Shown: positions 1 to 64,000 of the stretch, piece after piece
Layout: the number at the start of each line of letters is the position of its first letter
Position numbering within the stretch: position 1 is the stretch's first letter
Assembly: GCA_024278175.1 (NCBI GenBank)
Contig: JAJRTS010000111.1
Coordinates: forward strand, 1-64,000
Reading direction: 5' to 3'
DNA from: Gemmatimonadales bacterium
Lineage (GTDB): Bacteria > Gemmatimonadota > Glassbacteria > GWA2-58-10
Length of the DNA stretch: 64,000 nt
Program-made: the position numbers and the translations under genes
The notes under the pieces: model-generated
The model's database searches: none
The model's input: only the letters and a program-made list of their open reading frames with translations
What the model was told of the DNA's origin: nothing

Positions 1-17
1 GAGCCGTTCCTTGCCTT

Positions 18-96
18 GTAGGGGCGAACCTTGTGTTCGCCCGTAAAGAATATAGCAGGTGCACAGATTGACGGGCGAACACAAGGTTCGCCCCTA
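18..96. repeat. Inverted repeat, MITE-like palindrome
   Basis: Two arms of about 26 bases (18-43 and 71-96) are perfect reverse complements, with cores GGGGCGAACCTTGTGTTCGC and GCGAACACAAGGTTCGCCCC, separated by 27 bases. No open frame of its own and no gene overlaps it. Short palindromes built on this kind of core are dispersed in many environmental genomes and are usually taken as non-autonomous repeats. The stretch 1-272 holds only this repeat, some featureless sequence and the terminator at 212-247. Confidence 0.75.
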
Positions 97-211
97 CGAC
101 TTTCTACGGACAACGGAAGTCTCTCCGTACCATTATCAGGATTCGCTTTCCTTTGCATTAAGGACAAAACTTTTGAGAACCACTATAGTTACCTGTAAGC
201 GGCAGTCAATA

Positions 212-247
212 AAAAATCCCGGCGGGAGGATACCCGCCGGGATTTTT
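212..247. terminator. Bidirectional rho-independent terminator
   Basis: A GC-rich stem (AATCCCGGCGGG with CCCGCCGGGATT, loop AGGATA) is flanked by an A-run on the left and a T-run on the right. It could stop transcription in both directions. It lies 26 bases past the stop of the minus-strand GWxTD gene and probably ends that transcript. Confidence 0.8.
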
Positions 248-272
248 GTAATTACCGTCAGTTCAAACCGGT

Positions 273-2606
273 CTATTTGACGATATAGAACTTGGACTGG
301 CGCGCGATCTGCTTACCGGTGGCAACGTCGGTGACAATCACGCTGAGGTTGTACTCGCCCGCCGGCGAGTCGCTGATGTCGATTGAGACGTATTCCTGCT
401 GGACGATCCGCTCGGGGTCGGCTTCCTTCTGGAAAGTCATGGTGATTTTGCCCTTGTCCTTGCCGCTGCCGAACAACTTGCCGAACGGCGAGAATATCTT
501 GGCGGCCAGGTTCTTGTCCAGGTTGTCGGCTTCGATCGTGAAGTCAATGTGATAGCTTTTCTTGTTCTCATCGTCCTTGTTCAGGAAGTAGATTTCGTAG
601 TAGACGAACACTGCCTGCTCCTGCCTGAACGTGCGCGAGGGCAACGGCATCACGTTGTAGCTGCCGCGGGTGAACTTGCCCCGCTTCTGCCCGTCGAACG
701 GGGTGATGTTGCTGGCCAGCACGATCTGGCTGACATTGAACTGGTTGGGCTGGTATTGAGTCACATTCAGGTCGCCTTTGTAGATCCCCATGCTCTCGCT
801 GCCCAGGTCCTTGACACTTACCGAGTAGTGATATTCGCCGGGGGGCAGGTTGAGCGTCTGCTTGTCCACCAGCAGCAGGCCCTTGTTGTCCATATCGGGT
901 TCCTGGCTGAGCTGGTAGCTGCGGCGATTATAGACCCTGTCCACTTCGTTCCAGTTCTGGTCGAAAACGGCGAACGTGCTCTCGTAGTTGACCCGCACGC
1001 CGATGATGTCGCGTTTGAACTCCAGGCTCGCCACCGGCAAACCGTAGAAGATGCTTACGTTGCTGTTGGCGTTCATCGCCATAAAATCAGCCGTGTAGTA
1101 GTAGTAGTCCATCGGCTCCGAGCCCATGTCCGGAACATAGGTCTCGCTTTCCATCCCGATAGTCAACGCGGGCTCCAGCAGGTCGGCCTCCATCATCCGC
1201 CAGGTGGTAAACATCTCCTGCTCAAGATAACCGGCATCATCGAAATCCACCCGCTCGTTATAGAGCCTCATATAGATCGGATCTATCTCCACACGGCTCC
1301 AGAGCAGAGCCCGCAAATTCTGACTGTAATCATTGGCTGACAGGGTAGTGGGCTCCTGCGGATTTTCCGGGTTGTCGCGCGTGGTGAACGTCTTGGTGAA
1401 CGCGCTGCCTATCACGGCTTCCAGCAGGCTGCTTGCGATAAAATATGAACTCGACAGCCGGACGAAATTAAAAACGAAATTTTCCGGCTGGCGGTAATAG
1501 ACCCAGGTCTCGTTGTCACGGATACCGTAATTGCCCACCAGGTCGGCGTACTCATCCGGTTTGCCGTGCTTGATATAGACAATACCCCGGTCGTCATAAC
1601 CCTTGGTCTGTTTCATCGTATAATGCTGCTTGGCGTAATTCAGGCGGCGATAGTGCTCCACCAGACGCTCGTTGAATTCGGTTGTGGGCGAGGGGTCGCG
1701 GCTTTTCCAGAATTTGCGGAAGAACAGCTTTTTCTGGTCGATTGTGCGCGCGTTCTTCCACTCGGTCTTTTCCTCGGGCTCCACGATATCTATCGCGTCG
1801 CGGTAGAGTTCCCGCGCTGTGATCTCGTTCAGGTCGTCGAGGCACTGGAAATAGTACACGCTGGCGATCCGCTCGTCCTCGAGCACGAAAAATGCGCGGG
1901 CCATCAGCAGTTTCATCAGTGATGTCATCTCCTCCGGCCCCTGGCTCGAAAGGTCGGAGAGAATCGACTGAGCGATTTCGGTGTTGTAGATATCGAAATA
2001 TCCCAGACCCATCGTATAAATCCCCTCGCTCTCGTCGGGATTGCGCTCCAGCAGCCGCTGGAAGAGATCGAGGGCCTCGCGGTTCTGCCCCGTTCTTACG
2101 TAGAGCTTACCCAGATGCTCGCTGGCGTCGTGCTTCTCGTGATCCACCTCCACGATATTTTCCAGCAGGTTGATCGCCACCTCGTAGTTCTGCGGATCTT
2201 CCTGGTCCAGGTAGTCTTCGGCGAATTCCCAGTTGGCCTCGATATAATAATTGGTGTTCACCGGGAAATCGTCCCAACCGCCGCTGGGGATATGAAATCC
2301 GTTGCGCGCGGACTCGACAAAAACCTTGCTGACTACCTGCTCGGCCACCTTGCGTTTAGTCGTCGTGCCGATCATTGCGAGGGCTTTATAGAACAGCGCT
2401 TCACCCGAATTGGGGTTAGTGGCCAGCACCTCGTCCATCAGACCGATTGCAGCTGTGAAGTTACTGCCTTTGATCATCTCGCGCGCACGCTCGACCTTCT
2501 GCTGTAACTCGCCGCCTGGCGGCGTGTCATCCTGAGCGGTCAACATTGCCGGTGAGATTATCAAAATGATGGCGGCCAGGACAGAAGAGATATGACGACC
2601 CATCAT
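273..2606 (-). CDS. GWxTD domain-containing protein with TPR repeats, exported
   Basis: 777 residues. An N-terminal signal peptide (hydrophobic core about residues 8-24, ending MLTAQ) predicts export. Residues about 30-230 contain TPR-like helical pairs, for example EALFYKALAMIG and ASEHLGKLYVRTGQ. A GWxTD-type domain follows, with the diagnostic segment KGYDDRGIVYIKHGKPDEY near residue 340; the core motif is degenerate (GYDD rather than GWxTD). The C-terminal half is beta-rich and resembles the region that follows this domain in FCB and Acidobacteria homologues. The biochemical role of the family is unknown. The ATG is preceded by AAGGAG seven bases upstream, and a TATAAT box lies at 2639-2644. 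The gene is monocistronic and divergent from ileS. Confidence 0.85.
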   Translation of the reverse strand: MMGRHISSVLAAIILIISPAMLTAQDDTPPGGELQQKVERAREMIKGSNFTAAIGLMDEVLATNPNSGEALFYKALAMIGTTTKRKVAEQVVSKVFVESARNGFHIPSGGWDDFPVNTNYYIEANWEFAEDYLDQEDPQNYEVAINLLENIVEVDHEKHDASEHLGKLYVRTGQNREALDLFQRLLERNPDESEGIYTMGLGYFDIYNTEIAQSILSDLSSQGPEEMTSLMKLLMARAFFVLEDERIASVYYFQCLDDLNEITARELYRDAIDIVEPEEKTEWKNARTIDQKKLFFRKFWKSRDPSPTTEFNERLVEHYRRLNYAKQHYTMKQTKGYDDRGIVYIKHGKPDEYADLVGNYGIRDNETWVYYRQPENFVFNFVRLSSSYFIASSLLEAVIGSAFTKTFTTRDNPENPQEPTTLSANDYSQNLRALLWSRVEIDPIYMRLYNERVDFDDAGYLEQEMFTTWRMMEADLLEPALTIGMESETYVPDMGSEPMDYYYYTADFMAMNANSNVSIFYGLPVASLEFKRDIIGVRVNYESTFAVFDQNWNEVDRVYNRRSYQLSQEPDMDNKGLLLVDKQTLNLPPGEYHYSVSVKDLGSESMGIYKGDLNVTQYQPNQFNVSQIVLASNITPFDGQKRGKFTRGSYNVMPLPSRTFRQEQAVFVYYEIYFLNKDDENKKSYHIDFTIEADNLDKNLAAKIFSPFGKLFGSGKDKGKITMTFQKEADPERIVQQEYVSIDISDSPAGEYNLSVIVTDVATGKQIARQSKFYIVK

Positions 2607-2638
2607 TAGTGCACTCCTTTTAACCTGTAAATTGGGTT

Positions 2639-2644
2639 ATTATA
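2639..2644 (-). promoter_or_regulatory. -10 box for the GWxTD gene
   Basis: A perfect TATAAT on the minus strand, 32 bases upstream of the ATG at 2606. No convincing -35 hexamer is seen 17 bases further up, so this is a partial promoter match. Confidence 0.4.
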
Positions 2645-2815
2645 TTTCAGTTTCCCAAAACACAGCGGCGCGATACCCGCCACATAAAAAACAAAAATAA
2701 AGCTCATGCCAGTTGATTTCAACTGATTAAAACATCTTTCCCGCCGGAATGCAACCCTTGAGCTAACAGGCCGCTGATACTGCCGGCTGATTATCCGCTC
2801 ACAAAAGCTTTTCAC

Positions 2816-2844
2816 TTGATATGAAATAAGTTGTTTCCTATATT
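2816..2844 (+). promoter_or_regulatory. Sigma-70-like promoter of the ileS operon
   Basis: TTGATA (2816-2821), a 17-base spacer and TATATT (2839-2844) form a good vegetative promoter about 105 bases before the ileS start. The leader is too short for a T-box, and no specifier or antiterminator fold is visible. The rest of the divergent 2607-2948 spacer shows nothing else. Confidence 0.6.
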
Positions 2845-2948
2845 GGTTGCCTTTAACATTAACCGTTTCAATTCTTCCCGGTAAGGGAATCTTTTTCCCA
2901 ATCGCCGGGCCTTGCCTTTCAATAACTATTACCCGTGACCCTTTGACG

Positions 2949-5900
2949 ATGTTCAAAGAATATTCAAAAAGCCTCAAGCTTCCGGAACTTGAAAAGGAAA
3001 TTATCTCTTTCTGGGAACAGAACAAGGTTTTTCTGGAAAGCATTGAACGCAACCAGTACCGTGAGAAATTCGTCTTCTACGAGGGACCGCCCACGGCCAA
3101 CGGCCGGCCGGGCATCCATCATGTCATCAGCAGGACGATCAAGGACCTCGTTTGCCGCTATTACACCATGCTTGGCTACCATGTTCCGCGCAAGGCCGGT
3201 TGGGACACTCATGGCCTGCCCGTGGAAATCGAGGTCGAGAAACAGTTGCAGATCAGCGGCAGACAACAGATCGAGAACTACGGGGTAGAGAAGTTCAACA
3301 AGCTCTGCCGGGAAAGCGTGTTCAAATACCTCGGGGACTGGCAGGAGCTGACCCGCAGGATGGGCTACTGGCTGGACTACGAGAATCCCTATATCACTTT
3401 CGAGCGCGACTACATCGAAACGGTCTGGTGGCTGTTGAAACAGATGTGGGACAAGGGGCTGCTCTACAAGGGCGCCAAGATTCTCCCCTACTGCCCCCGC
3501 TGCGGCACCGGCCTGAGCAGCCACGAGGTCTCACTGGGCTACAAGGAAGTCGAGGACCCCAGCGTATTCGTGCGGATGAAACTGGCCGATGAGCCGGAAA
3601 CGAGCTTCCTGGTCTGGACCACCACACCCTGGACACTGATCTCCAACGTGGCGCTGGCTGTGGGCGCGGACCACACCTACGCCCGCGTCAGTTACGACGG
3701 GGAAACCCTGATCATGGCCGAGGCCCTGGTGGGCAAGGTGCTGGGCGAAGAGGCCCGGGTGTTGGAAACTTTCCCCGGCCGCGAGCTGGAGCGCAAACGC
3801 TACACCCGCCTGTTCGACTTCGTCAGCCTGCCCGAGGACAAGGACGCGTTCTTTGTCACCGTGGCCGATTTTGTCAGCCTGGAGGACGGCACGGGCATAG
3901 TGCATGTCGCCCCGGCGTTCGGCGCCGACGACTACGCGCTCGCGCGCCGCTACGAGTTGCCGCTGCTGCAGCCTGTCGATGAGAGCGGCAAGTTCACCGC
4001 CGAGGTCACTCCCTGGGCCGGGAAATTCGTCAAGGACGCCGATCACGAGATAGCCGCCAACCTCAAGGAGCGCGGCCTGCTCTATCTGCAGGAAAGCTAC
4101 AAGCACAACTACCCGTTCTGCTGGCGCTGCTCAACCCCCCTGCTCTATTACGCCCGCGACAGTTGGTTTATCAGCACCAGCAAGTTTCGCCAGGAACTGC
4201 TGCGCAACAACTCGTCGGTGAACTGGTTTCCCGCCGAAGTGGGCCGGCGACGGTTCGCCCAGTGGCTGGAAAACAACGTGGACTGGGCGCTGAGCCGCGA
4301 CCGTTACTGGGGTACGCCCCTGCCAATCTGGATCTGCCGGAGCTGCGGCCATCAGCACGCGGTGGGCAGCGTGGCCGAACTGCGCCGGATGGGCCGCGAC
4401 GTTGCCGAGGATATCGACCTTCACAAACCGTACGTGGACGATGTGATCCTTGATTGCCCGCAGTGCAAGGGGGAGATGAGCAGAGTCTCCCAGGTGATCG
4501 ACTGCTGGTTCGATTCGGGCGCGATGCCGTTCGCACAGCTCCATTACCCGTTTGAGAACGAGGACGAGTTCGGCGAAAAATTTCCCTGCCATTTTATCTG
4601 CGAGGGGCTGGACCAGACCCGCGGCTGGTTCTACAGCCTGCTGGCGATCAGTACGCTGATCACCGGTAAGGCCCCCTACCGCAACGTGCTGGTCAACGAC
4701 CTGATCCTGGACAAGAGCGGCCAGAAGATGAGCAAGTCGGTGGGCAACACGGTCGATCCGTGGGACGTGTTCGACGCCCACGGGGCCGACCCGCTGCGCT
4801 GGTACCTGATCTCCGTAAGCCAGCCCTGGCTGCCCAAGCGTTTCGATATCGACGGCGTGGCGGAGGTGGTCCGCAAGTTTTTCGACACCCTGCTCAACGT
4901 CTATTCCTTTTTCGCCATCTATGCCAATATCGACAAGTTCGTACCCGGTGAGGATGGTGTCGGCGAGGTGGACCTTACCGACGAGCTGGATAGCTGGGTG
5001 ATCAGCAGGCTCAATTCCACTATCGCCCAGGTTCGCAAGTCGCTCGACGGCTACGATCTGACCCGCGCCGCACGCACGATCCAGCAGTTCGTGATCGATG
5101 ACGTGAGCAACTGGTACGTGAGGCGCAACCGCCGGCGCTTCTGGCAGAGCGGCGAAAGCAGTGACAAACGTTCCGCGTTCACCACCCTCTGGGAAGTGTT
5201 GACAAAGGTGAGCAGGATGATGGCCCCGATCGCGCCGTTCGTCAGCGAATCCCTCTATTGCCGCCTGGTTGCCGATCAGCTTCCCGGCCAGCCGCCCAGC
5301 GTGCACCTGAGCAGTTTTCCCGAGGCCCAGAACGGTCGGATCGACCTGGAACTGGAGCGCAGAATGGAAGCCGCCCAGCAACTGGTGATCCTCGGCCGCG
5401 CCGCCCGCAACCGCAGCAGGATCAAGGTCCGTCAACCGCTGCGGCGGATGCTGGTGCAGACCCCCAAAGATTGCACCGCCGCCGATCTGGATTCGATTTG
5501 CAGGATAGTACGCGAGGAGATCAATGTTAAGGAAATCCAACCCGTAAAAAACGCGTACGACTACGTTACCCTGTCGTTAAAACTTGATTTCAAGATGGCG
5601 GGCCCTAAATTCGGTCCCAGGGTCAGGGAGATCGCCGCCGCTCTGGACGCGCTCGGCCAGGATGAGGTCGGCAGGATGCACGGCCAGGGCCTGATCAAGC
5701 TGACTCTGGAGAGCGGCAGCGTTGAGCTCTCTCTGCGGGACGTGGAGGTTCGCACCGCCGACCGCGAGGGTTACGTGGTGGAAACCGGCAACGGCTACGG
5801 CGTTGTGCTCGACACGGCGCTGGACGAAAAACTGATCCGGGAGGGGATTGCCCGCGAACTCGTCAATAAGATTCAGAATATGCGCAAATCCGCTGGATTC

Positions 5901-6098
5901 GAGGTGCTCGACCGAATCGAGGTCGGTATCGAGAGCAGCGCCAAAGTCAACGGTTCGATGCGCGAATTTGAAGGTTATATCCGCGCCGAAACCTTGTGCG
6001 ACCGACTCAGCCAGGGCAGTATCGACGAGGACTCGTTGAGTCAGGAGTGGAACATTAACGACGAGCCGGCGGTAATTACGATCCGTAAGCCAAATTAA
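2949..6098 (+). CDS. ileS: Isoleucine--tRNA ligase
   Basis: A 1049-residue class I aminoacyl-tRNA synthetase that charges tRNA-Ile in the cytoplasm. The HIGH-type motif is GRPGIHH near residues 52-58 and the KMSKS motif sits at about 593-597 (GQKMSKSVGNT). The editing (CP1) domain lies between them, with TTTPWTL and GTGIVHVAPAFG. Cysteine pairs CRSCG and CPQCK are within the insertion, and a C-terminal anticodon-binding region follows. The ATG at 2949 gives the normal MFKEY... start; an upstream in-frame ATG at 2847 would add 34 unlikely residues and would sit just after the promoter -10 box. Length and motif order fit the longer IleS type found in many FCB bacteria. It is the first gene of a plus-strand run with dksA-like, lspA, rluD and yhaM. 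Confidence 0.97.
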   Translation: MFKEYSKSLKLPELEKEIISFWEQNKVFLESIERNQYREKFVFYEGPPTANGRPGIHHVISRTIKDLVCRYYTMLGYHVPRKAGWDTHGLPVEIEVEKQLQISGRQQIENYGVEKFNKLCRESVFKYLGDWQELTRRMGYWLDYENPYITFERDYIETVWWLLKQMWDKGLLYKGAKILPYCPRCGTGLSSHEVSLGYKEVEDPSVFVRMKLADEPETSFLVWTTTPWTLISNVALAVGADHTYARVSYDGETLIMAEALVGKVLGEEARVLETFPGRELERKRYTRLFDFVSLPEDKDAFFVTVADFVSLEDGTGIVHVAPAFGADDYALARRYELPLLQPVDESGKFTAEVTPWAGKFVKDADHEIAANLKERGLLYLQESYKHNYPFCWRCSTPLLYYARDSWFISTSKFRQELLRNNSSVNWFPAEVGRRRFAQWLENNVDWALSRDRYWGTPLPIWICRSCGHQHAVGSVAELRRMGRDVAEDIDLHKPYVDDVILDCPQCKGEMSRVSQVIDCWFDSGAMPFAQLHYPFENEDEFGEKFPCHFICEGLDQTRGWFYSLLAISTLITGKAPYRNVLVNDLILDKSGQKMSKSVGNTVDPWDVFDAHGADPLRWYLISVSQPWLPKRFDIDGVAEVVRKFFDTLLNVYSFFAIYANIDKFVPGEDGVGEVDLTDELDSWVISRLNSTIAQVRKSLDGYDLTRAARTIQQFVIDDVSNWYVRRNRRRFWQSGESSDKRSAFTTLWEVLTKVSRMMAPIAPFVSESLYCRLVADQLPGQPPSVHLSSFPEAQNGRIDLELERRMEAAQQLVILGRAARNRSRIKVRQPLRRMLVQTPKDCTAADLDSICRIVREEINVKEIQPVKNAYDYVTLSLKLDFKMAGPKFGPRVREIAAALDALGQDEVGRMHGQGLIKLTLESGSVELSLRDVEVRTADREGYVVETGNGYGVVLDTALDEKLIREGIARELVNKIQNMRKSAGFEVLDRIEVGIESSAKVNGSMREFEGYIRAETLCDRLSQGSIDEDSLSQEWNINDEPAVITIRKPN

Positions 6099-6146
6099 TC
6101 AAGCCGGCCTCAAGCCCTAACCAGTTAACCGCCAGAGACCGACGAC

Positions 6147-6521
6147 ATGAACAAGAAAAAGCTCAAGCACTTCGAACAGCGGCTGATGGAAGAGCGCGAG
6201 AAAATCCTCAGGGAAATGGGACGTTTCGGCGACTCTTTTCAGTTTAACCTGAAAGATTCCTCGGGAGATCTGTCATCCTACAGTTTCCACATGGCCGACC
6301 ATGCCACGGACTCCGAAATTCAGGAGCGGGCTTTCCAGCAGATGAGCAAGGAAGGCCGGCTGCTCTACCATATCGACGAAGCTCTGCGGCGGCTCTATGG
6401 AAATAATGAGAGCTATGGCCGCTGCGAAAGCTGTAACGAGCCGATCGAGGAATCCAGGCTGGACCTGGTGCCCCATGCGCGGTTGTGTTTCAAGTGCAAA
6501 TCACAGGAAGAACATGGCTGA
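6147..6521 (+). CDS. TraR/DksA family zinc-finger protein
   Basis: 124 residues: an N-terminal coiled-coil helical part followed by a C4 zinc finger, CESCNEP...CFKCK (C-x2-C-x17-C-x2-C), near residues 92-116. This is the TraR/DksA fold, whose members bind the RNA polymerase secondary channel and modulate initiation. The acidic tip residues needed for DksA activity cannot be assigned with confidence, so true DksA function is open. Its last 8 bases overlap the start of lspA, so the two are probably translationally coupled. An ileS-dksA-lspA order is common in bacteria. Confidence 0.9.
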   Translation: MNKKKLKHFEQRLMEEREKILREMGRFGDSFQFNLKDSSGDLSSYSFHMADHATDSEIQERAFQQMSKEGRLLYHIDEALRRLYGNNESYGRCESCNEPIEESRLDLVPHARLCFKCKSQEEHG

Positions 6522-7074
6522 TGACCCCGGTGCACAGTCACGGATCCCGCTGAAAACCAGGCTGATCTGGTTCTTCTCGCTGGTTCCTCCGCTGTTCCTG
6601 CTCGACCTGGCCAGCAAGAGGATTGTCCTGCGCCACATGGAGCCATACGGCCCCACCGTGGAGTTGATCGAAGGGATCGCCCGCTTGCGATTCATCTATA
6701 ACGAGGGGATCGTGTTCGGCATCAACCCCTCCTTTTTCAGCATCGGCGCGCTGGCGGTGTTCTCCGTGCTGGTGGCCCTGCTGATGACGCTCTACCTGTT
6801 GTTCGCCCGGCTGGACGATAAGCCTACCCTGGCAGCCCTGTGCCTGATTGTCGGCGGCGCGTGCGGCAACCTCTACGATCGCGTCGCCTGGGGCCGGGTG
6901 GTCGATTTTATCGAAATCGGGATCGGAGAGCTGACCTGGCCGGTGTTCAACGTGGCCGACATGGCGGTAACAGTCGGCGCGCTCCTGCTTGCCTGGCGAA
7001 TGCTTGCCGCAGGCAAATCCGAAGGCGGCGAGGCGCAGCGGGAGAACTCCCCCCCGGACTCCAGACCGGCTTGA
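6514..7074 (+). CDS. lspA: Lipoprotein signal peptidase (signal peptidase II)
   Basis: 186 residues with four predicted membrane segments (about 15-33, 63-95, 105-125, 142-165). It cleaves the signal peptide of diacylated prolipoproteins at the inner membrane. The catalytic aspartates lie in the conserved blocks CGNLYDRVAWGRVVDFI and FNVADMAVT; the NEGIVFGI segment matches the N-x-G-x-x-F-G motif. The start at 6514 (MADDPGAQ...) was chosen because upstream in-frame starts would lie inside the DksA-like gene. The product would process the lipoproteins that the LolC/LolD system encoded at 37-39 kb releases to the outer membrane. Confidence 0.95.
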   Translation: MADDPGAQSRIPLKTRLIWFFSLVPPLFLLDLASKRIVLRHMEPYGPTVELIEGIARLRFIYNEGIVFGINPSFFSIGALAVFSVLVALLMTLYLLFARLDDKPTLAALCLIVGGACGNLYDRVAWGRVVDFIEIGIGELTWPVFNVADMAVTVGALLLAWRMLAAGKSEGGEAQRENSPPDSRPA

Positions 7075-7077
7075 TCC

Positions 7078-8133
7078 ATGCTTCCCGTTACCACTTGCAA
7101 ACAGGCGGCGCCCACGGTGGACAACTCCGCTGAAATCAGCTATACCGCCACCGCCGCCGATCAGGGCCGGCGGCTCGATGTTGTGCTGGCCGGGGCGCTG
7201 AATATCTCGCGCAGCAGGATTACCGCCCTGGTCCGTGATGGCCTGGTTAGCGGCCCCCCCGGCAAAAAGCTCAAAACTTCCTATCCCGTTGCCGCGGGTG
7301 ACACGTTCAGCCTGCCCCGGCCCGACCCAACGCCGCGCAGCAGCACGCTCCTGCCCCAGCAAATCCCGCTGGAGATCGTTTACGAGGACGAACACCTGCT
7401 GGTGGTTAACAAGCCCCCCGGGATGGTTGTTCATCCCGCCCCCGGCCATCGCAGCGGCACACTGGCCAATGCTGTCGCCGCCCATTGCAACCGCAACTCC
7501 GACAACCGGCTGGACCCCATGCGCCCCGGCATAGTGCATCGTCTGGACAAGGACACCAGCGGCCTGCTGGTGGTGGCCAAAACATTCGAGGCCCACGAGC
7601 ACCTGGCGGCGCAAATCAAGCGGCACTCCGCCTCGCGGATATATCTGGCGCTTACCCTGGGGCACTGGGCCGAGCCGGAGGGAACTATCGAGGCCCCACT
7701 GGGCCGCTCACGGCGCGACCGCAAGAAAATGGCCGTGGCCGGCGAGGGTGGCCGCCGGGCAACCACACTCTACCGGGTAATCGAGAGTTTCCCGGCGGCG
7801 GAGCTTGTGGAGGCCACTCTGCGCACCGGCCGCACCCATCAGATCAGGGTCCACTTTACCCACCGGGGCCACCCGGTGCTGGGCGATCCCGATTACGGCG
7901 GACGCGCCAAAGCGCTGGGGGGTATGGCTCCCGGATTCAGGGGATTACTCAAACAGGCGCTGGAGATGCTACCGCGCCAGGCGCTGCACGCGCACCGGCT
8001 CTCTTTCGAGCACCCCTCGAGCAGGGAAAAACTTGACTTCAGCGTGCCTGTGCCCCAAGATTTCCAGCGTGTACTGGAGTTGCTCCGCCGGCTGGCGGGC
8101 ACAACGGAAAGTATCGAACAGGACAAACAATGA
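7078..8133 (+). CDS. rluD: RluD-type 23S rRNA pseudouridine synthase
   Basis: 351 residues. An N-terminal S4 RNA-binding domain (about residues 25-85, QGRRLDVVLA...SRSRITALVRDG) precedes the RluA/RluD catalytic domain. The active-site motif HRLDKDTSGLLVV is present, the Asp being the nucleophile, as is the RTGRTHQIRVHF motif. Members isomerise uridines in 23S rRNA helix 69. The gene starts three bases after the lspA stop and overlaps yhaM by ATGA. Assignment as RluD rather than RluC or another paralogue rests on the S4 domain and overall match only. Confidence 0.92.
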   Translation: MLPVTTCKQAAPTVDNSAEISYTATAADQGRRLDVVLAGALNISRSRITALVRDGLVSGPPGKKLKTSYPVAAGDTFSLPRPDPTPRSSTLLPQQIPLEIVYEDEHLLVVNKPPGMVVHPAPGHRSGTLANAVAAHCNRNSDNRLDPMRPGIVHRLDKDTSGLLVVAKTFEAHEHLAAQIKRHSASRIYLALTLGHWAEPEGTIEAPLGRSRRDRKKMAVAGEGGRRATTLYRVIESFPAAELVEATLRTGRTHQIRVHFTHRGHPVLGDPDYGGRAKALGGMAPGFRGLLKQALEMLPRQALHAHRLSFEHPSSREKLDFSVPVPQDFQRVLELLRRLAGTTESIEQDKQ

Positions 8134-9212
8134 CTAAAACGCTGAAACAATATGAACCGGGTGAAACAGTGGACGCGATCTGCGTGCTGGCCGGACTCAC
8201 GGTCCGTCAGACCAAGAAGCAGAAACCGTTCCTGCGCCTGGAACTGAACGACTCCGGCGGCAGGATCGACGCGGTGATGTGGGACGGGTTCGACGAGGAG
8301 CTGACGCGCACACCCCAGGGCCAGGTCCTGCGCGTGCGCGGCCGCATGGAGGCCTACGACGACCGTCAGCAGGTGGTGGTAAACTCTATCTCCGTCGCCC
8401 CGGCCGGCAGTTACGACCCCTCTGCCCTGATGCCCTCGAGCGAACGCGCCCCAGCGGAAATGCTGGCCGAGCTTGACGGGATTATCGCCGAGGTGAAGCA
8501 TCCGCTACTGCGCAACCTGCTTGAGATTGCGTTCATCGGCGACGAGGACTTCCGCCGCAGATTCAGCCAGGCTCCGGCGGCCAAACGCTGGCATCAGGCC
8601 TATATCGGCGGCCTGCTGGAGCATACGCTCATCGTGGTGGCCCACGCCCGCGCGCTGGCAGGGCGCTACCGCGAGGTGCAGAGCGATCTGGTTATTGCCG
8701 GGGCGCTGCTCCACGACATCGGCAAAGTTTCCGAGTACCGCTGGGACGGCTACCTTGACAGCTCCACCGAGGGCAAGCTGGTGGGGCATCTGGTAATCGG
8801 CGTGGAGCTGCTCGACAAGTGGACCAGCGGAATCGATGGTTTCCCTGCCCCCCTGGGCTGGCAGCTTAAGCACATCATCATCAGCCATCACGGTTCCCTC
8901 GAGTTTGGCAGCCCGGTTCCGCCGCGCACGCTGGAAGCGCTGGTGGTGCATTTCGCCGATAATCTCGACTCGAAATTGAGCGGAGTACTCAAAATCCGCA
9001 ACCGTCAACTGGATGCCCCCGGGGAGTGGACCGAGTATATCCGTCTGATGGAAACCCAGTTTTTCAAATCCTCCGCGCTCGACTGTGCCGGCGACGAGAC
9101 CGTCCAGGAGCAGAAAACGCCTCAATCGCCGGAACGCTCGCAGACCGGCCAGGCCACACGGCAAGCCTCCCCGCCGCGGGAGCAGTCCCTGTTCGGCGGT
9201 GAGGAGTACTGA
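8130..9212 (+). CDS. OB-fold/HD-domain nuclease, YhaM family
   Basis: 360 residues. An N-terminal OB-fold nucleic-acid-binding domain (about 15-95, with LRLELNDSGGRIDAVMWDGF) is followed by an HD domain (about 150-300). The HD domain holds metal-binding residues in LLEHTLIVVAHARAL, ALLHDIGKV, VGHLVIG and HHGSLEFGSP. This architecture matches the Bacillus YhaM 3'-5' exoribonuclease. A polar tail of about 40 residues rich in Q, S and P follows residue 315 and is probably disordered. Translational coupling to rluD (ATGA overlap) places it last in the ileS run. Substrate specificity cannot be read from the sequence. Confidence 0.88.
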   Translation: MTKTLKQYEPGETVDAICVLAGLTVRQTKKQKPFLRLELNDSGGRIDAVMWDGFDEELTRTPQGQVLRVRGRMEAYDDRQQVVVNSISVAPAGSYDPSALMPSSERAPAEMLAELDGIIAEVKHPLLRNLLEIAFIGDEDFRRRFSQAPAAKRWHQAYIGGLLEHTLIVVAHARALAGRYREVQSDLVIAGALLHDIGKVSEYRWDGYLDSSTEGKLVGHLVIGVELLDKWTSGIDGFPAPLGWQLKHIIISHHGSLEFGSPVPPRTLEALVVHFADNLDSKLSGVLKIRNRQLDAPGEWTEYIRLMETQFFKSSALDCAGDETVQEQKTPQSPERSQTGQATRQASPPREQSLFGGEEY

Positions 9213-9722
9213 GAGTTCCCCGCCTCGGGAGAGCTCCTGATACCGATCCGTCACAACTGATAATCAGGATTATTGACGAAGCGGAGATTTGTTCGCGGAA
9301 GCAAGGCGGCAGTGGCGTCGCCGCTGCCGCCCAATACCGTAATCCACGGCATTGGGCGGCTCTTGCCGACAAAGCAGGCGGGCCGAAGGGGAAATAAGCG
9401 CCGGCTTGTTTTTCTTTGGTAAAAATAAAACCAGTCTTCCGCGGATAAAGTAATTCTGTGTTAACTCGCTTCATTGCCAAAAGTTATCGAAATGGGGCTA
9501 TATTTTTTTGAATAATGCCGGCTAAAAAACTCTTGATTTCAGCTATAATCTGTGGTACTTTTTTCTTTGTTAACCGCTGGATGGCCAATAAACTGCGGCC
9601 CAAAAGCGGAAAAGACGGATAACCGATTATTTTCCGGTTATTACAACTTTCCGTTAAACGGACAATAAAACATGACCGCCGGCGCCGGCATACTCCTGGC
9701 GGGCTGCCGTTTTAGCTTGTCC
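9213..9722. other. Non-coding spacer with a strong hairpin
   Basis: This spacer follows yhaM. It holds a strong hairpin at 9326-9360 (15-base arms GCCGCCCAATACCGT and ACGGCATTGGGCGGC with one G-U pair, loop AATCC) without a T-run. A weaker GC-rich hairpin spans about 9669-9713, bounded by AAAAC and GTTTT, and could act as a terminator. A possible 35-codon ATG frame at 9515-9622 encodes one hydrophobic segment but has no ribosome-binding site. Confidence 0.6.
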
Positions 9723-9935
9723 TTTAAAAGCGTGTTGAAAAATACGAAAGTGTGGGCATTGAGGTTGTCAAGGGCAGTTTCCCGTGATGCTGCTTAAAGC
9801 CGGCGGGAGCAACGCAACAGCTTGGGAAAAAACAACTAACCGAATCAGTAAAAGAAACGGCCGTGCCTTGCCCTTGACAACCAGAGGAGAGAAATTTTTA
9901 TCATAGGGCGTTGAATGTTTTTAGTTCAACGCCCC
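9723..9935 (+). repeat. Dispersed structured repeat, copy A (upstream of mreB)
   Basis: First copy of the roughly 200-bp element. The left tail is TTTAAAAGCGTGTTGAA. The inverted arms are GGTTGTCAAGGGC (9763-9775) and GCCCTTGACAACC (9870-9882), with about 94 bases between. The terminal hairpin at 9907-9934 has arms GGGCGTTGAA and TTCAACGCCC. The right arm carries TTGACA (9874-9879), followed after 17-19 bases by TTTATC/TATCAT, so this copy may supply the mre promoter. The other copies are at 17694, 32680, 39083 (degenerate) and 55079. Confidence 0.8.
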
Positions 9936-10081
9936 CTCAGAATAGAGAGTGGCGAATAACCTGTTCACCTGCCGAGCAAGGGTACGACACTATTTCTTCG
10001 ACATTTATCATACTGGTCATACTGGCCGCGCTCGGGACGCTTGTCGCCGTGCTGGTGGCCCGCAATCGTAACTCGACTGCT

Positions 10082-11152
10082 ATGCCCGCCGCCGACCCGG
10101 CCAATGCAGACAAAGGAGGAACTATCAACTCCAGCGGTTCGTTTTTGACAAATGAGATCGCAATCGATCTGGGCACCGCCAACACACTGGTTTACATCAA
10201 AGGCAAAGGAATCGTACTCAACGAGCCCTCGGTGGTGGCGATCGACCGGGCCAGCGGCAAGGTGAAGGCAGTGGGGCTGGAGGCCAAGGCGATGTTGGGC
10301 CGCACCCCGGCCAGTATCACGGCGATTCGTCCGCTGAAAGACGGTGTGATCGCCGATTACGAAGTAACCGAGGAAATGCTGCGCTATTTTATCAAGGCCG
10401 TGCTCAAGAGCCGTTTCCTGCCTGTCAAACCCAGGGTGATTATCTGTGTACCCAGCGGAATCACCGAGGTGGAGCGCCGCGCCGTGCGCGACAGCGCCGA
10501 GAGCGCCGGGGCCAAGGAAGTCTATCTGGTGGAGGAACCGATGGCCGCGGCTATCGGCGTGGGCCTGCCGGTGGAAACACCCAGCGGCAACATGATTATC
10601 GATATCGGCGGCGGCACCACGGAAATTGCGGTGATCGCCCTGTCGGGTATTGTCAGCAACATCTCGATCCGTGTCGGCGGCGATGAGCTGGATGAGGCGA
10701 TCGGGCAGTTCCTCAAGAAAAACTACAACATCCTGATCGGCGACCAGACAGCAGAGCAGATCAAGATCAATATCGGCAGTGCCTACCCACTGGGCGACGA
10801 GAAGGAGATGGAAGTCAAGGGCCGCGATATAGTCTCCGGAATTCCCAAAACCGTGACAATTCATTCCAGCGAGGTCCGCGAATCCCTTCAGGAGCCGATC
10901 ATGGCGATTGTCGAGGCTACGCGCCAGGCCCTTGAGCAGACTCCGCCCGAGCTGGCCAGCGACATCGTGGACCGCGGAATCGTGATGACCGGCGGTGGTT
11001 CGCTGCTGCGCGGCCTGGACCAGTTGTTGCGCGAGGAGACCAATTTGCCGATCAACGTGGACGAGGAACCGCTGACCTGTGTCGTACGCGGTACGGGAAG
11101 GATACTGGACGACCCCAAGCGTTACTGGGTAGTGCTGAGCCAGAGCAAGTAG
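10082..11152 (+). CDS. mreB: Rod shape-determining actin homologue MreB
   Basis: Actin-fold ATPase that organises lateral wall synthesis with MreC, MreD, PBP2 and RodA. The phosphate-1 motif is [12 protein letters not shown], followed by [12 protein letters not shown], the phosphate-2 motif [13 protein letters not shown] and the adenosine motif [11 protein letters not shown]. The start is ambiguous. The conserved core begins at about 10151. The ATG used here (10082) has no ribosome-binding site. A strong AAAGGAGG at 10112-10119 sits just before an in-frame ATC (10124), which would give the usual 342-residue MreB. The frame stays open up to a TTG at 9911 and encodes a convincing hydrophobic segment ([18 protein letters not shown]) before the core. 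Either ATC is the start or this MreB carries an unusual membrane-spanning leader. Confidence 0.93.
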
Positions 11153-11275
11153 GCGTGCGCGGCGGGCAGGCAGCGGCTTTGACTTCACCGCGATGCGCCT
11201 GTCGCGGCCTGGACCATCACAGGGCCGTACGGGGTGTGCCACGTTAATGCAGTTTCATTCTGCCGTGCGAGCACG

Positions 11276-12136
11276 ATGTCCAGATTCTTCCTTTTCCTGT
11301 GGGAACACAGACAGAGCCTGTTGTTTCTGCTGCTGATTCTGCTTTCGCTGGCAGCGATTTCCCTGTCCGGTGAAAACCGGTTCAATCTCGCCCGTCAGAT
11401 CAACCGCACGCTGATCACTCCATTCCAGATGGTTGTTTCCAAGGCGGATTACTATCTCAGCCTGAAACAGGAAAACGAGCGCCTGCGCAAGAACAATTTC
11501 GTCCTCTCGCTGGAACTCTACCACCTGGAACAGGCCCGTCAGCAGAACGAACGGCTCAAGGCGCTGCTCGATTTCTCCCCCGCCACGCCGATCCACTTTA
11601 TCGCCAGCCGGGTTATCAGCGGCGGAATCGGCGAACGGGCCAACGTGTTCATTATCGACAAGGGTTCCCGCCACGGAATCCGGATCAACCTGCCCGTACT
11701 CGTTCCCGAGGGGCTGGTGGGCAAGATTATCGAAACCGATCCCGCCCGCAGCGTGGTACAGCTTTATACCCATCAGGACTTCCGCGTGAGCGCGATGCCC
11801 TCCGGCAAGACAGAGCGCGGCATTGCCGGCAGCGCCAGCGGCGGGCGGCTCTACCTGTTCAACATCCCCCTTCGCACCAGTATCACCCCCGGAGACTTGA
11901 TTGTCAGTTCCGGGATGGGCGGCATCTTCCCCAAGGGTATCCCTATCGGCGAGGTGGCCGATATTGAGCGTGAGAGGGAGATGGGTATCAAGCTGCGCGC
12001 CCGCCTGAACCCGTCGGTAAACCTCGATAAAATAAGCGAACTGTTCGTACTCGCGGACAGCGCGTTCGTATCGCCGGGAGCGGGGATCCTGTTCGAAACC
12101 GGTGATTCCCTGAACCTGCTCTGGAGCGACCAGTAA
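11276..12136 (+). CDS. mreC: Rod shape-determining protein MreC
   Basis: 286 residues. There is a short cytoplasmic N-terminus, one membrane segment (about 13-31, LLFLLLILLSLAAISL), a periplasmic coiled coil (about 58-95, LKQENERLRKNNF...) and the paired beta-barrel MreC domain (about 105-270). It is the periplasmic scaffold linking MreB to PBP2. The ATG at 11276 gives a normal N-terminus; an upstream ATG at 11234 would add 14 residues with no support. It overlaps the mreD start by one base (TAATG). Confidence 0.93.
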   Translation: MSRFFLFLWEHRQSLLFLLLILLSLAAISLSGENRFNLARQINRTLITPFQMVVSKADYYLSLKQENERLRKNNFVLSLELYHLEQARQQNERLKALLDFSPATPIHFIASRVISGGIGERANVFIIDKGSRHGIRINLPVLVPEGLVGKIIETDPARSVVQLYTHQDFRVSAMPSGKTERGIAGSASGGRLYLFNIPLRTSITPGDLIVSSGMGGIFPKGIPIGEVADIEREREMGIKLRARLNPSVNLDKISELFVLADSAFVSPGAGILFETGDSLNLLWSDQ

Positions 12137-12618
12137 TGTCGAACCTGCGCTTCATCCTGTTCCTGCTGACGCTCTTTTTCGTCCATCTTCTGTTCTATCA
12201 GTATATCTCGATGGGCGAGATTTTCCCCGACCTGTTCCTGGTGATGGTGGTTTATGCCGGGTTGATCTGGGGGCCGGAATGGGGTAGCCTGACCGGCTTT
12301 TTCGCCGGGATGGCCCAGGACAGTTTCAGTTTTACCTATTTTGGCCTTCACGCACTGGCCAAGGTGCTGGTGGGGTTTTCAATCGGCAAGGTACGGCATA
12401 GCTTTTTCAGCGGCAAACCCACGGTGCAGATCGCGATCATCCTGGCGGCCAAGATGGTCCACGACGCCGTGTTCTACGGGATCTATTTAGCCAGGACCGA
12501 CGAGAGTTTCTGGCGGCAGTTGCTGTTCGTCTCGGCCCCTGCCGCACTTTATACCGCCGTGCTGGGAGTAGCCCTGTTCTTCCTGTTCCGTATCCACCAG
12601 AAATCCAGGGGATGGTGA
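12136..12618 (+). CDS. mreD: Rod shape-determining protein MreD
   Basis: 160 residues with five or six predicted membrane segments. The N-terminal pattern FPDLFLVMVVYAGLIWGPEWG matches the MreD family, followed by GFFAGMAQDSF. It is an integral inner-membrane component of the elongasome. The one-base overlap with mreC implies coupled translation, and mrdA begins five bases after its stop. Confidence 0.9.
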   Translation: MSNLRFILFLLTLFFVHLLFYQYISMGEIFPDLFLVMVVYAGLIWGPEWGSLTGFFAGMAQDSFSFTYFGLHALAKVLVGFSIGKVRHSFFSGKPTVQIAIILAAKMVHDAVFYGIYLARTDESFWRQLLFVSAPAALYTAVLGVALFFLFRIHQKSRGW

Positions 12619-12622
12619 TCTG

Positions 12623-14440
12623 ATGCCACTACGGACCAGGCACGGCGAGGGCGTTTCCGGCAGGTTGCTCAAAGCGCGGATGGCCAAGGTGATCATTCTG
12701 ATCCCGTTCATCGTGCTGATCGCCATCTTTTTCCGCTACCAGGTACTGCATACCAGCGAATACACTCTGCACTCAGAGGAAAACCGCCTGCGAAGGATCG
12801 AGTTGCCCCCGCCGCGGGGACTGATCACCGACCGCAACGGCAAAGTGCTGGCCGAGAATATCCCGTCCTACTCGATAGAGCTTTATCCCCAGCCGCCGGA
12901 TTCGATGGAGATCGCTCTCGAACGCCTGGCTCCCCTGCTGAAACTCAGCGTGAGCGACCGGGAACAACTCCTGCAGAAATACAAGCTCCGCCGCTCAAGT
13001 CCGCTACGGGTCGCCTCGGATATCGACCAGAAAACCCTGGCCGTTGTAGAGGAACACCGCAGCACTTTCCCGGGAATCTATCTCCGCTCGGACATGAAGC
13101 GCAGTTACGTTTACGGCCCCGCCCTGGCCCACGTGCTGGGCTATGTGGGCGAGATCACCGATAGCGAGCTGGAAGACTCGGCCTACTCGGACCACACGAT
13201 GGGCAGTCTGATCGGGCGCAGCGGGATCGAGGCCCAGTACGAGCATCTTCTGCACGGTGTGCGCGGCGTGAAGTTCATCGAGGTGGACGCCCGTGGGCGT
13301 GAGCTGGGCCCGTTTCACGACAAGACTCCGGTGATGCCCACCCGCGGCAACGACCTTCGGCTCACTATCGACCTCCGCCTGCAAATGGCGATGCATGCGA
13401 TCATGGACACTATCGAGATCGGCGCGATGGTGGCCGTGGACCCGCGCACCGGCGGCGTGCTGGCGATGGTGAGCAAACCGGAATTCGACCCCAACCGGCT
13501 CAGCAGCGGAATTTCATCCAGCCAGTGGCGGCAGTTGCTGTTCCATCCCAACAAGCCGTTCCTCAACCGCGTGATCCAGGGAATCTATCCCCCCGGCTCC
13601 ACGTTCAAGGTTTTCACCACGCTGGTGGGCGCCGATCTGGGGCTGATCGGAGCGGACGCGCCCGGCCTGGAGGTTATCTGCCGCGGTGGCCTGCAGTACG
13701 GACGCCGGTTTTTCAAATGCTGGCAGGCAGGTGGCCACGGCAAGGTGGATTACCGCGACGCCATCGTGCGCTCCTGCGACACATTCTTCTACCAGCTCGG
13801 GATCAAGATCGGCCTCGAGAGGTTTTGCCGCTACGGCAAGGAGAGCGGCCTGCTGGAAAAAACCGGGGTAGACCTGCCCAACGAGGAAGCGGGCCTGTTC
13901 CCCGACGAGAACTGGTACAGCCGTAACTACGGGCGCGGCAACTGGGGTCCGGGCAACGTGCTCAACCTCTCGATCGGCCAGGGGGAAATAACCATGAGCC
14001 CGCTGCAACTGGCGATGATGTACTCGCCGATCTGCAACGGCGGCCGCCGCTACCGTCCCCACCTGCTGGAAACCGATCCCGAGACGCTCCGTCTGCCGGA
14101 CATCATGTTTTCCAGGGAACACCTGGAAATGCTGATCGGCCCGTTGACCGGAGTTGTCAACGACCCCGTTCACGGCACGGCCCGCGGCAGCCGCCTCTGG
14201 GGACAGAAGTTGAAGATGGCGGGCAAGACCGGCACATCCCAGAATCCCCACGGCGATGACCACGGGCTGTTTGTCGGCCTGTTCCCCGCCTCGGCGCCGG
14301 AGATTGTGGTTTCAATTGTGGTGGAGCACGGCCTGCACGGTTCCGCCACCGCCCGCCTGGTCAAGGACCTGATGTTGGCCTATCTGGAATTCAGGGGGCA
14401 GGAAACCGGTAACGAGGAATTCGCTATAATTGCTCACTGA
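12623..14440 (+). CDS. mrdA: Penicillin-binding protein 2 (elongasome transpeptidase)
   Basis: 605 residues. One membrane anchor (about 22-40) is followed by the pedestal domain with PPPRGLITDRNGKVLAENIP and a class B transpeptidase domain. The catalytic serine is in GSTFK (Ser about 326), the second motif is SCD (about 384) where many PBPs have SxN, and the KTGT motif is at about 535 (AGKTGTSQNP). It cross-links peptidoglycan during side-wall growth. It sits between mreD and rodA, its glycosyltransferase partner, as in the classical mre/mrd order. Confidence 0.95.
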   Translation: MPLRTRHGEGVSGRLLKARMAKVIILIPFIVLIAIFFRYQVLHTSEYTLHSEENRLRRIELPPPRGLITDRNGKVLAENIPSYSIELYPQPPDSMEIALERLAPLLKLSVSDREQLLQKYKLRRSSPLRVASDIDQKTLAVVEEHRSTFPGIYLRSDMKRSYVYGPALAHVLGYVGEITDSELEDSAYSDHTMGSLIGRSGIEAQYEHLLHGVRGVKFIEVDARGRELGPFHDKTPVMPTRGNDLRLTIDLRLQMAMHAIMDTIEIGAMVAVDPRTGGVLAMVSKPEFDPNRLSSGISSSQWRQLLFHPNKPFLNRVIQGIYPPGSTFKVFTTLVGADLGLIGADAPGLEVICRGGLQYGRRFFKCWQAGGHGKVDYRDAIVRSCDTFFYQLGIKIGLERFCRYGKESGLLEKTGVDLPNEEAGLFPDENWYSRNYGRGNWGPGNVLNLSIGQGEITMSPLQLAMMYSPICNGGRRYRPHLLETDPETLRLPDIMFSREHLEMLIGPLTGVVNDPVHGTARGSRLWGQKLKMAGKTGTSQNPHGDDHGLFVGLFPASAPEIVVSIVVEHGLHGSATARLVKDLMLAYLEFRGQETGNEEFAIIAH

Positions 14441-14459
14441 ACCTGCGAAGTAGCCAGCC

Positions 14460-15694
14460 ATGTGGATCAAGAGATACGACTGGGTGCTGATGAGCCTGGT
14501 GCTGCTGCTGACTTTCTACGGCGTGATGATGATTTACAGCGCCGACCAGATCCAGACAGTACGGACCAGCGGTGTGCTGCACTACCGCCGTCAGCTTATC
14601 TGGCTGGTAATCAGCGTGGCTGCGATGGTGGGAGTCAGCGCGTTCAGTACCCGCGTGGTGGAGATGCTGGCCTACGCGGTCTACGGGCTGATCGTGCTGG
14701 CGCTGGGTGCGCTGTTGCTTACCGGCCAGGGAGTCGAGCGCTGGGTGACCATCCCGGGCGCCGGGATCAACCTTCAACCGGCCGAGTGGGCCAAGTTGAC
14801 CACGATCCTGGCCTTAGCAAGCTATCTGGCGGGCCGCAAAAAGCAGATCGACTCGCTTAAGGACCTGGTGATCCCGGTGTTGATTGTGGGCCTGCCCGGC
14901 AGCCTGATCCTGCTTCAACCCGACCTTGGCACCTCGATAGTCTTTTTCTTTATCTTTTTCGGCATGCTCTACTGGGCCGGCCTGCCGCTGATCTACCTGT
15001 TCCTGATAGTCAGCCCGATAATCAGCTTTCTGCTGGCCCTGATCACCCACCTGGGCGAGATGCAATTCCCACTGTGGGGCGTGTTCATTATTTTTCTGTG
15101 TATCCTGATTTTCTACCGGCGGATTTACCTGATGGACGCGATCGTGTTCACCCTGGCCAATCTGCTGACCGGAATCATGACCTCGCCGTTGTGGAACTCG
15201 CTCAAGCCCTATCAGCAAAAACGCATTCTGGTTTTCTTTCAGCCGGAGCTGGATCCCCAGGGCAGTGGCTGGCAGATCATCCAGAGCAAGGTGGCGATCG
15301 GCAGCGGCGGACTGCTGGGCAAGGGCTATCTGTTGGGGACGCAAAAAAACCTGGCGTTTTGCCAGCCCAGCACACAGATTTCATTTTTCCGCTGGTGGGC
15401 GAGGAATTCGGGTTCGTGGGCGTGGCGGTGGCTCTGCTGTTGTTTTACTTTCTGCTCAGCCACATCCTGGAGCTGGCCCGGGTGTCCGGTAACAGTTTTT
15501 CCAGCCTGGCCGCGGCGGGAATAGCAAGTTTTCTCTTCGGCCATATCATCATCAACGTGGGCATGACAGTCGGCCTGATGCCGATCACGGGCCTGCCGTT
15601 GCCGCTGTTCAGCTACGGCGGTTCGTTTTTGATGACATGCTACATGGCGATCGGCATCCTGCATAGAATTTACATGGAACGGGGCAGCATTTGA
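14460..15694 (+). CDS. rodA: Peptidoglycan polymerase RodA, interrupted by a -1 frameshift
   Basis: SEDS-family glycosyltransferase with about ten membrane segments. The first frame runs from 14460 to 15524 and matches RodA up to GKGYLLGTQKNLAF; the remainder (PAQHTDFIFPLVGEEFG to the ERGSI end) is in the -1 frame ending at 15694. Joined, the product is about 411 residues, a normal RodA length. One T missing from the run 15357-15360 would explain the break and restores the family pattern GTQ-x5-LP-x2-HTDFIF. The break also lies beside A AAA AAC (15344-15350), a classical -1 slippery heptamer, followed at once by a CTGGC/GCCAG hairpin. It may be a sequencing or assembly error, a real mutation or programmed frameshifting. 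Confidence 0.9.
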
Positions 15695-16695
15695 CCAGGC
15701 GTGTTCAACATCCCGATAGCGGTGCCAAACCACCGGTGGATATTTCGGTGGTCATCCCGGTTTACAACGAGGTCGACAGTCTGGAGCCGCTGTTTGGGAA
15801 GTTAAGCGAGGTGCTCGGCACCATGGGCCGCGGTTTCGAGATATTGTTCATCGACGACGGCAGCGACGACGGCAGCGGCGACGTGCTGGAGCGCCTCAGA
15901 CAGCGCGACACACGGGTGGGCGTGATCAGCTTCCGGCGCAATTTCGGCAAGAGCGCCGCGCTGGACGCCGGGTTCGGGGCCTGCCGGGGGGAGTTGGTGT
16001 TCACGATGGATGCCGACCTTCAGGACGACCCCGAGGAGATGCCGGCGATGCTGGCCAAGCTTGAGCAGGAGGGTTACGACCTTGTCAGCGGCTGGAAACA
16101 CGACCGCCAGGACTCGCTGGGTAAGACCCTGCCATCCAGGCTGTTTAACCTGGTTACCTCGATTGCCAGCGGCCTTCGGCTCCACGATTTCAACTGCGGG
16201 TTCAAGCTCTACCGCGGGATTGTGGCGCGGGGGCTTAAGGTTTACGGCGAGCTTCACCGCTACCTTCCCGCCCTGGCCCACTGGCAGGGCTACCGGGTAA
16301 CCGAAATCAAGGTGCGCCATCACAAGCGCAAGTTCGGCCGCAGCAAGTTCGGAGCCGGCCGCCTGGTCAAGGGCTACCTGGACCTGATCACCGTGGTGTT
16401 TCTCAACCGTTACACACGCAGCCCCCTTCACTTTTTCGGCACACTGGGCAGCCTGCTCTGCGCCCTGGGGTTCGCCATCGGACTCTATTTCGTGGGCTAC
16501 TGGGTGACCCATCATAATATCGGCGGGCGCGTACCGTTGCTGCTGTTCGCCATCTTTCTGATGCTGACCGGGGTACAGTTGATCAGCACCGGGTTGCTGG
16601 GCGAGATGCTGACCAGCAGCCTGCACTACGAGCGTGAGCCTGCCTACCTGGTGCGCGAGCAGAACCTTCCTGAAAAGCAGCCGCGGGAGAGCTGA
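15691..16695 (+). CDS. Family 2 glycosyltransferase, DPM1/ArnC-like, with C-terminal membrane segments
   Basis: 334 residues. The GT-A domain begins ISVVIPVYNE (about 19-28) and carries the metal-binding DADLQDDPEE near residue 109. The ending has two membrane helices (about 245-270 and 280-302), as in GtrB/ArnC enzymes that transfer sugars to polyprenyl phosphate. It starts with TTG overlapping the rodA stop (TTGA), so it is the last gene of the mre/mrd operon. Acceptor and donor are not deducible; a role in envelope glycan assembly is inferred from the fold and the context. Confidence 0.88.
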   Translation: MTRRVQHPDSGAKPPVDISVVIPVYNEVDSLEPLFGKLSEVLGTMGRGFEILFIDDGSDDGSGDVLERLRQRDTRVGVISFRRNFGKSAALDAGFGACRGELVFTMDADLQDDPEEMPAMLAKLEQEGYDLVSGWKHDRQDSLGKTLPSRLFNLVTSIASGLRLHDFNCGFKLYRGIVARGLKVYGELHRYLPALAHWQGYRVTEIKVRHHKRKFGRSKFGAGRLVKGYLDLITVVFLNRYTRSPLHFFGTLGSLLCALGFAIGLYFVGYWVTHHNIGGRVPLLLFAIFLMLTGVQLISTGLLGEMLTSSLHYEREPAYLVREQNLPEKQPRES

Positions 16696-16802
16696 GACCG
16701 GTGTTGCGTCCTGCGAATCATGCACAAAAAAAGCGAGCTGTTAATCCCCCTCGATCCCTTTACTTAGCAGCTGGGCACAACTCCCTCCCGAACGGGGACA
16801 AT

Positions 16803-16842
16803 AAAAATACCCGGGCCGCTTGATGCGGACCGGGCATTTTGT
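16803..16842. terminator. Bidirectional terminator between converging genes
   Basis: Stem CCCGGGCCGC with GCGGACCGGG (loop TTGAT), flanked by AAAAAT on the left and ATTTTGTTT on the right. It lies between the converging glycosyltransferase and sorting-domain genes and can serve both. Confidence 0.8.
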
Positions 16843-16875
16843 TTATCGAGATTCCTGCATCGGAAAACCGACTAT

Positions 16876-17454
16876 TTATTTCAGCACCACCATCTTGCGG
16901 GTCGAGACGAAAGTGTCGGCGACTATGCGGTAGAAATACACACCGCTGCTGATCCGCCGCCCCCTGTTGTCTGCGCCGTCCCAGTTGACATTGTACGTGC
17001 CGGGCCCCTGGCTCTTATCCACCAGCGTCCTGACCAACTGGCCGCGAATGTTGAACACGTTGAGCCGGACAGCCACCTGGCCGTTGTCCTCGGGGATCGA
17101 GTAGCTGATCGTTGTGGAGGGATTGAACGGATTGGGATAGTTCTGCGCCAGGAAAAAAGCTTTAGGCAGATAGGAAGATTTGTTCAGGCCCAACTGATCG
17201 TAAGCCTCGGCGAGCAACTCCTGAGCCAACCCGCCGCTGGCAGCTATCTGATCGATGTTCTTCCCTTCAAAATCGAGCGGCGCGCTGAGCACCGAGCCAT
17301 CCGGGAACACCAATTCGATACTGGAGGAGCTCAACCGGACATCGTAGCCGTCGTTATCCTTAACCTTGTCCGCGGCCCTCAAACCAAGACCGGCACCGGC
17401 CAGAAATACCGTCAGCACGGCCACAGTCGCCATTTGAACAAATCTGCCGGTCAT
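16876..17454 (-). CDS. Small secreted protein ending in a T9SS/FlgD-like sorting domain
   Basis: 192 residues. A signal peptide (about 1-27, core VAVLTVFLAGAGLGL) is followed by only about 75 residues of unrecognised sequence. The C-terminal domain of about 90 residues contains AQNYPNPFNPSTTISYSI, VRLNVFNIRGQLVRTLV and SSGVYFYRIVA...KMVVLK. This is the type A C-terminal sorting domain of FCB secreted proteins (TIGR04183-like, FlgD Ig fold). It normally sits at the end of a large exported protein; here there is almost no cargo. No other secretion-system component is in the window, so whether the domain works as a T9SS signal is inference. Confidence 0.85.
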   Translation of the reverse strand: MTGRFVQMATVAVLTVFLAGAGLGLRAADKVKDNDGYDVRLSSSSIELVFPDGSVLSAPLDFEGKNIDQIAASGGLAQELLAEAYDQLGLNKSSYLPKAFFLAQNYPNPFNPSTTISYSIPEDNGQVAVRLNVFNIRGQLVRTLVDKSQGPGTYNVNWDGADNRGRRISSGVYFYRIVADTFVSTRKMVVLK

Positions 17455-17693
17455 AATCCTCTCCCCGGTTTTAGCTGAAAGATGCTTTGATGTTTCTCCC
17501 TCGTTTCAAAACCACTGCAATAACCGTTCCTGAATAATACGAAAAATCCATATCACTACAGCGCTTACGGTTGGCTCTCATTTACTTACTACACGCCCGC
17601 TCCCGTTGTGTTCGCTTTGCGGGCAGGCTGCCCGGAAACATGCGTAATTCCACCACACCTGTTACCAGTCCGGCAACACCGGGACAGCCGGCA
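17455..17693. other. Spacer upstream of the sorting-domain gene
   Basis: Non-coding. It should hold the promoter of the minus-strand sorting-domain gene, but no -10/-35 pair stood out. The 17620-17693 part is GC-rich with short inverted segments (GCAGGCTGCC). It leads directly into repeat copy B. Confidence 0.4.
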
Positions 17694-17891
17694 GCGTGCC
17701 CAAAAAATACCGAAGGGATGGGAATTGTGGCTGTCAAGGGCCGTTCCCCGTTGTGCCGAAAAAAAGCAGGAGCAATGTAACCGTTTGTAAGACAAATAGC
17801 AGAACCGGTAAAAAAACTCGGCTTGCCCTTGACAACCTGTCGAGCAAAATTTTTCATCCCATGGCGTTGAATGTCTTCATTTCAACGCCCC
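17694..17891 (+). repeat. Dispersed structured repeat, copy B
   Basis: The left tail GCGTG...AAAAAATACCGAA aligns with copy A with small gaps. The inverted arms are GGCTGTCAAGGGC (17729-17741) and GCCCTTGACAACC (17825-17837). TTGACA is followed 17 bases later by TTTCAT. The terminal hairpin at 17863-17890 has arms GGCGTTGAA and TTCAACGCC. The element ends two bases from the stop codon of the minus-strand AMMECR1 gene. Confidence 0.75.
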
Positions 17892-17892
17892 G

Positions 17893-18447
17893 CTAAAGCC
17901 GGTCCTTCTCACCGAACACCTCGGCGCTGAACGAGCGGATCTCCGTGCCCTTCATCTTCCAGGCATCCGGCGGGAGACCCGCCTTGCGGCATGTCTGTTC
18001 CAGAAAAGTGTTCCGATCCCAGCCGTACTCGGTCGCCACCTGCGGCAGCAGCAGTCCCTGCCGGCCGCCGTGCCGGATAATGAGCCCGTCACGGCCGAGC
18101 TGGATTTCAGCTACGTCGTCCACCGGGGTAATCGGGCTCATGGCGCTGATTTCAATCTCCAGCTCATCGAGCTCGTCCTCGCTCACCGGGTTGAACCGGA
18201 TGTCATGCACGGCCGCGGACACCGCCATGTCCCGCACGGTTTCCACCAGCGGCCGCAGTCCCTCTATCAGGCCGACACAACCTCGAAGTTGTCCCCGTTT
18301 TCTGAGCGTAACGAACGCGCCCCTGTGCTGCGCGGTCACCTCGCTCACCGGCTGATAGTCCAGCGGCTGCTGGTTGCCCACCACCCTGGTGACTGTTTCG
18401 CGGGCCACTTTGAGCAGAAATTCTTTATCCTCAGCGGAAAGCGACAT
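17893..18447 (-). CDS. amrA: AMMECR1-domain protein (AmmeMemoRadiSam system protein A)
   Basis: 184 residues covering a full AMMECR1 domain. Family blocks include GAFVTLRKRGQLRGCVGLIEG (about 49-69, with the conserved LRGC motif), AAVHDIRFNPVSEDEL and GLLLPQVATEYGWD. The product is a small cytosolic protein. In the AmmeMemoRadiSam set it accompanies a Memo-like protein and a radical SAM enzyme; the reaction is not firmly established. The Memo partner is immediately upstream on the same strand, while no radical SAM gene is nearby. Confidence 0.9.
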   Translation of the reverse strand: MSLSAEDKEFLLKVARETVTRVVGNQQPLDYQPVSEVTAQHRGAFVTLRKRGQLRGCVGLIEGLRPLVETVRDMAVSAAVHDIRFNPVSEDELDELEIEISAMSPITPVDDVAEIQLGRDGLIIRHGGRQGLLLPQVATEYGWDRNTFLEQTCRKAGLPPDAWKMKGTEIRSFSAEVFGEKDRL

Positions 18448-18499
18448 GGTCCGGATTCCGTTAACCGTTTTTAGGGAACCTCTATTATTCAGCCGTATT

Positions 18500-19342
18500 T
18501 TACCGGTAAAAAATCGCCGATGTGTAGCCCACTACCTGGCTGTAATCTCCCGAAATCTCGCCGCTGGTGGCGTAACTCAGGTTTTCGGCCCGGGCCGCAC
18601 CCAAGCCTCCGGCGGCAAACATCGCCGCCGCAAGCGGACCGGCCCCGCAGGCTTCACACTCGTGGGCGTCCACGTCGGCCAGCAGCCCCTCCGGATCGAA
18701 TTTTTCAATACGCCCGATCACATGCCGGTCCAGCTCCCGCGCGGTCTGCCGGCTATGGAAATGCGACAGGTCGCTGCTGGCCACAATCAGCCCACGGCGG
18801 CCGGTTAATGCGCCGCTGAGGGCACTTCCCAGTTGACGGCAGGCCTCGCTGTCCTGACGGCCCATCACTATCGCCACCAGCCGGAATTTTTCCAGTACGG
18901 TCTGCAGAAACGGCAACTGCACCTCCAGGGCGTGTTCGGAGCTGTGCAGGTGTCCGTTGGTGCTGATCCGCACACTGTCCTGACTGCCGCCGGCGATCCT
19001 GCCGGCCGAGTCCGAGTCGATTTCCACCCGGCCCAGCGGGGTCTCGTAGGCGGAGCCGCCGAACACGCTGCTGAACTGGAAATACTCCCGGTGCGAGGGC
19101 GAAATCACAACCACGGTATCGATGTTCCGGCCCCGCAACTGGGCGTAAGCGTAGGCAGCCACCTGTCCGGAGTACACGTAACCCGCGTGGGGAGCCGCCA
19201 GGGCCACGATGTCCTCGGCGCTTCTGTCAGTGTCCACATTGTCGATAAAATGAGTAATGTCAGCGCCGAGACGCTCACGCCGGGCTGGATAAAACGTGCC
19301 GGCAACCGCGGCTTGACGAACCGGAAGATCATAATCCGACAT
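18500..19342 (-). CDS. amrB: Memo-like protein (AmmeMemoRadiSam system protein B)
   Basis: 280 residues with the MEMO1 fold, related to LigB-type extradiol dioxygenases. Characteristic segments are AAVAGTFYPARRERLG, ALAAPHAGYVYSGQVAAYAY, VVISPSHREYF, SSEHALEVQLPFLQTVL, ASSDLSHF and CEACGAGPLAAAMFA. The His residues in PHAGY, SEHALEVQ and DLSHF correspond to the metal-binding set of the family. It lies 52 bases upstream of the AMMECR1 gene and is probably co-transcribed with it. Confidence 0.9.
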   Translation of the reverse strand: MSDYDLPVRQAAVAGTFYPARRERLGADITHFIDNVDTDRSAEDIVALAAPHAGYVYSGQVAAYAYAQLRGRNIDTVVVISPSHREYFQFSSVFGGSAYETPLGRVEIDSDSAGRIAGGSQDSVRISTNGHLHSSEHALEVQLPFLQTVLEKFRLVAIVMGRQDSEACRQLGSALSGALTGRRGLIVASSDLSHFHSRQTARELDRHVIGRIEKFDPEGLLADVDAHECEACGAGPLAAAMFAAGGLGAARAENLSYATSGEISGDYSQVVGYTSAIFYR

Positions 19343-19469
19343 CGGTACGTAACCTCCGCCGCTGGACTTGTGGATGGAGCTTTCGCGGGGACTGTTATTT
19401 TGTAGCTTAATTATTAATAGTTACAAATTGCTGACAAATCAAGAATTCCGCAAACCTGGGTGAAACGAC

Positions 19470-20267
19470 TCACGCATCCGGATTCACCCGGGGCTTCAGT
19501 TTTTCCGGGGCGACCCGTGAGATCAATGCGCGCGCCACGATCTCCCCCGGATCGACCAGCGCTACTCCGCATGCCGTTCGTCCGGGCAGCGCCAGCGGAA
19601 GTTCCGTACAACCCAGCACAACGGCACAAGCTCCACGCCCGGCCAGGTGTTCCACGGCGCGGCCGCAATCCTGAATGGCTCTGGGGCTGACCGGACTGGA
19701 TTGGGCCTTGATTCCCCAATGGAGGTCATAGATCGCCCGCTGCACCTTCTCCGCCACTTCCTGCTCCGGACGCAGCAATTCCACGTTGCCGAACCGTCCT
19801 GATTCCAAGCGATCGTAAACACCGGTGGCCAGGGTCCCCGTGGTGGAGAGCAGGCCGATTTTGACTGGATGCTCTTTTGCGCCGGCAAATGTCCGGCCGA
19901 TAAAAATCCCGGTCTGCTCGATCATGTCCACCAGCTCGATTTCCACTCCGGCCTTGTCGAGCATATCCTTCAGGGGAGCGAGAATCCGCTCGCTGTGGGC
20001 CGTATTGCAGGCGATCGCGGCAACAGTGGCTCCCGCTCCGGCCAGCACTCGCAGGGACTCGAACAGGCCTCCGGCCGGGTTACGGCCCTTGCCGCCGAGC
20101 AGCCAGGCCGTGCGGTCGGCAACCAGCGGCCCGGACGAGTGCAGGACTACCTCCAGATGGTCCTGGTCCGTGCCATCGGTGAGCGTGTTGTCGAATATTT
20201 TGCAGTTGAGGGCCAGACCTGCGTAGGGTCCAACTCCGCCTGCTATCCCGATTATTTTCCTGCCCAT
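19470..20267 (-). CDS. Aspartate/glutamate racemase family protein
   Basis: 265 residues. It shows the Asp/Glu racemase signature: the N-terminal IIGIAGGVGPYAG and two catalytic cysteines in IACNTAHSE (about residue 82) and VVLGCTELPLAL (about residue 218). Members interconvert L- and D-aspartate or related amino acids without a cofactor. Specificity is not readable; it is closer to the YgeA/aspartate racemase type than to MurI, judging from GGVGP and CTELPL. It lies about 130 bases upstream of the Memo-like gene on the same strand. Confidence 0.87.
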   Translation of the reverse strand: MGRKIIGIAGGVGPYAGLALNCKIFDNTLTDGTDQDHLEVVLHSSGPLVADRTAWLLGGKGRNPAGGLFESLRVLAGAGATVAAIACNTAHSERILAPLKDMLDKAGVEIELVDMIEQTGIFIGRTFAGAKEHPVKIGLLSTTGTLATGVYDRLESGRFGNVELLRPEQEVAEKVQRAIYDLHWGIKAQSSPVSPRAIQDCGRAVEHLAGRGACAVVLGCTELPLALPGRTACGVALVDPGEIVARALISRVAPEKLKPRVNPDA

Positions 20268-20302
20268 CTCCGGGTGCCCTCTGCTGATTTCAGCTGAAAA
20301 AA

Positions 20303-21298
20303 TCAGGTGTGCAGCTCAATAATATCGCCATCGGACAATGGTTCCTCGCGGTTCACCATCTGCCCGTCGTACTTGTTCTCGCTCCAGATTCTGGCGTACT
20401 TGTATTGCTCGGCCAGCTCGCGGTGCACGGTCACTGCTAAATCAAGCACCGTGCTACCGGCCGGCAGCACGTAGGGTTCCGTGATATCCGCCTTGTGGCC
20501 CGGCGTTTTGGAATAGACCCGGATCACGCGGAGGGTGTCCCAGATCGCCTGGCGAAGGTCCTCCAGGCCCCGGCCTTGCTCAGCGGAAACGGGCAGGGCC
20601 GGAATATCGGTCTCGGCCAACTCGCGGAACAGCTCGAACAACTCGTCGTCCGCGGGCGTATCAACCTTGTTGCAGGCCATCAGCACGGGACGGTACACGG
20701 CGCCTGGCAGCTGGTCATGCTCATCGATCTCCTCCCGGCGACCGCGAAAGAGCTTGCGCTGCCTAAAATGAGCGTCGATATACTCCAACTGATCCAGCGG
20801 GTCGGTTGTTATATCCAGCACAATGAGCACCATGTCCGCGGCCTTGAACAGATCGACAACCCAGTGCTCCTCGTGCTCCGCCGAGACAGGGGGCATATCG
20901 ACAAGCTGGACTTTCGTGTCACGGAACGGCATCATCGCCGCATGGGGCACCCTGGTGGTGAACGGATAGGGAGCCACCTCTGGACGGGCGTTGGTCAGGG
21001 CCTGCACCAGCCGGGACTTGCCCGCGTTGGGAGTACCGGCCAGCGCCACCTGGCCCGCCCCATCCTTGCTTACCTTGTGGGAGTGGCCCCTTTTCCCGCC
21101 GGCGGACGATTCCTTCTGCTGCTGGTCGCGCAGTTTTGAGAGCCGCCGGCGAAGGTCTCCCTGCAGATGGTCGGTGCCCTTGTGCTTGGGCAGCAGCCGG
21201 AACATGTCCTCCAGGCAGCGGATCCTGTCCTCGGTTGTTTCGGCTTCCTTGAACGCCTGCTCGGCGGCAAGGTATTGCGGTGTCAGATTAGCGGGCAA
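20303..21298 (-). CDS. DRG/Obg-like GTPase with C-terminal TGS domain
   Basis: 331 residues. An N-terminal helical part with basic residues precedes the G domain. G1 is GTPNAGKSRLVQALT (about 83-97), G2/switch I is YPFTTRVPHAAMM, G3 is LVDMPP and G4 is ACNKVDT. The last 70 residues form a TGS domain (LPAGSTVLDLAVTVHRELAEQY...SDGDIIELHT). The order G domain then TGS resembles DRG-type GTPases of archaea and eukaryotes rather than ObgE. The cysteine- and glycine-rich Obg fold is absent. It is probably ribosome-associated, by family analogy. Confidence 0.87.
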   Translation of the reverse strand: MPANLTPQYLAAEQAFKEAETTEDRIRCLEDMFRLLPKHKGTDHLQGDLRRRLSKLRDQQQKESSAGGKRGHSHKVSKDGAGQVALAGTPNAGKSRLVQALTNARPEVAPYPFTTRVPHAAMMPFRDTKVQLVDMPPVSAEHEEHWVVDLFKAADMVLIVLDITTDPLDQLEYIDAHFRQRKLFRGRREEIDEHDQLPGAVYRPVLMACNKVDTPADDELFELFRELAETDIPALPVSAEQGRGLEDLRQAIWDTLRVIRVYSKTPGHKADITEPYVLPAGSTVLDLAVTVHRELAEQYKYARIWSENKYDGQMVNREEPLSDGDIIELHT

Positions 21299-21324
21299 CT
21301 ACCCTTCTCCTGTTGCGTATTTAT

Positions 21325-22212
21325 TCAGCCGGTTTTACGCAGGGATTCCGCGCTCTCCTTCAGACGCTCGAACGTTGGCGGGTCAACTCCACAACTTCCT
21401 ATCTCACTACCCTGCTCGATCGATTCGTAATAGCGGCCGTGGTAGTCCGTGCCCCCGGTGGGCACAAGGTTAAACTGCCGGCAGAGCTCCAGCAGCGCCG
21501 TGCGGGTGGAGGCGCCGTGCTTGGGAGTGACAACTTCCAGACCTGCCAGGCCGCACGCTTTCAGCGAGTCGATATAGCCGTTGTCCAATTCCCGGCTGTG
21601 GGCCGGATGCGCCCAGACAGCGGCGCCGCCCGCGGCGCGGATCATCCGGATCGCCCTGGCGGTGTCGGTGAACGGCCTGGAACGGGCGAACGTCCGGTAG
21701 TAATTGAACAGATATTCGCTGTCGCCAAAAAACTCGACAGCTTCCGGAGAGTCGAACCGCGGGCTGGGCAGCCTGCCCGTGGAGTGAAGCAGGTGAAGCA
21801 GGTGGCTCATGTTGGGGATGCCTCCGCCCGCGCACCGCTCCAGCTCGTCGGGGGTAAGCTCAAGGCCCAGCGTGCTTCTCATATCCTCCACCACCCGGCG
21901 CATGTAGGCCAGCAGGCGCTTGCGCAGGGCAGACAGGTACTGGTCCAGTTCGCCTTCAGCGGGCCGGATAAAATAGCCCAGCAGATGATTGCCCTCGGCG
22001 GTGGTCAGTTCCACGCCGGGGATTACTTCCACCCCCTGCCGTCCGCCCGCGGCAACCGCCCGCCCCACCGCAGCGGTGGTGTCGTGGTCGGTTATCGCGA
22101 TTGTCCGCACCCCCCGCCGGGCCGCCAGAGCCACCACCTCTTCCGGGCTCCAGCCGCCATCGCTGGCCGTGGTATGCACATGCAGGTCACACTCATATAA
22201 TTTATCCGCCAT
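21325..22212 (-). CDS. PHP-domain phosphoesterase, RNase AM/YciV-like
   Basis: 295 residues. The PHP metal site is visible in DLHVHTTASDGGWSPEE (about 9-25), AITDHDTT (about 37-44), IPGVELTT and the later HPAHSRE and GTDYHG segments. The family includes 3',5'-nucleoside bisphosphate phosphatases and RNA 5'-end trimming exonucleases, which share the N-terminal PHP block and the middle insertion. A sigma-70-type promoter lies at 22251-22279 and an AAGGAG precedes the ATG by 11 bases. Confidence 0.88.
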   Translation of the reverse strand: MADKLYECDLHVHTTASDGGWSPEEVVALAARRGVRTIAITDHDTTAAVGRAVAAGGRQGVEVIPGVELTTAEGNHLLGYFIRPAEGELDQYLSALRKRLLAYMRRVVEDMRSTLGLELTPDELERCAGGGIPNMSHLLHLLHSTGRLPSPRFDSPEAVEFFGDSEYLFNYYRTFARSRPFTDTARAIRMIRAAGGAAVWAHPAHSRELDNGYIDSLKACGLAGLEVVTPKHGASTRTALLELCRQFNLVPTGGTDYHGRYYESIEQGSEIGSCGVDPPTFERLKESAESLRKTG

Positions 22213-22250
22213 TAGCGGTCAACTCCTTTCATCGAAGATGTAAGCCTGTT

Positions 22251-22279
22251 ATAATATTGGACTTCTCATAGCATGTCAA
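22251..22279 (-). promoter_or_regulatory. Sigma-70 promoter of the PHP gene
   Basis: On the minus strand a consensus TTGACA (22279-22274), a 17-base spacer and TATTAT (22256-22251) lie 40 bases upstream of the ATG at 22212. This is one of the best promoter matches in the window. Confidence 0.7.
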
Positions 22280-22319
22280 CATAGCGTTTTCGATACCGGC
22301 CGGGCGCGTAACCCAGCTC

Positions 22320-22344
22320 CTGTTTACTATCTTCTTGTAAACAG
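22320..22344. promoter_or_regulatory. Possible operator palindrome upstream of the metF-metV fusion
   Basis: Perfect 8-base arms CTGTTTAC and GTAAACAG, 9 bases apart, directly upstream of a TTGACA at 22351-22356. This looks like a regulator-binding dyad, but there is no good -10 box at the expected spacing. No SAM or cobalamin riboswitch fold was recognised in 22213-22411. Confidence 0.35.
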
Positions 22345-22411
22345 AGTTTTTTGACATTAATATCTCAGCAGCGAAAAATTCAACGATCTTTGCAGGAAAG
22401 AGGATGGCGCG

Positions 22412-23974
22412 ATGAGCAAGGTGGAGAACAGGTTCAGGGACAAGCTGACCGGCGGCGACCAGTTCGTTGTCTCTGTGGAGCTGGTGCCGACGCGCGGGAT
22501 GATGCGCAAGGGTTTCGAAGAGTTGGTCGCATTTACGGAAGCCGCGCTGGACTACGGGAAGATCGACGCCCTGAGCCTGACCGACAACCCCGGCGGCAAC
22601 CCCAGGCTGGCCCCGGACGTGCTGGGGCTGGATATCCTCTACCGTGGCATGAGCCCGCTGGTACACCTGACCTGCAAGGACCACAACCGCAACGGCTTGG
22701 AAAGCCGGGCGTTCCAGCTCAACAGGATGGGGATCGAGAACGTGCTGGCCCTGACGGGAGACTATCCGGTGGACGGGTACCGGGGCGTGGCCAAACCCTC
22801 GTTCGATCTGGACAGCGTGAGCCTGGTGCGGATGCTCGCCGACATGAACCGCGGCCTGCAGGCCCCCACTCCCCGGCCGGGCAAATTCCTCACCCTGGAA
22901 CCGACCGATTTCTATATCGGGGCCAGTGTCAGCCCGTTCAAACAACAACGTGCCGAACTGCTGGGCCAGTATTTCAAACTGGAGAAAAAAATCAGCAACG
23001 GCGCCGGTTTTATTATCACTCAACTGGGCTACGACATGCGCAAGTTCGACGAGCTGCTGCGCTACCTGCGCCTGCGGGAAACCGAAGTGCCCGTGCTGGG
23101 TAACGTCTATGTCCTGCACCGTTTCGTCTCCAAAATCATGAACCGGAACCAGGTCCCCGGCTGCGTCGTCACCGATGAGCTGCTCGCGTTCGTGGACAAG
23201 CACGGGGCCTCCCCGGACAAGGGCAAGGCCGCTTTTATAGACCTGGCCGCCAAACAGGTGGCGATCATGAAAGGACTGGGCTTTCGCGGGGCGCATATCG
23301 GCGGGTTCGGGCTCAGTTTCGAAGACAAGCGGAAGGTTATCGACACGGCCGAGCAGATCGGCGCTGACTGGCAGGGCTGCGTTAAGGAGCTGCTCTACCC
23401 ACAGGCAGACGAGTATTATTTCTTCGAGCGCGACCCGGAAACCGGCCTGAGCACGGACAAACCCGCCAGGACGGCCCGGAAAAAGGCCCTCGGTCCCAGG
23501 ATCGAGTTCGAGCTGATGAAGTTCGTGCACGACAGGTTTTTCGAGCCGGACAGTGCCGGATTCAGGATCGCCAGGGGCGTGTGCGCCTGTATCGACCGCA
23601 ACGAGACCGCCGTCAATGCGTTCGGCAGCGTGGAGAAAGCGATCAAATACGTGATGAACAACTGCCAGGGCTGCGGTGACTGCTCCCTGGCGGAGCTGGC
23701 GTTCCTCTGCCCGGAATCCGGCTGCGCCAAGGGGCTGCGTAACGGCCCCTGCGGCGGCAGCTTCCAGGGCATCTGCGAGTTGGAGGACAGGAAGTGCTTC
23801 TGGATGAGAGTGGTCAAGCGCTGGGACAAGGAAAACAAGCTCGATAAGGTGCGCAGGCCCGAGCCGGTGTACTGCAACGCCGCGCTCAGGGACAGCTCGA
23901 GCTGGCTGAATTACTACCTGGGCCGGGACCATGCGGGGGTGGGAAAAGAGGAAGAGAGAGAGAAGAAAAAATAA
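22412..23974 (+). CDS. Methylenetetrahydrofolate reductase fused to MetV-like C-terminal domain
   Basis: 520 residues. The first 300 or so form a MetF-type TIM barrel (FVVSVELVPTRGMM, ALSLTDNPGG, VLALTGDYPV, YIGASVSPFK, FIITQLGYD) that reduces 5,10-methylene-THF with flavin. The last 190 residues carry a cysteine cluster (NCQGCGDCSLAELAFLCP, SGCAKGLRNGPCGG, GICE), the MTHFR C-terminal zinc domain known as a separate protein, MetV, in acetogens. Here both are one chain. The ATG is preceded by GAGGA ten bases upstream. The last 12 residues are strongly charged (KEEEREKKK). It stands alone between divergent and convergent neighbours, with no corrinoid methyltransferase in the window. Confidence 0.88.
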   Translation: MSKVENRFRDKLTGGDQFVVSVELVPTRGMMRKGFEELVAFTEAALDYGKIDALSLTDNPGGNPRLAPDVLGLDILYRGMSPLVHLTCKDHNRNGLESRAFQLNRMGIENVLALTGDYPVDGYRGVAKPSFDLDSVSLVRMLADMNRGLQAPTPRPGKFLTLEPTDFYIGASVSPFKQQRAELLGQYFKLEKKISNGAGFIITQLGYDMRKFDELLRYLRLRETEVPVLGNVYVLHRFVSKIMNRNQVPGCVVTDELLAFVDKHGASPDKGKAAFIDLAAKQVAIMKGLGFRGAHIGGFGLSFEDKRKVIDTAEQIGADWQGCVKELLYPQADEYYFFERDPETGLSTDKPARTARKKALGPRIEFELMKFVHDRFFEPDSAGFRIARGVCACIDRNETAVNAFGSVEKAIKYVMNNCQGCGDCSLAELAFLCPESGCAKGLRNGPCGGSFQGICELEDRKCFWMRVVKRWDKENKLDKVRRPEPVYCNAALRDSSSWLNYYLGRDHAGVGKEEEREKKK

Positions 23975-24045
23975 GGGCGGAGAGGAAATAATTATCTCCC
24001 CCTTTGGCAAAGTAGGGAGAAGCTGTTCCATAATCTTAAGACAGG

Positions 24046-24257
24046 ACAACCCCCGCCTGCTGCGCAGGCACCCCCTTTGCTAAGGGGGAATTTTTGGTCG
24101 CCGTTTTTATCCGTGCGATGACCGGGGTTGTGCGGTTTTAGTCCCCCTTAGAAAAGCAGGAGGAAACAGGGGGTTGTGCTTTTAAGTTTTTAACTGGTCG
24201 GGAAGACACACTCCGCCCGCCCATGGCGGGCACCCCTCTCAAGAGGGGATTTTGCCA
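24046..24257. repeat. Paired-hairpin repeat modules in the metF-MFS spacer
   Basis: Two related modules lie at about 24053-24096 and 24211-24255. Each has a small hairpin (GCCTGCTGCGCAGGC, or GCCCGCCATGGCGGGC) followed by a C-run/G-run hairpin (CCCCCTTTGCTAAGGGGG, or CCCCTCTCAAGAGGGG) and ATTTT. The first C/G hairpin followed by AATTTTT may end the metF transcript. Between them lies a partly inverted relative (TCCCCCTTA at 24140-24149). A third module occurs inverted at 54995-55060. The stretch 23975-24371 otherwise contains no gene. Confidence 0.6.
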
Positions 24258-24319
24258 GCACAGACTAACTAAAAAAATCCATGGTCCAATGCAGCAAAAG
24301 CAATCCACAAATACCAAAA

Positions 24320-24339
24320 GGTCACGGCAAGCCGTGACC
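24320..24339. repeat. Short palindrome
   Basis: GGTCACGGCAAGCCGTGACC is a perfect 9-base inverted repeat with a 2-base centre, 32 bases past the stop of the minus-strand MFS gene. Similar palindromes recur in intergenic DNA of environmental bacteria. It may help end that transcript, although no T-run follows. Confidence 0.5.
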
Positions 24340-24371
24340 CTAAGCTGATCCGCCAGAATTGTCGACTCCAC

Positions 24372-25580
24372 TCACACCTCGCTGTAATCCAGCTTAAACA
24401 GCACCAGAAACGGCAAAAAACCCGCCAGGCAGGAGATGACGAACAGCCAGTCTATTCCCACGGCCTCCATCAGGTAGCCGCCGAACAGTACGCTGGTCTG
24501 GTCGGTGAGGTTCTTTACGCTGACCGCCGCGGCAAAGGCAAAAGTTTCGATCCCGCGGATCTTGCACATGGCCGTGGCCACGGTGAGCAACGCTATTCCG
24601 CTGAACGCGTTGAAAAAACCGCCCAGCCCGTAGATCGCTCCACCCAGCAGGTTTACCGGCCCGGCCGGATCGACCTTGATCAGCGAGAGACTGGAGATTT
24701 CCACCGCCGACCAGCCAACCAGCGAGATGATGAACAAAACCCTAACGGACCATTTGATACGTAAAAGTGGAAAGGCAAAAATCCCGGCCAGGAGACCGGC
24801 GTAATAGACCGTGGTGATCGTGCCCAGGAAATCTCCGCTGAAACGCTCCTCCAGCAGCGGGTCGAAATATGTGGCCGTGTCCGCCCCCAGGCTGTAAAGA
24901 AACAGCAGGGCCAGCAGCCAGCCGAACGCGGGATTTTTGAGCTGGGCCAGCCGGGTGCGAAGCGGCTCTTGCACAGCGGGTTGCTGTTGGTCTCCTCCCT
25001 GCCGCCTGCCGGCTTCGATATCAGTCCTGCGGTAGATCAGCACCGGTAAAAGAGCCGCCACGGCCAGCAGCGAGTAAAAATAGTATATCTGCACGAACGC
25101 GGCGGCCTCCCCGCCGATCATGCCCCCGGCCACGTTGGCCGTGAGCATCGCGCCGCCGAAGCGGCAGCCGTAGACCATGCTCTGGATGAAACTGCGGTTG
25201 CGCTTGTTGCTGGCCGTCACTATCATCCCGTCGATCAGCACGTCCAGCACGGCGATAGCCAGAATTTTCAGGCTCACCCCCACGCCCATGGCCAGCGGAG
25301 TGCTCGCATTGGCGATCAACGCCCAGCCGGCGGCCGAGCAGGCCAGGCCGAACAGAAGCGCCCAGCGGGTGCTGAAGCGGCTCCAGCTATCGGCCAGCAG
25401 CCCCACAAACGGCTTGACCACCACGAACCACATTCCGCCCAGAAACAGAATACCGCCGATCTGGGAGGGTTCGAACCTGAGGATGTTGCGCAGGTATACA
25501 TTGAGAATAAAGGGGACCTCGGTGATCCCCTCTATCAGGTAGATTGCGGCGAACAGGATATAGAGGCGCAGCACGCGCAA
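24372..25580 (-). CDS. Major facilitator superfamily transporter
   Basis: 402 residues with 12 predicted membrane helices. The loop after helix 2 carries GLLADSW, the MFS motif A region, and a charged central loop (RRTDIEAGRRQGG) separates the two halves. The N-terminus EGITEVPFILNVYLRNIL and the overall pattern resemble AmpG- or folate-type MFS branches, but the substrate is not assignable. It is the last gene of the minus-strand lpx block, 42 bases after the lpxA stop, so an envelope-related cargo is possible. Confidence 0.85.
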   Translation of the reverse strand: MRVLRLYILFAAIYLIEGITEVPFILNVYLRNILRFEPSQIGGILFLGGMWFVVVKPFVGLLADSWSRFSTRWALLFGLACSAAGWALIANASTPLAMGVGVSLKILAIAVLDVLIDGMIVTASNKRNRSFIQSMVYGCRFGGAMLTANVAGGMIGGEAAAFVQIYYFYSLLAVAALLPVLIYRRTDIEAGRRQGGDQQQPAVQEPLRTRLAQLKNPAFGWLLALLFLYSLGADTATYFDPLLEERFSGDFLGTITTVYYAGLLAGIFAFPLLRIKWSVRVLFIISLVGWSAVEISSLSLIKVDPAGPVNLLGGAIYGLGGFFNAFSGIALLTVATAMCKIRGIETFAFAAAVSVKNLTDQTSVLFGGYLMEAVGIDWLFVISCLAGFLPFLVLFKLDYSEV

Positions 25581-25622
25581 TGCCTCCGCGCCGAAAGTGG
25601 GATGGTGGTGTGGGGTATGGCG

Positions 25623-26393
25623 TCAGACTATTACACCGCGCTCGCTGTGAGCGATGAAGTCGTTAAAGAGCTTGATCTCGGGAAGCTGTTTAAGCTCCGA
25701 GCGGGCTTTCTCCAGAGCCTGACTGATATTGTACTGGCTGCGAAAGAATATTTTGTAGGCCCGCTTGAGCTCCTGACGCACTTCCTCGCTGAACCCTTTA
25801 CGCTGCAAACCCACTGAATTAAGCCCGTTGAGCATGATCGGGTTGCCAACAGCCATCACGAACGGCGGCACGTCCTTGGGCACACGGCTGCCTCCGCCGA
25901 TAAAACTGTACATGCCGATCTGCACAAACTGGTGGATACAGGTCAGGCCGCTGATCGTGGCGTGGTTTCCAATCGTGACATGGCCCGCCATGTTGACGGC
26001 ATTTGAGACGATGATGTTGTTTCCCAGCACACAATCGTGGGCCACGTGGGTGTAGGCCATCAGGAAGCAGTCGTCGCCGACCCGCGTGGCCGCACCCTCG
26101 GTGGTAGCACGGCTAAGCGTGGCGAACTCGCGGATCATGGTCCTGTCGCCAATCACCAGATAGGTTGTCTGGCCGTGGAACTTGAGGTCCTGGCTGTCGG
26201 TGCCCAGCGAGGCACTTTTCCAGATCCGGCAGTCCCGGCCGATTGTAGTGTTCTTGTAAATATAAACGTGCGGCCCGATCACGGTGCCGGCGCCAATCCT
26301 GACATCGGGTCCGATAACCGTGTAGGGTCCTACTTCAACATCCTTACCCAACTCTGCTGCGTCATCAATTACCGCGGTTGAATGTATCGCCAA
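25623..26393 (-). CDS. lpxA: Acyl-ACP--UDP-N-acetylglucosamine O-acyltransferase
   Basis: 256 residues, the normal length. A left-handed beta-helix of hexapeptide repeats (VGPYTVIGPDVRIGAGTVIG...) precedes the helical C-terminus. The catalytic base corresponds to the second His of THVAHDCVLGNN (about 119-130); IHQFVQIG and GGGSRVPKDVPP are also conserved. It performs the first step of lipid A synthesis in the cytosol. It follows lpxC-fabZ with a 23-base gap. Confidence 0.96.
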   Translation of the reverse strand: MAIHSTAVIDDAAELGKDVEVGPYTVIGPDVRIGAGTVIGPHVYIYKNTTIGRDCRIWKSASLGTDSQDLKFHGQTTYLVIGDRTMIREFATLSRATTEGAATRVGDDCFLMAYTHVAHDCVLGNNIIVSNAVNMAGHVTIGNHATISGLTCIHQFVQIGMYSFIGGGSRVPKDVPPFVMAVGNPIMLNGLNSVGLQRKGFSEEVRQELKRAYKIFFRSQYNISQALEKARSELKQLPEIKLFNDFIAHSERGVIV

Positions 26394-26416
26394 CTTATCG
26401 TATCCTTTCCTGCAGG

Positions 26417-27790
26417 CTATCCCTGCTGTTCCTGCAAGCGTTCTCGCTCAACCACCATAGCGGTCATTTCCGCTTCCGCCACCAATTCATCTTCCACGTA
26501 GCCGCAACCCTTCATCTTGCAGATTGAATGCCTGAACTTGAGCATCTTCACCTCCATCCTGAGCTGGTCGCCGGGGAACACAGGCTTGCGGAACTTGATC
26601 TTGTCCAGGCTCATGAAGTACATTACCTTTGATTCCGGATCGGGCACACTGTTCATCAGCAACATCCCGCCCGCCTGACCCATCGCCTCCACGATCAGCA
26701 CACCCGGCATGATCGGGTGGTCGGGGAAATGTCCCTGGAAAAACGGCTCGTTGATCGAGACGTTCTTGATGCCGATAACCTTCTTCTCAGCCTCGAACTC
26801 CAGAATCCTGTCCACCAGCAGAAACGGATAGCGATGGGGGATTTTTTCCATGATGGCGTTGATGTCCATCAGCGGCTTAATGGAACCCGGCCGGTCGCTC
26901 TCGGCCGACTCGTCGTCGCCCGTGGTGACCACGTGTCCGCCGTTGTTGTCCAGGTGCTGACGGATTTTACGCACGAGATTAACATTGGAGGGATGACCGC
27001 TCTTGAAGCTGATGATATGTGCCCGCATCGGCATGCCGAGCAACTGGATATCGCCCAGCAGATCGAGAATCTTGTGGCGCACCGGCTCCTTCGGACTGCG
27101 AAGCGGCTCGGGATTTAAGATCCTGTCCTCGTCGAACACAACGGCGTTTTCCAGGCTGCCGCCCTTGATCAGGCCCCATTTTTTAAGTTTCTCCAGCTCG
27201 TTGCTGAAGCTGTAGGTGCGGGCCTCGGCAATCATCTGCCGAAACGTCTCACCGGTGATGTCCAGGCTTTCGAACTGGCAGCCCACCAGCGGGTTGTTGT
27301 ACTCGATATGGAAACTGATCTTGAATTTGTCGCTGGGAAGAACCAGGAAATGGACCCCGTCTTCCTCGTAATTGAGCGGCTTTGTGAGGACGGCCTCCTT
27401 GCGTGTGGCCGTCTGCTGGACCAGCCCGGCCTCGTCGATACCCTTAACGAACGGCTGAGAACTGCCGTCGCAGGCTGGGACCTCATTGCCCTCTATCTCG
27501 ACTATCACGTTATCCAGGCCGGTGCCCGCCAGCGCTGCCAACAGGTGCTCGACCGTGTGGATCCGAACATTGTTTTTGCCGATAGTGGTGCCACGCTGAA
27601 CGCTGTCCACCCAGTCGACGACAGCGGGAATGCGGGTGCGCTCGGGTAAATCGATCCTTTCAAAAACGATACCGGTGTTCTCTTCGGCCGGCTTAAGCGT
27701 AATTTTTGATTGTTCGCCGGTATGCAGACCAATGCCCGAAAAGCTGACCGGTCGGGCGATGGTGTTCTGTCTCATCTCAACTCCAGTCAT
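26417..27790 (-). CDS. Bifunctional LpxC-FabZ: UDP-3-O-acyl-GlcNAc deacetylase / 3-hydroxyacyl-ACP dehydratase
   Basis: 457 residues, a natural fusion. Residues 1-300 are LpxC, with the start [11 protein letters not shown] and zinc ligands in TVEHLLAAL (His about 81) and [14 protein letters not shown]; the catalytic His is in FKSGHPSN. Residues about 310-457 are FabZ, with the hot-dog fold, the active-site His in [12 protein letters not shown] and the Glu in [20 protein letters not shown]. LpxC commits to lipid A; FabZ dehydrates beta-hydroxyacyl-ACP and so competes for the same acyl-ACP substrate. Fusions of this pair are known in Bacteroidetes, Chlorobi and relatives, which supports an FCB placement. 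Confidence 0.96.
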
Positions 27791-27847
27791 TCGTTTTAAT
27801 CCCTATCCTGTTGAGCTACTACCGACGACGGCCAGGCCAGGCGGGAA

Positions 27848-28888
27848 CTATAGTTTATCTTCCAGTTTTTTAACGCGCTCAAGCAATTCCCGAAACTGCC
27901 TGACCAGCCGGGGCAGTTTGCCCACCGAGGCCTGCGCCCGCAGCGATTCAGCATGGGGCCGCGCAGGATAGCCGGATATTTCCAGACCTGCCGGTACGGA
28001 TTTTGTCACACCGGCCTGAGCGCCGATCTTAACCCGGTCACCGATATTGAGATGGCCGCCGATACCGGCCTGGCCCGCCATGATCACGCTGCTGCCCACC
28101 TTGGTTGAACCCGAGACACCTACCTGGGCCACTACCAGCGTGTTTTCTCCGATTTCCACATTGTGTCCGATATGAACCAGGTTGTCACACTTGACACCGC
28201 TGCCGATCCTGGTGGGAGAAAGGGTACCGCGGTCAATGGTGGAGTTGGCGCCGATCTCGACATCATCACCGATAATAAGGCCGGCCACCTGGGGAATTTT
28301 CTGCTGCACTCCCTTGTTGTCACAGACGAACCCGAACCCGTCGCCGCCCAACACGCATCCGCTCTGCAGCAGGCAACGCTTACCCACCATTACATCGTGG
28401 AGCACTATCGCGCCGGGCATCACCCGTGATTTATCCCCAATGCCTGCGCGCTCACCCACATATGATCGCGCCTGCAGAATAACGTCATCGCCGATACTGG
28501 CTCCCGCTCCGACAACGACCAGCGCGCCGATAAAAACCCGCTCACCGATCCGGGCTGTGGGATCCACGACCGCGGTGGGATGTACCGATGGCTCGAAATC
28601 GCTATTCTGGGGGTGGAACAACTCAACTGTGAGCAGGAACGTGAGGTATGGATTGGGAACGATCAGACAATTCTTTTCACTCTGGGCCGCGCCGTTACCC
28701 TGACCAACGATCACCGCCGCAGCCTTGGTCGAGGCAATACGATCATGATAACGCCGGTTGGCGACAAACGAGATATCGCCTTCCTCCGCTTCTTCCAGAC
28801 CCGCAACACCGGTGATCATGACGTCCGGGTCGCCCTGAACCTCGCCATTCATCCTACTGGCGATTTCCCCTAAACTGTATTTAGGCAA
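27848..28888 (-). CDS. lpxD: UDP-3-O-acylglucosamine N-acyltransferase
   Basis: 346 residues. The N-terminal uridine-binding domain (about 1-100) is followed by a left-handed beta-helix of hexapeptide repeats (VHPTAVVDPTARIGERVFIG onward) and a C-terminal helix (VRQFRELLERVKKLEDKL). The catalytic His region is LVHIGHNVEIGENT. It adds the second acyl chain in lipid A synthesis. It lies between lpxC-fabZ (57 bases downstream) and ompH (14 bases upstream). Confidence 0.95.
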   Translation of the reverse strand: MPKYSLGEIASRMNGEVQGDPDVMITGVAGLEEAEEGDISFVANRRYHDRIASTKAAAVIVGQGNGAAQSEKNCLIVPNPYLTFLLTVELFHPQNSDFEPSVHPTAVVDPTARIGERVFIGALVVVGAGASIGDDVILQARSYVGERAGIGDKSRVMPGAIVLHDVMVGKRCLLQSGCVLGGDGFGFVCDNKGVQQKIPQVAGLIIGDDVEIGANSTIDRGTLSPTRIGSGVKCDNLVHIGHNVEIGENTLVVAQVGVSGSTKVGSSVIMAGQAGIGGHLNIGDRVKIGAQAGVTKSVPAGLEISGYPARPHAESLRAQASVGKLPRLVRQFRELLERVKKLEDKL

Positions 28889-28902
28889 CTTTGACCCCTG
28901 AT

Positions 28903-29508
28903 TTAACGCGTACGCTGGGTCTCAATGTTTAACGCCTCCATCACCTGTTTGGTATAATTGTAATCCTGATCGATATACAGCAACGCCGATGCGTCCAGCA
29001 CGAGCGAAAGCTGCAAAGTCTGACTGATATCACTGATGGTGGAGTGTAATTTTTCCAGTATTGACTGGGTCAACTCAGCGTTACGACGGTTCAGTACTCC
29101 ATCTTTTCCGTATATCTGATGATAATAGGCCAAAAGGTTTTTTTTCTTGCCTTCCAGCACCTTTTCCAGCCGTTCTTGCTCTGCCGTGAGAAAAGCCAAC
29201 GTGTCGGCCATCGTTGTGTCGGCCGCCAGAGACTGATTACCACCGGCGGCGGTAGTATCGCGCAACGTCTTAAGCCTGGCCTCCAGCGCGGTAACCGAAT
29301 CCAGGTACACCTGCATCTCCTGCTGGCGGTCCTGGAACCGCTGCTCCCAGATCGCGGTTTCCTGGTCCAGAATCCGTTGCACTTCGGCCTTGGCGGGCAT
29401 TTGTCTCAATAACTCCTGGTCGGAGACAAAGCCTATTTTCACGCCCTGAGCCTGCAGAGCGGGGACAACCAACAGCACAATTGGTAAAAATACTAATACA
29501 GTTCTCAT
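28903..29508 (-). CDS. OmpH/Skp family periplasmic chaperone (first of pair)
   Basis: 201 residues. A signal peptide ends at about 20 (VLVFLPIVLLVVPALQAQ). The OmpH pattern VKIGFVSDQELLRQMP starts the mature chain, followed by long coiled-coil helices (about 40-150) and a short beta return (LSLVLDASALLYID). Skp trimers hold unfolded outer-membrane proteins for the Bam complex. It is more divergent than the neighbouring paralogue, with a Thr/Ala/Gly-rich interruption near residues 86-100. Confidence 0.88.
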   Translation of the reverse strand: MRTVLVFLPIVLLVVPALQAQGVKIGFVSDQELLRQMPAKAEVQRILDQETAIWEQRFQDRQQEMQVYLDSVTALEARLKTLRDTTAAGGNQSLAADTTMADTLAFLTAEQERLEKVLEGKKKNLLAYYHQIYGKDGVLNRRNAELTQSILEKLHSTISDISQTLQLSLVLDASALLYIDQDYNYTKQVMEALNIETQRTR

Positions 29509-29531
29509 AATGAAAGGATTTTTTCCCGGCC

Positions 29532-30074
29532 TCAGCGGCCCCGGCTGGAGGAAGTCGATACGTCCACTCCGGCCTTGAGAATTTCGAGAACCTTATCTGT
29601 CACATCCAGTGTTTCCTGGGCGTAGAGCAGTCCCTGGGCGTTAAAAATCATCGAATAATTTTCCTGCTCGCCCAGGATCTCGATCGCGCGGTTGATTTTG
29701 GCGTAGATCGGAGCCCAGAGTTCGGTCTGCCGCTGCTCGGCCTTACCGCCATCGGCGAACACATCCTGGTAGAACTTGGACGCTTCCTGACGCTTGTCCA
29801 TAATCTCGTCCTGCTTTTCCCTTTTCTTCTCCGGGCTGAACAGCATGGCCCGCTGTTCGAACTCTTCCTGCAACTGCGTGATCTGCTGTTCGTACTCGTT
29901 GAGCTGAGTCTTCCAGCTCTGTATTTCTTTCTCGTACGTGCGGCTGGCATCCTCATGCTCGGGGAAATTCTGCATTACACGCTCGACCTGAACATAGCCG
30001 ATTTTAAGATCCTGCGCCTGAGCGAAAGAAACCAGGCCGACAATGGCCGCGACAACAATGGCAAGAATACGCAA
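29532..30074 (-). CDS. OmpH/Skp family periplasmic chaperone (second of pair)
   Basis: 180 residues. Signal peptide (about 1-20, LAIVVAAIVGLVSFAQAQ), then LKIGYVQVERVMQNFPE, a coiled-coil tentacle region with ITQLQEEFEQRAMLFSPEKK and the closing strand YSMIFNAQGLLYAQETLDVTDKVL. It is immediately downstream of bamA, the standard bamA-skp-lpxD order. Two adjacent paralogues suggest duplication. Confidence 0.9.
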   Translation of the reverse strand: MRILAIVVAAIVGLVSFAQAQDLKIGYVQVERVMQNFPEHEDASRTYEKEIQSWKTQLNEYEQQITQLQEEFEQRAMLFSPEKKREKQDEIMDKRQEASKFYQDVFADGGKAEQRQTELWAPIYAKINRAIEILGEQENYSMIFNAQGLLYAQETLDVTDKVLEILKAGVDVSTSSSRGR

Positions 30075-30189
30075 GGAAAACCTCCTTAAAGTGTGAACGA
30101 TTCCGTCTTCTGTTTATCCGTTGGCAGGGCCGCTTCAAAAGCGACCGCCATAATTTGGCTAATATTGCTCCGGGATTCAACTGTTTCGA

Positions 30190-32514
30190 TCAATAGAACC
30201 GTCCGAAACGGAAATGGGGGATCCATTTGCTCTTTGCCGGCGACCCATCGCCGTTGGTCTGGTCAAACCCATAACCCATTTCCAGACCCAGCGGACCCAT
30301 CGGCGTTTCCAGCCGAACACCGAACCCGACGCTGCGCCTGAGCTTGCTCAGGTTGATATCGCCAAACTCGCTCCAGACATTACCGGCCTCGGCGAACAGC
30401 ACACCGTACACCTGGTCGGTAATCTTGATTTCCTCCTCGGCCATAATAGTGAAGTACGTTCTTCCACGACGGTACAGCCGCCCGTCCACACCCACAGTAC
30501 GGTCATCGTATCCGCGAAGATGGACATCCGTCTTGCGCCCATAACCGGTTCCGCCCAGAATATAGGTCTCCCTGTAGTCGAGAATCGGGCTCCTGGAGCC
30601 CCCGAACGGGCTGACTGTTCCCATTCTGGACTTGAGTCCCAGCACGAAATTATCCTTAACCGTGGGGGCGTACCACGATGTCTCGAACTCGTATTTCTGG
30701 AAGCCGATATTCCCGCCCAGCGCGCCGCCGCTGTACTCGGCGGTAACGGAGTGACGGCTTCCGCTTTGGGGATGCTGAAAATTGAGCCGGGTATCGCGGG
30801 ACAGGGTGAAAGTCACTTTGCTGGAGGTCTGCGGATAATCACTCACATTGGCGCCCGTGTACCTGGCCACCAGCGCGCTGTCGCCCCGGATGTCGATCGA
30901 CATCAGCGAGTAGCCGATATAAAAGCGGGTGTAGTCCAACTGGGGTATCGGGAAACCGAACCTGTAATAGAATCCTTTGTAACGGTCCTGGTACGGGTCA
31001 TTACGCAGCCTGCGGCGCATGTTGAATATACTCACGTCCATTGAAACGGGCGTATTCATAAAATAAGGATCGGAGTAGCTCAGGTCGAGATTGGTCACGC
31101 GAGAGCCGAACTCAAAACGCACCTGAACCGACTTACCCCGGCCCAACAGGTTGCTCTGGGTCAGATCGAGAAAACCGGTCATCCCGTAACCTCCACCGAA
31201 ACCGGCGCCGAAATTGGCGCTGCCGGTGCGTTTTTCCTTGACCTTGATCAGCAGGTCCACCTCGTTGGTCTCCTCGACCGGCCGGGGTTCGATCCCGATA
31301 TCCGGCTCGAAATAGCCGGAGTTGACCAGGCTCTGGTAGCTCATTTTAACCATCGGCGAACGGAACAGGTCTCCGGGATAAAGCCTGATCAGCCGGCGGA
31401 TCACGTTTTCGAACGTGCTCTCGTTGCCCTGGATGATTACCTTGCGCACCGTGGCCGGCTCGCCCTCGCGGATCATCAGCGTCAGGTTGATCAGGCTGTC
31501 GTCGTATTCCTGCATCGGCTGGGGCTGCATGTAGATATAGCCCTCGTCCCCGTAGAGCTCCCCCACCTTGTCCATGCTTTCCTCGAACTTATCCTGGTTG
31601 AACACGGAGCCTTCTGCGAGTTGAAAGACACTCAGGATCACATCGTCGGGGAAATGCGCGTTACCGGTGACGGTCAGACTGCCCAGGTAGTACTGGCGGC
31701 CCTCGTCCACCGTGATCCGGATTGTCACCTCCCGGCTCTCCGGCTTGAACTCCATCTCGTGGCCCAGCACCTGCATGTTTAGAAAGCCGTTGCGGGCGTA
31801 GAACTCGGGGAGTTTCTCGGTCAGGTCTTTCTGGAATTTTTCCTCGTCATAACCGCCGGTGCGCCAGAACTTGATCCAGCTTTTCGTTTTAGTGCTCAGT
31901 GTAGCGCGCAAGTCCTCGTCGGAGAAAAATTTGTTGCCCTTGAACTCAATCCCGGTAATCCGGATCTTTCTGCCTTCGTCGATCTTCAGGGTAATCTCCA
32001 CCCTGCCCCTGGCCGCCGTAGTGCTGGTCTCCGCCTGGACCTTGGAGTTGTAGAAGCCTTTTTCGCGGTAGAGTGCAACTATTTTATTGGTTGACTGTTG
32101 CAGCTTGGAGGGAGAGAACAGGCCGCCGATACGAAGGTCGAGCTCCGGCTTAATGTCGGAGCTCTTGAGTTTATCATTGCCCTCAAGTACCAGCTTGGAG
32201 ACAATCGGCGCTTCCTGAACCTTGATCACGAGCCTGATTCCCTCCGCCACGTTCTCCGCCATGATTGCGATATCACTGTAGAGTTCGGTTCTCCAGAGGT
32301 TGTGCATGGCACGGCTGATCGCGAACACGGTATAATCGTCGCCAACATTAAGCTGGGCCGCGCTGAGCACCCTGCGCCTGGCCACCCTGTCATTACCCTC
32401 CACCACCACATCGGCGATCTTCTGCCCGCTCTGCCCGCTTTCGGCAACCTGCGCGGCCAACCGGTCCACCGCGAAAAGGGCGCAACAAAGCAGGATTACC
32501 GCCTGAGCGCGCAT
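30190..32514 (-). CDS. bamA: Outer-membrane protein assembly factor BamA
   Basis: 774 residues from the chosen start. The signal peptide is AVILLCCALFAVDRLAAQ. POTRA domains cover about 25-400, and an Omp85 16-strand beta-barrel ends in an aromatic residue (RFGRFY). The loop-6 motif appears as LRGYDDRTVG (VRGF/Y in most homologues). It folds and inserts outer-membrane proteins. The ATG at 32514 places a proper signal peptide first; the frame is open to 32556, which would add 14 residues ahead of it. Confidence 0.95.
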   Translation of the reverse strand: MRAQAVILLCCALFAVDRLAAQVAESGQSGQKIADVVVEGNDRVARRRVLSAAQLNVGDDYTVFAISRAMHNLWRTELYSDIAIMAENVAEGIRLVIKVQEAPIVSKLVLEGNDKLKSSDIKPELDLRIGGLFSPSKLQQSTNKIVALYREKGFYNSKVQAETSTTAARGRVEITLKIDEGRKIRITGIEFKGNKFFSDEDLRATLSTKTKSWIKFWRTGGYDEEKFQKDLTEKLPEFYARNGFLNMQVLGHEMEFKPESREVTIRITVDEGRQYYLGSLTVTGNAHFPDDVILSVFQLAEGSVFNQDKFEESMDKVGELYGDEGYIYMQPQPMQEYDDSLINLTLMIREGEPATVRKVIIQGNESTFENVIRRLIRLYPGDLFRSPMVKMSYQSLVNSGYFEPDIGIEPRPVEETNEVDLLIKVKEKRTGSANFGAGFGGGYGMTGFLDLTQSNLLGRGKSVQVRFEFGSRVTNLDLSYSDPYFMNTPVSMDVSIFNMRRRLRNDPYQDRYKGFYYRFGFPIPQLDYTRFYIGYSLMSIDIRGDSALVARYTGANVSDYPQTSSKVTFTLSRDTRLNFQHPQSGSRHSVTAEYSGGALGGNIGFQKYEFETSWYAPTVKDNFVLGLKSRMGTVSPFGGSRSPILDYRETYILGGTGYGRKTDVHLRGYDDRTVGVDGRLYRRGRTYFTIMAEEEIKITDQVYGVLFAEAGNVWSEFGDINLSKLRRSVGFGVRLETPMGPLGLEMGYGFDQTNGDGSPAKSKWIPHFRFGRFY

Positions 32515-32679
32515 AAAAACGGAAATCGTAGTGTCAGCCTTGCAAATCCTCAACACACCCCCGCGGATACTGTCATTTCGTAGTTAGTAATCAGCTATCA
32601 CACGGCCCCAATGTCCACTGCCGCTTGGAACATCGGGGCCGGTACCGGATTGTCAGGCCAGCCGCCTAATCAAAAAAAG

Positions 32680-32877
32680 TTGTGAAAAACCCTAAAGGTA
32701 AGGGATACAAGCTGTCAAGGGCCGTTGCGAGCATATTGAAAGAGAGGTCGCTTTTAAAACTATAAAGGTAAATCACATTTACTCGATATGTTACAATTCG
32801 AACGTCTTGCCTTGCCCTCAGGCGGCGATCAAGCAATATATTTCCATCCGGGCGTGTGAAAAGACTTTTCACCGCCC
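32680..32877 (+). repeat. Dispersed structured repeat, copy D (divergent)
   Basis: It aligns with the other copies at the left tail (GTTGTGAAAAACCCTAAAGG), the left arm CTGTCAAGGGCCGTT (32712-32726), the right-arm remnant GCCTTGCCCT and the terminal hairpin. The hairpin (32850-32877) has a changed sequence: GGGCGTGTGAAAA pairs with TTTTCACCGCCC. The right-arm TTGACA is lost. It fills the clpC-bamA gap (32515-32908), in which no other feature was seen. Confidence 0.6.
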
Positions 32878-32908
32878 TCCCGACTGAACTGTAATAATCG
32901 CGGGCCGG

Positions 32909-35416
32909 TCAGCTTTTCTCGCCGGCATTCACTTTTTCCTTGCCGGGTTTGGGTTTCTCCACGTTGAACTTCAACCCGTCTCCGCCGCCGGAAATCTTGA
33001 TCATATCGCCCCGCTCAAACTCGTTATTGAGAAATTTTTCGCTCAACGAATCCTCGAGATAACGCTGCACGGCACGCCGCAACGGACGCGCGCCATACTC
33101 CTGGTTGTAGCCCTTCTCGGCCAGAAATTTTTTGGCCGCCTTGTCGAGCTTGATGTCGAACCCCCGGTCCAGAAGCCGCTGGCGAAGTTCATCGACAAAG
33201 ATATCGACGATCTTAATGATGTGTTCCAGGCTGAGCTGATGGAAAACGATTGTCTCATCGACCCGGTTAATAAACTCGGGATTGAACACCTTGGTTATCT
33301 CGCCCCTGATCTTGTCGGCGATGCGGTCGTAGTTGTCATCGGCGTTGTCACGGGTGCGGAAACCCATCGAGTTGCCCTTGATCTCGCGCGCACCGATATT
33401 GCTGGTCATGATCACAACCGTATTCTTGAAGTTGATCCTGCGCCCGTAGTTGTCGGTCAGGGTTCCGTCGTCCAGGATCTGCAACAGGATGTTGAAAATA
33501 TCCGGATGGGCCTTCTCGATCTCGTCGAACAGAACCACCGAGTAAGGTTTCTGACGCACTTCCTTGGTCAGCGAGCCGCTGTCCTCGTAGCCCACATAAC
33601 CGGGAGGCGCTCCCAGCAGACGGCTCACGGAAAACTTTTCCATGTACTCGCTCATGTCCACCTGGATCAGCGCGCTTTTGTCGGCGAACAGAAACTCCGC
33701 CAGCGCGCGCGCCAGCTCTGTCTTGCCCACACCGGTAGGGCCGCTGAACACAAACGAACCAATCGGCCGCTTGGGGTCTTTCAAACCGGCCCTGGCGCGG
33801 CGGATCGCACGGCTGATAGCCTCGACCGCCTCGTCCTGACCCACGATGCGTTTGCAAAGCTCCTCCTCCATCTTCAGCAGCCTGGAGGTTTCGTTTTCAC
33901 TCAGGCGCACCACCGGAATACCGGTCCAGCGGCTGACAATGTAAGCCACGTCGTCTTCTTCGAGCGTAACCGAGTAATCGCCCTTCTCATCCTGCTGGTT
34001 GGTCATTTCGTCGATCTTACCCTTGAGCTCATGCTCCTTGTCGCGGAGCCTGGCGGCTGTTTCGTATTCCTGTTCGCTGATCGCCTGTTCCTTTTCGGCC
34101 ATCACTTTCTTAAGCTCACCCTCAAGATTGATCACTTCTTTCGGCGGCGCCTGGCAGGCAAGGCGCTTGCGCGCGGCCGCCTCATCGAGCACGTCGATAG
34201 CCTTATCCGGCAGAAAGCGGTCGGTGATATAGCGCTCGCTCAGCTTTGCCGCCGCCACCATCGCTTCCTTGCCGATCGTGATCTTATGGTGTTCCTCGTA
34301 GCTGGAACGAAGGCCCTCGATAATCAGGATCGTTTCCTCGATCGAGGGCGGCTCGACCATCACGGTCTGGAAACGCCGCTCGAACGCACCGTCTTTCTCG
34401 ATATACTTGCGGTACTCGTTGAGCGTGGTGGCGCCGACACACTGCAACTCGCCCCTGGCCAGGGCCGGCTTGAGCATATTACTGGCGTCGATTGCGCCCT
34501 CGGCGGCGCCGGCGCCGATCAGCGTATGCAGTTCATCGACAAAGAGGATTACGTTATTGTTTTTCTGGATCTCGCTGATCACGCCCTTCAGGCGTTCCTC
34601 GAACTGCCCGCGGTACTTGGTGCCCGCGATTATGGCGGCCATGTCCAGGGCCAGTACGCGGAAATTGCGCAGACTGGGCGGGACCTCTTCGGTATTGATC
34701 CGCTGGGCCAGTCCCTCGACAATGGCGGTCTTACCCACTCCCGGCTCTCCGATCAGCACCGGATTGTTCTTCTTACGGCGCGAGAGGATTTCTATCACCC
34801 TCTCGATCTCGTTGTCGCGGCCGATAGTCGGGTCCAGCTTGTTCTCACGGGCCAGCACGGTCAGGTCGCGGCAGAAATGGTCCAGCGCCGGGGTTTTGGT
34901 TTTCTTGCTGCTTTTGGATTCATCCTCGATGTGGGCGCCGCCCGGGAGGTCTTCCTCGGCCGAGGAGCTCTCGAAACTTTCGCCGCCCAGCAGTTTGAGC
35001 GTTTCCTGGCGCACGACGTCGGCGTTGATGCTGAGGCTGCTGAGCACCTTGGCCGCCATGCCGGTGTCCTCGCGAAGCAGACCGAGCAGCAGGTGCTCGG
35101 TGCCCACGTAGCTGTGCTTCATCGCCCGCGCTTCCTCGATAGAATACTCCAGCACGCGCTTGGCCACGGCGGTATAGGGCACATCGCCGATAGTGAGCGT
35201 ACTGCCGCCCGGTTTGACCATCTCCTCCACCTTGATCCTGATCGTCTCCAGGTCCAGGCCAATCTGGTTCAGCACCGCCGCCGCCACTCCCTCGCCCTCG
35301 CGGATCAAACCCAGCAGGATATGCTCACTGCCGATATAGTCATGGTGCAACCTGCCGGCCTCATCGCGCGCCAGAGAGAGCACCTTGCGTACCCGCTCCG
35401 TGAATTTATTGTTCAT
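32909..35416 (-). CDS. clpC: ATP-dependent Clp protease ATP-binding subunit ClpC
   Basis: 835 residues. The double Clp-N domain (about 1-145) is followed by AAA+ 1 with Walker A GEPGVGKT (about 213) and Walker [16 protein letters not shown] middle domain contains a UVR-like motif ([15 protein letters not shown]). AAA+ 2 has Walker [20 protein letters not shown], Walker [16 protein letters not shown] and the D2-small domain [19 protein letters not shown]. It unfolds substrates for ClpP, which is not in this window. It follows mcsA and mcsB directly. In Firmicutes the three form the arginine-phosphorylation degradation pathway, with the N-domain binding phosphoarginine. Confidence 0.96.
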
Positions 35417-35433
35417 GGTCCACCACCCTTGCT

Positions 35434-36495
35434 CTATAGTAGCTGATTATTGTCTTCAAAACACGACCTGATTACGGTAGCCCGGTTGATATCGCGCTCC
35501 ATTGGTTTGAGCTGCTTGCCCGCGGCCACATCCAGATGCGCATCCTGGCTGTAGATCAGAATCCGGTTGATTGTTGATACACTGAGCCCCTTTATAAGTT
35601 TCATGCTCACTCCGAGCCGCACGGCGCTCAGCAGGTTCATCACTTCATCGCCGCTGATCGTACGCGCCCGCTCCAGGATACCGTAGGCACGCCAGACCTT
35701 GTCCTGGATATAGTGGCCCGCATCCTTGAACAGCACCGAACGGGCGTTCTGCTCGTGCTGGATGATCTGCGAAGTAATCCGGCTCAGGTGGTCGATCAAC
35801 TCCTTCTCGCTCTTACCGATAGTGATCTGGTTGGAGATCTGGAAGAAGTTGCCCAGCACCTCGCTGCCCTCGCCGTAGAGGCCGCGGAAAGTCAAGCCGA
35901 TCTTGGTGATACCGCGAAGCACTTTCTGGATTTCCTTGGTCAGCACCAGGCCCGGCAGATGGATCAGCACGCTGGCTCTTAAACCCGTTCCCGTGTTGGT
36001 CGGGCACGAGGAGAGAAAACCGAACTTGGGATGAAAATCATACTCAAGGTTACCGCCGATCAGGCTTTCGAGCTTTTCGGCCTCGCTCCAGCAACGGCGA
36101 AGGTCGAAGCCGCTGGCGATACTCTGGATGCGAAGGTGATCCTCCTCGTTGATCATCATCGAAACCCGGCTGCCGCTGCCAACCACCACACAGGCGGCGG
36201 GCTTGTTGATCAGCAGGTCCTTGCTGATCAGATGCTCCTCGATCATGTAATTGCACTCGTAGGCGAGCAAACCCTCGATGTTAATCCGGGTCATCGTATC
36301 GAGCAGTTTCTCGTGCTCGAGCGCTCCCAGGACCTCGTCACGCACCTGCAACTCCTCGTCGCGAACCGAGCGCGAGCCATAGCGGAAGCCCTTGATGTTA
36401 CGCGCCAGGCGCACACGAGAACTGAGCACCACGTCAGGGTGCTCCCCTTCGCCCGTTAGCCAACCCGGCACCTGTTTCTCTATCGGTAACGCCAT
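35434..36495 (-). CDS. mcsB: Protein-arginine kinase McsB
   Basis: 353 residues from the ATG at 36495; a GTG at 36507 would add four. It shows the phosphagen-kinase catalytic fold: [27 protein letters not shown] with the Cys of the active-site loop, and [20 protein letters not shown]. The C-terminus carries RDINRA (about residue 334), the RDxxRA motif that forms the allosteric phosphoarginine-binding pocket of McsB and is absent from creatine and arginine kinases. It is therefore a protein kinase rather than a metabolic one. It sits 18 bases before clpC and after mcsA. No ctsR repressor gene is present. Confidence 0.94.
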
Positions 36496-36525
36496 CTTAC
36501 ATCCCACCCAATGTTTACACCGGTG

Positions 36526-37041
36526 TCAGAATACTTCCATCCGCTTTTCCAGGTTCTGGATCTCATCACGAAGTTCCGCGGCCTTTTCGTAGTTTTCTTT
36601 TCTGACTGCTTTATTGAGCTTTTTCTTCAATTCCCGGACCAGCACCTGGTGGTTGTACATCTCGCCCTCGGGCTGCGACGAGCGTTTGCCCACGTGAAAA
36701 CTGCTGCCCTGAATCCGATGCAGGAGTTCGTCTACCTGCCCCTCGAAGGTAAAATAGCACTGTCCGCAACCGAGCCGCCCCGAGTTCTTGATATCGTCCA
36801 GGGTGCTGTGGCAGAACTCACAGCAGCCAGCGCCCGCAGCCTGCTCGCCGGCCAGTTCGCTGAGCACTTCCTGCTTGGCCTCCGGCGCGCACATGGACTG
36901 TTGGCTATCGACAGACTTGGAGCCCTTGACGCCCATCTGTCCGGCGCAATCCTGGCACAGATTATAGCTGACCACTTTCCCGTCACGCACCTGCGTAAAA
37001 TGGATCGTGGCGTCGTTTTCGTTGCATTTATCACACTTCAT
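36526..37041 (-). CDS. mcsA: McsA-like activator of protein-arginine kinase
   Basis: 171 residues. Zinc-binding CxxC pairs lie at MKCDKCNEN and LCQDCAGQ (N-terminal) and at CCEFCHST and LGCGQC (middle). A UvrB/UvrC motif helix hairpin (about 132-165, KKLNKAVRKENYEKAAELRD) ends the chain. This is the McsA architecture; in Firmicutes it binds and activates McsB. It lies 30 bases upstream of mcsB on the same strand. Confidence 0.92.
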   Translation of the reverse strand: MKCDKCNENDATIHFTQVRDGKVVSYNLCQDCAGQMGVKGSKSVDSQQSMCAPEAKQEVLSELAGEQAAGAGCCEFCHSTLDDIKNSGRLGCGQCYFTFEGQVDELLHRIQGSSFHVGKRSSQPEGEMYNHQVLVRELKKKLNKAVRKENYEKAAELRDEIQNLEKRMEVF

Positions 37042-37138
37042 AATTCCACCGCCCTGCTATTGTAAGAGCCCTCAGCCCTGATGGCAAACCGGACTTATCG
37101 CCACCCTGAATTATCCGTCAGCACTTCCTCACCACTAC

Positions 37139-37819
37139 TTAATAGGGAAAAAGTCGCCCTTCTTTTAAAAGATAAGACTTTTCCGCCTGCTCCGCCATTG
37201 ATTCATCGTGAGTAACCAGCAAAAATCCCGCCTTGCGCCGCTTGATCGCTCCGAAGAGTATCCCGGCAACCATCCGGCTGTTCTCGCTGTCCAGATTGCC
37301 CGTGGGTTCATCGGCCAGCACGAAATCCGGCTCGTGAACCAGGGCCCGGGCCACGGCCACCCGCTGCTGCTCTCCGCCGGAAAGCTGCGCCGGTCGATGG
37401 TGGAGACGCTCACCGAGACCGAGTTCAATCAGCATTTCCGTCGCCTTACGGTCCGCCTCGTCCGGCTCAACACCCATGATCCGCAACGGCATACTCGCGT
37501 TTTCCACCGCGCTGAACTCGGCCAGCAGATAGTGAAACTGGAAAACGAAACCCAGCCTTTTGTTACGAACCGCGCTGCGGGCGGTATCGTCCAGGGAAAA
37601 CATGTCCGTTCCGCCCAGTGTCACGCTGCCCGCGGTGGGCACGTCCAGCGTTCCCAACACGTGCAGCAGAGTGCTCTTGCCCGCCCCGCTGGAGCCGACA
37701 ATCGAAACCGATTCACCGGCTTCCACGGCCAGATCGATTCCCCGCAGCACGTTCAGGGTAACCTCACCGCTGGGAAAATCCTTATGCACACCACCGGCTT
37801 TCAGTCCTGCGTTACTCAT
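37139..37819 (-). CDS. lolD: Lipoprotein-releasing ABC transporter ATPase LolD
   Basis: 226 residues. Walker A is GSSGAGKSTLLHVLGTLD (about 44-61), the signature is LSGGEQQRVAVARAL and Walker B is FVLADEPTGNLD. It powers extraction of outer-membrane lipoproteins from the inner membrane. The ATG at 37819 overlaps the end of lolC by eight bases and gives the usual MSNAGLKAGG-type start; in-frame sequence upstream would lie within lolC. Confidence 0.92.
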   Translation of the reverse strand: MSNAGLKAGGVHKDFPSGEVTLNVLRGIDLAVEAGESVSIVGSSGAGKSTLLHVLGTLDVPTAGSVTLGGTDMFSLDDTARSAVRNKRLGFVFQFHYLLAEFSAVENASMPLRIMGVEPDEADRKATEMLIELGLGERLHHRPAQLSGGEQQRVAVARALVHEPDFVLADEPTGNLDSENSRMVAGILFGAIKRRKAGFLLVTHDESMAEQAEKSYLLKEGRLFPY

Positions 37820-39059
37820 GCCTGATCGCCTCCACCGGTGGAAGCCCGGCCGCCCGAAACGCGGGGTACAAAGTGGCAAGCAGGCTGATTGCAAAGCTGG
37901 CCGCACAGATAACAATTATGTCCCCGGCCTGAACGCTGACCGGAATCTTGCTGATAAAATACACGTCTCCCGGCACACCTATCAGATCATACCTGTCCAG
38001 AATCACGCTCAGCGCCCAACCGGAAACAGCCCCCAGCACAGTGCCCACACCGCCGATTATCAAACCGTTGAACACGAACACCCTGCCCACCGCCCGGCTG
38101 CTCAGACCCATCGAGCGCAGGATGCCGATCTCGCGGGTCTTGTCCATCACCAGCATGGTCAGCGTACTGACGATGTTGCTGGCGGCAACCAGCACGATCA
38201 GGGTCAGAATGACAAACATCACCGCTTTTTCCAGCTTGAGCGCCTCGAACAGGTTGCGGTTGTGGGTAATCCAGTCGGTGGCCGAGTACGGGTAACCTCC
38301 CAGCAGATCAACCAACCGCTGACGCATAACCTGCGCCTGTTCGATGTCGTCCAGCCTGACCTCGATCTTGTTGATCGCATTTCCGTAGCCGAAAAAACTC
38401 TGGGCGTCGGCCAGGGAGATATAAAGAAACTGGGCGTCTACCTCGTAAAGCCCGGTTTCAAACACGCCGGTGACCCTGAACTTACGCCAGGGCGCCACCA
38501 GACCGAACGGAGTGATCCTGATCCCCTTCGGCGCCCAGACAGTGATCACATCACCCACACCCACGCGCAAAACCTGGGCCATATAACTGCCGATCACCGT
38601 ACCCGCGTATTCTTTCTCTCCAGGCGCTTCCGTGTAATCGAAATCGAACGCGCCGCTGTAAATAAATTTATCGATATCCACAACCTGGCGTTCCTGCTCA
38701 GGGATCACTCCACGCAGGAAGGCGAACGTGTTCTCGCCGTTCTGGCCGACCACCATGCCCTCGGAATAGATCAGCGGCGAGGCGTCGGCCACGCCGGGAG
38801 TATTCTCCACAATACTAAGCAGGCTGTCGTAGCCGGTTATCGAGTCCCCCACGTAATTGAGCAATGTCACATGGGGCATGGTGCCCAGGATCTTTTCCTT
38901 CAGGTCGTCATGGAACCCGTTGAGCACCGAGAGAATCACAATCAGCGCCATCACCCCCAGCGCCACCCCGGTTATCGAGACCAGGGTGAAAAACGAGGGG
39001 ACCCGCGAGTTACGCCTGCTGAACAGGTAGCGCGACCCGATAAACAGCTCTACCAGCAT
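37812..39059 (-). CDS. lolC: Lipoprotein-releasing ABC transporter permease, LolC/LolE family
   Basis: 415 residues. One N-terminal membrane helix follows FIGSRYLFSRR, then SLVSITGVALGVMALIVILSVLNGF. A large periplasmic MacB-like domain (about 50-270) precedes three C-terminal helices (FxsX-type permease). Residues such as LRSMGLSSRAVGRVFVFNG form the coupling region to LolD. Only one permease gene is present, so a LolF-like homodimer or a second gene elsewhere is possible. It is translationally coupled to lolD. Confidence 0.92.
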   Translation of the reverse strand: MLVELFIGSRYLFSRRNSRVPSFFTLVSITGVALGVMALIVILSVLNGFHDDLKEKILGTMPHVTLLNYVGDSITGYDSLLSIVENTPGVADASPLIYSEGMVVGQNGENTFAFLRGVIPEQERQVVDIDKFIYSGAFDFDYTEAPGEKEYAGTVIGSYMAQVLRVGVGDVITVWAPKGIRITPFGLVAPWRKFRVTGVFETGLYEVDAQFLYISLADAQSFFGYGNAINKIEVRLDDIEQAQVMRQRLVDLLGGYPYSATDWITHNRNLFEALKLEKAVMFVILTLIVLVAASNIVSTLTMLVMDKTREIGILRSMGLSSRAVGRVFVFNGLIIGGVGTVLGAVSGWALSVILDRYDLIGVPGDVYFISKIPVSVQAGDIIVICAASFAISLLATLYPAFRAAGLPPVEAIRHE

Positions 39060-39082
39060 CCGCTCACTCTTTCGCTCCGGGA

Positions 39083-39206
39083 GCGTGTTAAAAAACGTCC
39101 ACCATCTGAATTCAGCTTCTCAAGGGTCAGCCCAGGGCCGATTCCCCGACCCCGGCCAGCGAAAAGAAAAATTTCAGGACCGTTAAACGTCTTTTTTCAA
39201 CGGTCC
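39083..39206 (+). repeat. Possible degenerate copy E of the dispersed repeat, overlapping the lysS end
   Basis: The left part (GCGTGTTAAAAAACG at 39083-39097), the centre (AGGGCCGATTCCCCG) and the terminal hairpin (39177-39206, GGACCGTT with AACGGTCC) resemble the other copies in the same order, but the long loop and right arm are missing. The hairpin spans the last codons and stop of lysS. It is between lysS and lolC in a probable operon. Confidence 0.4.
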
Positions 39207-40706
39207 TCTAAGCTGGGGAAAAAGAATCACGTCCTTGATAGTCTCCATGCCGGTAAGCAGCATCACCAGCCGGTCGATCCCGATCCCGACCCCGCCGGTG
39301 GGCGGCAGGCCGTACTCCATTGCGCGAAGGTAGTCATCGTCGAGCACCTGGGCCTCCTCATCGCCCTCGTCGCGAAGTTGCATCTGGGCCTCGAACCGTC
39401 CGCGCTGGTCCAGCGGATCGTTAAGCTCGCTGAACGCGTTGGCGATTTCCGCCCCGCCGATAATCAACTCGAATCTTTCGGTCAGCCCGGGCTTGCTGCG
39501 ATGACGCTTGGCCAGCGGGCTGGTCTCCAGCGGGTAATCCGTTACGAACGTGGGGTTGATCAGGTGCGGCTCCACCAACTCACCGAACAGCTCATCGAGC
39601 AGCTTGCCCGCGCTCATGCCCGGCTCAACTTCGATCCCGTGTTTTTTGCACAGTGCTGCCAGCCGCGGCTTATCCAGCGGCAGGGAGATTTCCTCGCCCG
39701 CCCGCTCCCCGATCAACTCCAGCATAGAGCGCCGCGGCCAGGGTTTGGCCAGGTCGATATCGTGCCCGCGCCAGCCGAACACCAGATTTCCCCCCGGAGC
39801 GGCGGCTGCGGCCGCATCGACCAGCATGTCCTCCACCAGGTCCATCATCTCGTGATAGTCGGCGTAGGCCTGGTAGAACTCCAGCATGGTGAACTCAGGG
39901 TTGTGCGTACGGTCGATACCCTCGTTGCGGAAATCCTTGCTGAATTCGTAGACCCGGTTCAGCCCGCCGACGATCAGGCGCTTGAGATAGAGCTCGTTGG
40001 AGATCCGCAGATAGAGCTTGCGATCCAGCGCGTTATGATGGGTCGTGAACGGCCGGGCCGCCGCACCGCCGTAGATCGGTTGCAGCACGGGGGTTTCCAC
40101 CTCCAGGTACTCCCGGTCGTTGAGGAAGCGCCTGATCCGGTCGATAACCGCCGCGCGGGTGCGGAACACCTGCTTTACTTCCGGGTTGACCACCAGGTCC
40201 ACGTAGCGCTGACGGTAACGCAGCTCCTTGTCATGGACCTCGTCGAACACCACCTTCTCGCCATCGACAACTTTCTCCTTCACCACCGGCAGCGGGCGCA
40301 GGCTCTTGGCCAGCAGAACAATCGACTTCACGTGCAGGGTGATCTCACCGGTGCGGGTGCGGAACATGTGGCCCTCCACACCGATAAAATCTCCCAGGTC
40401 CAGCAGCTTGACCATCTTGTAGGGGTCCTCGCCCACCTCTTCCTTACGCACGTAGAGCTGCAAGAGCCCGTAGCCGTCGTCGATATGGGCGAACGCCACC
40501 TTACCCTTGCCGCGGAACGAGCGGATTCGCCCGGCTATCCGGTGGCGGGGCCCCTTGTCCGGCTCCTGGAAATCCTCGAATTTCCCGATCAGTTCGGACG
40601 TGCGCGAGTCGGACTCGAACGCGTAGGGATACGGCTCCACTCCAAGCTGCCGCAACTGTTCGAGTTTTTCGATCCTGACCTGCCGTAACTGATGCCCCTC
40701 TTCCAT
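39183..40706 (-). CDS. lysS: Lysine--tRNA ligase (class II)
   Basis: 507 residues. The OB-fold anticodon-binding domain (about 55-150) is followed by the class II catalytic domain, with motif 2 FRNEGIDRTHNPEFTMLEFYQAY and motif 3 GGVGIGIDRLVMLLTG. The product ends GPLKKDV; these codons and the stop lie inside the hairpin of a possible repeat copy. It is downstream of prfB and upstream of lolC on the same strand. Confidence 0.97.
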   Translation of the reverse strand: MEEGHQLRQVRIEKLEQLRQLGVEPYPYAFESDSRTSELIGKFEDFQEPDKGPRHRIAGRIRSFRGKGKVAFAHIDDGYGLLQLYVRKEEVGEDPYKMVKLLDLGDFIGVEGHMFRTRTGEITLHVKSIVLLAKSLRPLPVVKEKVVDGEKVVFDEVHDKELRYRQRYVDLVVNPEVKQVFRTRAAVIDRIRRFLNDREYLEVETPVLQPIYGGAAARPFTTHHNALDRKLYLRISNELYLKRLIVGGLNRVYEFSKDFRNEGIDRTHNPEFTMLEFYQAYADYHEMMDLVEDMLVDAAAAAAPGGNLVFGWRGHDIDLAKPWPRRSMLELIGERAGEEISLPLDKPRLAALCKKHGIEVEPGMSAGKLLDELFGELVEPHLINPTFVTDYPLETSPLAKRHRSKPGLTERFELIIGGAEIANAFSELNDPLDQRGRFEAQMQLRDEGDEEAQVLDDDYLRAMEYGLPPTGGVGIGIDRLVMLLTGMETIKDVILFPQLRGPLKKDV

Positions 40707-40796
40707 TTCTCTCCCCGCATTTCCGGTTTTATGGCCCCTGATGATCCATCCGGCCGCTTCATTTGGTACAAAGACCGATTTACGCGCCCGGCGCGG

Positions 40797-41895
40797 CTAA
40801 TCACCGCCGAATTTCTTCAGGTACCCCTGAATAAACTCCTCGATCCCGCCATCGAGCACAGCGGGGGCGTTACCTGTTTCCACGCCGGTTCGATGGTCCT
40901 TGACCAGGGTGTAGGGATGCAGCACGTAGCTGCGGATCTGGCTGCCCCAGGCAATCTCTTTCTTCTCGGCCTCCAGTGCCTGGCGCTCGGCCCTTTCCTG
41001 TTCCATTTTGTGCTCGTACAAGCGGGCGCGCAGGATTTTCATCGCGTTGTCGCGGTTACGGTGCTGGCTGCGTTCGTTCTGGCACTGGGTGACGATCCCC
41101 GTGGGCAGATGGGTGATCCGCACGGCGCTGTCGGTTTTGTTCACGTGCTGGCCGCCGGCCCCACTGGCGCGGTAGGTGTCGATCCGCAGGTCTTTTTCCT
41201 CGATTTCCACTTCCACGTTCTCGTCGATCTCAGGGTAGACGAACACGCTGGCGAACGAGGTGTGCCGTCGACTGTTGGCGTCGAACGGGCTGATCCGCAC
41301 CAGCCGGTGCACACCCTTCTCGGCTTTCATGTACCCGTAGGCGTTCTCGCCCTTGATTTCCAGCGTCACGCTTTTGATCCCGGCCTCATCGCCGGGCTGA
41401 AGGTCGAGCAGGGCGCTCTTGAAGCCCTTGATTTCAAAGTAGCGCGAGTACATCCGCATCAACATCTGCGCCCAGTCCTGGCTCTCGGTGCCGCCCGCGC
41501 CGGGATGGATGGTCATCAGCGCGTTACGGCGGTCGTCCTTGCCGGAGAGCATGTGTAGCATCTCCAGCTCATCGAGGCGCTGCTTCGCCCCGGCGATATC
41601 ACCACCCAGCTCGGCGAGCATCTCCTGCTCGTCGTCTTCGGCCAGTTCTATCAGCTCCTGGAGATCACTCACCTGGGCGGTCAACTCGGCCATCGGCCCG
41701 GTCCAGCGCTTGAGCTCGTTGGCCTCATCAATCACCTTGCGGGCCGCCTCCTGGTCGTCCCAGAAACCGGGCCGGGCCATCTGAGCCTCCAGCTTCTTTA
41801 CCCGCTCATCCTTGGCCTGCAGGTCAAAGATAACCCCTGAGGTTTTCCACCCTCTGTTTCAGTTGTTCACATGCCGCTTTCAACTCGGCGCTCAT
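40797..41895 (-). CDS. prfB: Peptide chain release factor 2 with programmed +1 frameshift
   Basis: RF2, which ends translation at UGA and UAA. Two frames join at the autoregulatory site: codons 1-23 run 41895-41827 (MSAELKAACEQL...RGYL), then an in-frame TGA at 41824-41826. The site reads AGGGGTTATCTTTGAC, with the internal Shine-Dalgarno-like AGGGG, slippery CTT and poor-context TGA-C, almost identical to the E. coli site. Skipping one T continues DLQAKDERV and the main frame 41825-40797. The product is 365 residues. The anticodon-like SPF and the catalytic GAGGQHVNKTDSAVR are present. Confidence 0.96.
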
Positions 41896-41980
41896 CGACT
41901 GCTCCAGACACTTTTATAATTGCGCGTTACGCTCCGCCCGGCGCGTTGGCCTGGCCGGTGCGAATTTAGATAGATTGTAT

Positions 41981-42009
41981 AATATACAAGGGTTTGCCAG
42001 ATTGAGCAA
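41981..42009 (-). promoter_or_regulatory. Sigma-70-like promoter of the prfB-lysS block
   Basis: On the minus strand TTGCTC (42009-42004), a 17-base spacer and TATATT (41986-41981) lie 86 bases upstream of the prfB ATG. Confidence 0.55.
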
Positions 42010-42053
42010 GGGCGCGAGGCCGCTCGCCGGCGAGGCGATTGCAGCGCTGTCGA

Positions 42054-42662
42054 TCAGTTTTTTGCCAGAATCGCGTCCAGCTCCGCGATAGCCTGGGCCG
42101 CAGTGCGGAAATCCACCGCCTGCATTCCCAGACCACGGGCCATCCGGGTATTTTCCGGACTGTCGTCGACAAACAGGCATTCGGCGGGAGTCAGGCTGAA
42201 TTTAGCCAGGCCGCGCCGGAAAAACTCCGGGGCCGGCTTGCGCGCGCCCAGCTCCCACGAGAGCGCATGCCCTTCGAAAAACAACAGCGAGGGGAACCGT
42301 TCAAAAAGCGGCGGGATGTGGATCGGGTCCGTGTTGGAGAAAAAAAACACCCTGTAGCGCCCGGACAGGAGTCGGCCATAGGCCACCATCTCATGGGTGG
42401 GCGTAAAATGGTTCGTCCAGATCAGCACAAAATGGCGGAAGCTGATCCGGCAGCCGCTGGCCTTGCGGAAATGTTCGTAATACTCACGGGGACTAAGCCG
42501 GCCGAGCTCCATCTGCTCCCAATAGGGGCTGACGAACACGTTGCCGAACTCAAAATCACGCTCGTCAATCGTAGCGCTGTACCTGGCGAACTCACGCAGT
42601 GTGGGCTCGCGCTCGAAACTGAGCAGCACCTTGCCGATATCGAAAAGCACGTTCCTGATCAT
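42054..42662 (-). CDS. HAD-superfamily phosphatase, YihX-like
   Basis: 202 residues. Motif I is LFDIGKVL (the nucleophile Asp followed by IG, as in YihX-type enzymes rather than DxD), motif II is FFSNTDPIH, the motif III Lys is in GARKPAPEFF and motif IV is CLFVDDSPEN. The order and spacing match E. coli YihX, an alpha-glucose-1-phosphate phosphatase; the substrate here is inferred only. It is monocistronic and divergent from the NAT gene. Confidence 0.85.
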   Translation of the reverse strand: MIRNVLFDIGKVLLSFEREPTLREFARYSATIDERDFEFGNVFVSPYWEQMELGRLSPREYYEHFRKASGCRISFRHFVLIWTNHFTPTHEMVAYGRLLSGRYRVFFFSNTDPIHIPPLFERFPSLLFFEGHALSWELGARKPAPEFFRRGLAKFSLTPAECLFVDDSPENTRMARGLGMQAVDFRTAAQAIAELDAILAKN

Positions 42663-42873
42663 GGCCTGTTTTCCTCTCCCTTTCCTCTTTCTTTTCGTAG
42701 CTTCCTGAAGCGAATGAACTACCCCGCAGCAGAGCTAAATCCATTTTCCCAAAGGGGAACTCGCTCATCTTTTCCGCCTTTTTCCACCTCCGGCGGTTAC
42801 CTGACAACACAATTGATTTTTTCGGTCCCGGACAACATACTGCTGATGGGAAAATTAGTCAATCGGGCAAAGG

Positions 42874-43740
42874 ATGGATTTCGCTTTGACAGCTCACGAC
42901 CAACGGCGTTTCACCCGGTCGGCATCGGCTTTCCTGGGCGCATTCGGCCTGGATATTCCCCGGCATCCCGACAGAGAAGGCCTTTACCGGCTTTACGACG
43001 CATTCACCCATCTACCCTACGAGAACGTCTCCAAAATAATCGCCAGCCGGGACGCGGATAACCCGGCCCTGGTAACAATCTCGCTACGCACGCCGGAAGA
43101 GGTGCTGGAGGGTTACATGCTCTCGCGGCTGGGCGGAACCTGTTTTTCGCTGACCCACTGTCTTTACACCCTGCTGCGCCACTGCGGATATAACTGCCGG
43201 CGCGTGCTGGGAGATATGAACCACGGGCCGGACATCCATTGCGCGGTGGTGGTGCGGACCGAGGGCGAGAGCTACCTCTGCGACGCCGGCTATCTGCTGC
43301 CCGAGCCGATTGGGCTGCCCCTGAACGGACACACGAGCGTACAGGGTAAAATCTACCGCTATATCCTCCTGGCCGAACCGGGAGAACCCCGTGCGCTCAG
43401 CCTGTACACCGAACCACCCGGCGGCGGACGCACCCGCTGGCGCTACCGTATCCGCGACTCAGAAGTTGAAGACTCCGCCTTCGAATATCACTGGAAGCGC
43501 TCGTTCACGGCTTCGATGAACAGCCAGCTCGTGCTCAGCCGCTCCAGCGGAGAAAGCCACGTGTTCGTCCACAAGCACTCCGTGCGCCACACAACAGCCA
43601 GCGGCAAGCATAACGAAAACGTGCGCGGACGGGTGGGGGCCAGCGTGCAGGAGCTGTTTGGGATCGACGCCGCTCTGGTGGAACGCGCCTGGGAGCTGAG
43701 TGAGCGGGCCAGGGGGAAACATGTTGGAGGTTTCCGATGA
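42874..43740 (+). CDS. Arylamine N-acetyltransferase-like protein
   Basis: 288 residues. It holds the NAT catalytic triad: Cys in LGGTCFSLTHCLYTLL (about residue 90), His in DIHCAVVV (about 118) and Asp in YLCDAGYL (about 133). FTHLPYENVSKI matches the conserved LPFEN segment. NATs transfer acetyl or other acyl groups from CoA to amines; some secondary-metabolism homologues close amide bonds. The substrate is not inferable. It overlaps the DUF4416 gene by four bases (ATGA), so the two are coupled. Confidence 0.87.
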   Translation: MDFALTAHDQRRFTRSASAFLGAFGLDIPRHPDREGLYRLYDAFTHLPYENVSKIIASRDADNPALVTISLRTPEEVLEGYMLSRLGGTCFSLTHCLYTLLRHCGYNCRRVLGDMNHGPDIHCAVVVRTEGESYLCDAGYLLPEPIGLPLNGHTSVQGKIYRYILLAEPGEPRALSLYTEPPGGGRTRWRYRIRDSEVEDSAFEYHWKRSFTASMNSQLVLSRSSGESHVFVHKHSVRHTTASGKHNENVRGRVGASVQELFGIDAALVERAWELSERARGKHVGGFR

Positions 43741-44285
43741 AAAGAAACCCGCCTGCAAAAAACCTGATAGAGCCGGTCAAGTTTTTTGCTGCCATTCTCT
43801 ACAGCGATAAATTGCTGCTGGAGCGGGCACGCGAAAGCCTGCGCCTGATCCACGGCCAGGAGGATTATATCTCGCCGAGCGTGGCGTTCGACCACACGGA
43901 TTTCTACGTTGAAGAGATGGGCGGGCCGCTGGAGCGCATTTTCATCTCCTATCGCAAGCTGGTGGCCCCGGACGCCCTGGTACAGGCCAAGCTGTCCGCC
44001 AACGAGATCGAACGGGAGCTGGCCGGGCCGCGGGGAGGCCGCACGGTCAATATCGATCCGGGTATTCTCGACTACCAGAAAGTGGTGCTGGCCTCGTTCA
44101 AGTTCGGGGGCCAGAAAATCTATCTGGGCCACGGCGTGTGGGCCGACCTTACGCTCTATTACCGCAAGGGCGGATGGTCCGTATTTGAGTGGACTTTCCC
44201 CGATTTCAAGGCCGGCCGCTACGACCATACATTGCTGAAAATCCGCTCTTTGTTCAAGCAGCAGCGCAAGGAACTCCCCCTGTAA
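43737..44285 (+). CDS. DUF4416 family protein
   Basis: 182 residues, no membrane segments. The start VKFFAAILYSDKLLLERARE and the segments DYISPSVAFDHTDFYVEEMG and NIDPGILDYQKVVLASFK match DUF4416, a family of unknown function found mainly in FCB bacteria, Deltaproteobacteria and Nitrospirae. It is translationally coupled to the NAT-like gene. A gap of 144 bases with no visible terminator separates it from galU. Confidence 0.85.
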   Translation: MKRNPPAKNLIEPVKFFAAILYSDKLLLERARESLRLIHGQEDYISPSVAFDHTDFYVEEMGGPLERIFISYRKLVAPDALVQAKLSANEIERELAGPRGGRTVNIDPGILDYQKVVLASFKFGGQKIYLGHGVWADLTLYYRKGGWSVFEWTFPDFKAGRYDHTLLKIRSLFKQQRKELPL

Positions 44286-44429
44286 AAAGCATTGAAACTT
44301 TTCCAGCTTTCGCCTAAGTTATGCACTGACCGGACAGGCTTCAGCAAGCCGGTTTCCCTTCGCAAGTGACAGCGATTCGAGCATATTTTAAGTAAAGATA
44401 GATCACCCGAAGCAGGCGGAGGCGTCCCG

Positions 44430-45311
44430 ATGAGTATTTTCAAAGCGGTTATCCCGGTAGCGGGACACGGCACAAGGCTGTTACCGGCCACCAAGAGCCA
44501 GCCCAAGGAGATGTTGCCCGTGGGCCGCAAGCCAGTGGTGCAATACGTGGTTGAGGAACTGGAATCATCCGGGCTGAATCAACTGTTGTTCGTAACCGGC
44601 AGCAAAAAACGCTCGATTGAGGACCATTTCGACAAGGACGTCGACCTGCTGGAGCTCCTGCACAAGGGCGGCCGCCAAAACCTGATCGAGGAGATGAAGT
44701 ACCAGGAGTTGAACGTGAGTTTCTATTACGTACGCCAGAGCGTACAGCGCGGCCTGGCGGACGCGATCGGGCTGGCGCGGGGGTTTATCGACGACGAATC
44801 GTTCGTGGTGGCTCTGGGAGACTCGATTATCGGCGGCATCCGCTCCGGCGCGCTGCTCAGGCGGATGATCGATGTGCATGAAAAACACAAGGCCGCCTGT
44901 ACGATAGCCGTGGAGAAAGTTCCTCCCGAGGAAGCGTTCCGCTACGGGATCGTGGAAGTAGGCGAAGAGACCGGCCACGGCGCGTTTCCAATCAAATCCG
45001 TCGTGGAAAAACCGAATGCGGAAGAAGTCCCGGGCGACCTGGCTATCGCAGCGCGCTACGTTTTCAGCCCGGCCCTGTTCGATGCAATCGACCGCACCAT
45101 GCCCGACAAGGGCGGCGAGCTTCAGCTCACGGACTCTATCGACCTGCTGATCCGCCAGGGGCTGCCCGTGTACGCGGTGCCGCTCACCGAAAAAGAACGG
45201 CGCTACGATATCGGCAACTACGAAAGCTATTTCAAGGCGTTTGTCGATTTCGCCCTGGCCGACGAAAAGTATGGGCACACCCTGCGCCACTACCTTTCGA
45301 GGAAACTATGA
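44430..45311 (+). CDS. galU: UTP--glucose-1-phosphate uridylyltransferase
   Basis: 293 residues, the usual GalU length. The nucleotide-binding loop is AGHGTRLLPATKSQPKEMLP (about 9-28); VVEKPNAEEVPGDLAIAARY and TDSIDLLI are also typical. It makes UDP-glucose for envelope polysaccharides. It overlaps the GHMP kinase gene by four bases. Confidence 0.94.
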   Translation: MSIFKAVIPVAGHGTRLLPATKSQPKEMLPVGRKPVVQYVVEELESSGLNQLLFVTGSKKRSIEDHFDKDVDLLELLHKGGRQNLIEEMKYQELNVSFYYVRQSVQRGLADAIGLARGFIDDESFVVALGDSIIGGIRSGALLRRMIDVHEKHKAACTIAVEKVPPEEAFRYGIVEVGEETGHGAFPIKSVVEKPNAEEVPGDLAIAARYVFSPALFDAIDRTMPDKGGELQLTDSIDLLIRQGLPVYAVPLTEKERRYDIGNYESYFKAFVDFALADEKYGHTLRHYLSRKL

Positions 45312-46294
45312 TCGAGGCTTCGGCGCCGGCGCGCGCCGGCGTGATCGGCAACCCCACCGATGGCTACGGCGGCAGCCTGGTTTCCTGCACACTGGATGCA
45401 AGAGCCCGGGTGCGCCTGAGCCGGTGCGAGCGGATCGAACTCTCGTTCGCGGGAGAGCGGAGCGTAATTAAAAGCGAACGCGACCTTCGCCTCGATGGCG
45501 GCGTGTTCGATATCGCCCGCAGTGTGATCCGCTACCTGCGGATCGCCCACCGCACGTTTCGCCTCGAGGGCGAGAGCGACATCCCCTTTCGCAGCGGGCT
45601 GGCCGGGTCCACCGCGATGTTGGCGGCGGTGTTCGGTGCTGTGTGCCGGTTTGTGGGCCGGGAGATGACTCCATATCAGCTGGCCGAGACGATCCGTTAT
45701 ATTGAACTGAACTACATGGATATCCAGTGCGGTTATCAGGACCAGTACATGACCGTGTTCGGCGGGATCAACTACCTGGACTTCCGTTCCAAGGAAGTGT
45801 ACCGCGAGCTGAGCGAGGAGGTTTTCGCCACGGTGGAGCCGCTGAGCGCCCATGTGGACGAACTGCCGTTCGTGTTGATCCACACCGGAGTACAGCGGGT
45901 GAGCGGCAGTGTGCTGCGGCCCGTGCGCGAGCGCTGGCTCGACGGGGACCGGGCGGTGGTGGACGGTTACAGGGAGATCGCCGAACTGGCCCGGCTGGGC
46001 AAGCGGGCGATCCTGCTCAAGGACTGGGAGGAACTGGGCCTGCTGATGAACCGTAACCACGAGATTCAACAGATGCTGGGCGCCAGCGGCAAGGCCAACG
46101 ACGAGTTTATCGAGCTGGCGCTGGCCAACGGCGCGCTGGGAGCCAAGCTGGCCGGAGCCGGCGGCGGCGGGACGATTATCGCCCTTCACCACGAGCCGGA
46201 AAAGCTGATCGAGGCATTCAGGGCCAAGGGCAATCCGCGGGTGCTGGAACTGGCGCCAGGGCCGGGGCTGACAGTAGAAAAACACGACCGTTAA
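45308..46294 (+). CDS. GHMP-family sugar kinase, glucuronokinase-like
   Basis: 328 residues. GHMP motif 1 is PARAGVIGNPTDGYGGSLV (about 7-25), the ATP-binding motif 2 is PFRSGLAGSTAMLAA and motif 3 is LAGAGGGGTIIAL. The GNPTDGYGG form resembles plant-type glucuronokinases more than galactokinase or mevalonate kinase. Coupled to galU, it suggests a kinase plus nucleotidyltransferase route to a UDP-sugar, possibly UDP-glucuronate. The exact sugar is inference. Confidence 0.82.
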   Translation: MIEASAPARAGVIGNPTDGYGGSLVSCTLDARARVRLSRCERIELSFAGERSVIKSERDLRLDGGVFDIARSVIRYLRIAHRTFRLEGESDIPFRSGLAGSTAMLAAVFGAVCRFVGREMTPYQLAETIRYIELNYMDIQCGYQDQYMTVFGGINYLDFRSKEVYRELSEEVFATVEPLSAHVDELPFVLIHTGVQRVSGSVLRPVRERWLDGDRAVVDGYREIAELARLGKRAILLKDWEELGLLMNRNHEIQQMLGASGKANDEFIELALANGALGAKLAGAGGGGTIIALHHEPEKLIEAFRAKGNPRVLELAPGPGLTVEKHDR

Positions 46295-46329
46295 TATATA
46301 ACGTTTTAGCCAAAAGGGTTAACTGGCGA

Positions 46330-47289
46330 ATGCAGATCCAAAACAAACCTTTAGTCATTATTGGCGGGATAAACCGTAGCGGTACAAGCCTGATGCGTCA
46401 ACTTATCGGTTCACACAGCCGCATAGCTATTCCTCCTACTGAGTTCGAGTTCTTCAAAAAGTTAGACATTGAAACAAACAAGAGCATGAGCGACCAGGAA
46501 TTCAAATCAGCGCTGGACCGATTACTATCACTAACAAAAATAAAGATGTGGGGTTTGGACGAGAAGGAAGTAAGGTTATCGGCAACCGGGATAGAACCTA
46601 ACTGGCGCAATTTATTTATTCTTACGTTGGATGGGTATCGGCACAAATTGAATAAAGATATAATTGGAGAGAAAACAACCTATAACGAACTACATCTTAA
46701 AACGTTCGATGAATGGTTTAACGACAATTACAAATTCATCCACTTAGTAAGAAATCCCGTAAATACTTTTGCATCTAACAAATATTATAATGGTAAAATT
46801 CACAAAATAGACCCTGTTACTTGGTCACTGAACTGGATCCAGTCAGTAAAAATCGGGATGACCAGATGGGTGTCGAAACCATCTCAGCACATCTTGGTTC
46901 GTTTTGAAAACCTTATTACCCGCCAGGAAGAAACACTTAAAAATATCTGTAATTTTCTAGGCCTGGAACTGGAGCTGGAGCGAATGCTGTCCATGTGTGA
47001 TTTTCAAACAAAAGACAACTCCAGCTTCCGTGATAAAAAAGAAAAGAAAAAAAACAGTATTAAGAAAGATGGGATAGATCGTCTATCTAAATTAACCTCA
47101 TACGAGAGAAATACACTCTTGGAAATTTGTGGTCCTTTGGCTGAGCTCCTCGGTTACGATACATCTGCCTGGGTTCAAGGACAGACGCGCCGCACAATGG
47201 CATACCTTGCCAATGGCTCAATGAGAACTTTTTATCTTAGGCATCCTGTTAAACTTGCAAAGTTATTAATAAAAAAATTTCAAGCCTAG
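46330..47289 (+). CDS. Sulfotransferase family protein, AT-rich and probably acquired
   Basis: 319 residues. The PAPS 5'-phosphosulfate loop is GGINRSGTSLMRQLI (about 12-26) and the 3'-phosphate region is HLVRNPVNTFASNKYY (about 137-152). This places it in the P-loop sulfotransferase family, which sulfates sugars or other acceptors. Base composition and codon use differ sharply from the neighbours (many AAA, ATA and TTA codons; about 40% GC), which suggests recent transfer. The basic C-terminus ends without a membrane anchor. Placement next to galU and the kinase fits a polysaccharide role, as inference. Confidence 0.85.
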   Translation: MQIQNKPLVIIGGINRSGTSLMRQLIGSHSRIAIPPTEFEFFKKLDIETNKSMSDQEFKSALDRLLSLTKIKMWGLDEKEVRLSATGIEPNWRNLFILTLDGYRHKLNKDIIGEKTTYNELHLKTFDEWFNDNYKFIHLVRNPVNTFASNKYYNGKIHKIDPVTWSLNWIQSVKIGMTRWVSKPSQHILVRFENLITRQEETLKNICNFLGLELELERMLSMCDFQTKDNSSFRDKKEKKKNSIKKDGIDRLSKLTSYERNTLLEICGPLAELLGYDTSAWVQGQTRRTMAYLANGSMRTFYLRHPVKLAKLLIKKFQA

Positions 47290-47302
47290 GCCTTATGGCC
47301 GG

Positions 47303-47698
47303 TTACCTCATCACTCCCACCCACACCTTGCGCGTCCGCGGCCCGTCAAACTCAGCAAAATAAATCCCCTGCCAGGTGCCGAGTTGCAGCCGTCCGCCCT
47401 CCACCAGCACGCTCTGGCTGCAACCGACCAGGCTGCTCTTGATATGCGCCGCGCTGTTGCCCTCCATGTGACGGTAAGCCGGGTGATTGAACGCAATAAT
47501 CTCGTCGATCACTTTCAGCATGTCGTGGACAACGTCCGGGTCGGCGTTCTCGTTGATCGTAACTCCGGCGGTGGTGTGCGGGACAAACACGGTAATCACG
47601 CCATCGGCAACATCGAGCTTGCCAACGGCGTCGCTCACCTGGGCGGTGATATCCTTAAGCTCTGTTCGGTTCGAGGTTCTCAACTGAAATTGCTGCAT
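47303..47698 (-). CDS. yjbQ: YjbQ/UPF0047 family protein
   Basis: 131 residues from the ATG at 47698, which has GGGAG nine bases upstream; longer in-frame extensions are not supported. The conserved block FVPHTTAGVTINENADPDVV and HMEGNSAAHIKSSLVG...GTWQGIYFAEFDGPR match UPF0047, a trimeric single-domain fold with weak thiamin-phosphate synthase activity in E. coli YjbQ. It converges with the sulfotransferase gene. Confidence 0.92.
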   Translation of the reverse strand: MQQFQLRTSNRTELKDITAQVSDAVGKLDVADGVITVFVPHTTAGVTINENADPDVVHDMLKVIDEIIAFNHPAYRHMEGNSAAHIKSSLVGCSQSVLVEGGRLQLGTWQGIYFAEFDGPRTRKVWVGVMR

Positions 47699-47798
47699 GT
47701 TTTCTCCCGATTTGAGTCGCTGCCGGTAGTCGTAATCTTTGCCAACTATTTCCGAATAATATAACATACCCCTACCTGCAAACCAGTCAATTGAGCAC

Positions 47799-47838
47799 AA
47801 AAAACCGCCAACCGGATCCATAAAGAACCGATTGGCGG
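47799..47838 (-). terminator. Rho-independent terminator of the small membrane protein gene
   Basis: On the minus strand CCGCCAATCGG pairs with CCGGTTGGCGG around a 12-base loop and is followed by TTTTTT. It lies 41 bases past the stop at 47879, which supports that small gene being real. Confidence 0.8.
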
Positions 47839-47878
47839 TACTGGCATGGGGGACCAGCATTATCCTGTAACTTCAAAT

Positions 47879-48166
47879 TCATGCCGCGCGAACTGCTCTC
47901 CTGCCGCGCTGGCCGGCCTTTTCAGAAATATCTTTTCGCTGTACGCGAACCCCGTTACGACGCCTGGGACCGCTGGCCGTGAGCTGGCGCTCCTGGATAT
48001 CGTACTGCTGGTTACTGCGCACGGGCTTGAAAAAGGCTTGCGGCGAGGGCCGCGCTATCTCCTTGAGAGAAACTACCCACACCGCCACGTACGCCACGCC
48101 GATCACCACGCTGAAACCGGCGAAAAAAATCGGGTCCGCCAGAAACTTCAATGCCATCTCGAACAT
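47879..48166 (-). CDS. Small membrane protein of unknown function
   Basis: 95 residues. One strong membrane helix (about 10-33, DPIFFAGFSVVIGVAYVAVW) is followed by a basic, polar tail (RPSPQAFFKPV... ending RRAVRAA). The ATG is preceded by GGGAGG six bases upstream, and a terminator follows, so it is likely a genuine gene. It is not recognised as any family. It lies between yjbQ and trpB, divergent from trpB. Confidence 0.65.
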   Translation of the reverse strand: MFEMALKFLADPIFFAGFSVVIGVAYVAVWVVSLKEIARPSPQAFFKPVRSNQQYDIQERQLTASGPRRRNGVRVQRKDISEKAGQRGRRAVRAA

Positions 48167-48387
48167 CTTCGGCCTCCCTGCCGTGCGTTGCGCCCGGATT
48201 CCGTTCGGGCTTACCTGCGCTAACTCTGCAAGAACTCCTGTTCTCTACCTCTATTATCGGCTCCTCATCCCCACCGGTTGAATTTTTCCTCACGGCGGCT
48301 TCGCACACGCTGCCTTCGGTCCTCCCCGCTTGACTTTGACTCGGATTAACTCCTATATTTCTTTCTCACCAAACGAGGACAATTGCG

Positions 48388-49644
48388 ATGGATTATATTA
48401 CTGACAGCTTCAGCCACCGCGGACATTTCGGCAAGTTCGGCGGGCGCTACGTGCCGGAGATGCTGATCCCGGCGCTGGAAGCATTGGAACAGGCCTATCT
48501 GCAGGCTCGTGACGATAAAAAATTTCAGGACGAGTTTCTGCACCTGCTCAGAACATATTCCGGTCGCCCCACTCCGCTCTATTTCGCGGCCAATCTCAGC
48601 AAGCAGCTCGGCGGGGCCAGGATTTACCTCAAGCAGGAGGGCCTGGGCCAGACCGGCAGCCACAAGGTGAACAACGTTATCGGCCAGGCCCTGCTGGCCC
48701 GCAGAATGGGCAAAAAGCGCGTGGTGGCCGAAACCGGCGCGGGCCAGCACGGGCTGGCAACCGCCACCGTGGCCGCCAGGTTCGGTTTCGAGTGCGAGAT
48801 TTTCATGGGCGAGCTGGACATGGCCCGCCAACGGCCCAACGTGTTCTGGATGCAGCAACTTGGGGCCACTGTCACACCGGTCACCTACGGTACGCGCACG
48901 CTCAAGGACGCGGTCAACGAGAGTATCAAGAACTGGATCGAGAACCTGGAGGACACTCACTTGCTAGTGGGCTCCGCACTCTCGGCCCACCCTTACCCTT
49001 CGATGGTGCGCGATTTCCAGAGCGTGATCGGCCGCGAGGTGCGAGAGCAGATAATGGAGGCCGAGGGCCGCCTGCCGGACTGCCTGGTGGCCTGTGTGGG
49101 CGGAGGCAGCAACTCGATCGGCCTCTTTCACCCGTTCCTGAACGAGGACTCGGTGGAGATGGTGGGTGTCGAGGCCGGTGGGTTCGGGATCCCAAGCGGC
49201 CTGCATTCGGCGCGTTTCCAGGGCGGACGGCTGGGGATTATCGAGGGCTACAAGAGCTATTTCCTCACCGACGAGGACGGCCAGACCCGCACGACCCACA
49301 GCGTGGCCGCCGGCCTGGACTACGCCGGGATAGGACCGGAGCACGCCTGGCTGCACGACCAGGGACGGGTGACTTACACCAACGTAACCGACAAGGAAAC
49401 GCTGGCGGCGCTGGGGCTGCTGATGCGCACCGAGGGAATCATCCCGGCGCTGGAGAGCAGCCACGCCGTGGCCGAGGCGATCAAGAGAGCGCCGAAAACG
49501 GGACGGGACAAGATCATGGTGGTCAATCTCTCCGGCCGCGGCGACAAGGACATTTTTATCGTGGCCGAGGCCCTGCGCGACAAGGAATGGCTCGATTTCC
49601 TGGAACGCAAGGTGCAGGAAGGATTTCCCGACGATGAAAAATAA
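48388..49644 (+). CDS. trpB: Tryptophan synthase beta chain
   Basis: 418 residues. The PLP-binding Lys is in [18 protein letters not shown] (about 94) and the phosphate-binding loop is [25 protein letters not shown] starts the chain as in TrpB1 enzymes. It condenses indole with serine. It overlaps trpA by 11 bases. Only trpB and trpA of the pathway are in this window. Confidence 0.97.
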
Positions 49645-50428
49645 AATCGACAGCAAGCTGGGCGCCCTTCGCCAGCGGAAACGCCACGGCCTGATGGCGC
49701 ATATCGTGGTGGGCTACCCGGACATGGCCACCAGCGAGCGGATCCTGCTCTCTCTTGTTGATGGCGGCGCGGACATGATCGAGTTGCAGATTCCGTTTAC
49801 CGATCCTATCGCCGATGGCCCGACTATTCTCAAGGCCAACCTGGCCTCGCTGGAAGCCGGAACCAAAGTGGCCGACTGCCTCGAGTTCGCCCGGCGGATG
49901 GCCCCGCGGATGGGCGACGTGCCCCTGCTGTTCATGACCTATATCAATATTCCGTTCAGCTACGGACTGGAGAAATTCTGCACCGATTCGGCCAGCGCCG
50001 GGATATCCGGGCTGATCGTGCCGGACATTCCGCCCGACGAGCCGCAGGAGCACTACCACGAGCTGGCCACCGCGGCCGGGTTGCACCCGGTCTACATCCT
50101 CAGTCCATCCAGCACCGATGAGCGAATAGAGGTGATAGGAAAATATGCCAGCGGGTTCGTCTACTGCACGGCCAGGGTCGGGATCACCGGAGCCAGAGAG
50201 AGCCGGATGGCTGGCCTCAAGCAGTTCACCGGCAGGGTGCGCCGCCATGTGAGCGTGCCGCTGGCGCTGGGATTCGGGATCAGCAACGCGAAGCAGGTGG
50301 CACAGGTCCGGGACATCGTGGACGTCTCGGTGGTGGGCAGCAAGGTGATCGATACGTTCAACAGCGCGCCGGATACGCATAGCGGCCTGGAAGCGGTAAA
50401 AAACTTTATCGGCGGTCTGCGGGATTAG
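49634..50428 (+). CDS. trpA: Tryptophan synthase alpha chain
   Basis: 264 residues, a TIM barrel that cleaves indole-3-glycerol phosphate. The catalytic Glu and Asp lie in [17 protein letters not shown] (about 48-64). The flexible loop region is [13 protein letters not shown], and the C-terminal phosphate site is [10 protein letters not shown]. It is somewhat divergent (LQIPF for the common LGVPF). The overlap with trpB indicates coupled expression of the complex. Confidence 0.95.
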
Positions 50429-50449
50429 CCTGCACACCGGATAAGACAA

Positions 50450-50486
50450 AACCGGAAAAGGCGGCATCGAGCCGTCCTTTCCGGTT
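50450..50486 (+). terminator. Hairpin terminator after trpA
   Basis: 16-base arms AACCGGAAAAGGCGGC and GCCGTCCTTTCCGGTT with a five-base loop, 22 bases past the trpA stop. A T-rich run follows only after ten more bases, so termination efficiency is uncertain. Confidence 0.6.
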
Positions 50487-50541
50487 CATGTACTCTGTTT
50501 TTCCACTCTTACTGTTATCGCCGACAAATTCACCGACAGCC

Positions 50542-50630
50542 GACGCGGGCCGGCACGTTCATTGCCTGCACCAGCGGCCGGACGCATTCTCCACTCCCTG
50601 CGATTCGCAATGAACGTGCCGGCCCGCGTC
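50542..50630. repeat. Perfect 24-base inverted repeat in the trpA-ABC spacer
   Basis: The arms at 50542-50565 and 50607-50630 (core GCGGGCCGGCACGTTCATTG and its complement) match over all 24 bases, with 41 bases between. No gene lies inside. It resembles the 18-96 repeat in build but not in sequence. The remainder of 50429-50740 shows nothing else apart from the terminator at 50450. Confidence 0.75.
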
Positions 50631-50740
50631 CTTATCCCAGTCCATTAAAGCCTTTTCCTGCGCGTCTTTCAAGCTCCACCGGTCACCGCATAAACTCCGA
50701 TCTCCGCGCCGGCGTCGCATGCTCCGAACGGGCAGTGGCT

Positions 50741-51490
50741 CTACCACCAGTCGATCTTCTTTATTTTTTCCCCGGAGGTCAGGCTGAGGAACACCTCCTC
50801 CAACCCACTGCCTTCCTTGCGACTCTGATGTCTCAGCTCTGCCAGCGTGCCCTCGGCGATTAGCCGTCCGTGCTGGATAATCGCCACGCGGCTGCACGTT
50901 TCCTCGGCCACCGCCAGGGTGTGGGTGGACATGAACACGCTGCGCCCCCGCGAGCAGAGTTCGCGGAAAATGTCCTTGACCAGCCGGATACCGGCCGGGT
51001 CCAGCCCCACCATCGGCTCATCGACCACGATCACTTCCGGGTCGTGAAGCAACGCTCCGGCCAGGATCAGCTTCTGGCGCATGCCGTGGCTGAAACTTTC
51101 CACCAGCTCGTTCTCCCAGCCGGTCAGCTCGAAAAGATCGAGCAGGCGGCCGCCGCGCCCGGCAATGTCTCGTCCGGGCATCTCCCACAGCCCGCCGATG
51201 AAGCGCAGGAATTCCACGGCGGTAAGGCGGTTGTAGATGAACGGACGGTCCGGGATGAACCCCACCCGCCGCTTGGTGTCCTCGGGACTTTCGGCCAGGT
51301 CGATTCCCGCTACCAGGATACTGCCCGCGGTGGGTTGCAGAAGGCCGGTGATCATCTTGATCGTGGTGGTTTTACCCGCCCCGTTAGGACCCAGGAAACC
51401 GAACAGCTCGCCTGCCCGTACGTGCAGGGAGATATTGTCGACAGCCGTAAAATCGCCGTAGTTCTTGGTAACCCCGTCCAGCACTATCAT
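50741..51490 (-). CDS. ABC transporter ATP-binding protein
   Basis: 249 residues from the ATG at 51490. Walker A is GPNGAGKTTTIKMI (about 36-49), the signature region is ESFSHGMRQKLILAGAL (degenerate SHGMRQK), Walker B is VIVVDEPMVGLD and the switch His is in STHTL. It is of the CcmA/NatA type that pairs with ABC-2 permeases. No permease gene is adjacent; the upstream partner is the transglutaminase protein, whose stop overlaps this ATG (ATGA). Confidence 0.9.
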   Translation of the reverse strand: MIVLDGVTKNYGDFTAVDNISLHVRAGELFGFLGPNGAGKTTTIKMITGLLQPTAGSILVAGIDLAESPEDTKRRVGFIPDRPFIYNRLTAVEFLRFIGGLWEMPGRDIAGRGGRLLDLFELTGWENELVESFSHGMRQKLILAGALLHDPEVIVVDEPMVGLDPAGIRLVKDIFRELCSRGRSVFMSTHTLAVAEETCSRVAIIQHGRLIAEGTLAELRHQSRKEGSGLEEVFLSLTSGEKIKKIDWW

Positions 51491-52989
51491 CGCAGGCTCT
51501 CCAGCCCTGTTTCGCTCCCGATAACCTTCACGCCCACCTTGCCGATCAGGGGCAGGATCTCCACCTGACGATCCATCTCCCCGGCGATAAAACGCAGGTG
51601 GCTGGCATCGGCGGGAAACTGGCCGAACACCGGGTCCACCCCCACCCAGCGCCCCTGGAGGTAGGACTCGCACCAGGCGTGGTAATAGAACGCGTCGTCC
51701 ACGTACACCAGGCCCATCGCGATCCGGGTCGGCACTCCGACAGCGCGGGCCAGCGAGGCGAACATCACCGCGAACTCGTTGCAGTCTCCGCTGCGGCGCT
51801 GCATCACCTCCAGCGTATTGGGGATACTGAACGTGGGCTTGATCTCGATATTCTCTTCCAGCCAGTCGAGGATCCGCCTGATTTTCGCCTCGGGCGGTTC
51901 GCTCATATCCACAATCGCTGCGGCCAATTCCAGCAGCCGGGGGTGCTCGCTGAGCACGAACTGGCCCGGCGCGCTTGCCGCCGCCAGCACCTCGGGCAAC
52001 AATTTTTCCTTTGGCCCAGGGCTGTCCGGGCCGCGCACTGAGATGGTCAGCACGGGCGGGCTGTAGCTCTGCGGGCCACCTCCCAGCAACAGGGTGTCCC
52101 GGCCCAGGCCGGTGATCTCCACTGTCAGCCACGCCAGATTGCGGGCGGAGTAGACCGGTCTGTCCGGAACCACCGCCACCAGGCGCTGGATATCCGTGCC
52201 GCCGTCGTTCCACTCCCCCTCGCGGGCGCTCTGCTCGTCTTCGAGCACCATCCGGTAACCCATTCCGCTGCGCTCCTCGATCACGTTTCCCGCGCTGTCG
52301 ATAAAACTGACAATCGCCAGGCCCCCCATCTGCTGGCGCACGATACGCACCGCTACCAGCCGGCCCTGGTACTCAATCGACGAATCCCCGGCGGCCTCGA
52401 TAGTGAGCGACACGTTCTTCATCGACGAGGGGTCGAACACGGTGGTGGTATAGCTTCCGGCCGAGTCCGGCAACCCGTTGCCGATCAGCAACTGGATCGT
52501 GCCGGGAAGTTGCGGCGGCTCCTCGATCTCGATCCGCTCCCCCCTGCTCTCTCCGGCCACGGTCAGCACCACGTTGAGCGCGTTGCCGTCCACCCGGCCC
52601 CGGACCCCGTAGTCCGTGTCCTGACCCGTGAGGCTGAACACGAACGACTGCAGGCGCATCAGGGTATCGGTCACAGCCCGCGAGTAGCTGTTGACCTGCT
52701 GGCGGCTGCCGATCATCGAAAAGGCGAGAAAGGTGTGGTCCGTGGAGATAATCACCGAGTCGAGCACCGTGGTGATGCTGTGCGAGTAGCCGATCCTGGA
52801 GCCCTGCAGGTAGATCCCATACCAGAGCGACTCGCTCTCCAGGCGATCCATCGCTTCCGGGCTCAGGTCAAGCGGGGTTTCCTGTCCGCCCAGATAATAG
52901 CGATCCGCCAGCAGGGCGGCCATCACGATGAAAAAAACGATGAATGAGCTGTGGACCAGGTCCCTGATCCCGGGTTTATACTTTGTCAC
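51487..52989 (-). CDS. Membrane-anchored transglutaminase-like protein
   Basis: 500 residues from a GTG at 52989 that has GGAGA five bases upstream; longer ATG starts have no ribosome-binding site. One N-terminal membrane helix (about 14-32, FIVFFIVMAALLADRYY) precedes a beta-rich region of about 320 residues. The C-terminal transglutaminase-core domain carries the triad Cys in RRSGDCNEFAVM, His in YYHAWCES and Asp in GVDPVFGQ. Members act as peptidases or amidases, often periplasmic. It is coupled to the ABC ATPase downstream. Confidence 0.85.
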   Translation of the reverse strand: MTKYKPGIRDLVHSSFIVFFIVMAALLADRYYLGGQETPLDLSPEAMDRLESESLWYGIYLQGSRIGYSHSITTVLDSVIISTDHTFLAFSMIGSRQQVNSYSRAVTDTLMRLQSFVFSLTGQDTDYGVRGRVDGNALNVVLTVAGESRGERIEIEEPPQLPGTIQLLIGNGLPDSAGSYTTTVFDPSSMKNVSLTIEAAGDSSIEYQGRLVAVRIVRQQMGGLAIVSFIDSAGNVIEERSGMGYRMVLEDEQSAREGEWNDGGTDIQRLVAVVPDRPVYSARNLAWLTVEITGLGRDTLLLGGGPQSYSPPVLTISVRGPDSPGPKEKLLPEVLAAASAPGQFVLSEHPRLLELAAAIVDMSEPPEAKIRRILDWLEENIEIKPTFSIPNTLEVMQRRSGDCNEFAVMFASLARAVGVPTRIAMGLVYVDDAFYYHAWCESYLQGRWVGVDPVFGQFPADASHLRFIAGEMDRQVEILPLIGKVGVKVIGSETGLESLR

Positions 52990-53065
52990 CGATTCTCCGG
53001 ATGCTGAAGTTAACGAGTGCCTGGTAAAGCCCATAAAGGGATGCCGGCCAGCAGGGCAAAACAGG

Positions 53066-54916
53066 TTAGCGGCCCGGCGCGGCGGCAGGCTGCTCGGCGG
53101 CCAGAGCGATGATATATCCGGCCAGCGCGCGGCGAAGCCTGCCGGCGGAAGAGGTGTCGCCAGAGGGCGGCGATCCCTCCGGCGCCAGCGAGTCAACATC
53201 CGCGAGGTTGAATCCCGGAGTGCGGATTGTCCGCAGAAACCGCAACGCTTCCCCGGCGGCCGCGCTGCCTGCGGTGGCGGAGTTGATCAGCCGGTTCAGA
53301 GTGCGAATGTAGCGCCGGTCCTCGATTCCCTCCCGTACGCCCTCCCAGGCCGGCGTGGGCAGAAACGTGTCGTCAAGTGTGCGGTAGCTCAGCATCCAGT
53401 CCATTCGCGGGGAATCGAAATCGTTCCAGGCGTGTCCGCCGCCGCTCCAGTTGTAGGCCCAGACAAACATCCCGTCACGGTGAGCGCGCCACGGGCCGAA
53501 CCCGATTCTCTCTCTGGCGGCCCCGGCCGAATCACGCTGGGTCAGGGCCGTGTAGCCCCAGACAGCGCCCCGGCGCATGGATTCATCGGGCCGCACGTCA
53601 TCGGCAACCAGCCACACGTTGACCAGTTCCGCCAGGTCTTCGACAATTGCCTCGTCCTTCCCGCCCAGTAACGGGCTGGCCAGGTTCGCCCGGTAGCCCA
53701 TCACGCGGTCCAGCGCCCGGCTTCGGCCACTGAACCAGTCCCGGCTGTCGTTCCAGTCCAGCGCCCTGTCGAGGATACCCCAGACAATCGCGGGCCAGCC
53801 TCTGCTTGCCGCGTGCTGGTTGATCGCCTGCACGCTCCTGGCGTAGAGCAGATCCCCCGCCCCCTCGCCCGTGGTATCCCCGGTCGCCGCCGCCAGCGAG
53901 GAGTCAAATTTCGCCTCGCCCGCTCCGGCGGCGAAAATTATCTGCGGCCCGTCGATTCCCGCCTCCGCCAGAGTACGCATGAACAGGTCTTCCAGCCGGA
54001 AATCAGGCCTGAGCGAGCCTTCCAGATAGCGCAGAGGCAACTGCCGGGGGTCGTACCAGCGGGCCACGGAACGGATACCGTGGGCGGCCAGATCGGCGCA
54101 GGCGTAACTGTCGAGCGGGCCGGGGATAAAGACGCCGAACGGAGGCAGGCCACGGCCGCTCAACATCGCTGGCAGGACCGTGAAAGAAATGGGCAGACGG
54201 TACGTGCCGCCCCAGTGCTCCAGCAGGACACTGCCGGTATACGCACCGGGGGCTAGATCGGAGGGCGTGTGGATCCTGACCCAGAAACGAATCGTGGTGT
54301 TGGGCGGGACCTTGAGAGTGCCGGTCGGCTCGCGCTCGCAGAACCGGTTGCCGGGAAATTTTGTCAGCGGCCAGATCCGCGAAGGGTGCCAGCGCCACTC
54401 GCGTGAGAAACTGCCCTTGCCCCAGCGCACCGGGAAATATTCCACTATCCCCAGTTCCACCGAGTCCGGCGGGATAAACGAATCGGAGGTAAGACTGACC
54501 AGCGCCCCGACGGTCAGCCGCAGGCCGGAAAGTTCGCGGCCGAGTGTCCTGATACAGAACGAAACCGGTTCCAACTCTCCGGGAGCGGCGAACGCTGTGG
54601 CCGCGGCATCTATCTCATGCCCGGCGGGCACGCTGACCGGATAGACCTGCGCTCCCCAGTGGCGCACGAACGGCACGTAACCCAGCTCCGCCCAGCGCGC
54701 AGCGGGTGCGGACATCTTCTCGCGCTCCCGGTAGGGTTTGTACTCGAACAAGCTCAGCTTCGCCTGCACGCCGCTCATCATCTGACGGTAAAAGGACACG
54801 GACCGGCTGTCTTGCGTGTACACAGCCTCCGGCTCCTGCGCGGTCAACAGCGCGGCCATCAGGATTCCCGCTAACAGCAGCATACCTGCAGTGTAAATAG
54901 ATTTGCCCACTGGCAA
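53066..54916 (-). CDS. DUF4091 protein, glycoside hydrolase 123-like, exported
   Basis: 616 residues. A signal peptide (about 8-26, YTAGMLLLAGILMAALLTA) is followed by an N-terminal beta-sandwich (about 70-220), a TIM-barrel-like middle and a C-terminal DUF4091 block. That block contains GMFVWAYNWSGGGHAW and TPAWEGVREGIEDRRYIRTL. DUF4091 proteins include glycoside hydrolases related to GH123. Acidic catalytic residues could not be fixed by eye. The next gene downstream is the transglutaminase gene, 76 bases away. Confidence 0.8.
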   Translation of the reverse strand: MPVGKSIYTAGMLLLAGILMAALLTAQEPEAVYTQDSRSVSFYRQMMSGVQAKLSLFEYKPYREREKMSAPAARWAELGYVPFVRHWGAQVYPVSVPAGHEIDAAATAFAAPGELEPVSFCIRTLGRELSGLRLTVGALVSLTSDSFIPPDSVELGIVEYFPVRWGKGSFSREWRWHPSRIWPLTKFPGNRFCEREPTGTLKVPPNTTIRFWVRIHTPSDLAPGAYTGSVLLEHWGGTYRLPISFTVLPAMLSGRGLPPFGVFIPGPLDSYACADLAAHGIRSVARWYDPRQLPLRYLEGSLRPDFRLEDLFMRTLAEAGIDGPQIIFAAGAGEAKFDSSLAAATGDTTGEGAGDLLYARSVQAINQHAASRGWPAIVWGILDRALDWNDSRDWFSGRSRALDRVMGYRANLASPLLGGKDEAIVEDLAELVNVWLVADDVRPDESMRRGAVWGYTALTQRDSAGAARERIGFGPWRAHRDGMFVWAYNWSGGGHAWNDFDSPRMDWMLSYRTLDDTFLPTPAWEGVREGIEDRRYIRTLNRLINSATAGSAAAGEALRFLRTIRTPGFNLADVDSLAPEGSPPSGDTSSAGRLRRALAGYIIALAAEQPAAAPGR

Positions 54917-54994
54917 GTGTTCTCCGGTTCAGGTATGATATCCCCCTTGTATAATAGAGGGGACTTGGCCCGGCAGCCACTCCCTCATGGTTTT

Positions 54995-55060
54995 GGGGTA
55001 TGGTTGGGGGACGGGGAATTCACCTCTGCCAAAGAGGGGTGCCCGCGCAATGCGGACGGG
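54995..55060 (-). repeat. Paired-hairpin repeat module, inverted copy
   Basis: Read on the minus strand, a GTCCGCATTGCGCGGGC hairpin is followed by ACCCCTCTTTGGCAGAGGTG and AATTCCCC. It matches the modules at 24053-24096 and 24211-24255 in order and shape. A less clear CCCCCTTGTATAATAGAGGGG stem lies at 54942-54962. Confidence 0.55.
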
Positions 55061-55078
55061 GTATGTAATCAGCATTAC

Positions 55079-55289
55079 TTTAAAAGCGTGTTGAAGTATT
55101 CGAAAGTATGGGCGCCTGGTTGTCAAGGGCCGTTTCCCGCTATTCAAGCCCAAAACGATGCGTACGATGCAACTGCCTGACATAACACAAGTAACGGGCT
55201 CAGCAAAAGAAACGGTTTGCCTTGCCCTTGACAACCAACAGCGCAAAATGTTTCATTTGCGGGCGTTGAACGTTTTATTTCAACGCCCC
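55079..55289 (+). repeat. Dispersed structured repeat, copy C
   Basis: Closest match to copy A. The left tail is TTTAAAAGCGTGTTGAAG. The inverted arms are GGTTGTCAAGGGC (55118-55130) and GCCCTTGACAACC (55224-55236). An inner stem CCGTTTC/GAAACGG lies next to them. TTGACA is followed 17 bases later by TTTCAT. The terminal hairpin at 55261-55288 has arms GGGCGTTGAA and TTCAACGCCC. The last bases (CCCCTTTAA) mirror the first (TTTAAAAG), giving imperfect terminal inverted repeats. Nothing else was seen in 55290-55515. Confidence 0.8.
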
Positions 55290-55515
55290 TTTAAGTATCA
55301 GGATTGCTTCTCTGCATATTTCTCACACTACCTTGGGAGACAGAGGGTTGTGCTTTTGTTCTTATCAAAAGCTCGTTGAAAAAACATGCTTTTTCAAAAC
55401 CAGCGGCATCCAGCGAACCGCCTCCCGTCACTCAGCCCCCGCCCAGTACTTTCCGCTCCAGCCGGGACGCTTTCTCGCTCAACGCACGGATTTCCTTTAC
55501 GCGCAGGAACCCGTT

Positions 55516-56412
55516 TTAGGAGATGAACCCGCCCACCAGAAAATACTCCGTCCTGTCAAAATAGATGTTCGCCACGGTGATGCCCTCAGCTACTTCCTGC
55601 TGGATTTCCCCGGGGTCCCGCACCCGCTGGTCCGGTACCGGCGGCATGGATGGACCGGCCTGCCCGGCGGAGATTTTGACGGTCTGGGTGCAGCAATAAT
55701 AAGGTACTTTGTCCATCTTTGCCGCCAGGGCCAGCAGCCGGGTGCCCGCCTTGTTCACCACGGAACCATCGGCGTACACCGAGTCGGCCCCGGTCAGTAC
55801 GCAGTCGGCCCCCACTGTTTCTATCCCCAGCATCGCATCGGTCACGAGTCGCACCTTGAACCCCAGTCCGGCAAGCTTGTGGGCAAAATCCGCGCCCTCG
55901 CGCACGGGCCGGCTCTCGGCCACCGTGATCACCAGCCCGCCGCCGGCCAGGCGGCTCAGGATCTCCAGCACGGCGTCGCTTGCGCTGAGCGTAATCAGCC
56001 GGGCCTTGCCGGGAAATTTCTCAGCCAGCAGCGCGGCGCCGTATTCTCCCAGCGCTGTCAACTCCTGCTGTTGGCCGGCCAGTTCCTGCTCGATTGCCCA
56101 GCGCACGGATTGTTTGTTCAGCTCGCCGATCCCCGGCTTTGTGCCGCCGATTCCGGGCATCCTGCCCAGGGCGCGCACCAGATGGTTCGCCAGGCTGCTC
56201 ATCGCCGGTTGAGCCGCCCTTAGCTTAAGGACCACAGCGCGAAGGTAGGCGGCCAGTGCCTCGCCCCCGCCCGGCACACCACGGACCTCGGCCGAATCGG
56301 CCAGTACCTGGAGGCTGCGCCGTGACAGCCAGCTGGAACCGTGGCGGTTGTCGGTGGCGATCCCGGCGATCGCCTTCCTGATTCTGGCCGGTATCTTTAT
56401 CGCCACTTTCAT
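55516..56412 (-). CDS. eIF-2B alpha/beta/delta-like protein (sugar-phosphate isomerase family)
   Basis: 298 residues from the ATG at 56412, which follows AGGAG by eight bases; a TTG at 56436 would add eight residues. The family fold shows an N-terminal helical bundle (about 1-110) and a Rossmann-like C-terminal half with CVLTGADSVYADGSVVNKAGTRLLALAA. In bacteria and archaea these are isomerases (ribose-1,5-bisphosphate or methylthioribose-1-phosphate type) rather than translation factors. The GADS and NKAGT motifs match; specificity is undecided. Confidence 0.83.
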   Translation of the reverse strand: MKVAIKIPARIRKAIAGIATDNRHGSSWLSRRSLQVLADSAEVRGVPGGGEALAAYLRAVVLKLRAAQPAMSSLANHLVRALGRMPGIGGTKPGIGELNKQSVRWAIEQELAGQQQELTALGEYGAALLAEKFPGKARLITLSASDAVLEILSRLAGGGLVITVAESRPVREGADFAHKLAGLGFKVRLVTDAMLGIETVGADCVLTGADSVYADGSVVNKAGTRLLALAAKMDKVPYYCCTQTVKISAGQAGPSMPPVPDQRVRDPGEIQQEVAEGITVANIYFDRTEYFLVGGFIS

Positions 56413-56570
56413 TCTCTTCTCTCCTGTTTCGCTCAATCGACATCTGTACTATAATATACTCTCACTGGCAAGGGGGGGCAAAACATCCTGGCGCCGGCCA
56501 GGCTGACACCACGGCAACAGGGAGTAACTGTTAAGCTGTTACCGGCAGTTTGTGAGGCGGGAGGCTGGTT

Positions 56571-58052
56571 TTGTTGCAACTGGACAAGAGAATCGAGCGC
56601 TTTATCACGGCCTGCGAGATGGTCGCTCCGGGAGAGACAGTGCTGGCCGCCGTCTCGGGCGGGTTGGACTCGATGTGCCTGCTGCACCTGCTCGCCGGTC
56701 TGCGCGACGGGCTGAGGTTCACCCTGGTGGCGGCCAATTACGACCACGGCCTTCGCGGCGTGCAGGGCGAGGCTGAGCGCGAACTGGTGGAGCAGGCCTG
56801 TGCGGCCCTTGATCTGAGGTTCGTCAGCGGCGGGGCACGCGGCCTGGCCGACAGGGTGGCGTGCGGAGCCAACCTTCAGGAGGAGGCCCGCCGGCTGCGC
56901 TACGGTTTTCTCTGGCGCGCCGCCCAGCGGACCGGCGCGGCCCGGCTCGCCACCGGCCATCATCTGAACGACCAGGCCGAGACTGTCCTGCTGCGGCTGA
57001 CCCAGGGCAGCGGCCTGCTGGGGCTGGCCGGAATCAGGCCGGTCAGTCACGGAGGCAGGTTGATCCGGCCGCTGCTTGAGCTGACCAGGAGTGATCTGGA
57101 AAAATACGCCCGTCATCACGGTATCCGCTGGCTGGATGATCCGTCCAACGCTTCCGATGCGTACCGTCGCAACCGCTTGCGCCATCACCTGATTCCCCGT
57201 ATCGAGCGGGAGCATGGCCCCGGTTTCGCGGCCGGTCTGGCTGCTCTCGCCGACGAGGCGGCCGGGTACGTGGCGCTGCTCGACAGGCAGAGCGAGGTTT
57301 TTTTTACCGATGGGACGGTGGTGACCGAGGACCAATGCCTGCGGGCGGATTGCTCCAGGCTGGAAAAACTCCCCGCACTTATCCGCCGTCACCTGCTGCG
57401 GCGGGCCGTGGAGCGGATCAGCGCAGCAGGGCTGCTGATCTCCGGCAGGCGACTGGCCGCGGTGGACCGCTTGGCGATCGAGGGCCGCAGCGGCCAGCGG
57501 ATCGACCTGCCCGGCGGGATGGCTGCCTGGCGGGAATTCGAGATGCTCAGGATCGGATTGTGGCCGCAACAGGGAACATGTGAAGAGGGCGTTTGTATAG
57601 AACTGAGTGAAATCCCCGGCGTTACCCGCGTAACAAGCGGTGAGTGGGAACTCGTTTTCAGGGTCGTAGCGGCTGCCGGCGTGCGGCTCGGAGAGTTGCT
57701 TCCCGAGGCCGGCGCGCAGGGCGCAATCGCCCTGCGCCAGGCGTTCGATCTGGACAAACTGAGTCTGCCCCTGCACATTTCCCGCTGGCGGCCGGGTGAC
57801 AGGATCAGGCCGTTCGGCCTGGCTGGAGAGAAGAAAGTGAAAAAGCTGTTCGCGGAGCGCCGGGTCGCCAGGCTGGAGCGCGCTAAAGTTCCGCTGCTGC
57901 GCGATGCGCGCGGAAACGTCCTCTGGGTCTGCGGCGTGGCTCGCGCGGAAATTGCTCCACTGGGCGAGGGGACCGCCAGGGTGCTGGTTGTCGAGGCCGC
58001 CCGCCGGCGCCCCCGGGCTCGCGGATTACCACAGGCTGTTATTGACACCTAA
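56571..58052 (+). CDS. tilS: tRNA(Ile)-lysidine synthase
   Basis: 493 residues. The PP-loop SGGLDS (29-34) binds ATP; NYDHGLRGVQGEAE, HHLNDQAETVLLRL and IRPLLELTRSDLEKYA are characteristic. TilS-specific C-terminal domains end with LSLPLHISRWRPGDRIRPFG...KKVKKLFAERRV. It modifies C34 of the CAU-anticodon tRNA-Ile. The start is TTG at 56571 with GGGAGG six bases upstream. It precedes ftsH and folP, a common bacterial order, but without hpt. Confidence 0.95.
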   Translation: MLQLDKRIERFITACEMVAPGETVLAAVSGGLDSMCLLHLLAGLRDGLRFTLVAANYDHGLRGVQGEAERELVEQACAALDLRFVSGGARGLADRVACGANLQEEARRLRYGFLWRAAQRTGAARLATGHHLNDQAETVLLRLTQGSGLLGLAGIRPVSHGGRLIRPLLELTRSDLEKYARHHGIRWLDDPSNASDAYRRNRLRHHLIPRIEREHGPGFAAGLAALADEAAGYVALLDRQSEVFFTDGTVVTEDQCLRADCSRLEKLPALIRRHLLRRAVERISAAGLLISGRRLAAVDRLAIEGRSGQRIDLPGGMAAWREFEMLRIGLWPQQGTCEEGVCIELSEIPGVTRVTSGEWELVFRVVAAAGVRLGELLPEAGAQGAIALRQAFDLDKLSLPLHISRWRPGDRIRPFGLAGEKKVKKLFAERRVARLERAKVPLLRDARGNVLWVCGVARAEIAPLGEGTARVLVVEAARRRPRARGLPQAVIDT

Positions 58053-58133
58053 GTTCACGCTCGGTATATTGTTCGTTCATCCGCCCCGTCGGCTTGCATG
58101 AGGCGGATTTACCAAGTTCAAGAGGAAAGGTCA

Positions 58134-60260
58134 ATGGCGGAAAAGAAAAACTCCAGGAAAAAAGCACCAGGCAAGAACAGCGGTTCCCGGCGTGGTAAGC
58201 AGGGAGGGTCTTCCAAGGGTCCCAAAATCGGTAACGTGTCTAAAAATATCGCGTTCTGGCTGTTGATCATCCTGCTGCCGATTACCATGTTCAACCTGCT
58301 CTCCCCGCAAAAGGAGACCATCCGCAAGATAAATTACTCCCAGTTCATGCAGTATGTCGAGCAGGGCCGCGTCCAGAGCGTGACTATCATGGAAAAGAAA
58401 ATCCTGGGCAAGCTCGAGGGCGTGGCGGTGCGCGGGGAGAAAGACGCGGAGGCGAGTAATTTCGAGACCTACATTCCGTTCGAGGACTCCGATTTGGTGC
58501 GGACGCTGGACAAGGCCGGGGTTGAGGTCACGGGTAAGCCCCCCACGGTCAACTGGATGACCCAACTGATGGGCTGGATCCCGTGGGTCCTGATCATTTT
58601 CATCTGGCTCTTTTTCATGCGCCAGCTCCAGGGCGGAGGAGGACGGGCGTTCAGTTTCGGCAAGAGCAAGGCCAAGCTCCTCTCGGCCGACAGGCCGAAA
58701 GTGACGTTCAAGGACGTGGCCGGCTGCGATGAGGCCAAGCAGGAACTGGAAGAGATTATCGACTTTCTCAAGGCCCCGCGTAAGTTCCAGAAGCTGGGCG
58801 GACGCCTGCCCAAGGGCGCGCTGCTGCTGGGGGCTCCCGGCACCGGTAAAACCCTGCTGGCCCGTGCCGTGGCCGGCGAGGCGGATGTGCCGTTTTACAG
58901 TATGAGCGGCTCGGATTTTGTCGAGATGTTTGTCGGCGTGGGAGCCAGCCGCGTACGTGATCTGTTCGAACAGGGCAAAAACAACGCACCCTGTATCATC
59001 TTCATCGACGAGATCGACGCGGTCGGACGCCATCGCGGTGCGGGCCTGGGCGGCGGGCACGATGAGCGCGAGCAGACACTCAACCAGTTGCTGGTGGAGA
59101 TGGACGGGTTCGAATCCAACGATGGCGTGATTCTGATCGCCGCCACCAACCGTCCCGACGTGCTCGATCCGGCGCTGCTGCGCCCCGGGCGTTTCGACCG
59201 CCAGATCGTGGTCGACCGCCCCGATGTACGCGGCCGCGAGGGAATCATCAAGGTTCACCTGAAGGATATTCCCGTGGACAGCGACGTGGACGTTTCCGCG
59301 CTGGCCAAGGGCACGCCCGGCCTTTCGGGAGCGGAGCTGGAGAGCATTGTCAACGAGGCCGCCCTGCTGGCCGCCCGGCGCAACCGTGAGAAAGTCACGA
59401 TGAAGGATTTCGAGGACGCCAAGGACAAGGTGATGATGGGCCAGGAGCGCAAGAGCATGGTGATCAGCGATGAGGAAAAACAGCAGATCGCTGTCCACGA
59501 GTCCGGCCATACGCTGGTTCAGCGGCTCACTCCCGGGGCCGACCCGGTGAACAAGGTCACGATCGTAGCCCGCGGGATGGCGCTCGGAGTTACCCAGTAC
59601 CTTCCCGAGCGGGACCGTCACCTCTATGGCAAGAAATGGTGCCAGAACAACCTGGTGGCTCTGCTGGGAGGTCGTTGCGCCGAACAATTGATTCTGGGCG
59701 AGATGACCACCGGCGCTGGCAACGATCTGGAGCGGGTTACCGACCTGGCGCGCAAGATGGTCTGCACCTGGGGGATGAGCGAGACGCTGGGCCCGCTGAC
59801 TTTCGGCAGAAAGGAAGAGCAGATATTTCTCGGCCGTGAGATCGCCCAGCACCAGGACTACAGCGAGGCCACTGCCCGCTTGATCGACAGTGAGGTGAAG
59901 AAACTGGTGGAGGAGGCGTATAACGATGCAATGCGGCTCCTGCGCGAGAACCGCAAAACATTGGAAAACCTGGCCAGCGCCCTGCTGGAGCGCGAGGTAC
60001 TGGATGCCGAACAGATCAACCTGGTTATCGCCGGAAAGAAGTTGCCGCCGGTAGATAATGGCAAACAGCCCGCTAAAAGCAAAACACGCTCGCGCAAAAG
60101 CAGCGCAAAGAAGACGCCAAAGGGTGCGGGTGGTCAGGCCGCCGGTCAGGATGATAAACCTTCGGCAAAGGCGGATGAGGCCGGCGGTGCCCGGCGGGGC
60201 GAAACTCCGGGTGCCGGACGGAGCGACGAAAAAGTGGAAGATAATCAGGACCGGCAATGA
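58134..60260 (+). CDS. ftsH: ATP-dependent zinc metalloprotease FtsH
   Basis: 708 residues from the ATG at 58134 (GAGGAAAGG upstream); the ATG at 58098 would add 12 residues. The basic N-terminus (SRRGKQGG) precedes membrane helix 1 (about 38-56), a periplasmic domain and helix 2 (about 147-165). The AAA domain has Walker A GAPGTGKT and the pore motif [17 protein letters not shown]; the SRH is present. The zinc site is HESGH (HExxH). The C-terminus has a long Lys/Ser/Gly-rich disordered tail (about 640-708). It degrades membrane and regulatory proteins; elsewhere its targets include LpxC, whose fused homologue is encoded at 26.4 kb. Confidence 0.96.
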
Positions 60261-60390
60261 CCGGGCCTGAGCATTGACCCTCCAGAGGCAATCCATCCCC
60301 CCGGGAGGCGCTGCCCGGAGTTTATGCTCGCGGCCCGGGTAGCCGGTCGGCCCCTTTTTAGCTGGTGGCGCACTTAACGGAACGTGTCGG

Positions 60391-61584
60391 ATGGGCAGTA
60401 TCGCGCTCAGGCGGCTTTGCCGCGCAACGGCGGAAACTATCGATGTGCTGGCCGGGATGGCGGGCGTTGACAGCGCGGAATTAGCAAACAGGTATTTCGG
60501 CTGCCGCAATGAGATTATTATCGTTTACGGTGCGGGCTCCGATACTGTTGTGCGTTTACGGCAGGCGGCTGCCGCCGCCGGGCTGGATTTTTACCCGTGC
60601 AAGGATGCCGGGGGAAATTTCCCGCAAGCGCCGTCGGCGCTGCTGGCCGGTACCCCGCTGCAACTGGAGAAACTTGGACGCTCTGAGCCGGAGTTGTCCA
60701 CTGCACTGCGGAATTGCCTGGCAGGGAGTCTTACCGGGTCGTGGCGGATCGGTGGCGGACGAACTCTGGAGCCGGGCAGGCCGCTGATCATGGGCGTGCT
60801 CAACCTGAGTGCGGACTCGTTTTACTCTCCCAGCAGGATAACGGCGTTGGAAGAGGCCGTGCGGGGTGCGGTGCGGATGGCCGAAGAGGGCGCGGATATT
60901 ATCGACGTCGGCGGCGAATCGACCCGTCCGGGCGCGGAGCCCGTGCCGGGCGATGAGGAAGCTCGCCGGGTGACGCCCGTGGTGGAATCTCTGGTGGCGG
61001 AGCTTGGCGCACTGCCCGTTTCGGTGGATACCTACAAGGCGGATGTGGCCCGGGCCGCGCTGGACGCCGGCGCATCGATTGTCAACGATATCGGTGCGGG
61101 GCTGCTGGACCGCTCTATGATGGAAACCGTGGCGGGCTACGGCGCGGGCTACGTGCTGATGCACATGCGCGGTAAGCCGGCCACCATGCAGCGAAACACT
61201 GATTACGATGATTTGCCGGGAGAGGTTTTCAGCTTTTTTCTCACGGGTCTGGAGCGCTGCGCTGCCGCGGGGATCGACCCGGCGTGCGTGGTGCTGGATC
61301 CGGGAATCGGTTTTGGTAAACCGCCGGCGGGCAATTACGAGTTACTGGCCAGACTGGGAGAGTTTCACTCGCTGGGCCGGCCGCTGCTGATCGGGGCTTC
61401 GCGCAAGTCGTTTCTCACACTGGCCGGACAGGACGATCCCGGCGACAGGTTGGAGGGTTCGCTGGCGGCATGTACCGTGGCTGTGCTGGCCGGTGCGCGG
61501 ATTCTGCGTGTCCACGATGTCGGCTCCTCGCGCCGCGCGGCGAGTGCGGCCGCTGTTTTCGCCGGGATCACCGGGCTTCTTTGA
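60391..61584 (+). CDS. folP: Dihydropteroate synthase with N-terminal extension
   Basis: 397 residues. The DHPS TIM barrel occupies about 125-397: LIMGVLNLSADSF (about 131), DVGGESTRPGAEPV, SVDTYKADVARAAL, DPGIGFGKPPAGN and LIGASRKSFL. The first 120 residues form an extra domain of unknown role, seen in some long DHPS proteins. It makes dihydropteroate in folate synthesis. It lies 130 bases after ftsH; no other folate gene is present in the window. Confidence 0.93.
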   Translation: MGSIALRRLCRATAETIDVLAGMAGVDSAELANRYFGCRNEIIIVYGAGSDTVVRLRQAAAAAGLDFYPCKDAGGNFPQAPSALLAGTPLQLEKLGRSEPELSTALRNCLAGSLTGSWRIGGGRTLEPGRPLIMGVLNLSADSFYSPSRITALEEAVRGAVRMAEEGADIIDVGGESTRPGAEPVPGDEEARRVTPVVESLVAELGALPVSVDTYKADVARAALDAGASIVNDIGAGLLDRSMMETVAGYGAGYVLMHMRGKPATMQRNTDYDDLPGEVFSFFLTGLERCAAAGIDPACVVLDPGIGFGKPPAGNYELLARLGEFHSLGRPLLIGASRKSFLTLAGQDDPGDRLEGSLAACTVAVLAGARILRVHDVGSSRRAASAAAVFAGITGLL

Positions 61585-61651
61585 TCGAAAGAACTCCTCG
61601 AAGCAAGCTCCCGGGAAAACCGATGCAGTGAGAAGCTGAATTTTTTAGAGA

Positions 61652-61676
61652 TACCCCGCGGCTCTCCGCGGGGATA
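61652..61676 (+). terminator. Hairpin after folP
   Basis: TACCCCGCGG pairs with CCGCGGGGATA around CTCT, 68 bases past the folP stop. A TAGTTTATTT tract follows. Probable terminator of tilS-ftsH-folP. Confidence 0.6.
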
Positions 61677-61697
61677 GTTTATTTACGGATTTAACTG

Positions 61698-61857
61698 TTG
61701 ATGGTTTCGTAAAAGTCTTACTTTGCCGATGGCGAAGTAAAAAGCTCCGGATACGAGGCGCGCAAATATCGAGAAATGAGGCGTACTTATGGGTACTCCG
61801 CAACGTGCGAGATATGGAAGCGCAACAAAGTAGATGGACTTTTTACAAAGCCATCAC
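61698..61857. mobile_element. MITE-like element with terminal inverted repeats
   Basis: Terminal repeats GATGGTTTCGTAAAAGTC (61700-61717) and, inverted, GATGGCTTTGTAAAAAGTC (61855-61837) bound about 155 bases without an open frame. The similarity extends outward to ACTGTT/ACAGT and inward to ACTTTG. No transposase is present, so it would be non-autonomous. It fills most of the 61585-61953 spacer. Confidence 0.65.
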
Positions 61858-61953
61858 TGTTGAATTGAAACGCGGTTGGCTATCAGCTTATAATCAGTCC
61901 TGCCGGTGGTTAAGCCGTTGGCCGGATGCAATACCGAGATCAAGAGGAGAGTT

Positions 61954-64000
61954 ATGAGCAGGAAACTGACGGCACTGCTTATTTTCAGCGTTTCGCTGGT
62001 GATGTTCATCCTTACCCTGGCGCCCTCGCTGGGCAGCCCCGAGGGCTCGTCGTGGATAGTCAACGGCATGTTCGCCGGACTGCCCGCCGCGCCGGGCAAC
62101 CTGCTGTACCTGCTGCTGAGCTCGCTGATGGCCAAGCTGTATACCTGGGCGGTGGCGCCGGTGATAATCGGGGTGGCGTATGCGGCCGACGCGCTGGGGA
62201 TTATCTTTCGCCCCAGCCTGGAACCCGCGGCGGGGATCAATTTGCTCAGCGCGCTGAGCATGGCGGTCTCGGCGGCGCTGGGCTTCGTCCTGCTTGACCG
62301 CCTGCAGGAGCGTCTTGGTCTCGGCAAGCCGTGGCCGGAAGCGGCGGGCAGGTGGCTGCTGGGGCTGGGTGTGATGTTCCTGGTCACGCTGCCGCTGGCC
62401 TGGCGTCTGGCTGTAACGGCCAATCCCTATGCGTTCAGTCTGATGCTGATGTTGCTTATGCTCTGGTTGCTGGTCCGCTGCGAGGAAGACCCCTCGCGCG
62501 CGGGCACGCGGATGCTGGCGGTGGCGTTTCTGGCGGGATTGAGTTTAAGTCAGAATATGGTGTTTCTGCTGCTGGTGGTGATGATGATCGGATTCGCCAG
62601 GCAGGGCAAAGTTGTCTGGCCCGCGCTGAAAGCCAATCTCGGCCCGGCAATCGGGCTGTTCGTGGTGGGCTGCTCACTGTACCTCTACCTTTGGGTCCGA
62701 CCGCAGACGGTGCCCGGCCTGGGCGATCCGATTGGGTTGTTCACGTCCGGGTTCTGGCACTACCTGTTCAATATATCCGCGTTCGAGAACGCTCTGCCGC
62801 GCAACGGCAACCTGCTGACGGACCAGATACCGCTGCTGGCCGGACGGTTGGAACTGCAGGGCGATACCCTGATCGTCGGCGCCGTGCTGCTGGTCCTGTT
62901 CCATTTTGGAATGATTTATCACCTCAGAAAGCGGGTGAGTGGCGGCTTGATCATGCTGGCCGTGCTGACCGTGGCCGCACTGACTCCACTGTGGTTTATC
63001 AACCCCTCGATTGTCAATGTGGGCCGGATGGACGAACACCTGCTGGTGATGTTGATGATCATGGGCGCATGGGCGATAACCGGCGCCGTGCTGTTCTACC
63101 GGATGGCGATTCAGTGGGCGCGGAAATTCCAGGCCAGAATGGAGTTTACAACGCGCCGCTTCGAGCGTCTGGTGACGGTTTCGCTTTATCTGGTGCTGCT
63201 GGCGGCGCTGCTGGTGCCGTACTATTCGCGCTGGCGGCAGTCCGACATGTCGGGCTACTACCTGATCCGCGACCTGGGAGTTAACCAGCTCAACGGAATC
63301 GAACAGAATGGAATTCTGATCCTGGGAGGTTCGGCGGAGTACTACCGGGCGCTCTACACCGACAAGATTATGTTTGGCCAGTCGCAGCGTTCGTTGATTA
63401 ATTATCCGGGGCTGATGAGCAAGCGCTATATCCGCCAGCTCAAGCAGAACGATCCGCCCGTACCGATGGATCTGGATGATTCCAGGATAGAGAGTCTGGG
63501 GGCGGTCAAGCTGAAGAATCCGGAAACGTTCCAGGCCGGCGAGCTGAAAGTGAACTACCCGGCCGAAACAGTGTTCCTGGTGCCGGACATGGTGCTGATG
63601 TCGATCCTGAGGGCAAATAAGTTCGAGCGGCCTGTTTATTTTTCCTCCAGCATTGTGCCGGAGAACATGCTGGGCCTGGCGCGCTATGCGGCCATCCGCG
63701 GTCTGGCGGTCAGGCTGTTCGAGCAGGACCCGCTGACCAGCGCGGACAGTGCCAACTACTTTCGCCGGGCGAGGTTCCCGCTGGCGATTGACATCCCGTG
63801 GACCCAGCAACTGCTCTGGGGCCGCTATGTCCATCATACCACCCTGTGGCAGGTCACGGCGGACAAACACGACCAGCGCTTCAGGCCGCTGCTGATCTAT
63901 GCCCGCGCCCACGCCAACCTGGCCGAGGCGTTCCTGGGCCTGGATAACGGAGAGGCCGCGGCCAGCAATTTCCGCCAGTGCGAGTTTTTCGACCCCGACT
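61954..64000 (+). CDS. DUF2723-like polytopic membrane protein, partial
   Basis: The frame starts at an ATG preceded by AGAGGAG and runs open through base 64000 (682 codons visible), so the C-terminus is outside the window. There are at least ten hydrophobic helices. The N-terminus TLAPSLGSPEGSSW then LPAAPGNLLYLLL matches the start of DUF2723/TMEM260-type glycosyltransferases, though the usual acidic residue and HPPG are replaced (AAPG). After about residue 440 there is a soluble domain, with FERPVYFSSSIVPEN and LARYAAIRGLAVRLF typical of the same family. It is probably a polyprenyl-sugar-using transferase with a weakened active site, or a divergent branch. Confidence 0.75.
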   Translation, partial: MSRKLTALLIFSVSLVMFILTLAPSLGSPEGSSWIVNGMFAGLPAAPGNLLYLLLSSLMAKLYTWAVAPVIIGVAYAADALGIIFRPSLEPAAGINLLSALSMAVSAALGFVLLDRLQERLGLGKPWPEAAGRWLLGLGVMFLVTLPLAWRLAVTANPYAFSLMLMLLMLWLLVRCEEDPSRAGTRMLAVAFLAGLSLSQNMVFLLLVVMMIGFARQGKVVWPALKANLGPAIGLFVVGCSLYLYLWVRPQTVPGLGDPIGLFTSGFWHYLFNISAFENALPRNGNLLTDQIPLLAGRLELQGDTLIVGAVLLVLFHFGMIYHLRKRVSGGLIMLAVLTVAALTPLWFINPSIVNVGRMDEHLLVMLMIMGAWAITGAVLFYRMAIQWARKFQARMEFTTRRFERLVTVSLYLVLLAALLVPYYSRWRQSDMSGYYLIRDLGVNQLNGIEQNGILILGGSAEYYRALYTDKIMFGQSQRSLINYPGLMSKRYIRQLKQNDPPVPMDLDDSRIESLGAVKLKNPETFQAGELKVNYPAETVFLVPDMVLMSILRANKFERPVYFSSSIVPENMLGLARYAAIRGLAVRLFEQDPLTSADSANYFRRARFPLAIDIPWTQQLLWGRYVHHTTLWQVTADKHDQRFRPLLIYARAHANLAEAFLGLDNGEAAASNFRQCEFFDPD

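Follow-up and report, generated by a model that had tools for sequence, protein, structure and literature searches.

A repeat of about 205 bp that is dispersed through the genome of this Gemmatimonadales bacterium is, with high probability, a non-autonomous DNA transposon (a MITE) that is restricted to this bacterial family. Its unusual feature is a separate inner stem, which is conserved more strictly than the ends that jumping should require. The evidence was drawn from the window, by which we mean the whole 64,000-nucleotide stretch of DNA that was analysed, from the genome under study (G000; 113 contigs, 4.18 Mb) and from other genomes, among them those of a sister species (G001) and of a member of another genus in the same family (G003). 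The initial annotation of the window left the choice between a non-autonomous mobile repeat and a family of structured RNAs, and several lines of evidence favour the first: the ends are inverted, targets are duplicated, two sites are empty in the sister species, one copy is nested in another, and relatives differ in copy number.

Four copies had been placed near positions 9723, 17694, 32680 and 55079, and all of them are borne out by an nhmmer profile that was made from copies genome-wide (E-values from 6e-14 to 4e-67). The features of the window are as follows.

9720..9945, + strand: element copy 1, whole (profile match 9721-9942, E 1.7e-58); served as the blastn query
9728..9740, + strand: left terminal inverted repeat of copy 1, AAGCGTGTTGAAA, with TTAA (the YTAR target) just before it; agrees with the consensus
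9763..9775, + strand: left arm of the inner stem of copy 1, GGTTGTCAAGGGC
9870..9882, + strand: right arm of the inner stem of copy 1, GCCCTTGACAACC, located after the inner helix GAAACGG and an asymmetric bulge
9906..9934, + strand: terminal hairpin of copy 1, GGGCGTTGAA / TTCAACGCCC, with the right terminal inverted repeat as its 3ʹ half
17685..17904, + strand: element copy 2 (profile match 17690-17900, E 1.4e-49), arms at 17729-17741 and 17825-17837
32667..32890, + strand: element copy 3, diverged (profile match 32682-32882, E 5.9e-14)
39067..39219, + strand: shorter, diverged relative, first listed as a fifth candidate at 39083-39206 (profile match at the right end only, E 2.2e-4)
55076..55302, + strand: element copy 4 (profile match 55078-55296, E 4.2e-67)

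The 13-base arms that had been described as shared, about 90 bases apart, are exact (GGTTGTCAAGGGC/GCCCTTGACAACC) in copies 1 and 4, but carry one mismatch in copy 2 (GGCTGTCAAGGGC) and have decayed in copy 3, where the left arm reads AGCTGTCAAGGGC, the right arm has become GCCCTCAGGCGGC so that full pairing is lost, and the hairpin is altered to GTGAAAAG/CTTTTCAC. Copy 1, with 94 bases separating its arms, has a decayed right-hand target copy (CTCAG). Copy 4 carries its target TTTAA duplicated on both sides (55079-55083 and 55290-55294), with arms at 55118-55130 and 55224-55236 and the hairpin at 55261-55288. The suspected fifth copy is matched at its right end, but it is a shorter relative rather than a full copy, and belongs to a sub-family that is also found at locus L234, to which it is 66% identical.

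A consensus plan was assembled from 97, 30 and 6 copies of three genomes. It begins with YTAR and the left end (A/C)AGCGTGTTGAAA, from which some 20 nt of variable spacer lead to a left arm, GGYTGTCAAGGGC, joined to CGTTTC. After a loop of about 75 nt come GAAACGG, about eight extra bases (CTTGCCTT) and the right arm GCCCTTGACARCC, which makes the inner stem an inverted repeat of 19 bp that is interrupted by an asymmetric bulge. The plan closes with a spacer that contains AAATNTTTCA, the terminal hairpin GGGCGTTGAA...TTCAACGCCC, and T plus YTAR, and here too the 3ʹ half of the hairpin constitutes the right terminal repeat. The left end, (A/C)AGCGTGTTGAAA, and the right end, AGGGGCGTTGAAA, form an imperfect inverted repeat, with several positions at which the two do not agree. 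Copies measure 200-214 bp between the end anchors, and the arm blocks lie 90-109 nt apart, start to start, in 131 of the 133 paired copies. The GC content is 47%, compared with 59% for the window, and the longest ORFs inside the element reach a maximum of 70 amino acids (median 44). A scan of copy 1 for outward promoters formed from the TTGACA in the arms revealed none at the arms.

A search for further copies elsewhere in the genome, which had been suggested as a check, identified 126 places within two mismatches of the left-arm 17-mer GGTTGTCAAGGGCCGTT, whereas the reversed-pattern control yielded 2; copy number is accordingly given as at least 126. Use of copy 1 as a blastn query returned 174 candidates, and 40 genomic copies were scored. 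When no more than one mismatch to the 17-mer is allowed, G003 has 78 copies and the sister species 4 (4-6 over all counts), with no matches in 58 other genomes. The exact left end plus target, YTARAAGCGTGTTGAAA, is present in five of the six family genomes, whereas 292 further genomes from the phylum all lack it. Thus, the MITE is confined to this bacterial lineage. IMG/VR gave no match to the two-arm pattern, and the lone match from a GTDB contig scan lacks the right arm and apparently arose by chance.

The single orientation reported for the copies is true of the window, but the genome is mixed, with 58 of the 126 matches forward and 68 reverse. Adjacent copies share an orientation in 30 pairs and oppose each other in 21 (p = 0.26), and therefore the uniformity within the window is a matter of chance. 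A search for replication-strand polarity of the copies found none.

Insertion has left its mark on the flanks. At least 5 bp are common to the two sides of the element in 48 of 127 copies, whereas re-paired flanks give 10.5 ± 3.2, with a maximum of 20 (200 shuffles). The excess of matching falls only at the Y and the R of YTAR (z of 5.8 and 5.2), the T and A between them being nearly fixed, and thus indicates a duplication of at least 4 bp. The target is mostly C/T-T-A-A/G, and a few copies look like duplications of 5-7 bp (ACTCAGG, TAAAACA). The orthologous region of the window did not serve as an empty-site test (divergence around copy 1 is too great to give a clean one, and the copy 2 site in the sister genome contains another small element with the same ends), and joined flanks were therefore made for ten other sites, the first eight of which were searched in full. 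At one site the sister species reads GATATCTAGGG-CCTGATGG where the genome under study reads GATATTTAGG[element]TTTAGGAACTGATGG; the flanks are 82% and 92% identical, and the junction is clean at the TAG that ends a gene. A second empty site (L122) has 20 bp in the sister species where G000 has the element. In G003, one copy is nested within another at CTCTAA (L073).

Other junctions between repeats were encountered. At about position 2068 of locus L241 (reverse strand), a copy is interrupted by an element with ends CCGGATTATTCATAAAAG and CTTTTATGAATAATCCGGG and CTAAC repeat flanks, and at L136 a start similar to that of the interrupting element, AACCCGGATTATCCAT, adjoins the copy. Three contig starts of the genome under study, C40, C84 and C103 (L055, L236 and L240), join the same flank, TGACCACGCACATAG, to three different elements, which is probably an assembly artefact at repeats. 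The G000 assembly is also broken by two multi-copy insertion sequence (IS) elements (L206-L211; L171 and L173), with ends ...TAAGTTCT and ...AAACAGCTTCTAR that are cut at contig ends.

The copies had been described as intergenic, and none of 99 genomic copies lies inside a predicted gene. Gene calls came from a simple codon-usage script, and element-gene distances are therefore approximate. Gene 3ʹ ends that face the element lie within 10 bp of it in 25 of 85 cases, compared with 3 of 98 for gene 5ʹ ends. Since YTAR includes TAA or TAG, insertion at a stop codon restores the stop. We infer that this restoration explains the 3ʹ-end bias: insertion at YTAR would duplicate the stop codon, so that entries at gene ends would be harmless and therefore retained.

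The proposed mechanism calls for a DDE transposase that would act in trans to cut both ends and insert the element. An enzyme of the IS5 type is probable, given that IS5 targets YTAR, a duplicated motif that is typical of its insertions (PMC10359306); the element likewise sits at YTAR, with at least 4 bp duplicated. The IS5 of E. coli serves here as a model for target choice, its likeness to the element lying in the target. Searches of G000 for PF01609 genes, PF13586 genes and the end pattern uncovered no autonomous element with matching ends: the PF01609 (DDE_Tnp_1) genes lack the element's ends, and the PF13586 (DDE_Tnp_1_2) genes have a different end sequence. End pairs spaced 0.5-3.5 kb apart were sought across all fetched loci, which gave two weak and unconvincing pairs only, and no copy among 133 paired copies has more than about 110 nt between its arms. 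One of the multi-copy IS elements that lie at contig ends in the genome under study ends in ...ATGAAACAGCTT-CTAR, reading AAGCTGTTTCAT, which is similar but not identical to the AAGCGTGTTGAAA of the element; judged by its sequence, this end offers a lead on the partner rather than a match.

Elements that share the ends of the repeat but differ from it internally were found at L178, L188 and L226 (G001 and G000) and at L184, L192, L198, L215 and L236; among them is a composite, about 150-200 bp long, that contains several internal palindromes. Tiny 23-bp palindromic relatives consist of two ends placed back to back (CTAGAAGCGTGTTGAAAAAACACGCTTCTAG). Loci L177-L203 of genome G002 share the left end, and their interiors often carry the palindrome GTAGGGGCGACGCATGCGTCGCCCCTAC. 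That small elements with the same ends have different interiors suggests a single shared transposase, which may have been lost or gone undetected. Two inverted repeats of the window were recorded separately. Positions 18-97 hold a 30-nt inverted repeat, GTAGGGGCGAACCTTGTGTTCGCCCGTAAA, that is 97% complementary with 20 nt between its arms and resembles the palindromes of the G002 elements, and positions 50542-50630 hold a perfect 24-nt inverted repeat, GACGCGGGCCGGCACGTTCATTGC, with 41 nt between its arms.

Comparison with known systems places the element among bacterial MITEs, with which it shares a short length, the lack of a transposase gene, inverted ends, a target duplication, a composition richer in AT than the host, intergenic location, many copies and a stable stem-loop (PMC10969869). 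It differs from them in that its inner arms are more conserved than its ends. The short length, terminal inverted repeats and target duplication, along with the two empty sites, agree with the features described for this class (PMC10969869, PMC2229807). Given that no related autonomous IS was found, the element is at most a ‘type II’ MITE, in which likeness is limited to the ends. RUP, Correia/NEMIS and ERIC elements are likewise 100-200 bp in length, intergenic and strongly base-paired, with terminal inverted repeats and a duplication with TA at the termini (PMC2229807). We recognised no sequence shared with them, and the element targets YTAR rather than TA alone. Moreover, those families pair their 5ʹ end with their 3ʹ end (PMC2229807), whereas the inner stem described here is separate from the terminal repeats. 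The CIR repeats of Caulobacter and Brucella also comprise two stem-loops and a linker, and are multi-copy, intergenic and confined to one lineage, but they lack the usual terminal inverted repeats and their duplication is unknown (PMC2229807), whereas the element here has both. The repeat had not been recognised as any named family, and this still holds; the window has no Rfam match. As a MITE it is of a well-known kind, albeit from a previously unnamed family, and the inner stem is its unusual part.

Mean identity to the consensus is 96-99% for the left arm, 93-98% for the right arm, 74-81% for the loop and 87-92% for the left end. The left-arm figure is inflated because the left-arm 17-mer served to retrieve most of the copies; the right arm lies outside that pattern. 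The third pair of the stem is T-A in nearly all copies of G000 and C-G in all 30 copies of G003. One pair of the inner helix varies between T-A (U-A) and C-G within G000, where 23 copies show the double change, and double changes are also seen in single copies such as L080. The covariation check suggested in the initial annotation has a divided outcome: 30 compensated cells were counted within G000, whereas shuffles gave a mean of 11.8 and at most 20, but the cells represent few independent events that are shared by descent in sub-families, an ancestry that the shuffles retain. With compensatory changes between genera and a stem conserved above its loop, the inner stem itself appears to be maintained.

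These same data are what a family of structured RNAs would call upon. On that explanation the copies are transcribed, the inner stem and terminal hairpin form a functional RNA, and mobility merely spreads the copies. Stem identity of 93-99% against 74-81% for the loop and the compensatory changes speak in its favour, as does the folding of three of four plus-strand cores, which exceeds that of shuffles when they are treated as RNA (z of -2.7 to -3.4; -0.8 for the fourth). However, an inverted repeat read as DNA shows this symmetry too, and in one core the minus strand folds no worse than the plus strand. The pattern of covariation would be no different for a DNA palindrome bound by a dimer, or with arm-to-arm correction in a quasi-palindrome. 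The loop is unconserved between genera, the ancestry common to sub-families survives in the covariation shuffles, an Rfam search of the window returned no match, and orientation relative to neighbouring genes is mixed (35 ++, 25 --, 16 -+ and 10 +-), with no rule evident. An RNA family thus finds no direct support, its covarying stem fitting a DNA repeat equally, and we regard it as improbable.

Still less probable are palindromic repeats that are moved by a Y1 transposase of the REP/RAYT or IS200/IS605 type and read as single-stranded hairpins. A terminal hairpin at one end, a conserved inner hairpin, the intergenic locations and the 23-bp palindromic relatives would all suit such a system. 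However, Y1 transposition is not known to leave a target duplication, whereas that of the element is clear, its two ends mirror one another as inverted repeats, and its orientation shows no strand polarity. A family of recombination sites, be it the attC sites of integron cassettes or another, shares the imperfect inverted repeat, asymmetric unpaired bases and high copy number, but attC sites are arranged as RYYYAAC/GTTRRRY, which the arms lack, and with copies across dozens of contigs in both orientations, target duplications, no cassette array and no integrase gene seen beside an array of copies, this reading is barely credible.

For the MITE, then, the uneven conservation within a copy calls for an explanation, because a neutrally decaying dead copy should lose all positions alike, which makes such a pattern hard to obtain neutrally. 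Selection on the arms, either in those lineages that continued to move or by the host, is the probable cause. Since the inner stem is preserved where the loops have diverged, it may represent a second cis-requirement, either as a protein-binding inverted repeat or as a hairpin in single-stranded DNA or RNA. The stricter proposal, that the stem must fold into a hairpin (of single-stranded DNA or RNA) to bring in the transposase or a host factor, is a tentative one that we consider rather unlikely. To our knowledge, no bacterial MITE has been described that needs a structured internal element in addition to its ends.

An abundant, lineage-restricted miniature transposon is now delimited, with at least 126 copies that make up about 0.6% of a 4.2-Mb genome and sit at assembly breaks and gene ends. 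Its preference for stop codons exemplifies a target rule that is able to make a dense repeat harmless. Furthermore, a stem that persists across genera, in contrast to the drifting loops and spacers, provides a natural test of what a MITE needs beyond its ends, and if the folding proposal is true, a miniature transposon would need a structured internal element besides those ends.

Follow-up and report, generated by a model that had tools for sequence, protein, structure and literature searches.

The rodA gene in the window (the whole 64,000-nucleotide stretch of DNA that was analysed) is divided between two reading frames, and the division very probably results from an indel, not from programmed frameshifting. 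One base is missing relative to the rodA of a sister genome of the same genus (G001); the relatives examined have an unbroken gene without the slippery heptamer seen here; and both parts of the gene are under purifying selection. The host would be an uncultured relative of Candidatus Glassbacteria, in which a single base is absent from a short T run of an otherwise apparently intact, single-copy rodA. The cause of the loss would be technical or very recent. Most likely it is an assembly or read error, or the assembler took up the allele of a minor strain; inactivation by a very recent mutation is less likely. The heptamer and the small hairpin beside it would be by-products of the chance encoding of Gln-Lys-Asn and Leu-Ala-Phe-Leu-Pro-Ala.

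Contig C102, which contains the window, belongs to a 4.18 Mb genome (113 contigs; completeness 97.13%, contamination 2.75%). The window has the gene order mreB-mreC-mreD-PBP2-rodA, with ORFs at 9911-15694, followed by a glycosyltransferase gene. The MreB, MreC, MreD and PBP2 products adjoining rodA each score above the cut-off of at least one model of their own. The MreB ORF (window 9911-11152) has a TTG start, and about 77 residues precede the MreB domain; translation probably begins at a more internal codon.

rodA begins in frame 0 at 14460, and RodA homology carries on in the -1 frame up to 15694 (Table 1), as the sequence-only reading had claimed. Frame 0 itself is open from 14460 to 15524 and encodes 354 amino acids. 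Pfam PF01098 matches both frames; the best frame-0 stretch covers profile positions 3-193 and the -1 frame covers 245-354. The NCBIfam rodA model, TIGR02210, is matched by frame 0 at profile positions 1-249 (211 bits) and by the -1 frame at 249-356 (132.4 bits). Together the two frames cover the whole profile; each piece alone stays below the 336.7-bit cut-off. Amino acid identity to the same-genus rodA is 86.7% over the N-terminal 300 codons and 89.1% over the C-terminal 110 codons. The locus resembles RodA/MrdB, a SEDS peptidoglycan glycosyltransferase (TIGR02210, PF01098; solved structures such as 6bas, 6pl6 and 8tj3 were found by sequence), in its end-to-end profile match via two frames, its LPxQHTDF motif and its mreB-mreC-mreD-PBP2-rodA order. 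It differs in that the gene is split by the loss of one base a little upstream of the motif's Asp codon.

Table 1. Features of the rodA break (window coordinates)
Feature	Position	Strand	Source
rodA N-terminal 300 codons, frame 0, last residues GTQKNLAF	14460..15359	+	TIGR02210, PF01098
A7 run, overlapping the heptamer	15343..15349	+	
A_AAA_AAC heptamer, in phase with frame 0 (CAA AAA AAC)	15344..15350	+	
Perfect 5-bp inverted repeat CTGGC/GCCAG, arms 15351-15355 and 15361-15365, zero spacer	15351..15365	+	
T4 run, where the base absent relative to the same-genus rodA is placed	15357..15360	+	
Frame-0 ORF tail, out of frame (CQPSTQISF... in place of LPAQHTDF...)	15360..15524	+	Translation
rodA C-terminal 110 codons and stop, -1 frame, from PAQHTDF	15362..15694	+	TIGR02210
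Asp codon of LPAQHTDF, after the break; matches E. coli RodA Asp262 by motif	15377..15379	+	Residue roles, PMC10449877 (partial text)

The frame change is located at the T run. The same-genus rodA aligns to the window DNA over 1236 columns, 1005 of them identical, with one 1-nt gap that falls right after TTT (15357-15359). Frame 0 encodes GTQKNLAF as far as the T run; beyond it, LPAQHTDF is encoded in the -1 frame. This places the change at the T run, not at the heptamer upstream. The alternative of an indel in A7 is ruled out because frame 0 stays in register with the sister gene through CTG GCG TTT, up to 15359.

The title of the sequence-only reading suggested programmed slippage, and its text set against this an indel at the T run. 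The second part is borne out by the lone gap and by the unbroken genes of relatives; the first is not supported, as the heptamer is not conserved and the junction it would produce is off. Programmed -1 ribosomal frameshifting at A_AAA_AAC would yield full-length RodA, and truncated RodA where no shift takes place. Its attractions are local: the heptamer has the phase needed for -1 slippage and a CTGGC-GTTTT-GCCAG repeat follows directly, both of which had been read correctly from the sequence, and the -1 frame is conserved. Ahead of the break there is a single other in-phase X_XXY_YYZ site, CCCGGGC at 14753. However, a slip at the heptamer would yield KKPGVLPAQHTDF, in which KPGV replaces NLAF just ahead of the active-site motif. 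The family genomes have GTQKNLAFLPAQHTDF (G001, G002, G004, G005) or GTQKKLEFLPAQHTDF (G003) at the junction, that is, KNLAF or KKLEF where the shifted product has KKPGV.

The hairpin adds little to the case for slippage. It had already been objected that it has no spacer, and the repeat does start at 15351, the base after the heptamer; the hairpin would thus be expected to sit inside the ribosome already at the moment of slippage. On its own it has a predicted energy of -6.7 kcal/mol, but it is not part of the minimum-energy fold of 15341-15420. That 80-nt stretch, to which the shuffle comparison applies (for further stretches downstream of the heptamer, folds alone were computed), has z = +0.24, and 112 of 200 shuffles were equally or more stable. 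Of 9136 sampled positions, 806 (8.8%) have a perfect 5-bp stem with a loop of 3-8 that starts 0-12 nt away. Some bacterial frameshift sites use an upstream stimulator resembling a Shine-Dalgarno sequence; here, by eye, only a GGGG at 15335-15338 lies 5' of the heptamer.

The hairpin is ordinary; the heptamer is infrequent, yet not the only one of its kind. The 134 conserved ORFs on two contigs of the genome contain 14 in-phase A_AAA_AAN sites, two of these rows being rodA itself and its -1 frame. In-phase AAAAAAC is present in three other conserved ORFs, in which no break was reported. From codon use, the CAA AAA AAC spelling of Gln-Lys-Asn has a probability of about 4%; CAA is used for Gln 158 times and CAG 1010 times. 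Counting both strands, the window holds 27 copies of AAAAAAC against 5.94 expected from dinucleotide shuffles, a number reached in 0 of 100 shuffles; 20 of the 27 are on the + strand.

The comparison of rodA in sister genomes which had been proposed as a check was carried out, and close relatives have an unbroken frame without the heptamer, an outcome that had been named in advance as evidence against slippage. The family search yielded six genomes including the window's own, and all six have a match to the C-terminal part of rodA. In each of the other five, rodA runs unbroken through 412-425 codons. At the heptamer site they read CAG AAG AAC, CAG AAA AAT, CAG AAA AAC or CAA AAG AAG; A_AAA_AAC is found in none of the five.

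The wider survey gives the same picture. The phylum sample has rodA matches in 296 of 298 genomes and contributed 30 loci, among the matches listed; the named-genome scan contributed from the best 80 of 443 relatives. The junction motif was searched for in 122 loci (L006-L127), which include the window's own and in some cases several from one genome. It is present in 109; the 13 without it are 10 lower-scoring rows, mostly paralogues, together with L061, L096 and L101. Some of the distant loci may be SEDS proteins other than RodA. There are 92 distinct junction DNAs, and the window's is the only one with A6C, A7 or T6C at the junction; none of the other 91 has any of these, the heptamer included. 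Directly ahead of the LPxQHTDF-type motif, 105 of the 108 other loci have F and three have Y, whereas the -1 frame of the window has V there. In four loci (L087, L092, L094 and that of the window) the motif is preceded by fewer than 180 open codons. The available DNA of L087 and of L094 starts shortly before the match. L092 has 31 open codons before the motif although its DNA continues 5' of the match at 3001; this relative may carry a rodA break of its own.

Known systems point the same way. In E. coli, according to the available part of PMC5009743, A_AAA_AAC is much less shift-prone than A_AAA_AAG, the heptamer of dnaX-type -1 frameshifting. The window shares with the dnaX type, as described there, an in-phase A-rich heptamer followed by an inverted repeat; it differs in that the second codon is Asn and not Lys, there is no spacer, the site is not conserved and the unshifted product has no evident use. 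The same portion of that source does not mention rodA as a case of programmed frameshifting, the text matches being to the author name Rodamilans. An in-phase slippery site is thus found at rodA, but conservation, a spaced 3' structure and a junction that matches the family are not. Programmed slippage is rejected on conservation, junction residues and fold, and is hardly credible.

The remainder of the genome bears on what kind of indel this is. A break test compared 168 conserved ORFs of the sister genome (43,215 aligned amino acids) with two contigs (217,725 bases); its reach is limited to breaks that split an ORF into two tblastn pieces. Of the five rows flagged, that of rodA alone stands as a true break. 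The row for a PASTA protein is two adjacent genes, the PBP2 and ROK rows are due to N gaps in the sister assembly, and the fifth overlaps rodA itself. A looser first pass gave 10 rows in one direction and 9 in the other, inspected singly only in part; five of its ORFs have no Pfam match and are taken as shadow ORFs. Since no other such break is present in the sample, the assembly is not generally error-ridden, and the sampled part is full neither of errors nor of pseudogenes.

Three observations from this comparison concern the assemblies themselves. In G001, short N gaps break mrdA (PBP2; C3 near 140842-140854) and a ROK-family gene (C1 near 54529-54547). An iron-sulphur protein gene (Fer2_3, Fer4) is in one frame in the window's genome (G000:C59 115370-116473); in G001:C1, at about 58332-59416, it appears in two frames, with no N flagged in the gap.

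Selection on the two parts of rodA was estimated against the same-genus gene. dN/dS is 0.112 over 300 codons before the break and 0.052 over 110 codons after it, a value which rules out a long-standing pseudogene; both parts are under purifying selection. No clear decay is seen over those 110 codons relative to the sister, as would equally be expected of an error. After the break, the dN of the window is slightly above that of the sister to all four outgroups (0.133 v. 0.126, 0.149 v. 0.147, 0.164 v. 0.141 and, for outgroup G005, 0.119 v. 0.088); before the break, it is higher for one of the four. Polarised residue changes number three in the window lineage and one in the sister after the break, where 8 of 12 are unresolved, and ten and seven before it. 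Some relaxation of selection after the break is possible, but the excess is slight and not decisive, and the numbers are too few to show it.

The frame-0 product was expected to lack the C-terminal helices of RodA. This is right as far as it goes; the Asp that matches a catalytic residue is missing as well. According to the accessible portion of PMC10449877, Asp262 has a catalytic role in E. coli RodA and Pro257, too, is required for activity, and the spacing of Pro257, Glu258, His260, Thr261 and Asp262 given there fits LPxQHTDF, which identifies the corresponding Asp of the window by motif (Table 1). The frame-0 product leaves the frame before LPAQHTDF. It therefore has no residue to match Asp262, and should be inactive. 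In a sequence search of solved structures, RodA chains align to it through GTQ..L.F before the break, with weak similarity beyond.

RodA is required for rod-shaped growth in model bacteria. The genome has a single rodA match, and no second rodA was found in it. A SEDS paralogue on contig C59 is ruled out as one: it scores best with the ftsW model, at 340.0 bits, over the cut-off of 337.5. The ORFs beside it we take to be murD and murF, from their translations.

A genuine and very recent rodA null mutation in the sampled population, with no rescue, is a minority possibility. The conserved ORFs tested yielded no true break besides that of rodA, which suggests that base errors are infrequent here, and the slight excess of changes in the window lineage after the break leans the same way. 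Against it stand the lack of a second rodA in the genome and the intact elongation genes that adjoin the break. The lone loss of a base in a presumably needed gene, without clear decay, fits an error or a minor-strain allele best, or else a very recent mutation. Within the indel reading, a sequence error or minor-strain allele is given somewhat better than even chances, and a real recent mutation roughly half that weight. It should be noted that a T4 run is short for a homopolymer error.

There is a slim chance that a genuine recent deletion is partly rescued by slippage of the ribosome or of RNA polymerase at the A7 run, with some full-length RodA made that carries a KKPGV junction. Purifying selection downstream of the break agrees with this, as does the nearness of the T run, which begins 7 nt after the last base of the heptamer and for which the chance value is low. 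Among the 134 ORFs, 0.12% of coding positions lie, as the break does, no more than 10 nt 3' of A_AAA_AAN, and 0.89% no more than 10 nt 3' of any X_XXY_YYZ; the 10-nt distance was chosen after the case was seen, and the case itself was selected for the coincidence of heptamer and break. These percentages, with the codon spelling of about 4%, leave slight room for rescue at the A7 run.

In Blochmannia and Buchnera, frameshifted genes may be corrected by transcriptional slippage at homopolymers, as reported in the available part of PMC3017870. The window resembles these poly(A)/poly(T) cases in that a conserved gene has a single-base break and no clear decay. In the cases described there, however, the indel lies inside the homopolymer itself; here the gap is at T4 and not at A7, the tract is 7 bases long and codon use is not AT-biased. 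Runs of 9 As or Ts are those named for bacterial transcription slippage in the portion of PMC5009743 available. As the indel is outside the 7-base tract, rescue would also entail four mis-sense residues ahead of the active-site motif.

An indel at the T run, technical or very recent, remains the preferred explanation. Were rescue nevertheless to operate, improbable as it is, the population would carry the deletion and live on low-level slippage at the A7 run or heptamer; little RodA would be made, with KKPGV, and a chance site would make the break tolerable, so that a slippery sequence shelters a break in a cell-shape enzyme. As a cautionary case, the rodA break helps to guard lists of bacterial programmed frameshifts from a false entry. 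Phase-correct heptamers with a nearby hairpin arise by chance, and alignment to sister genomes is the direct test.
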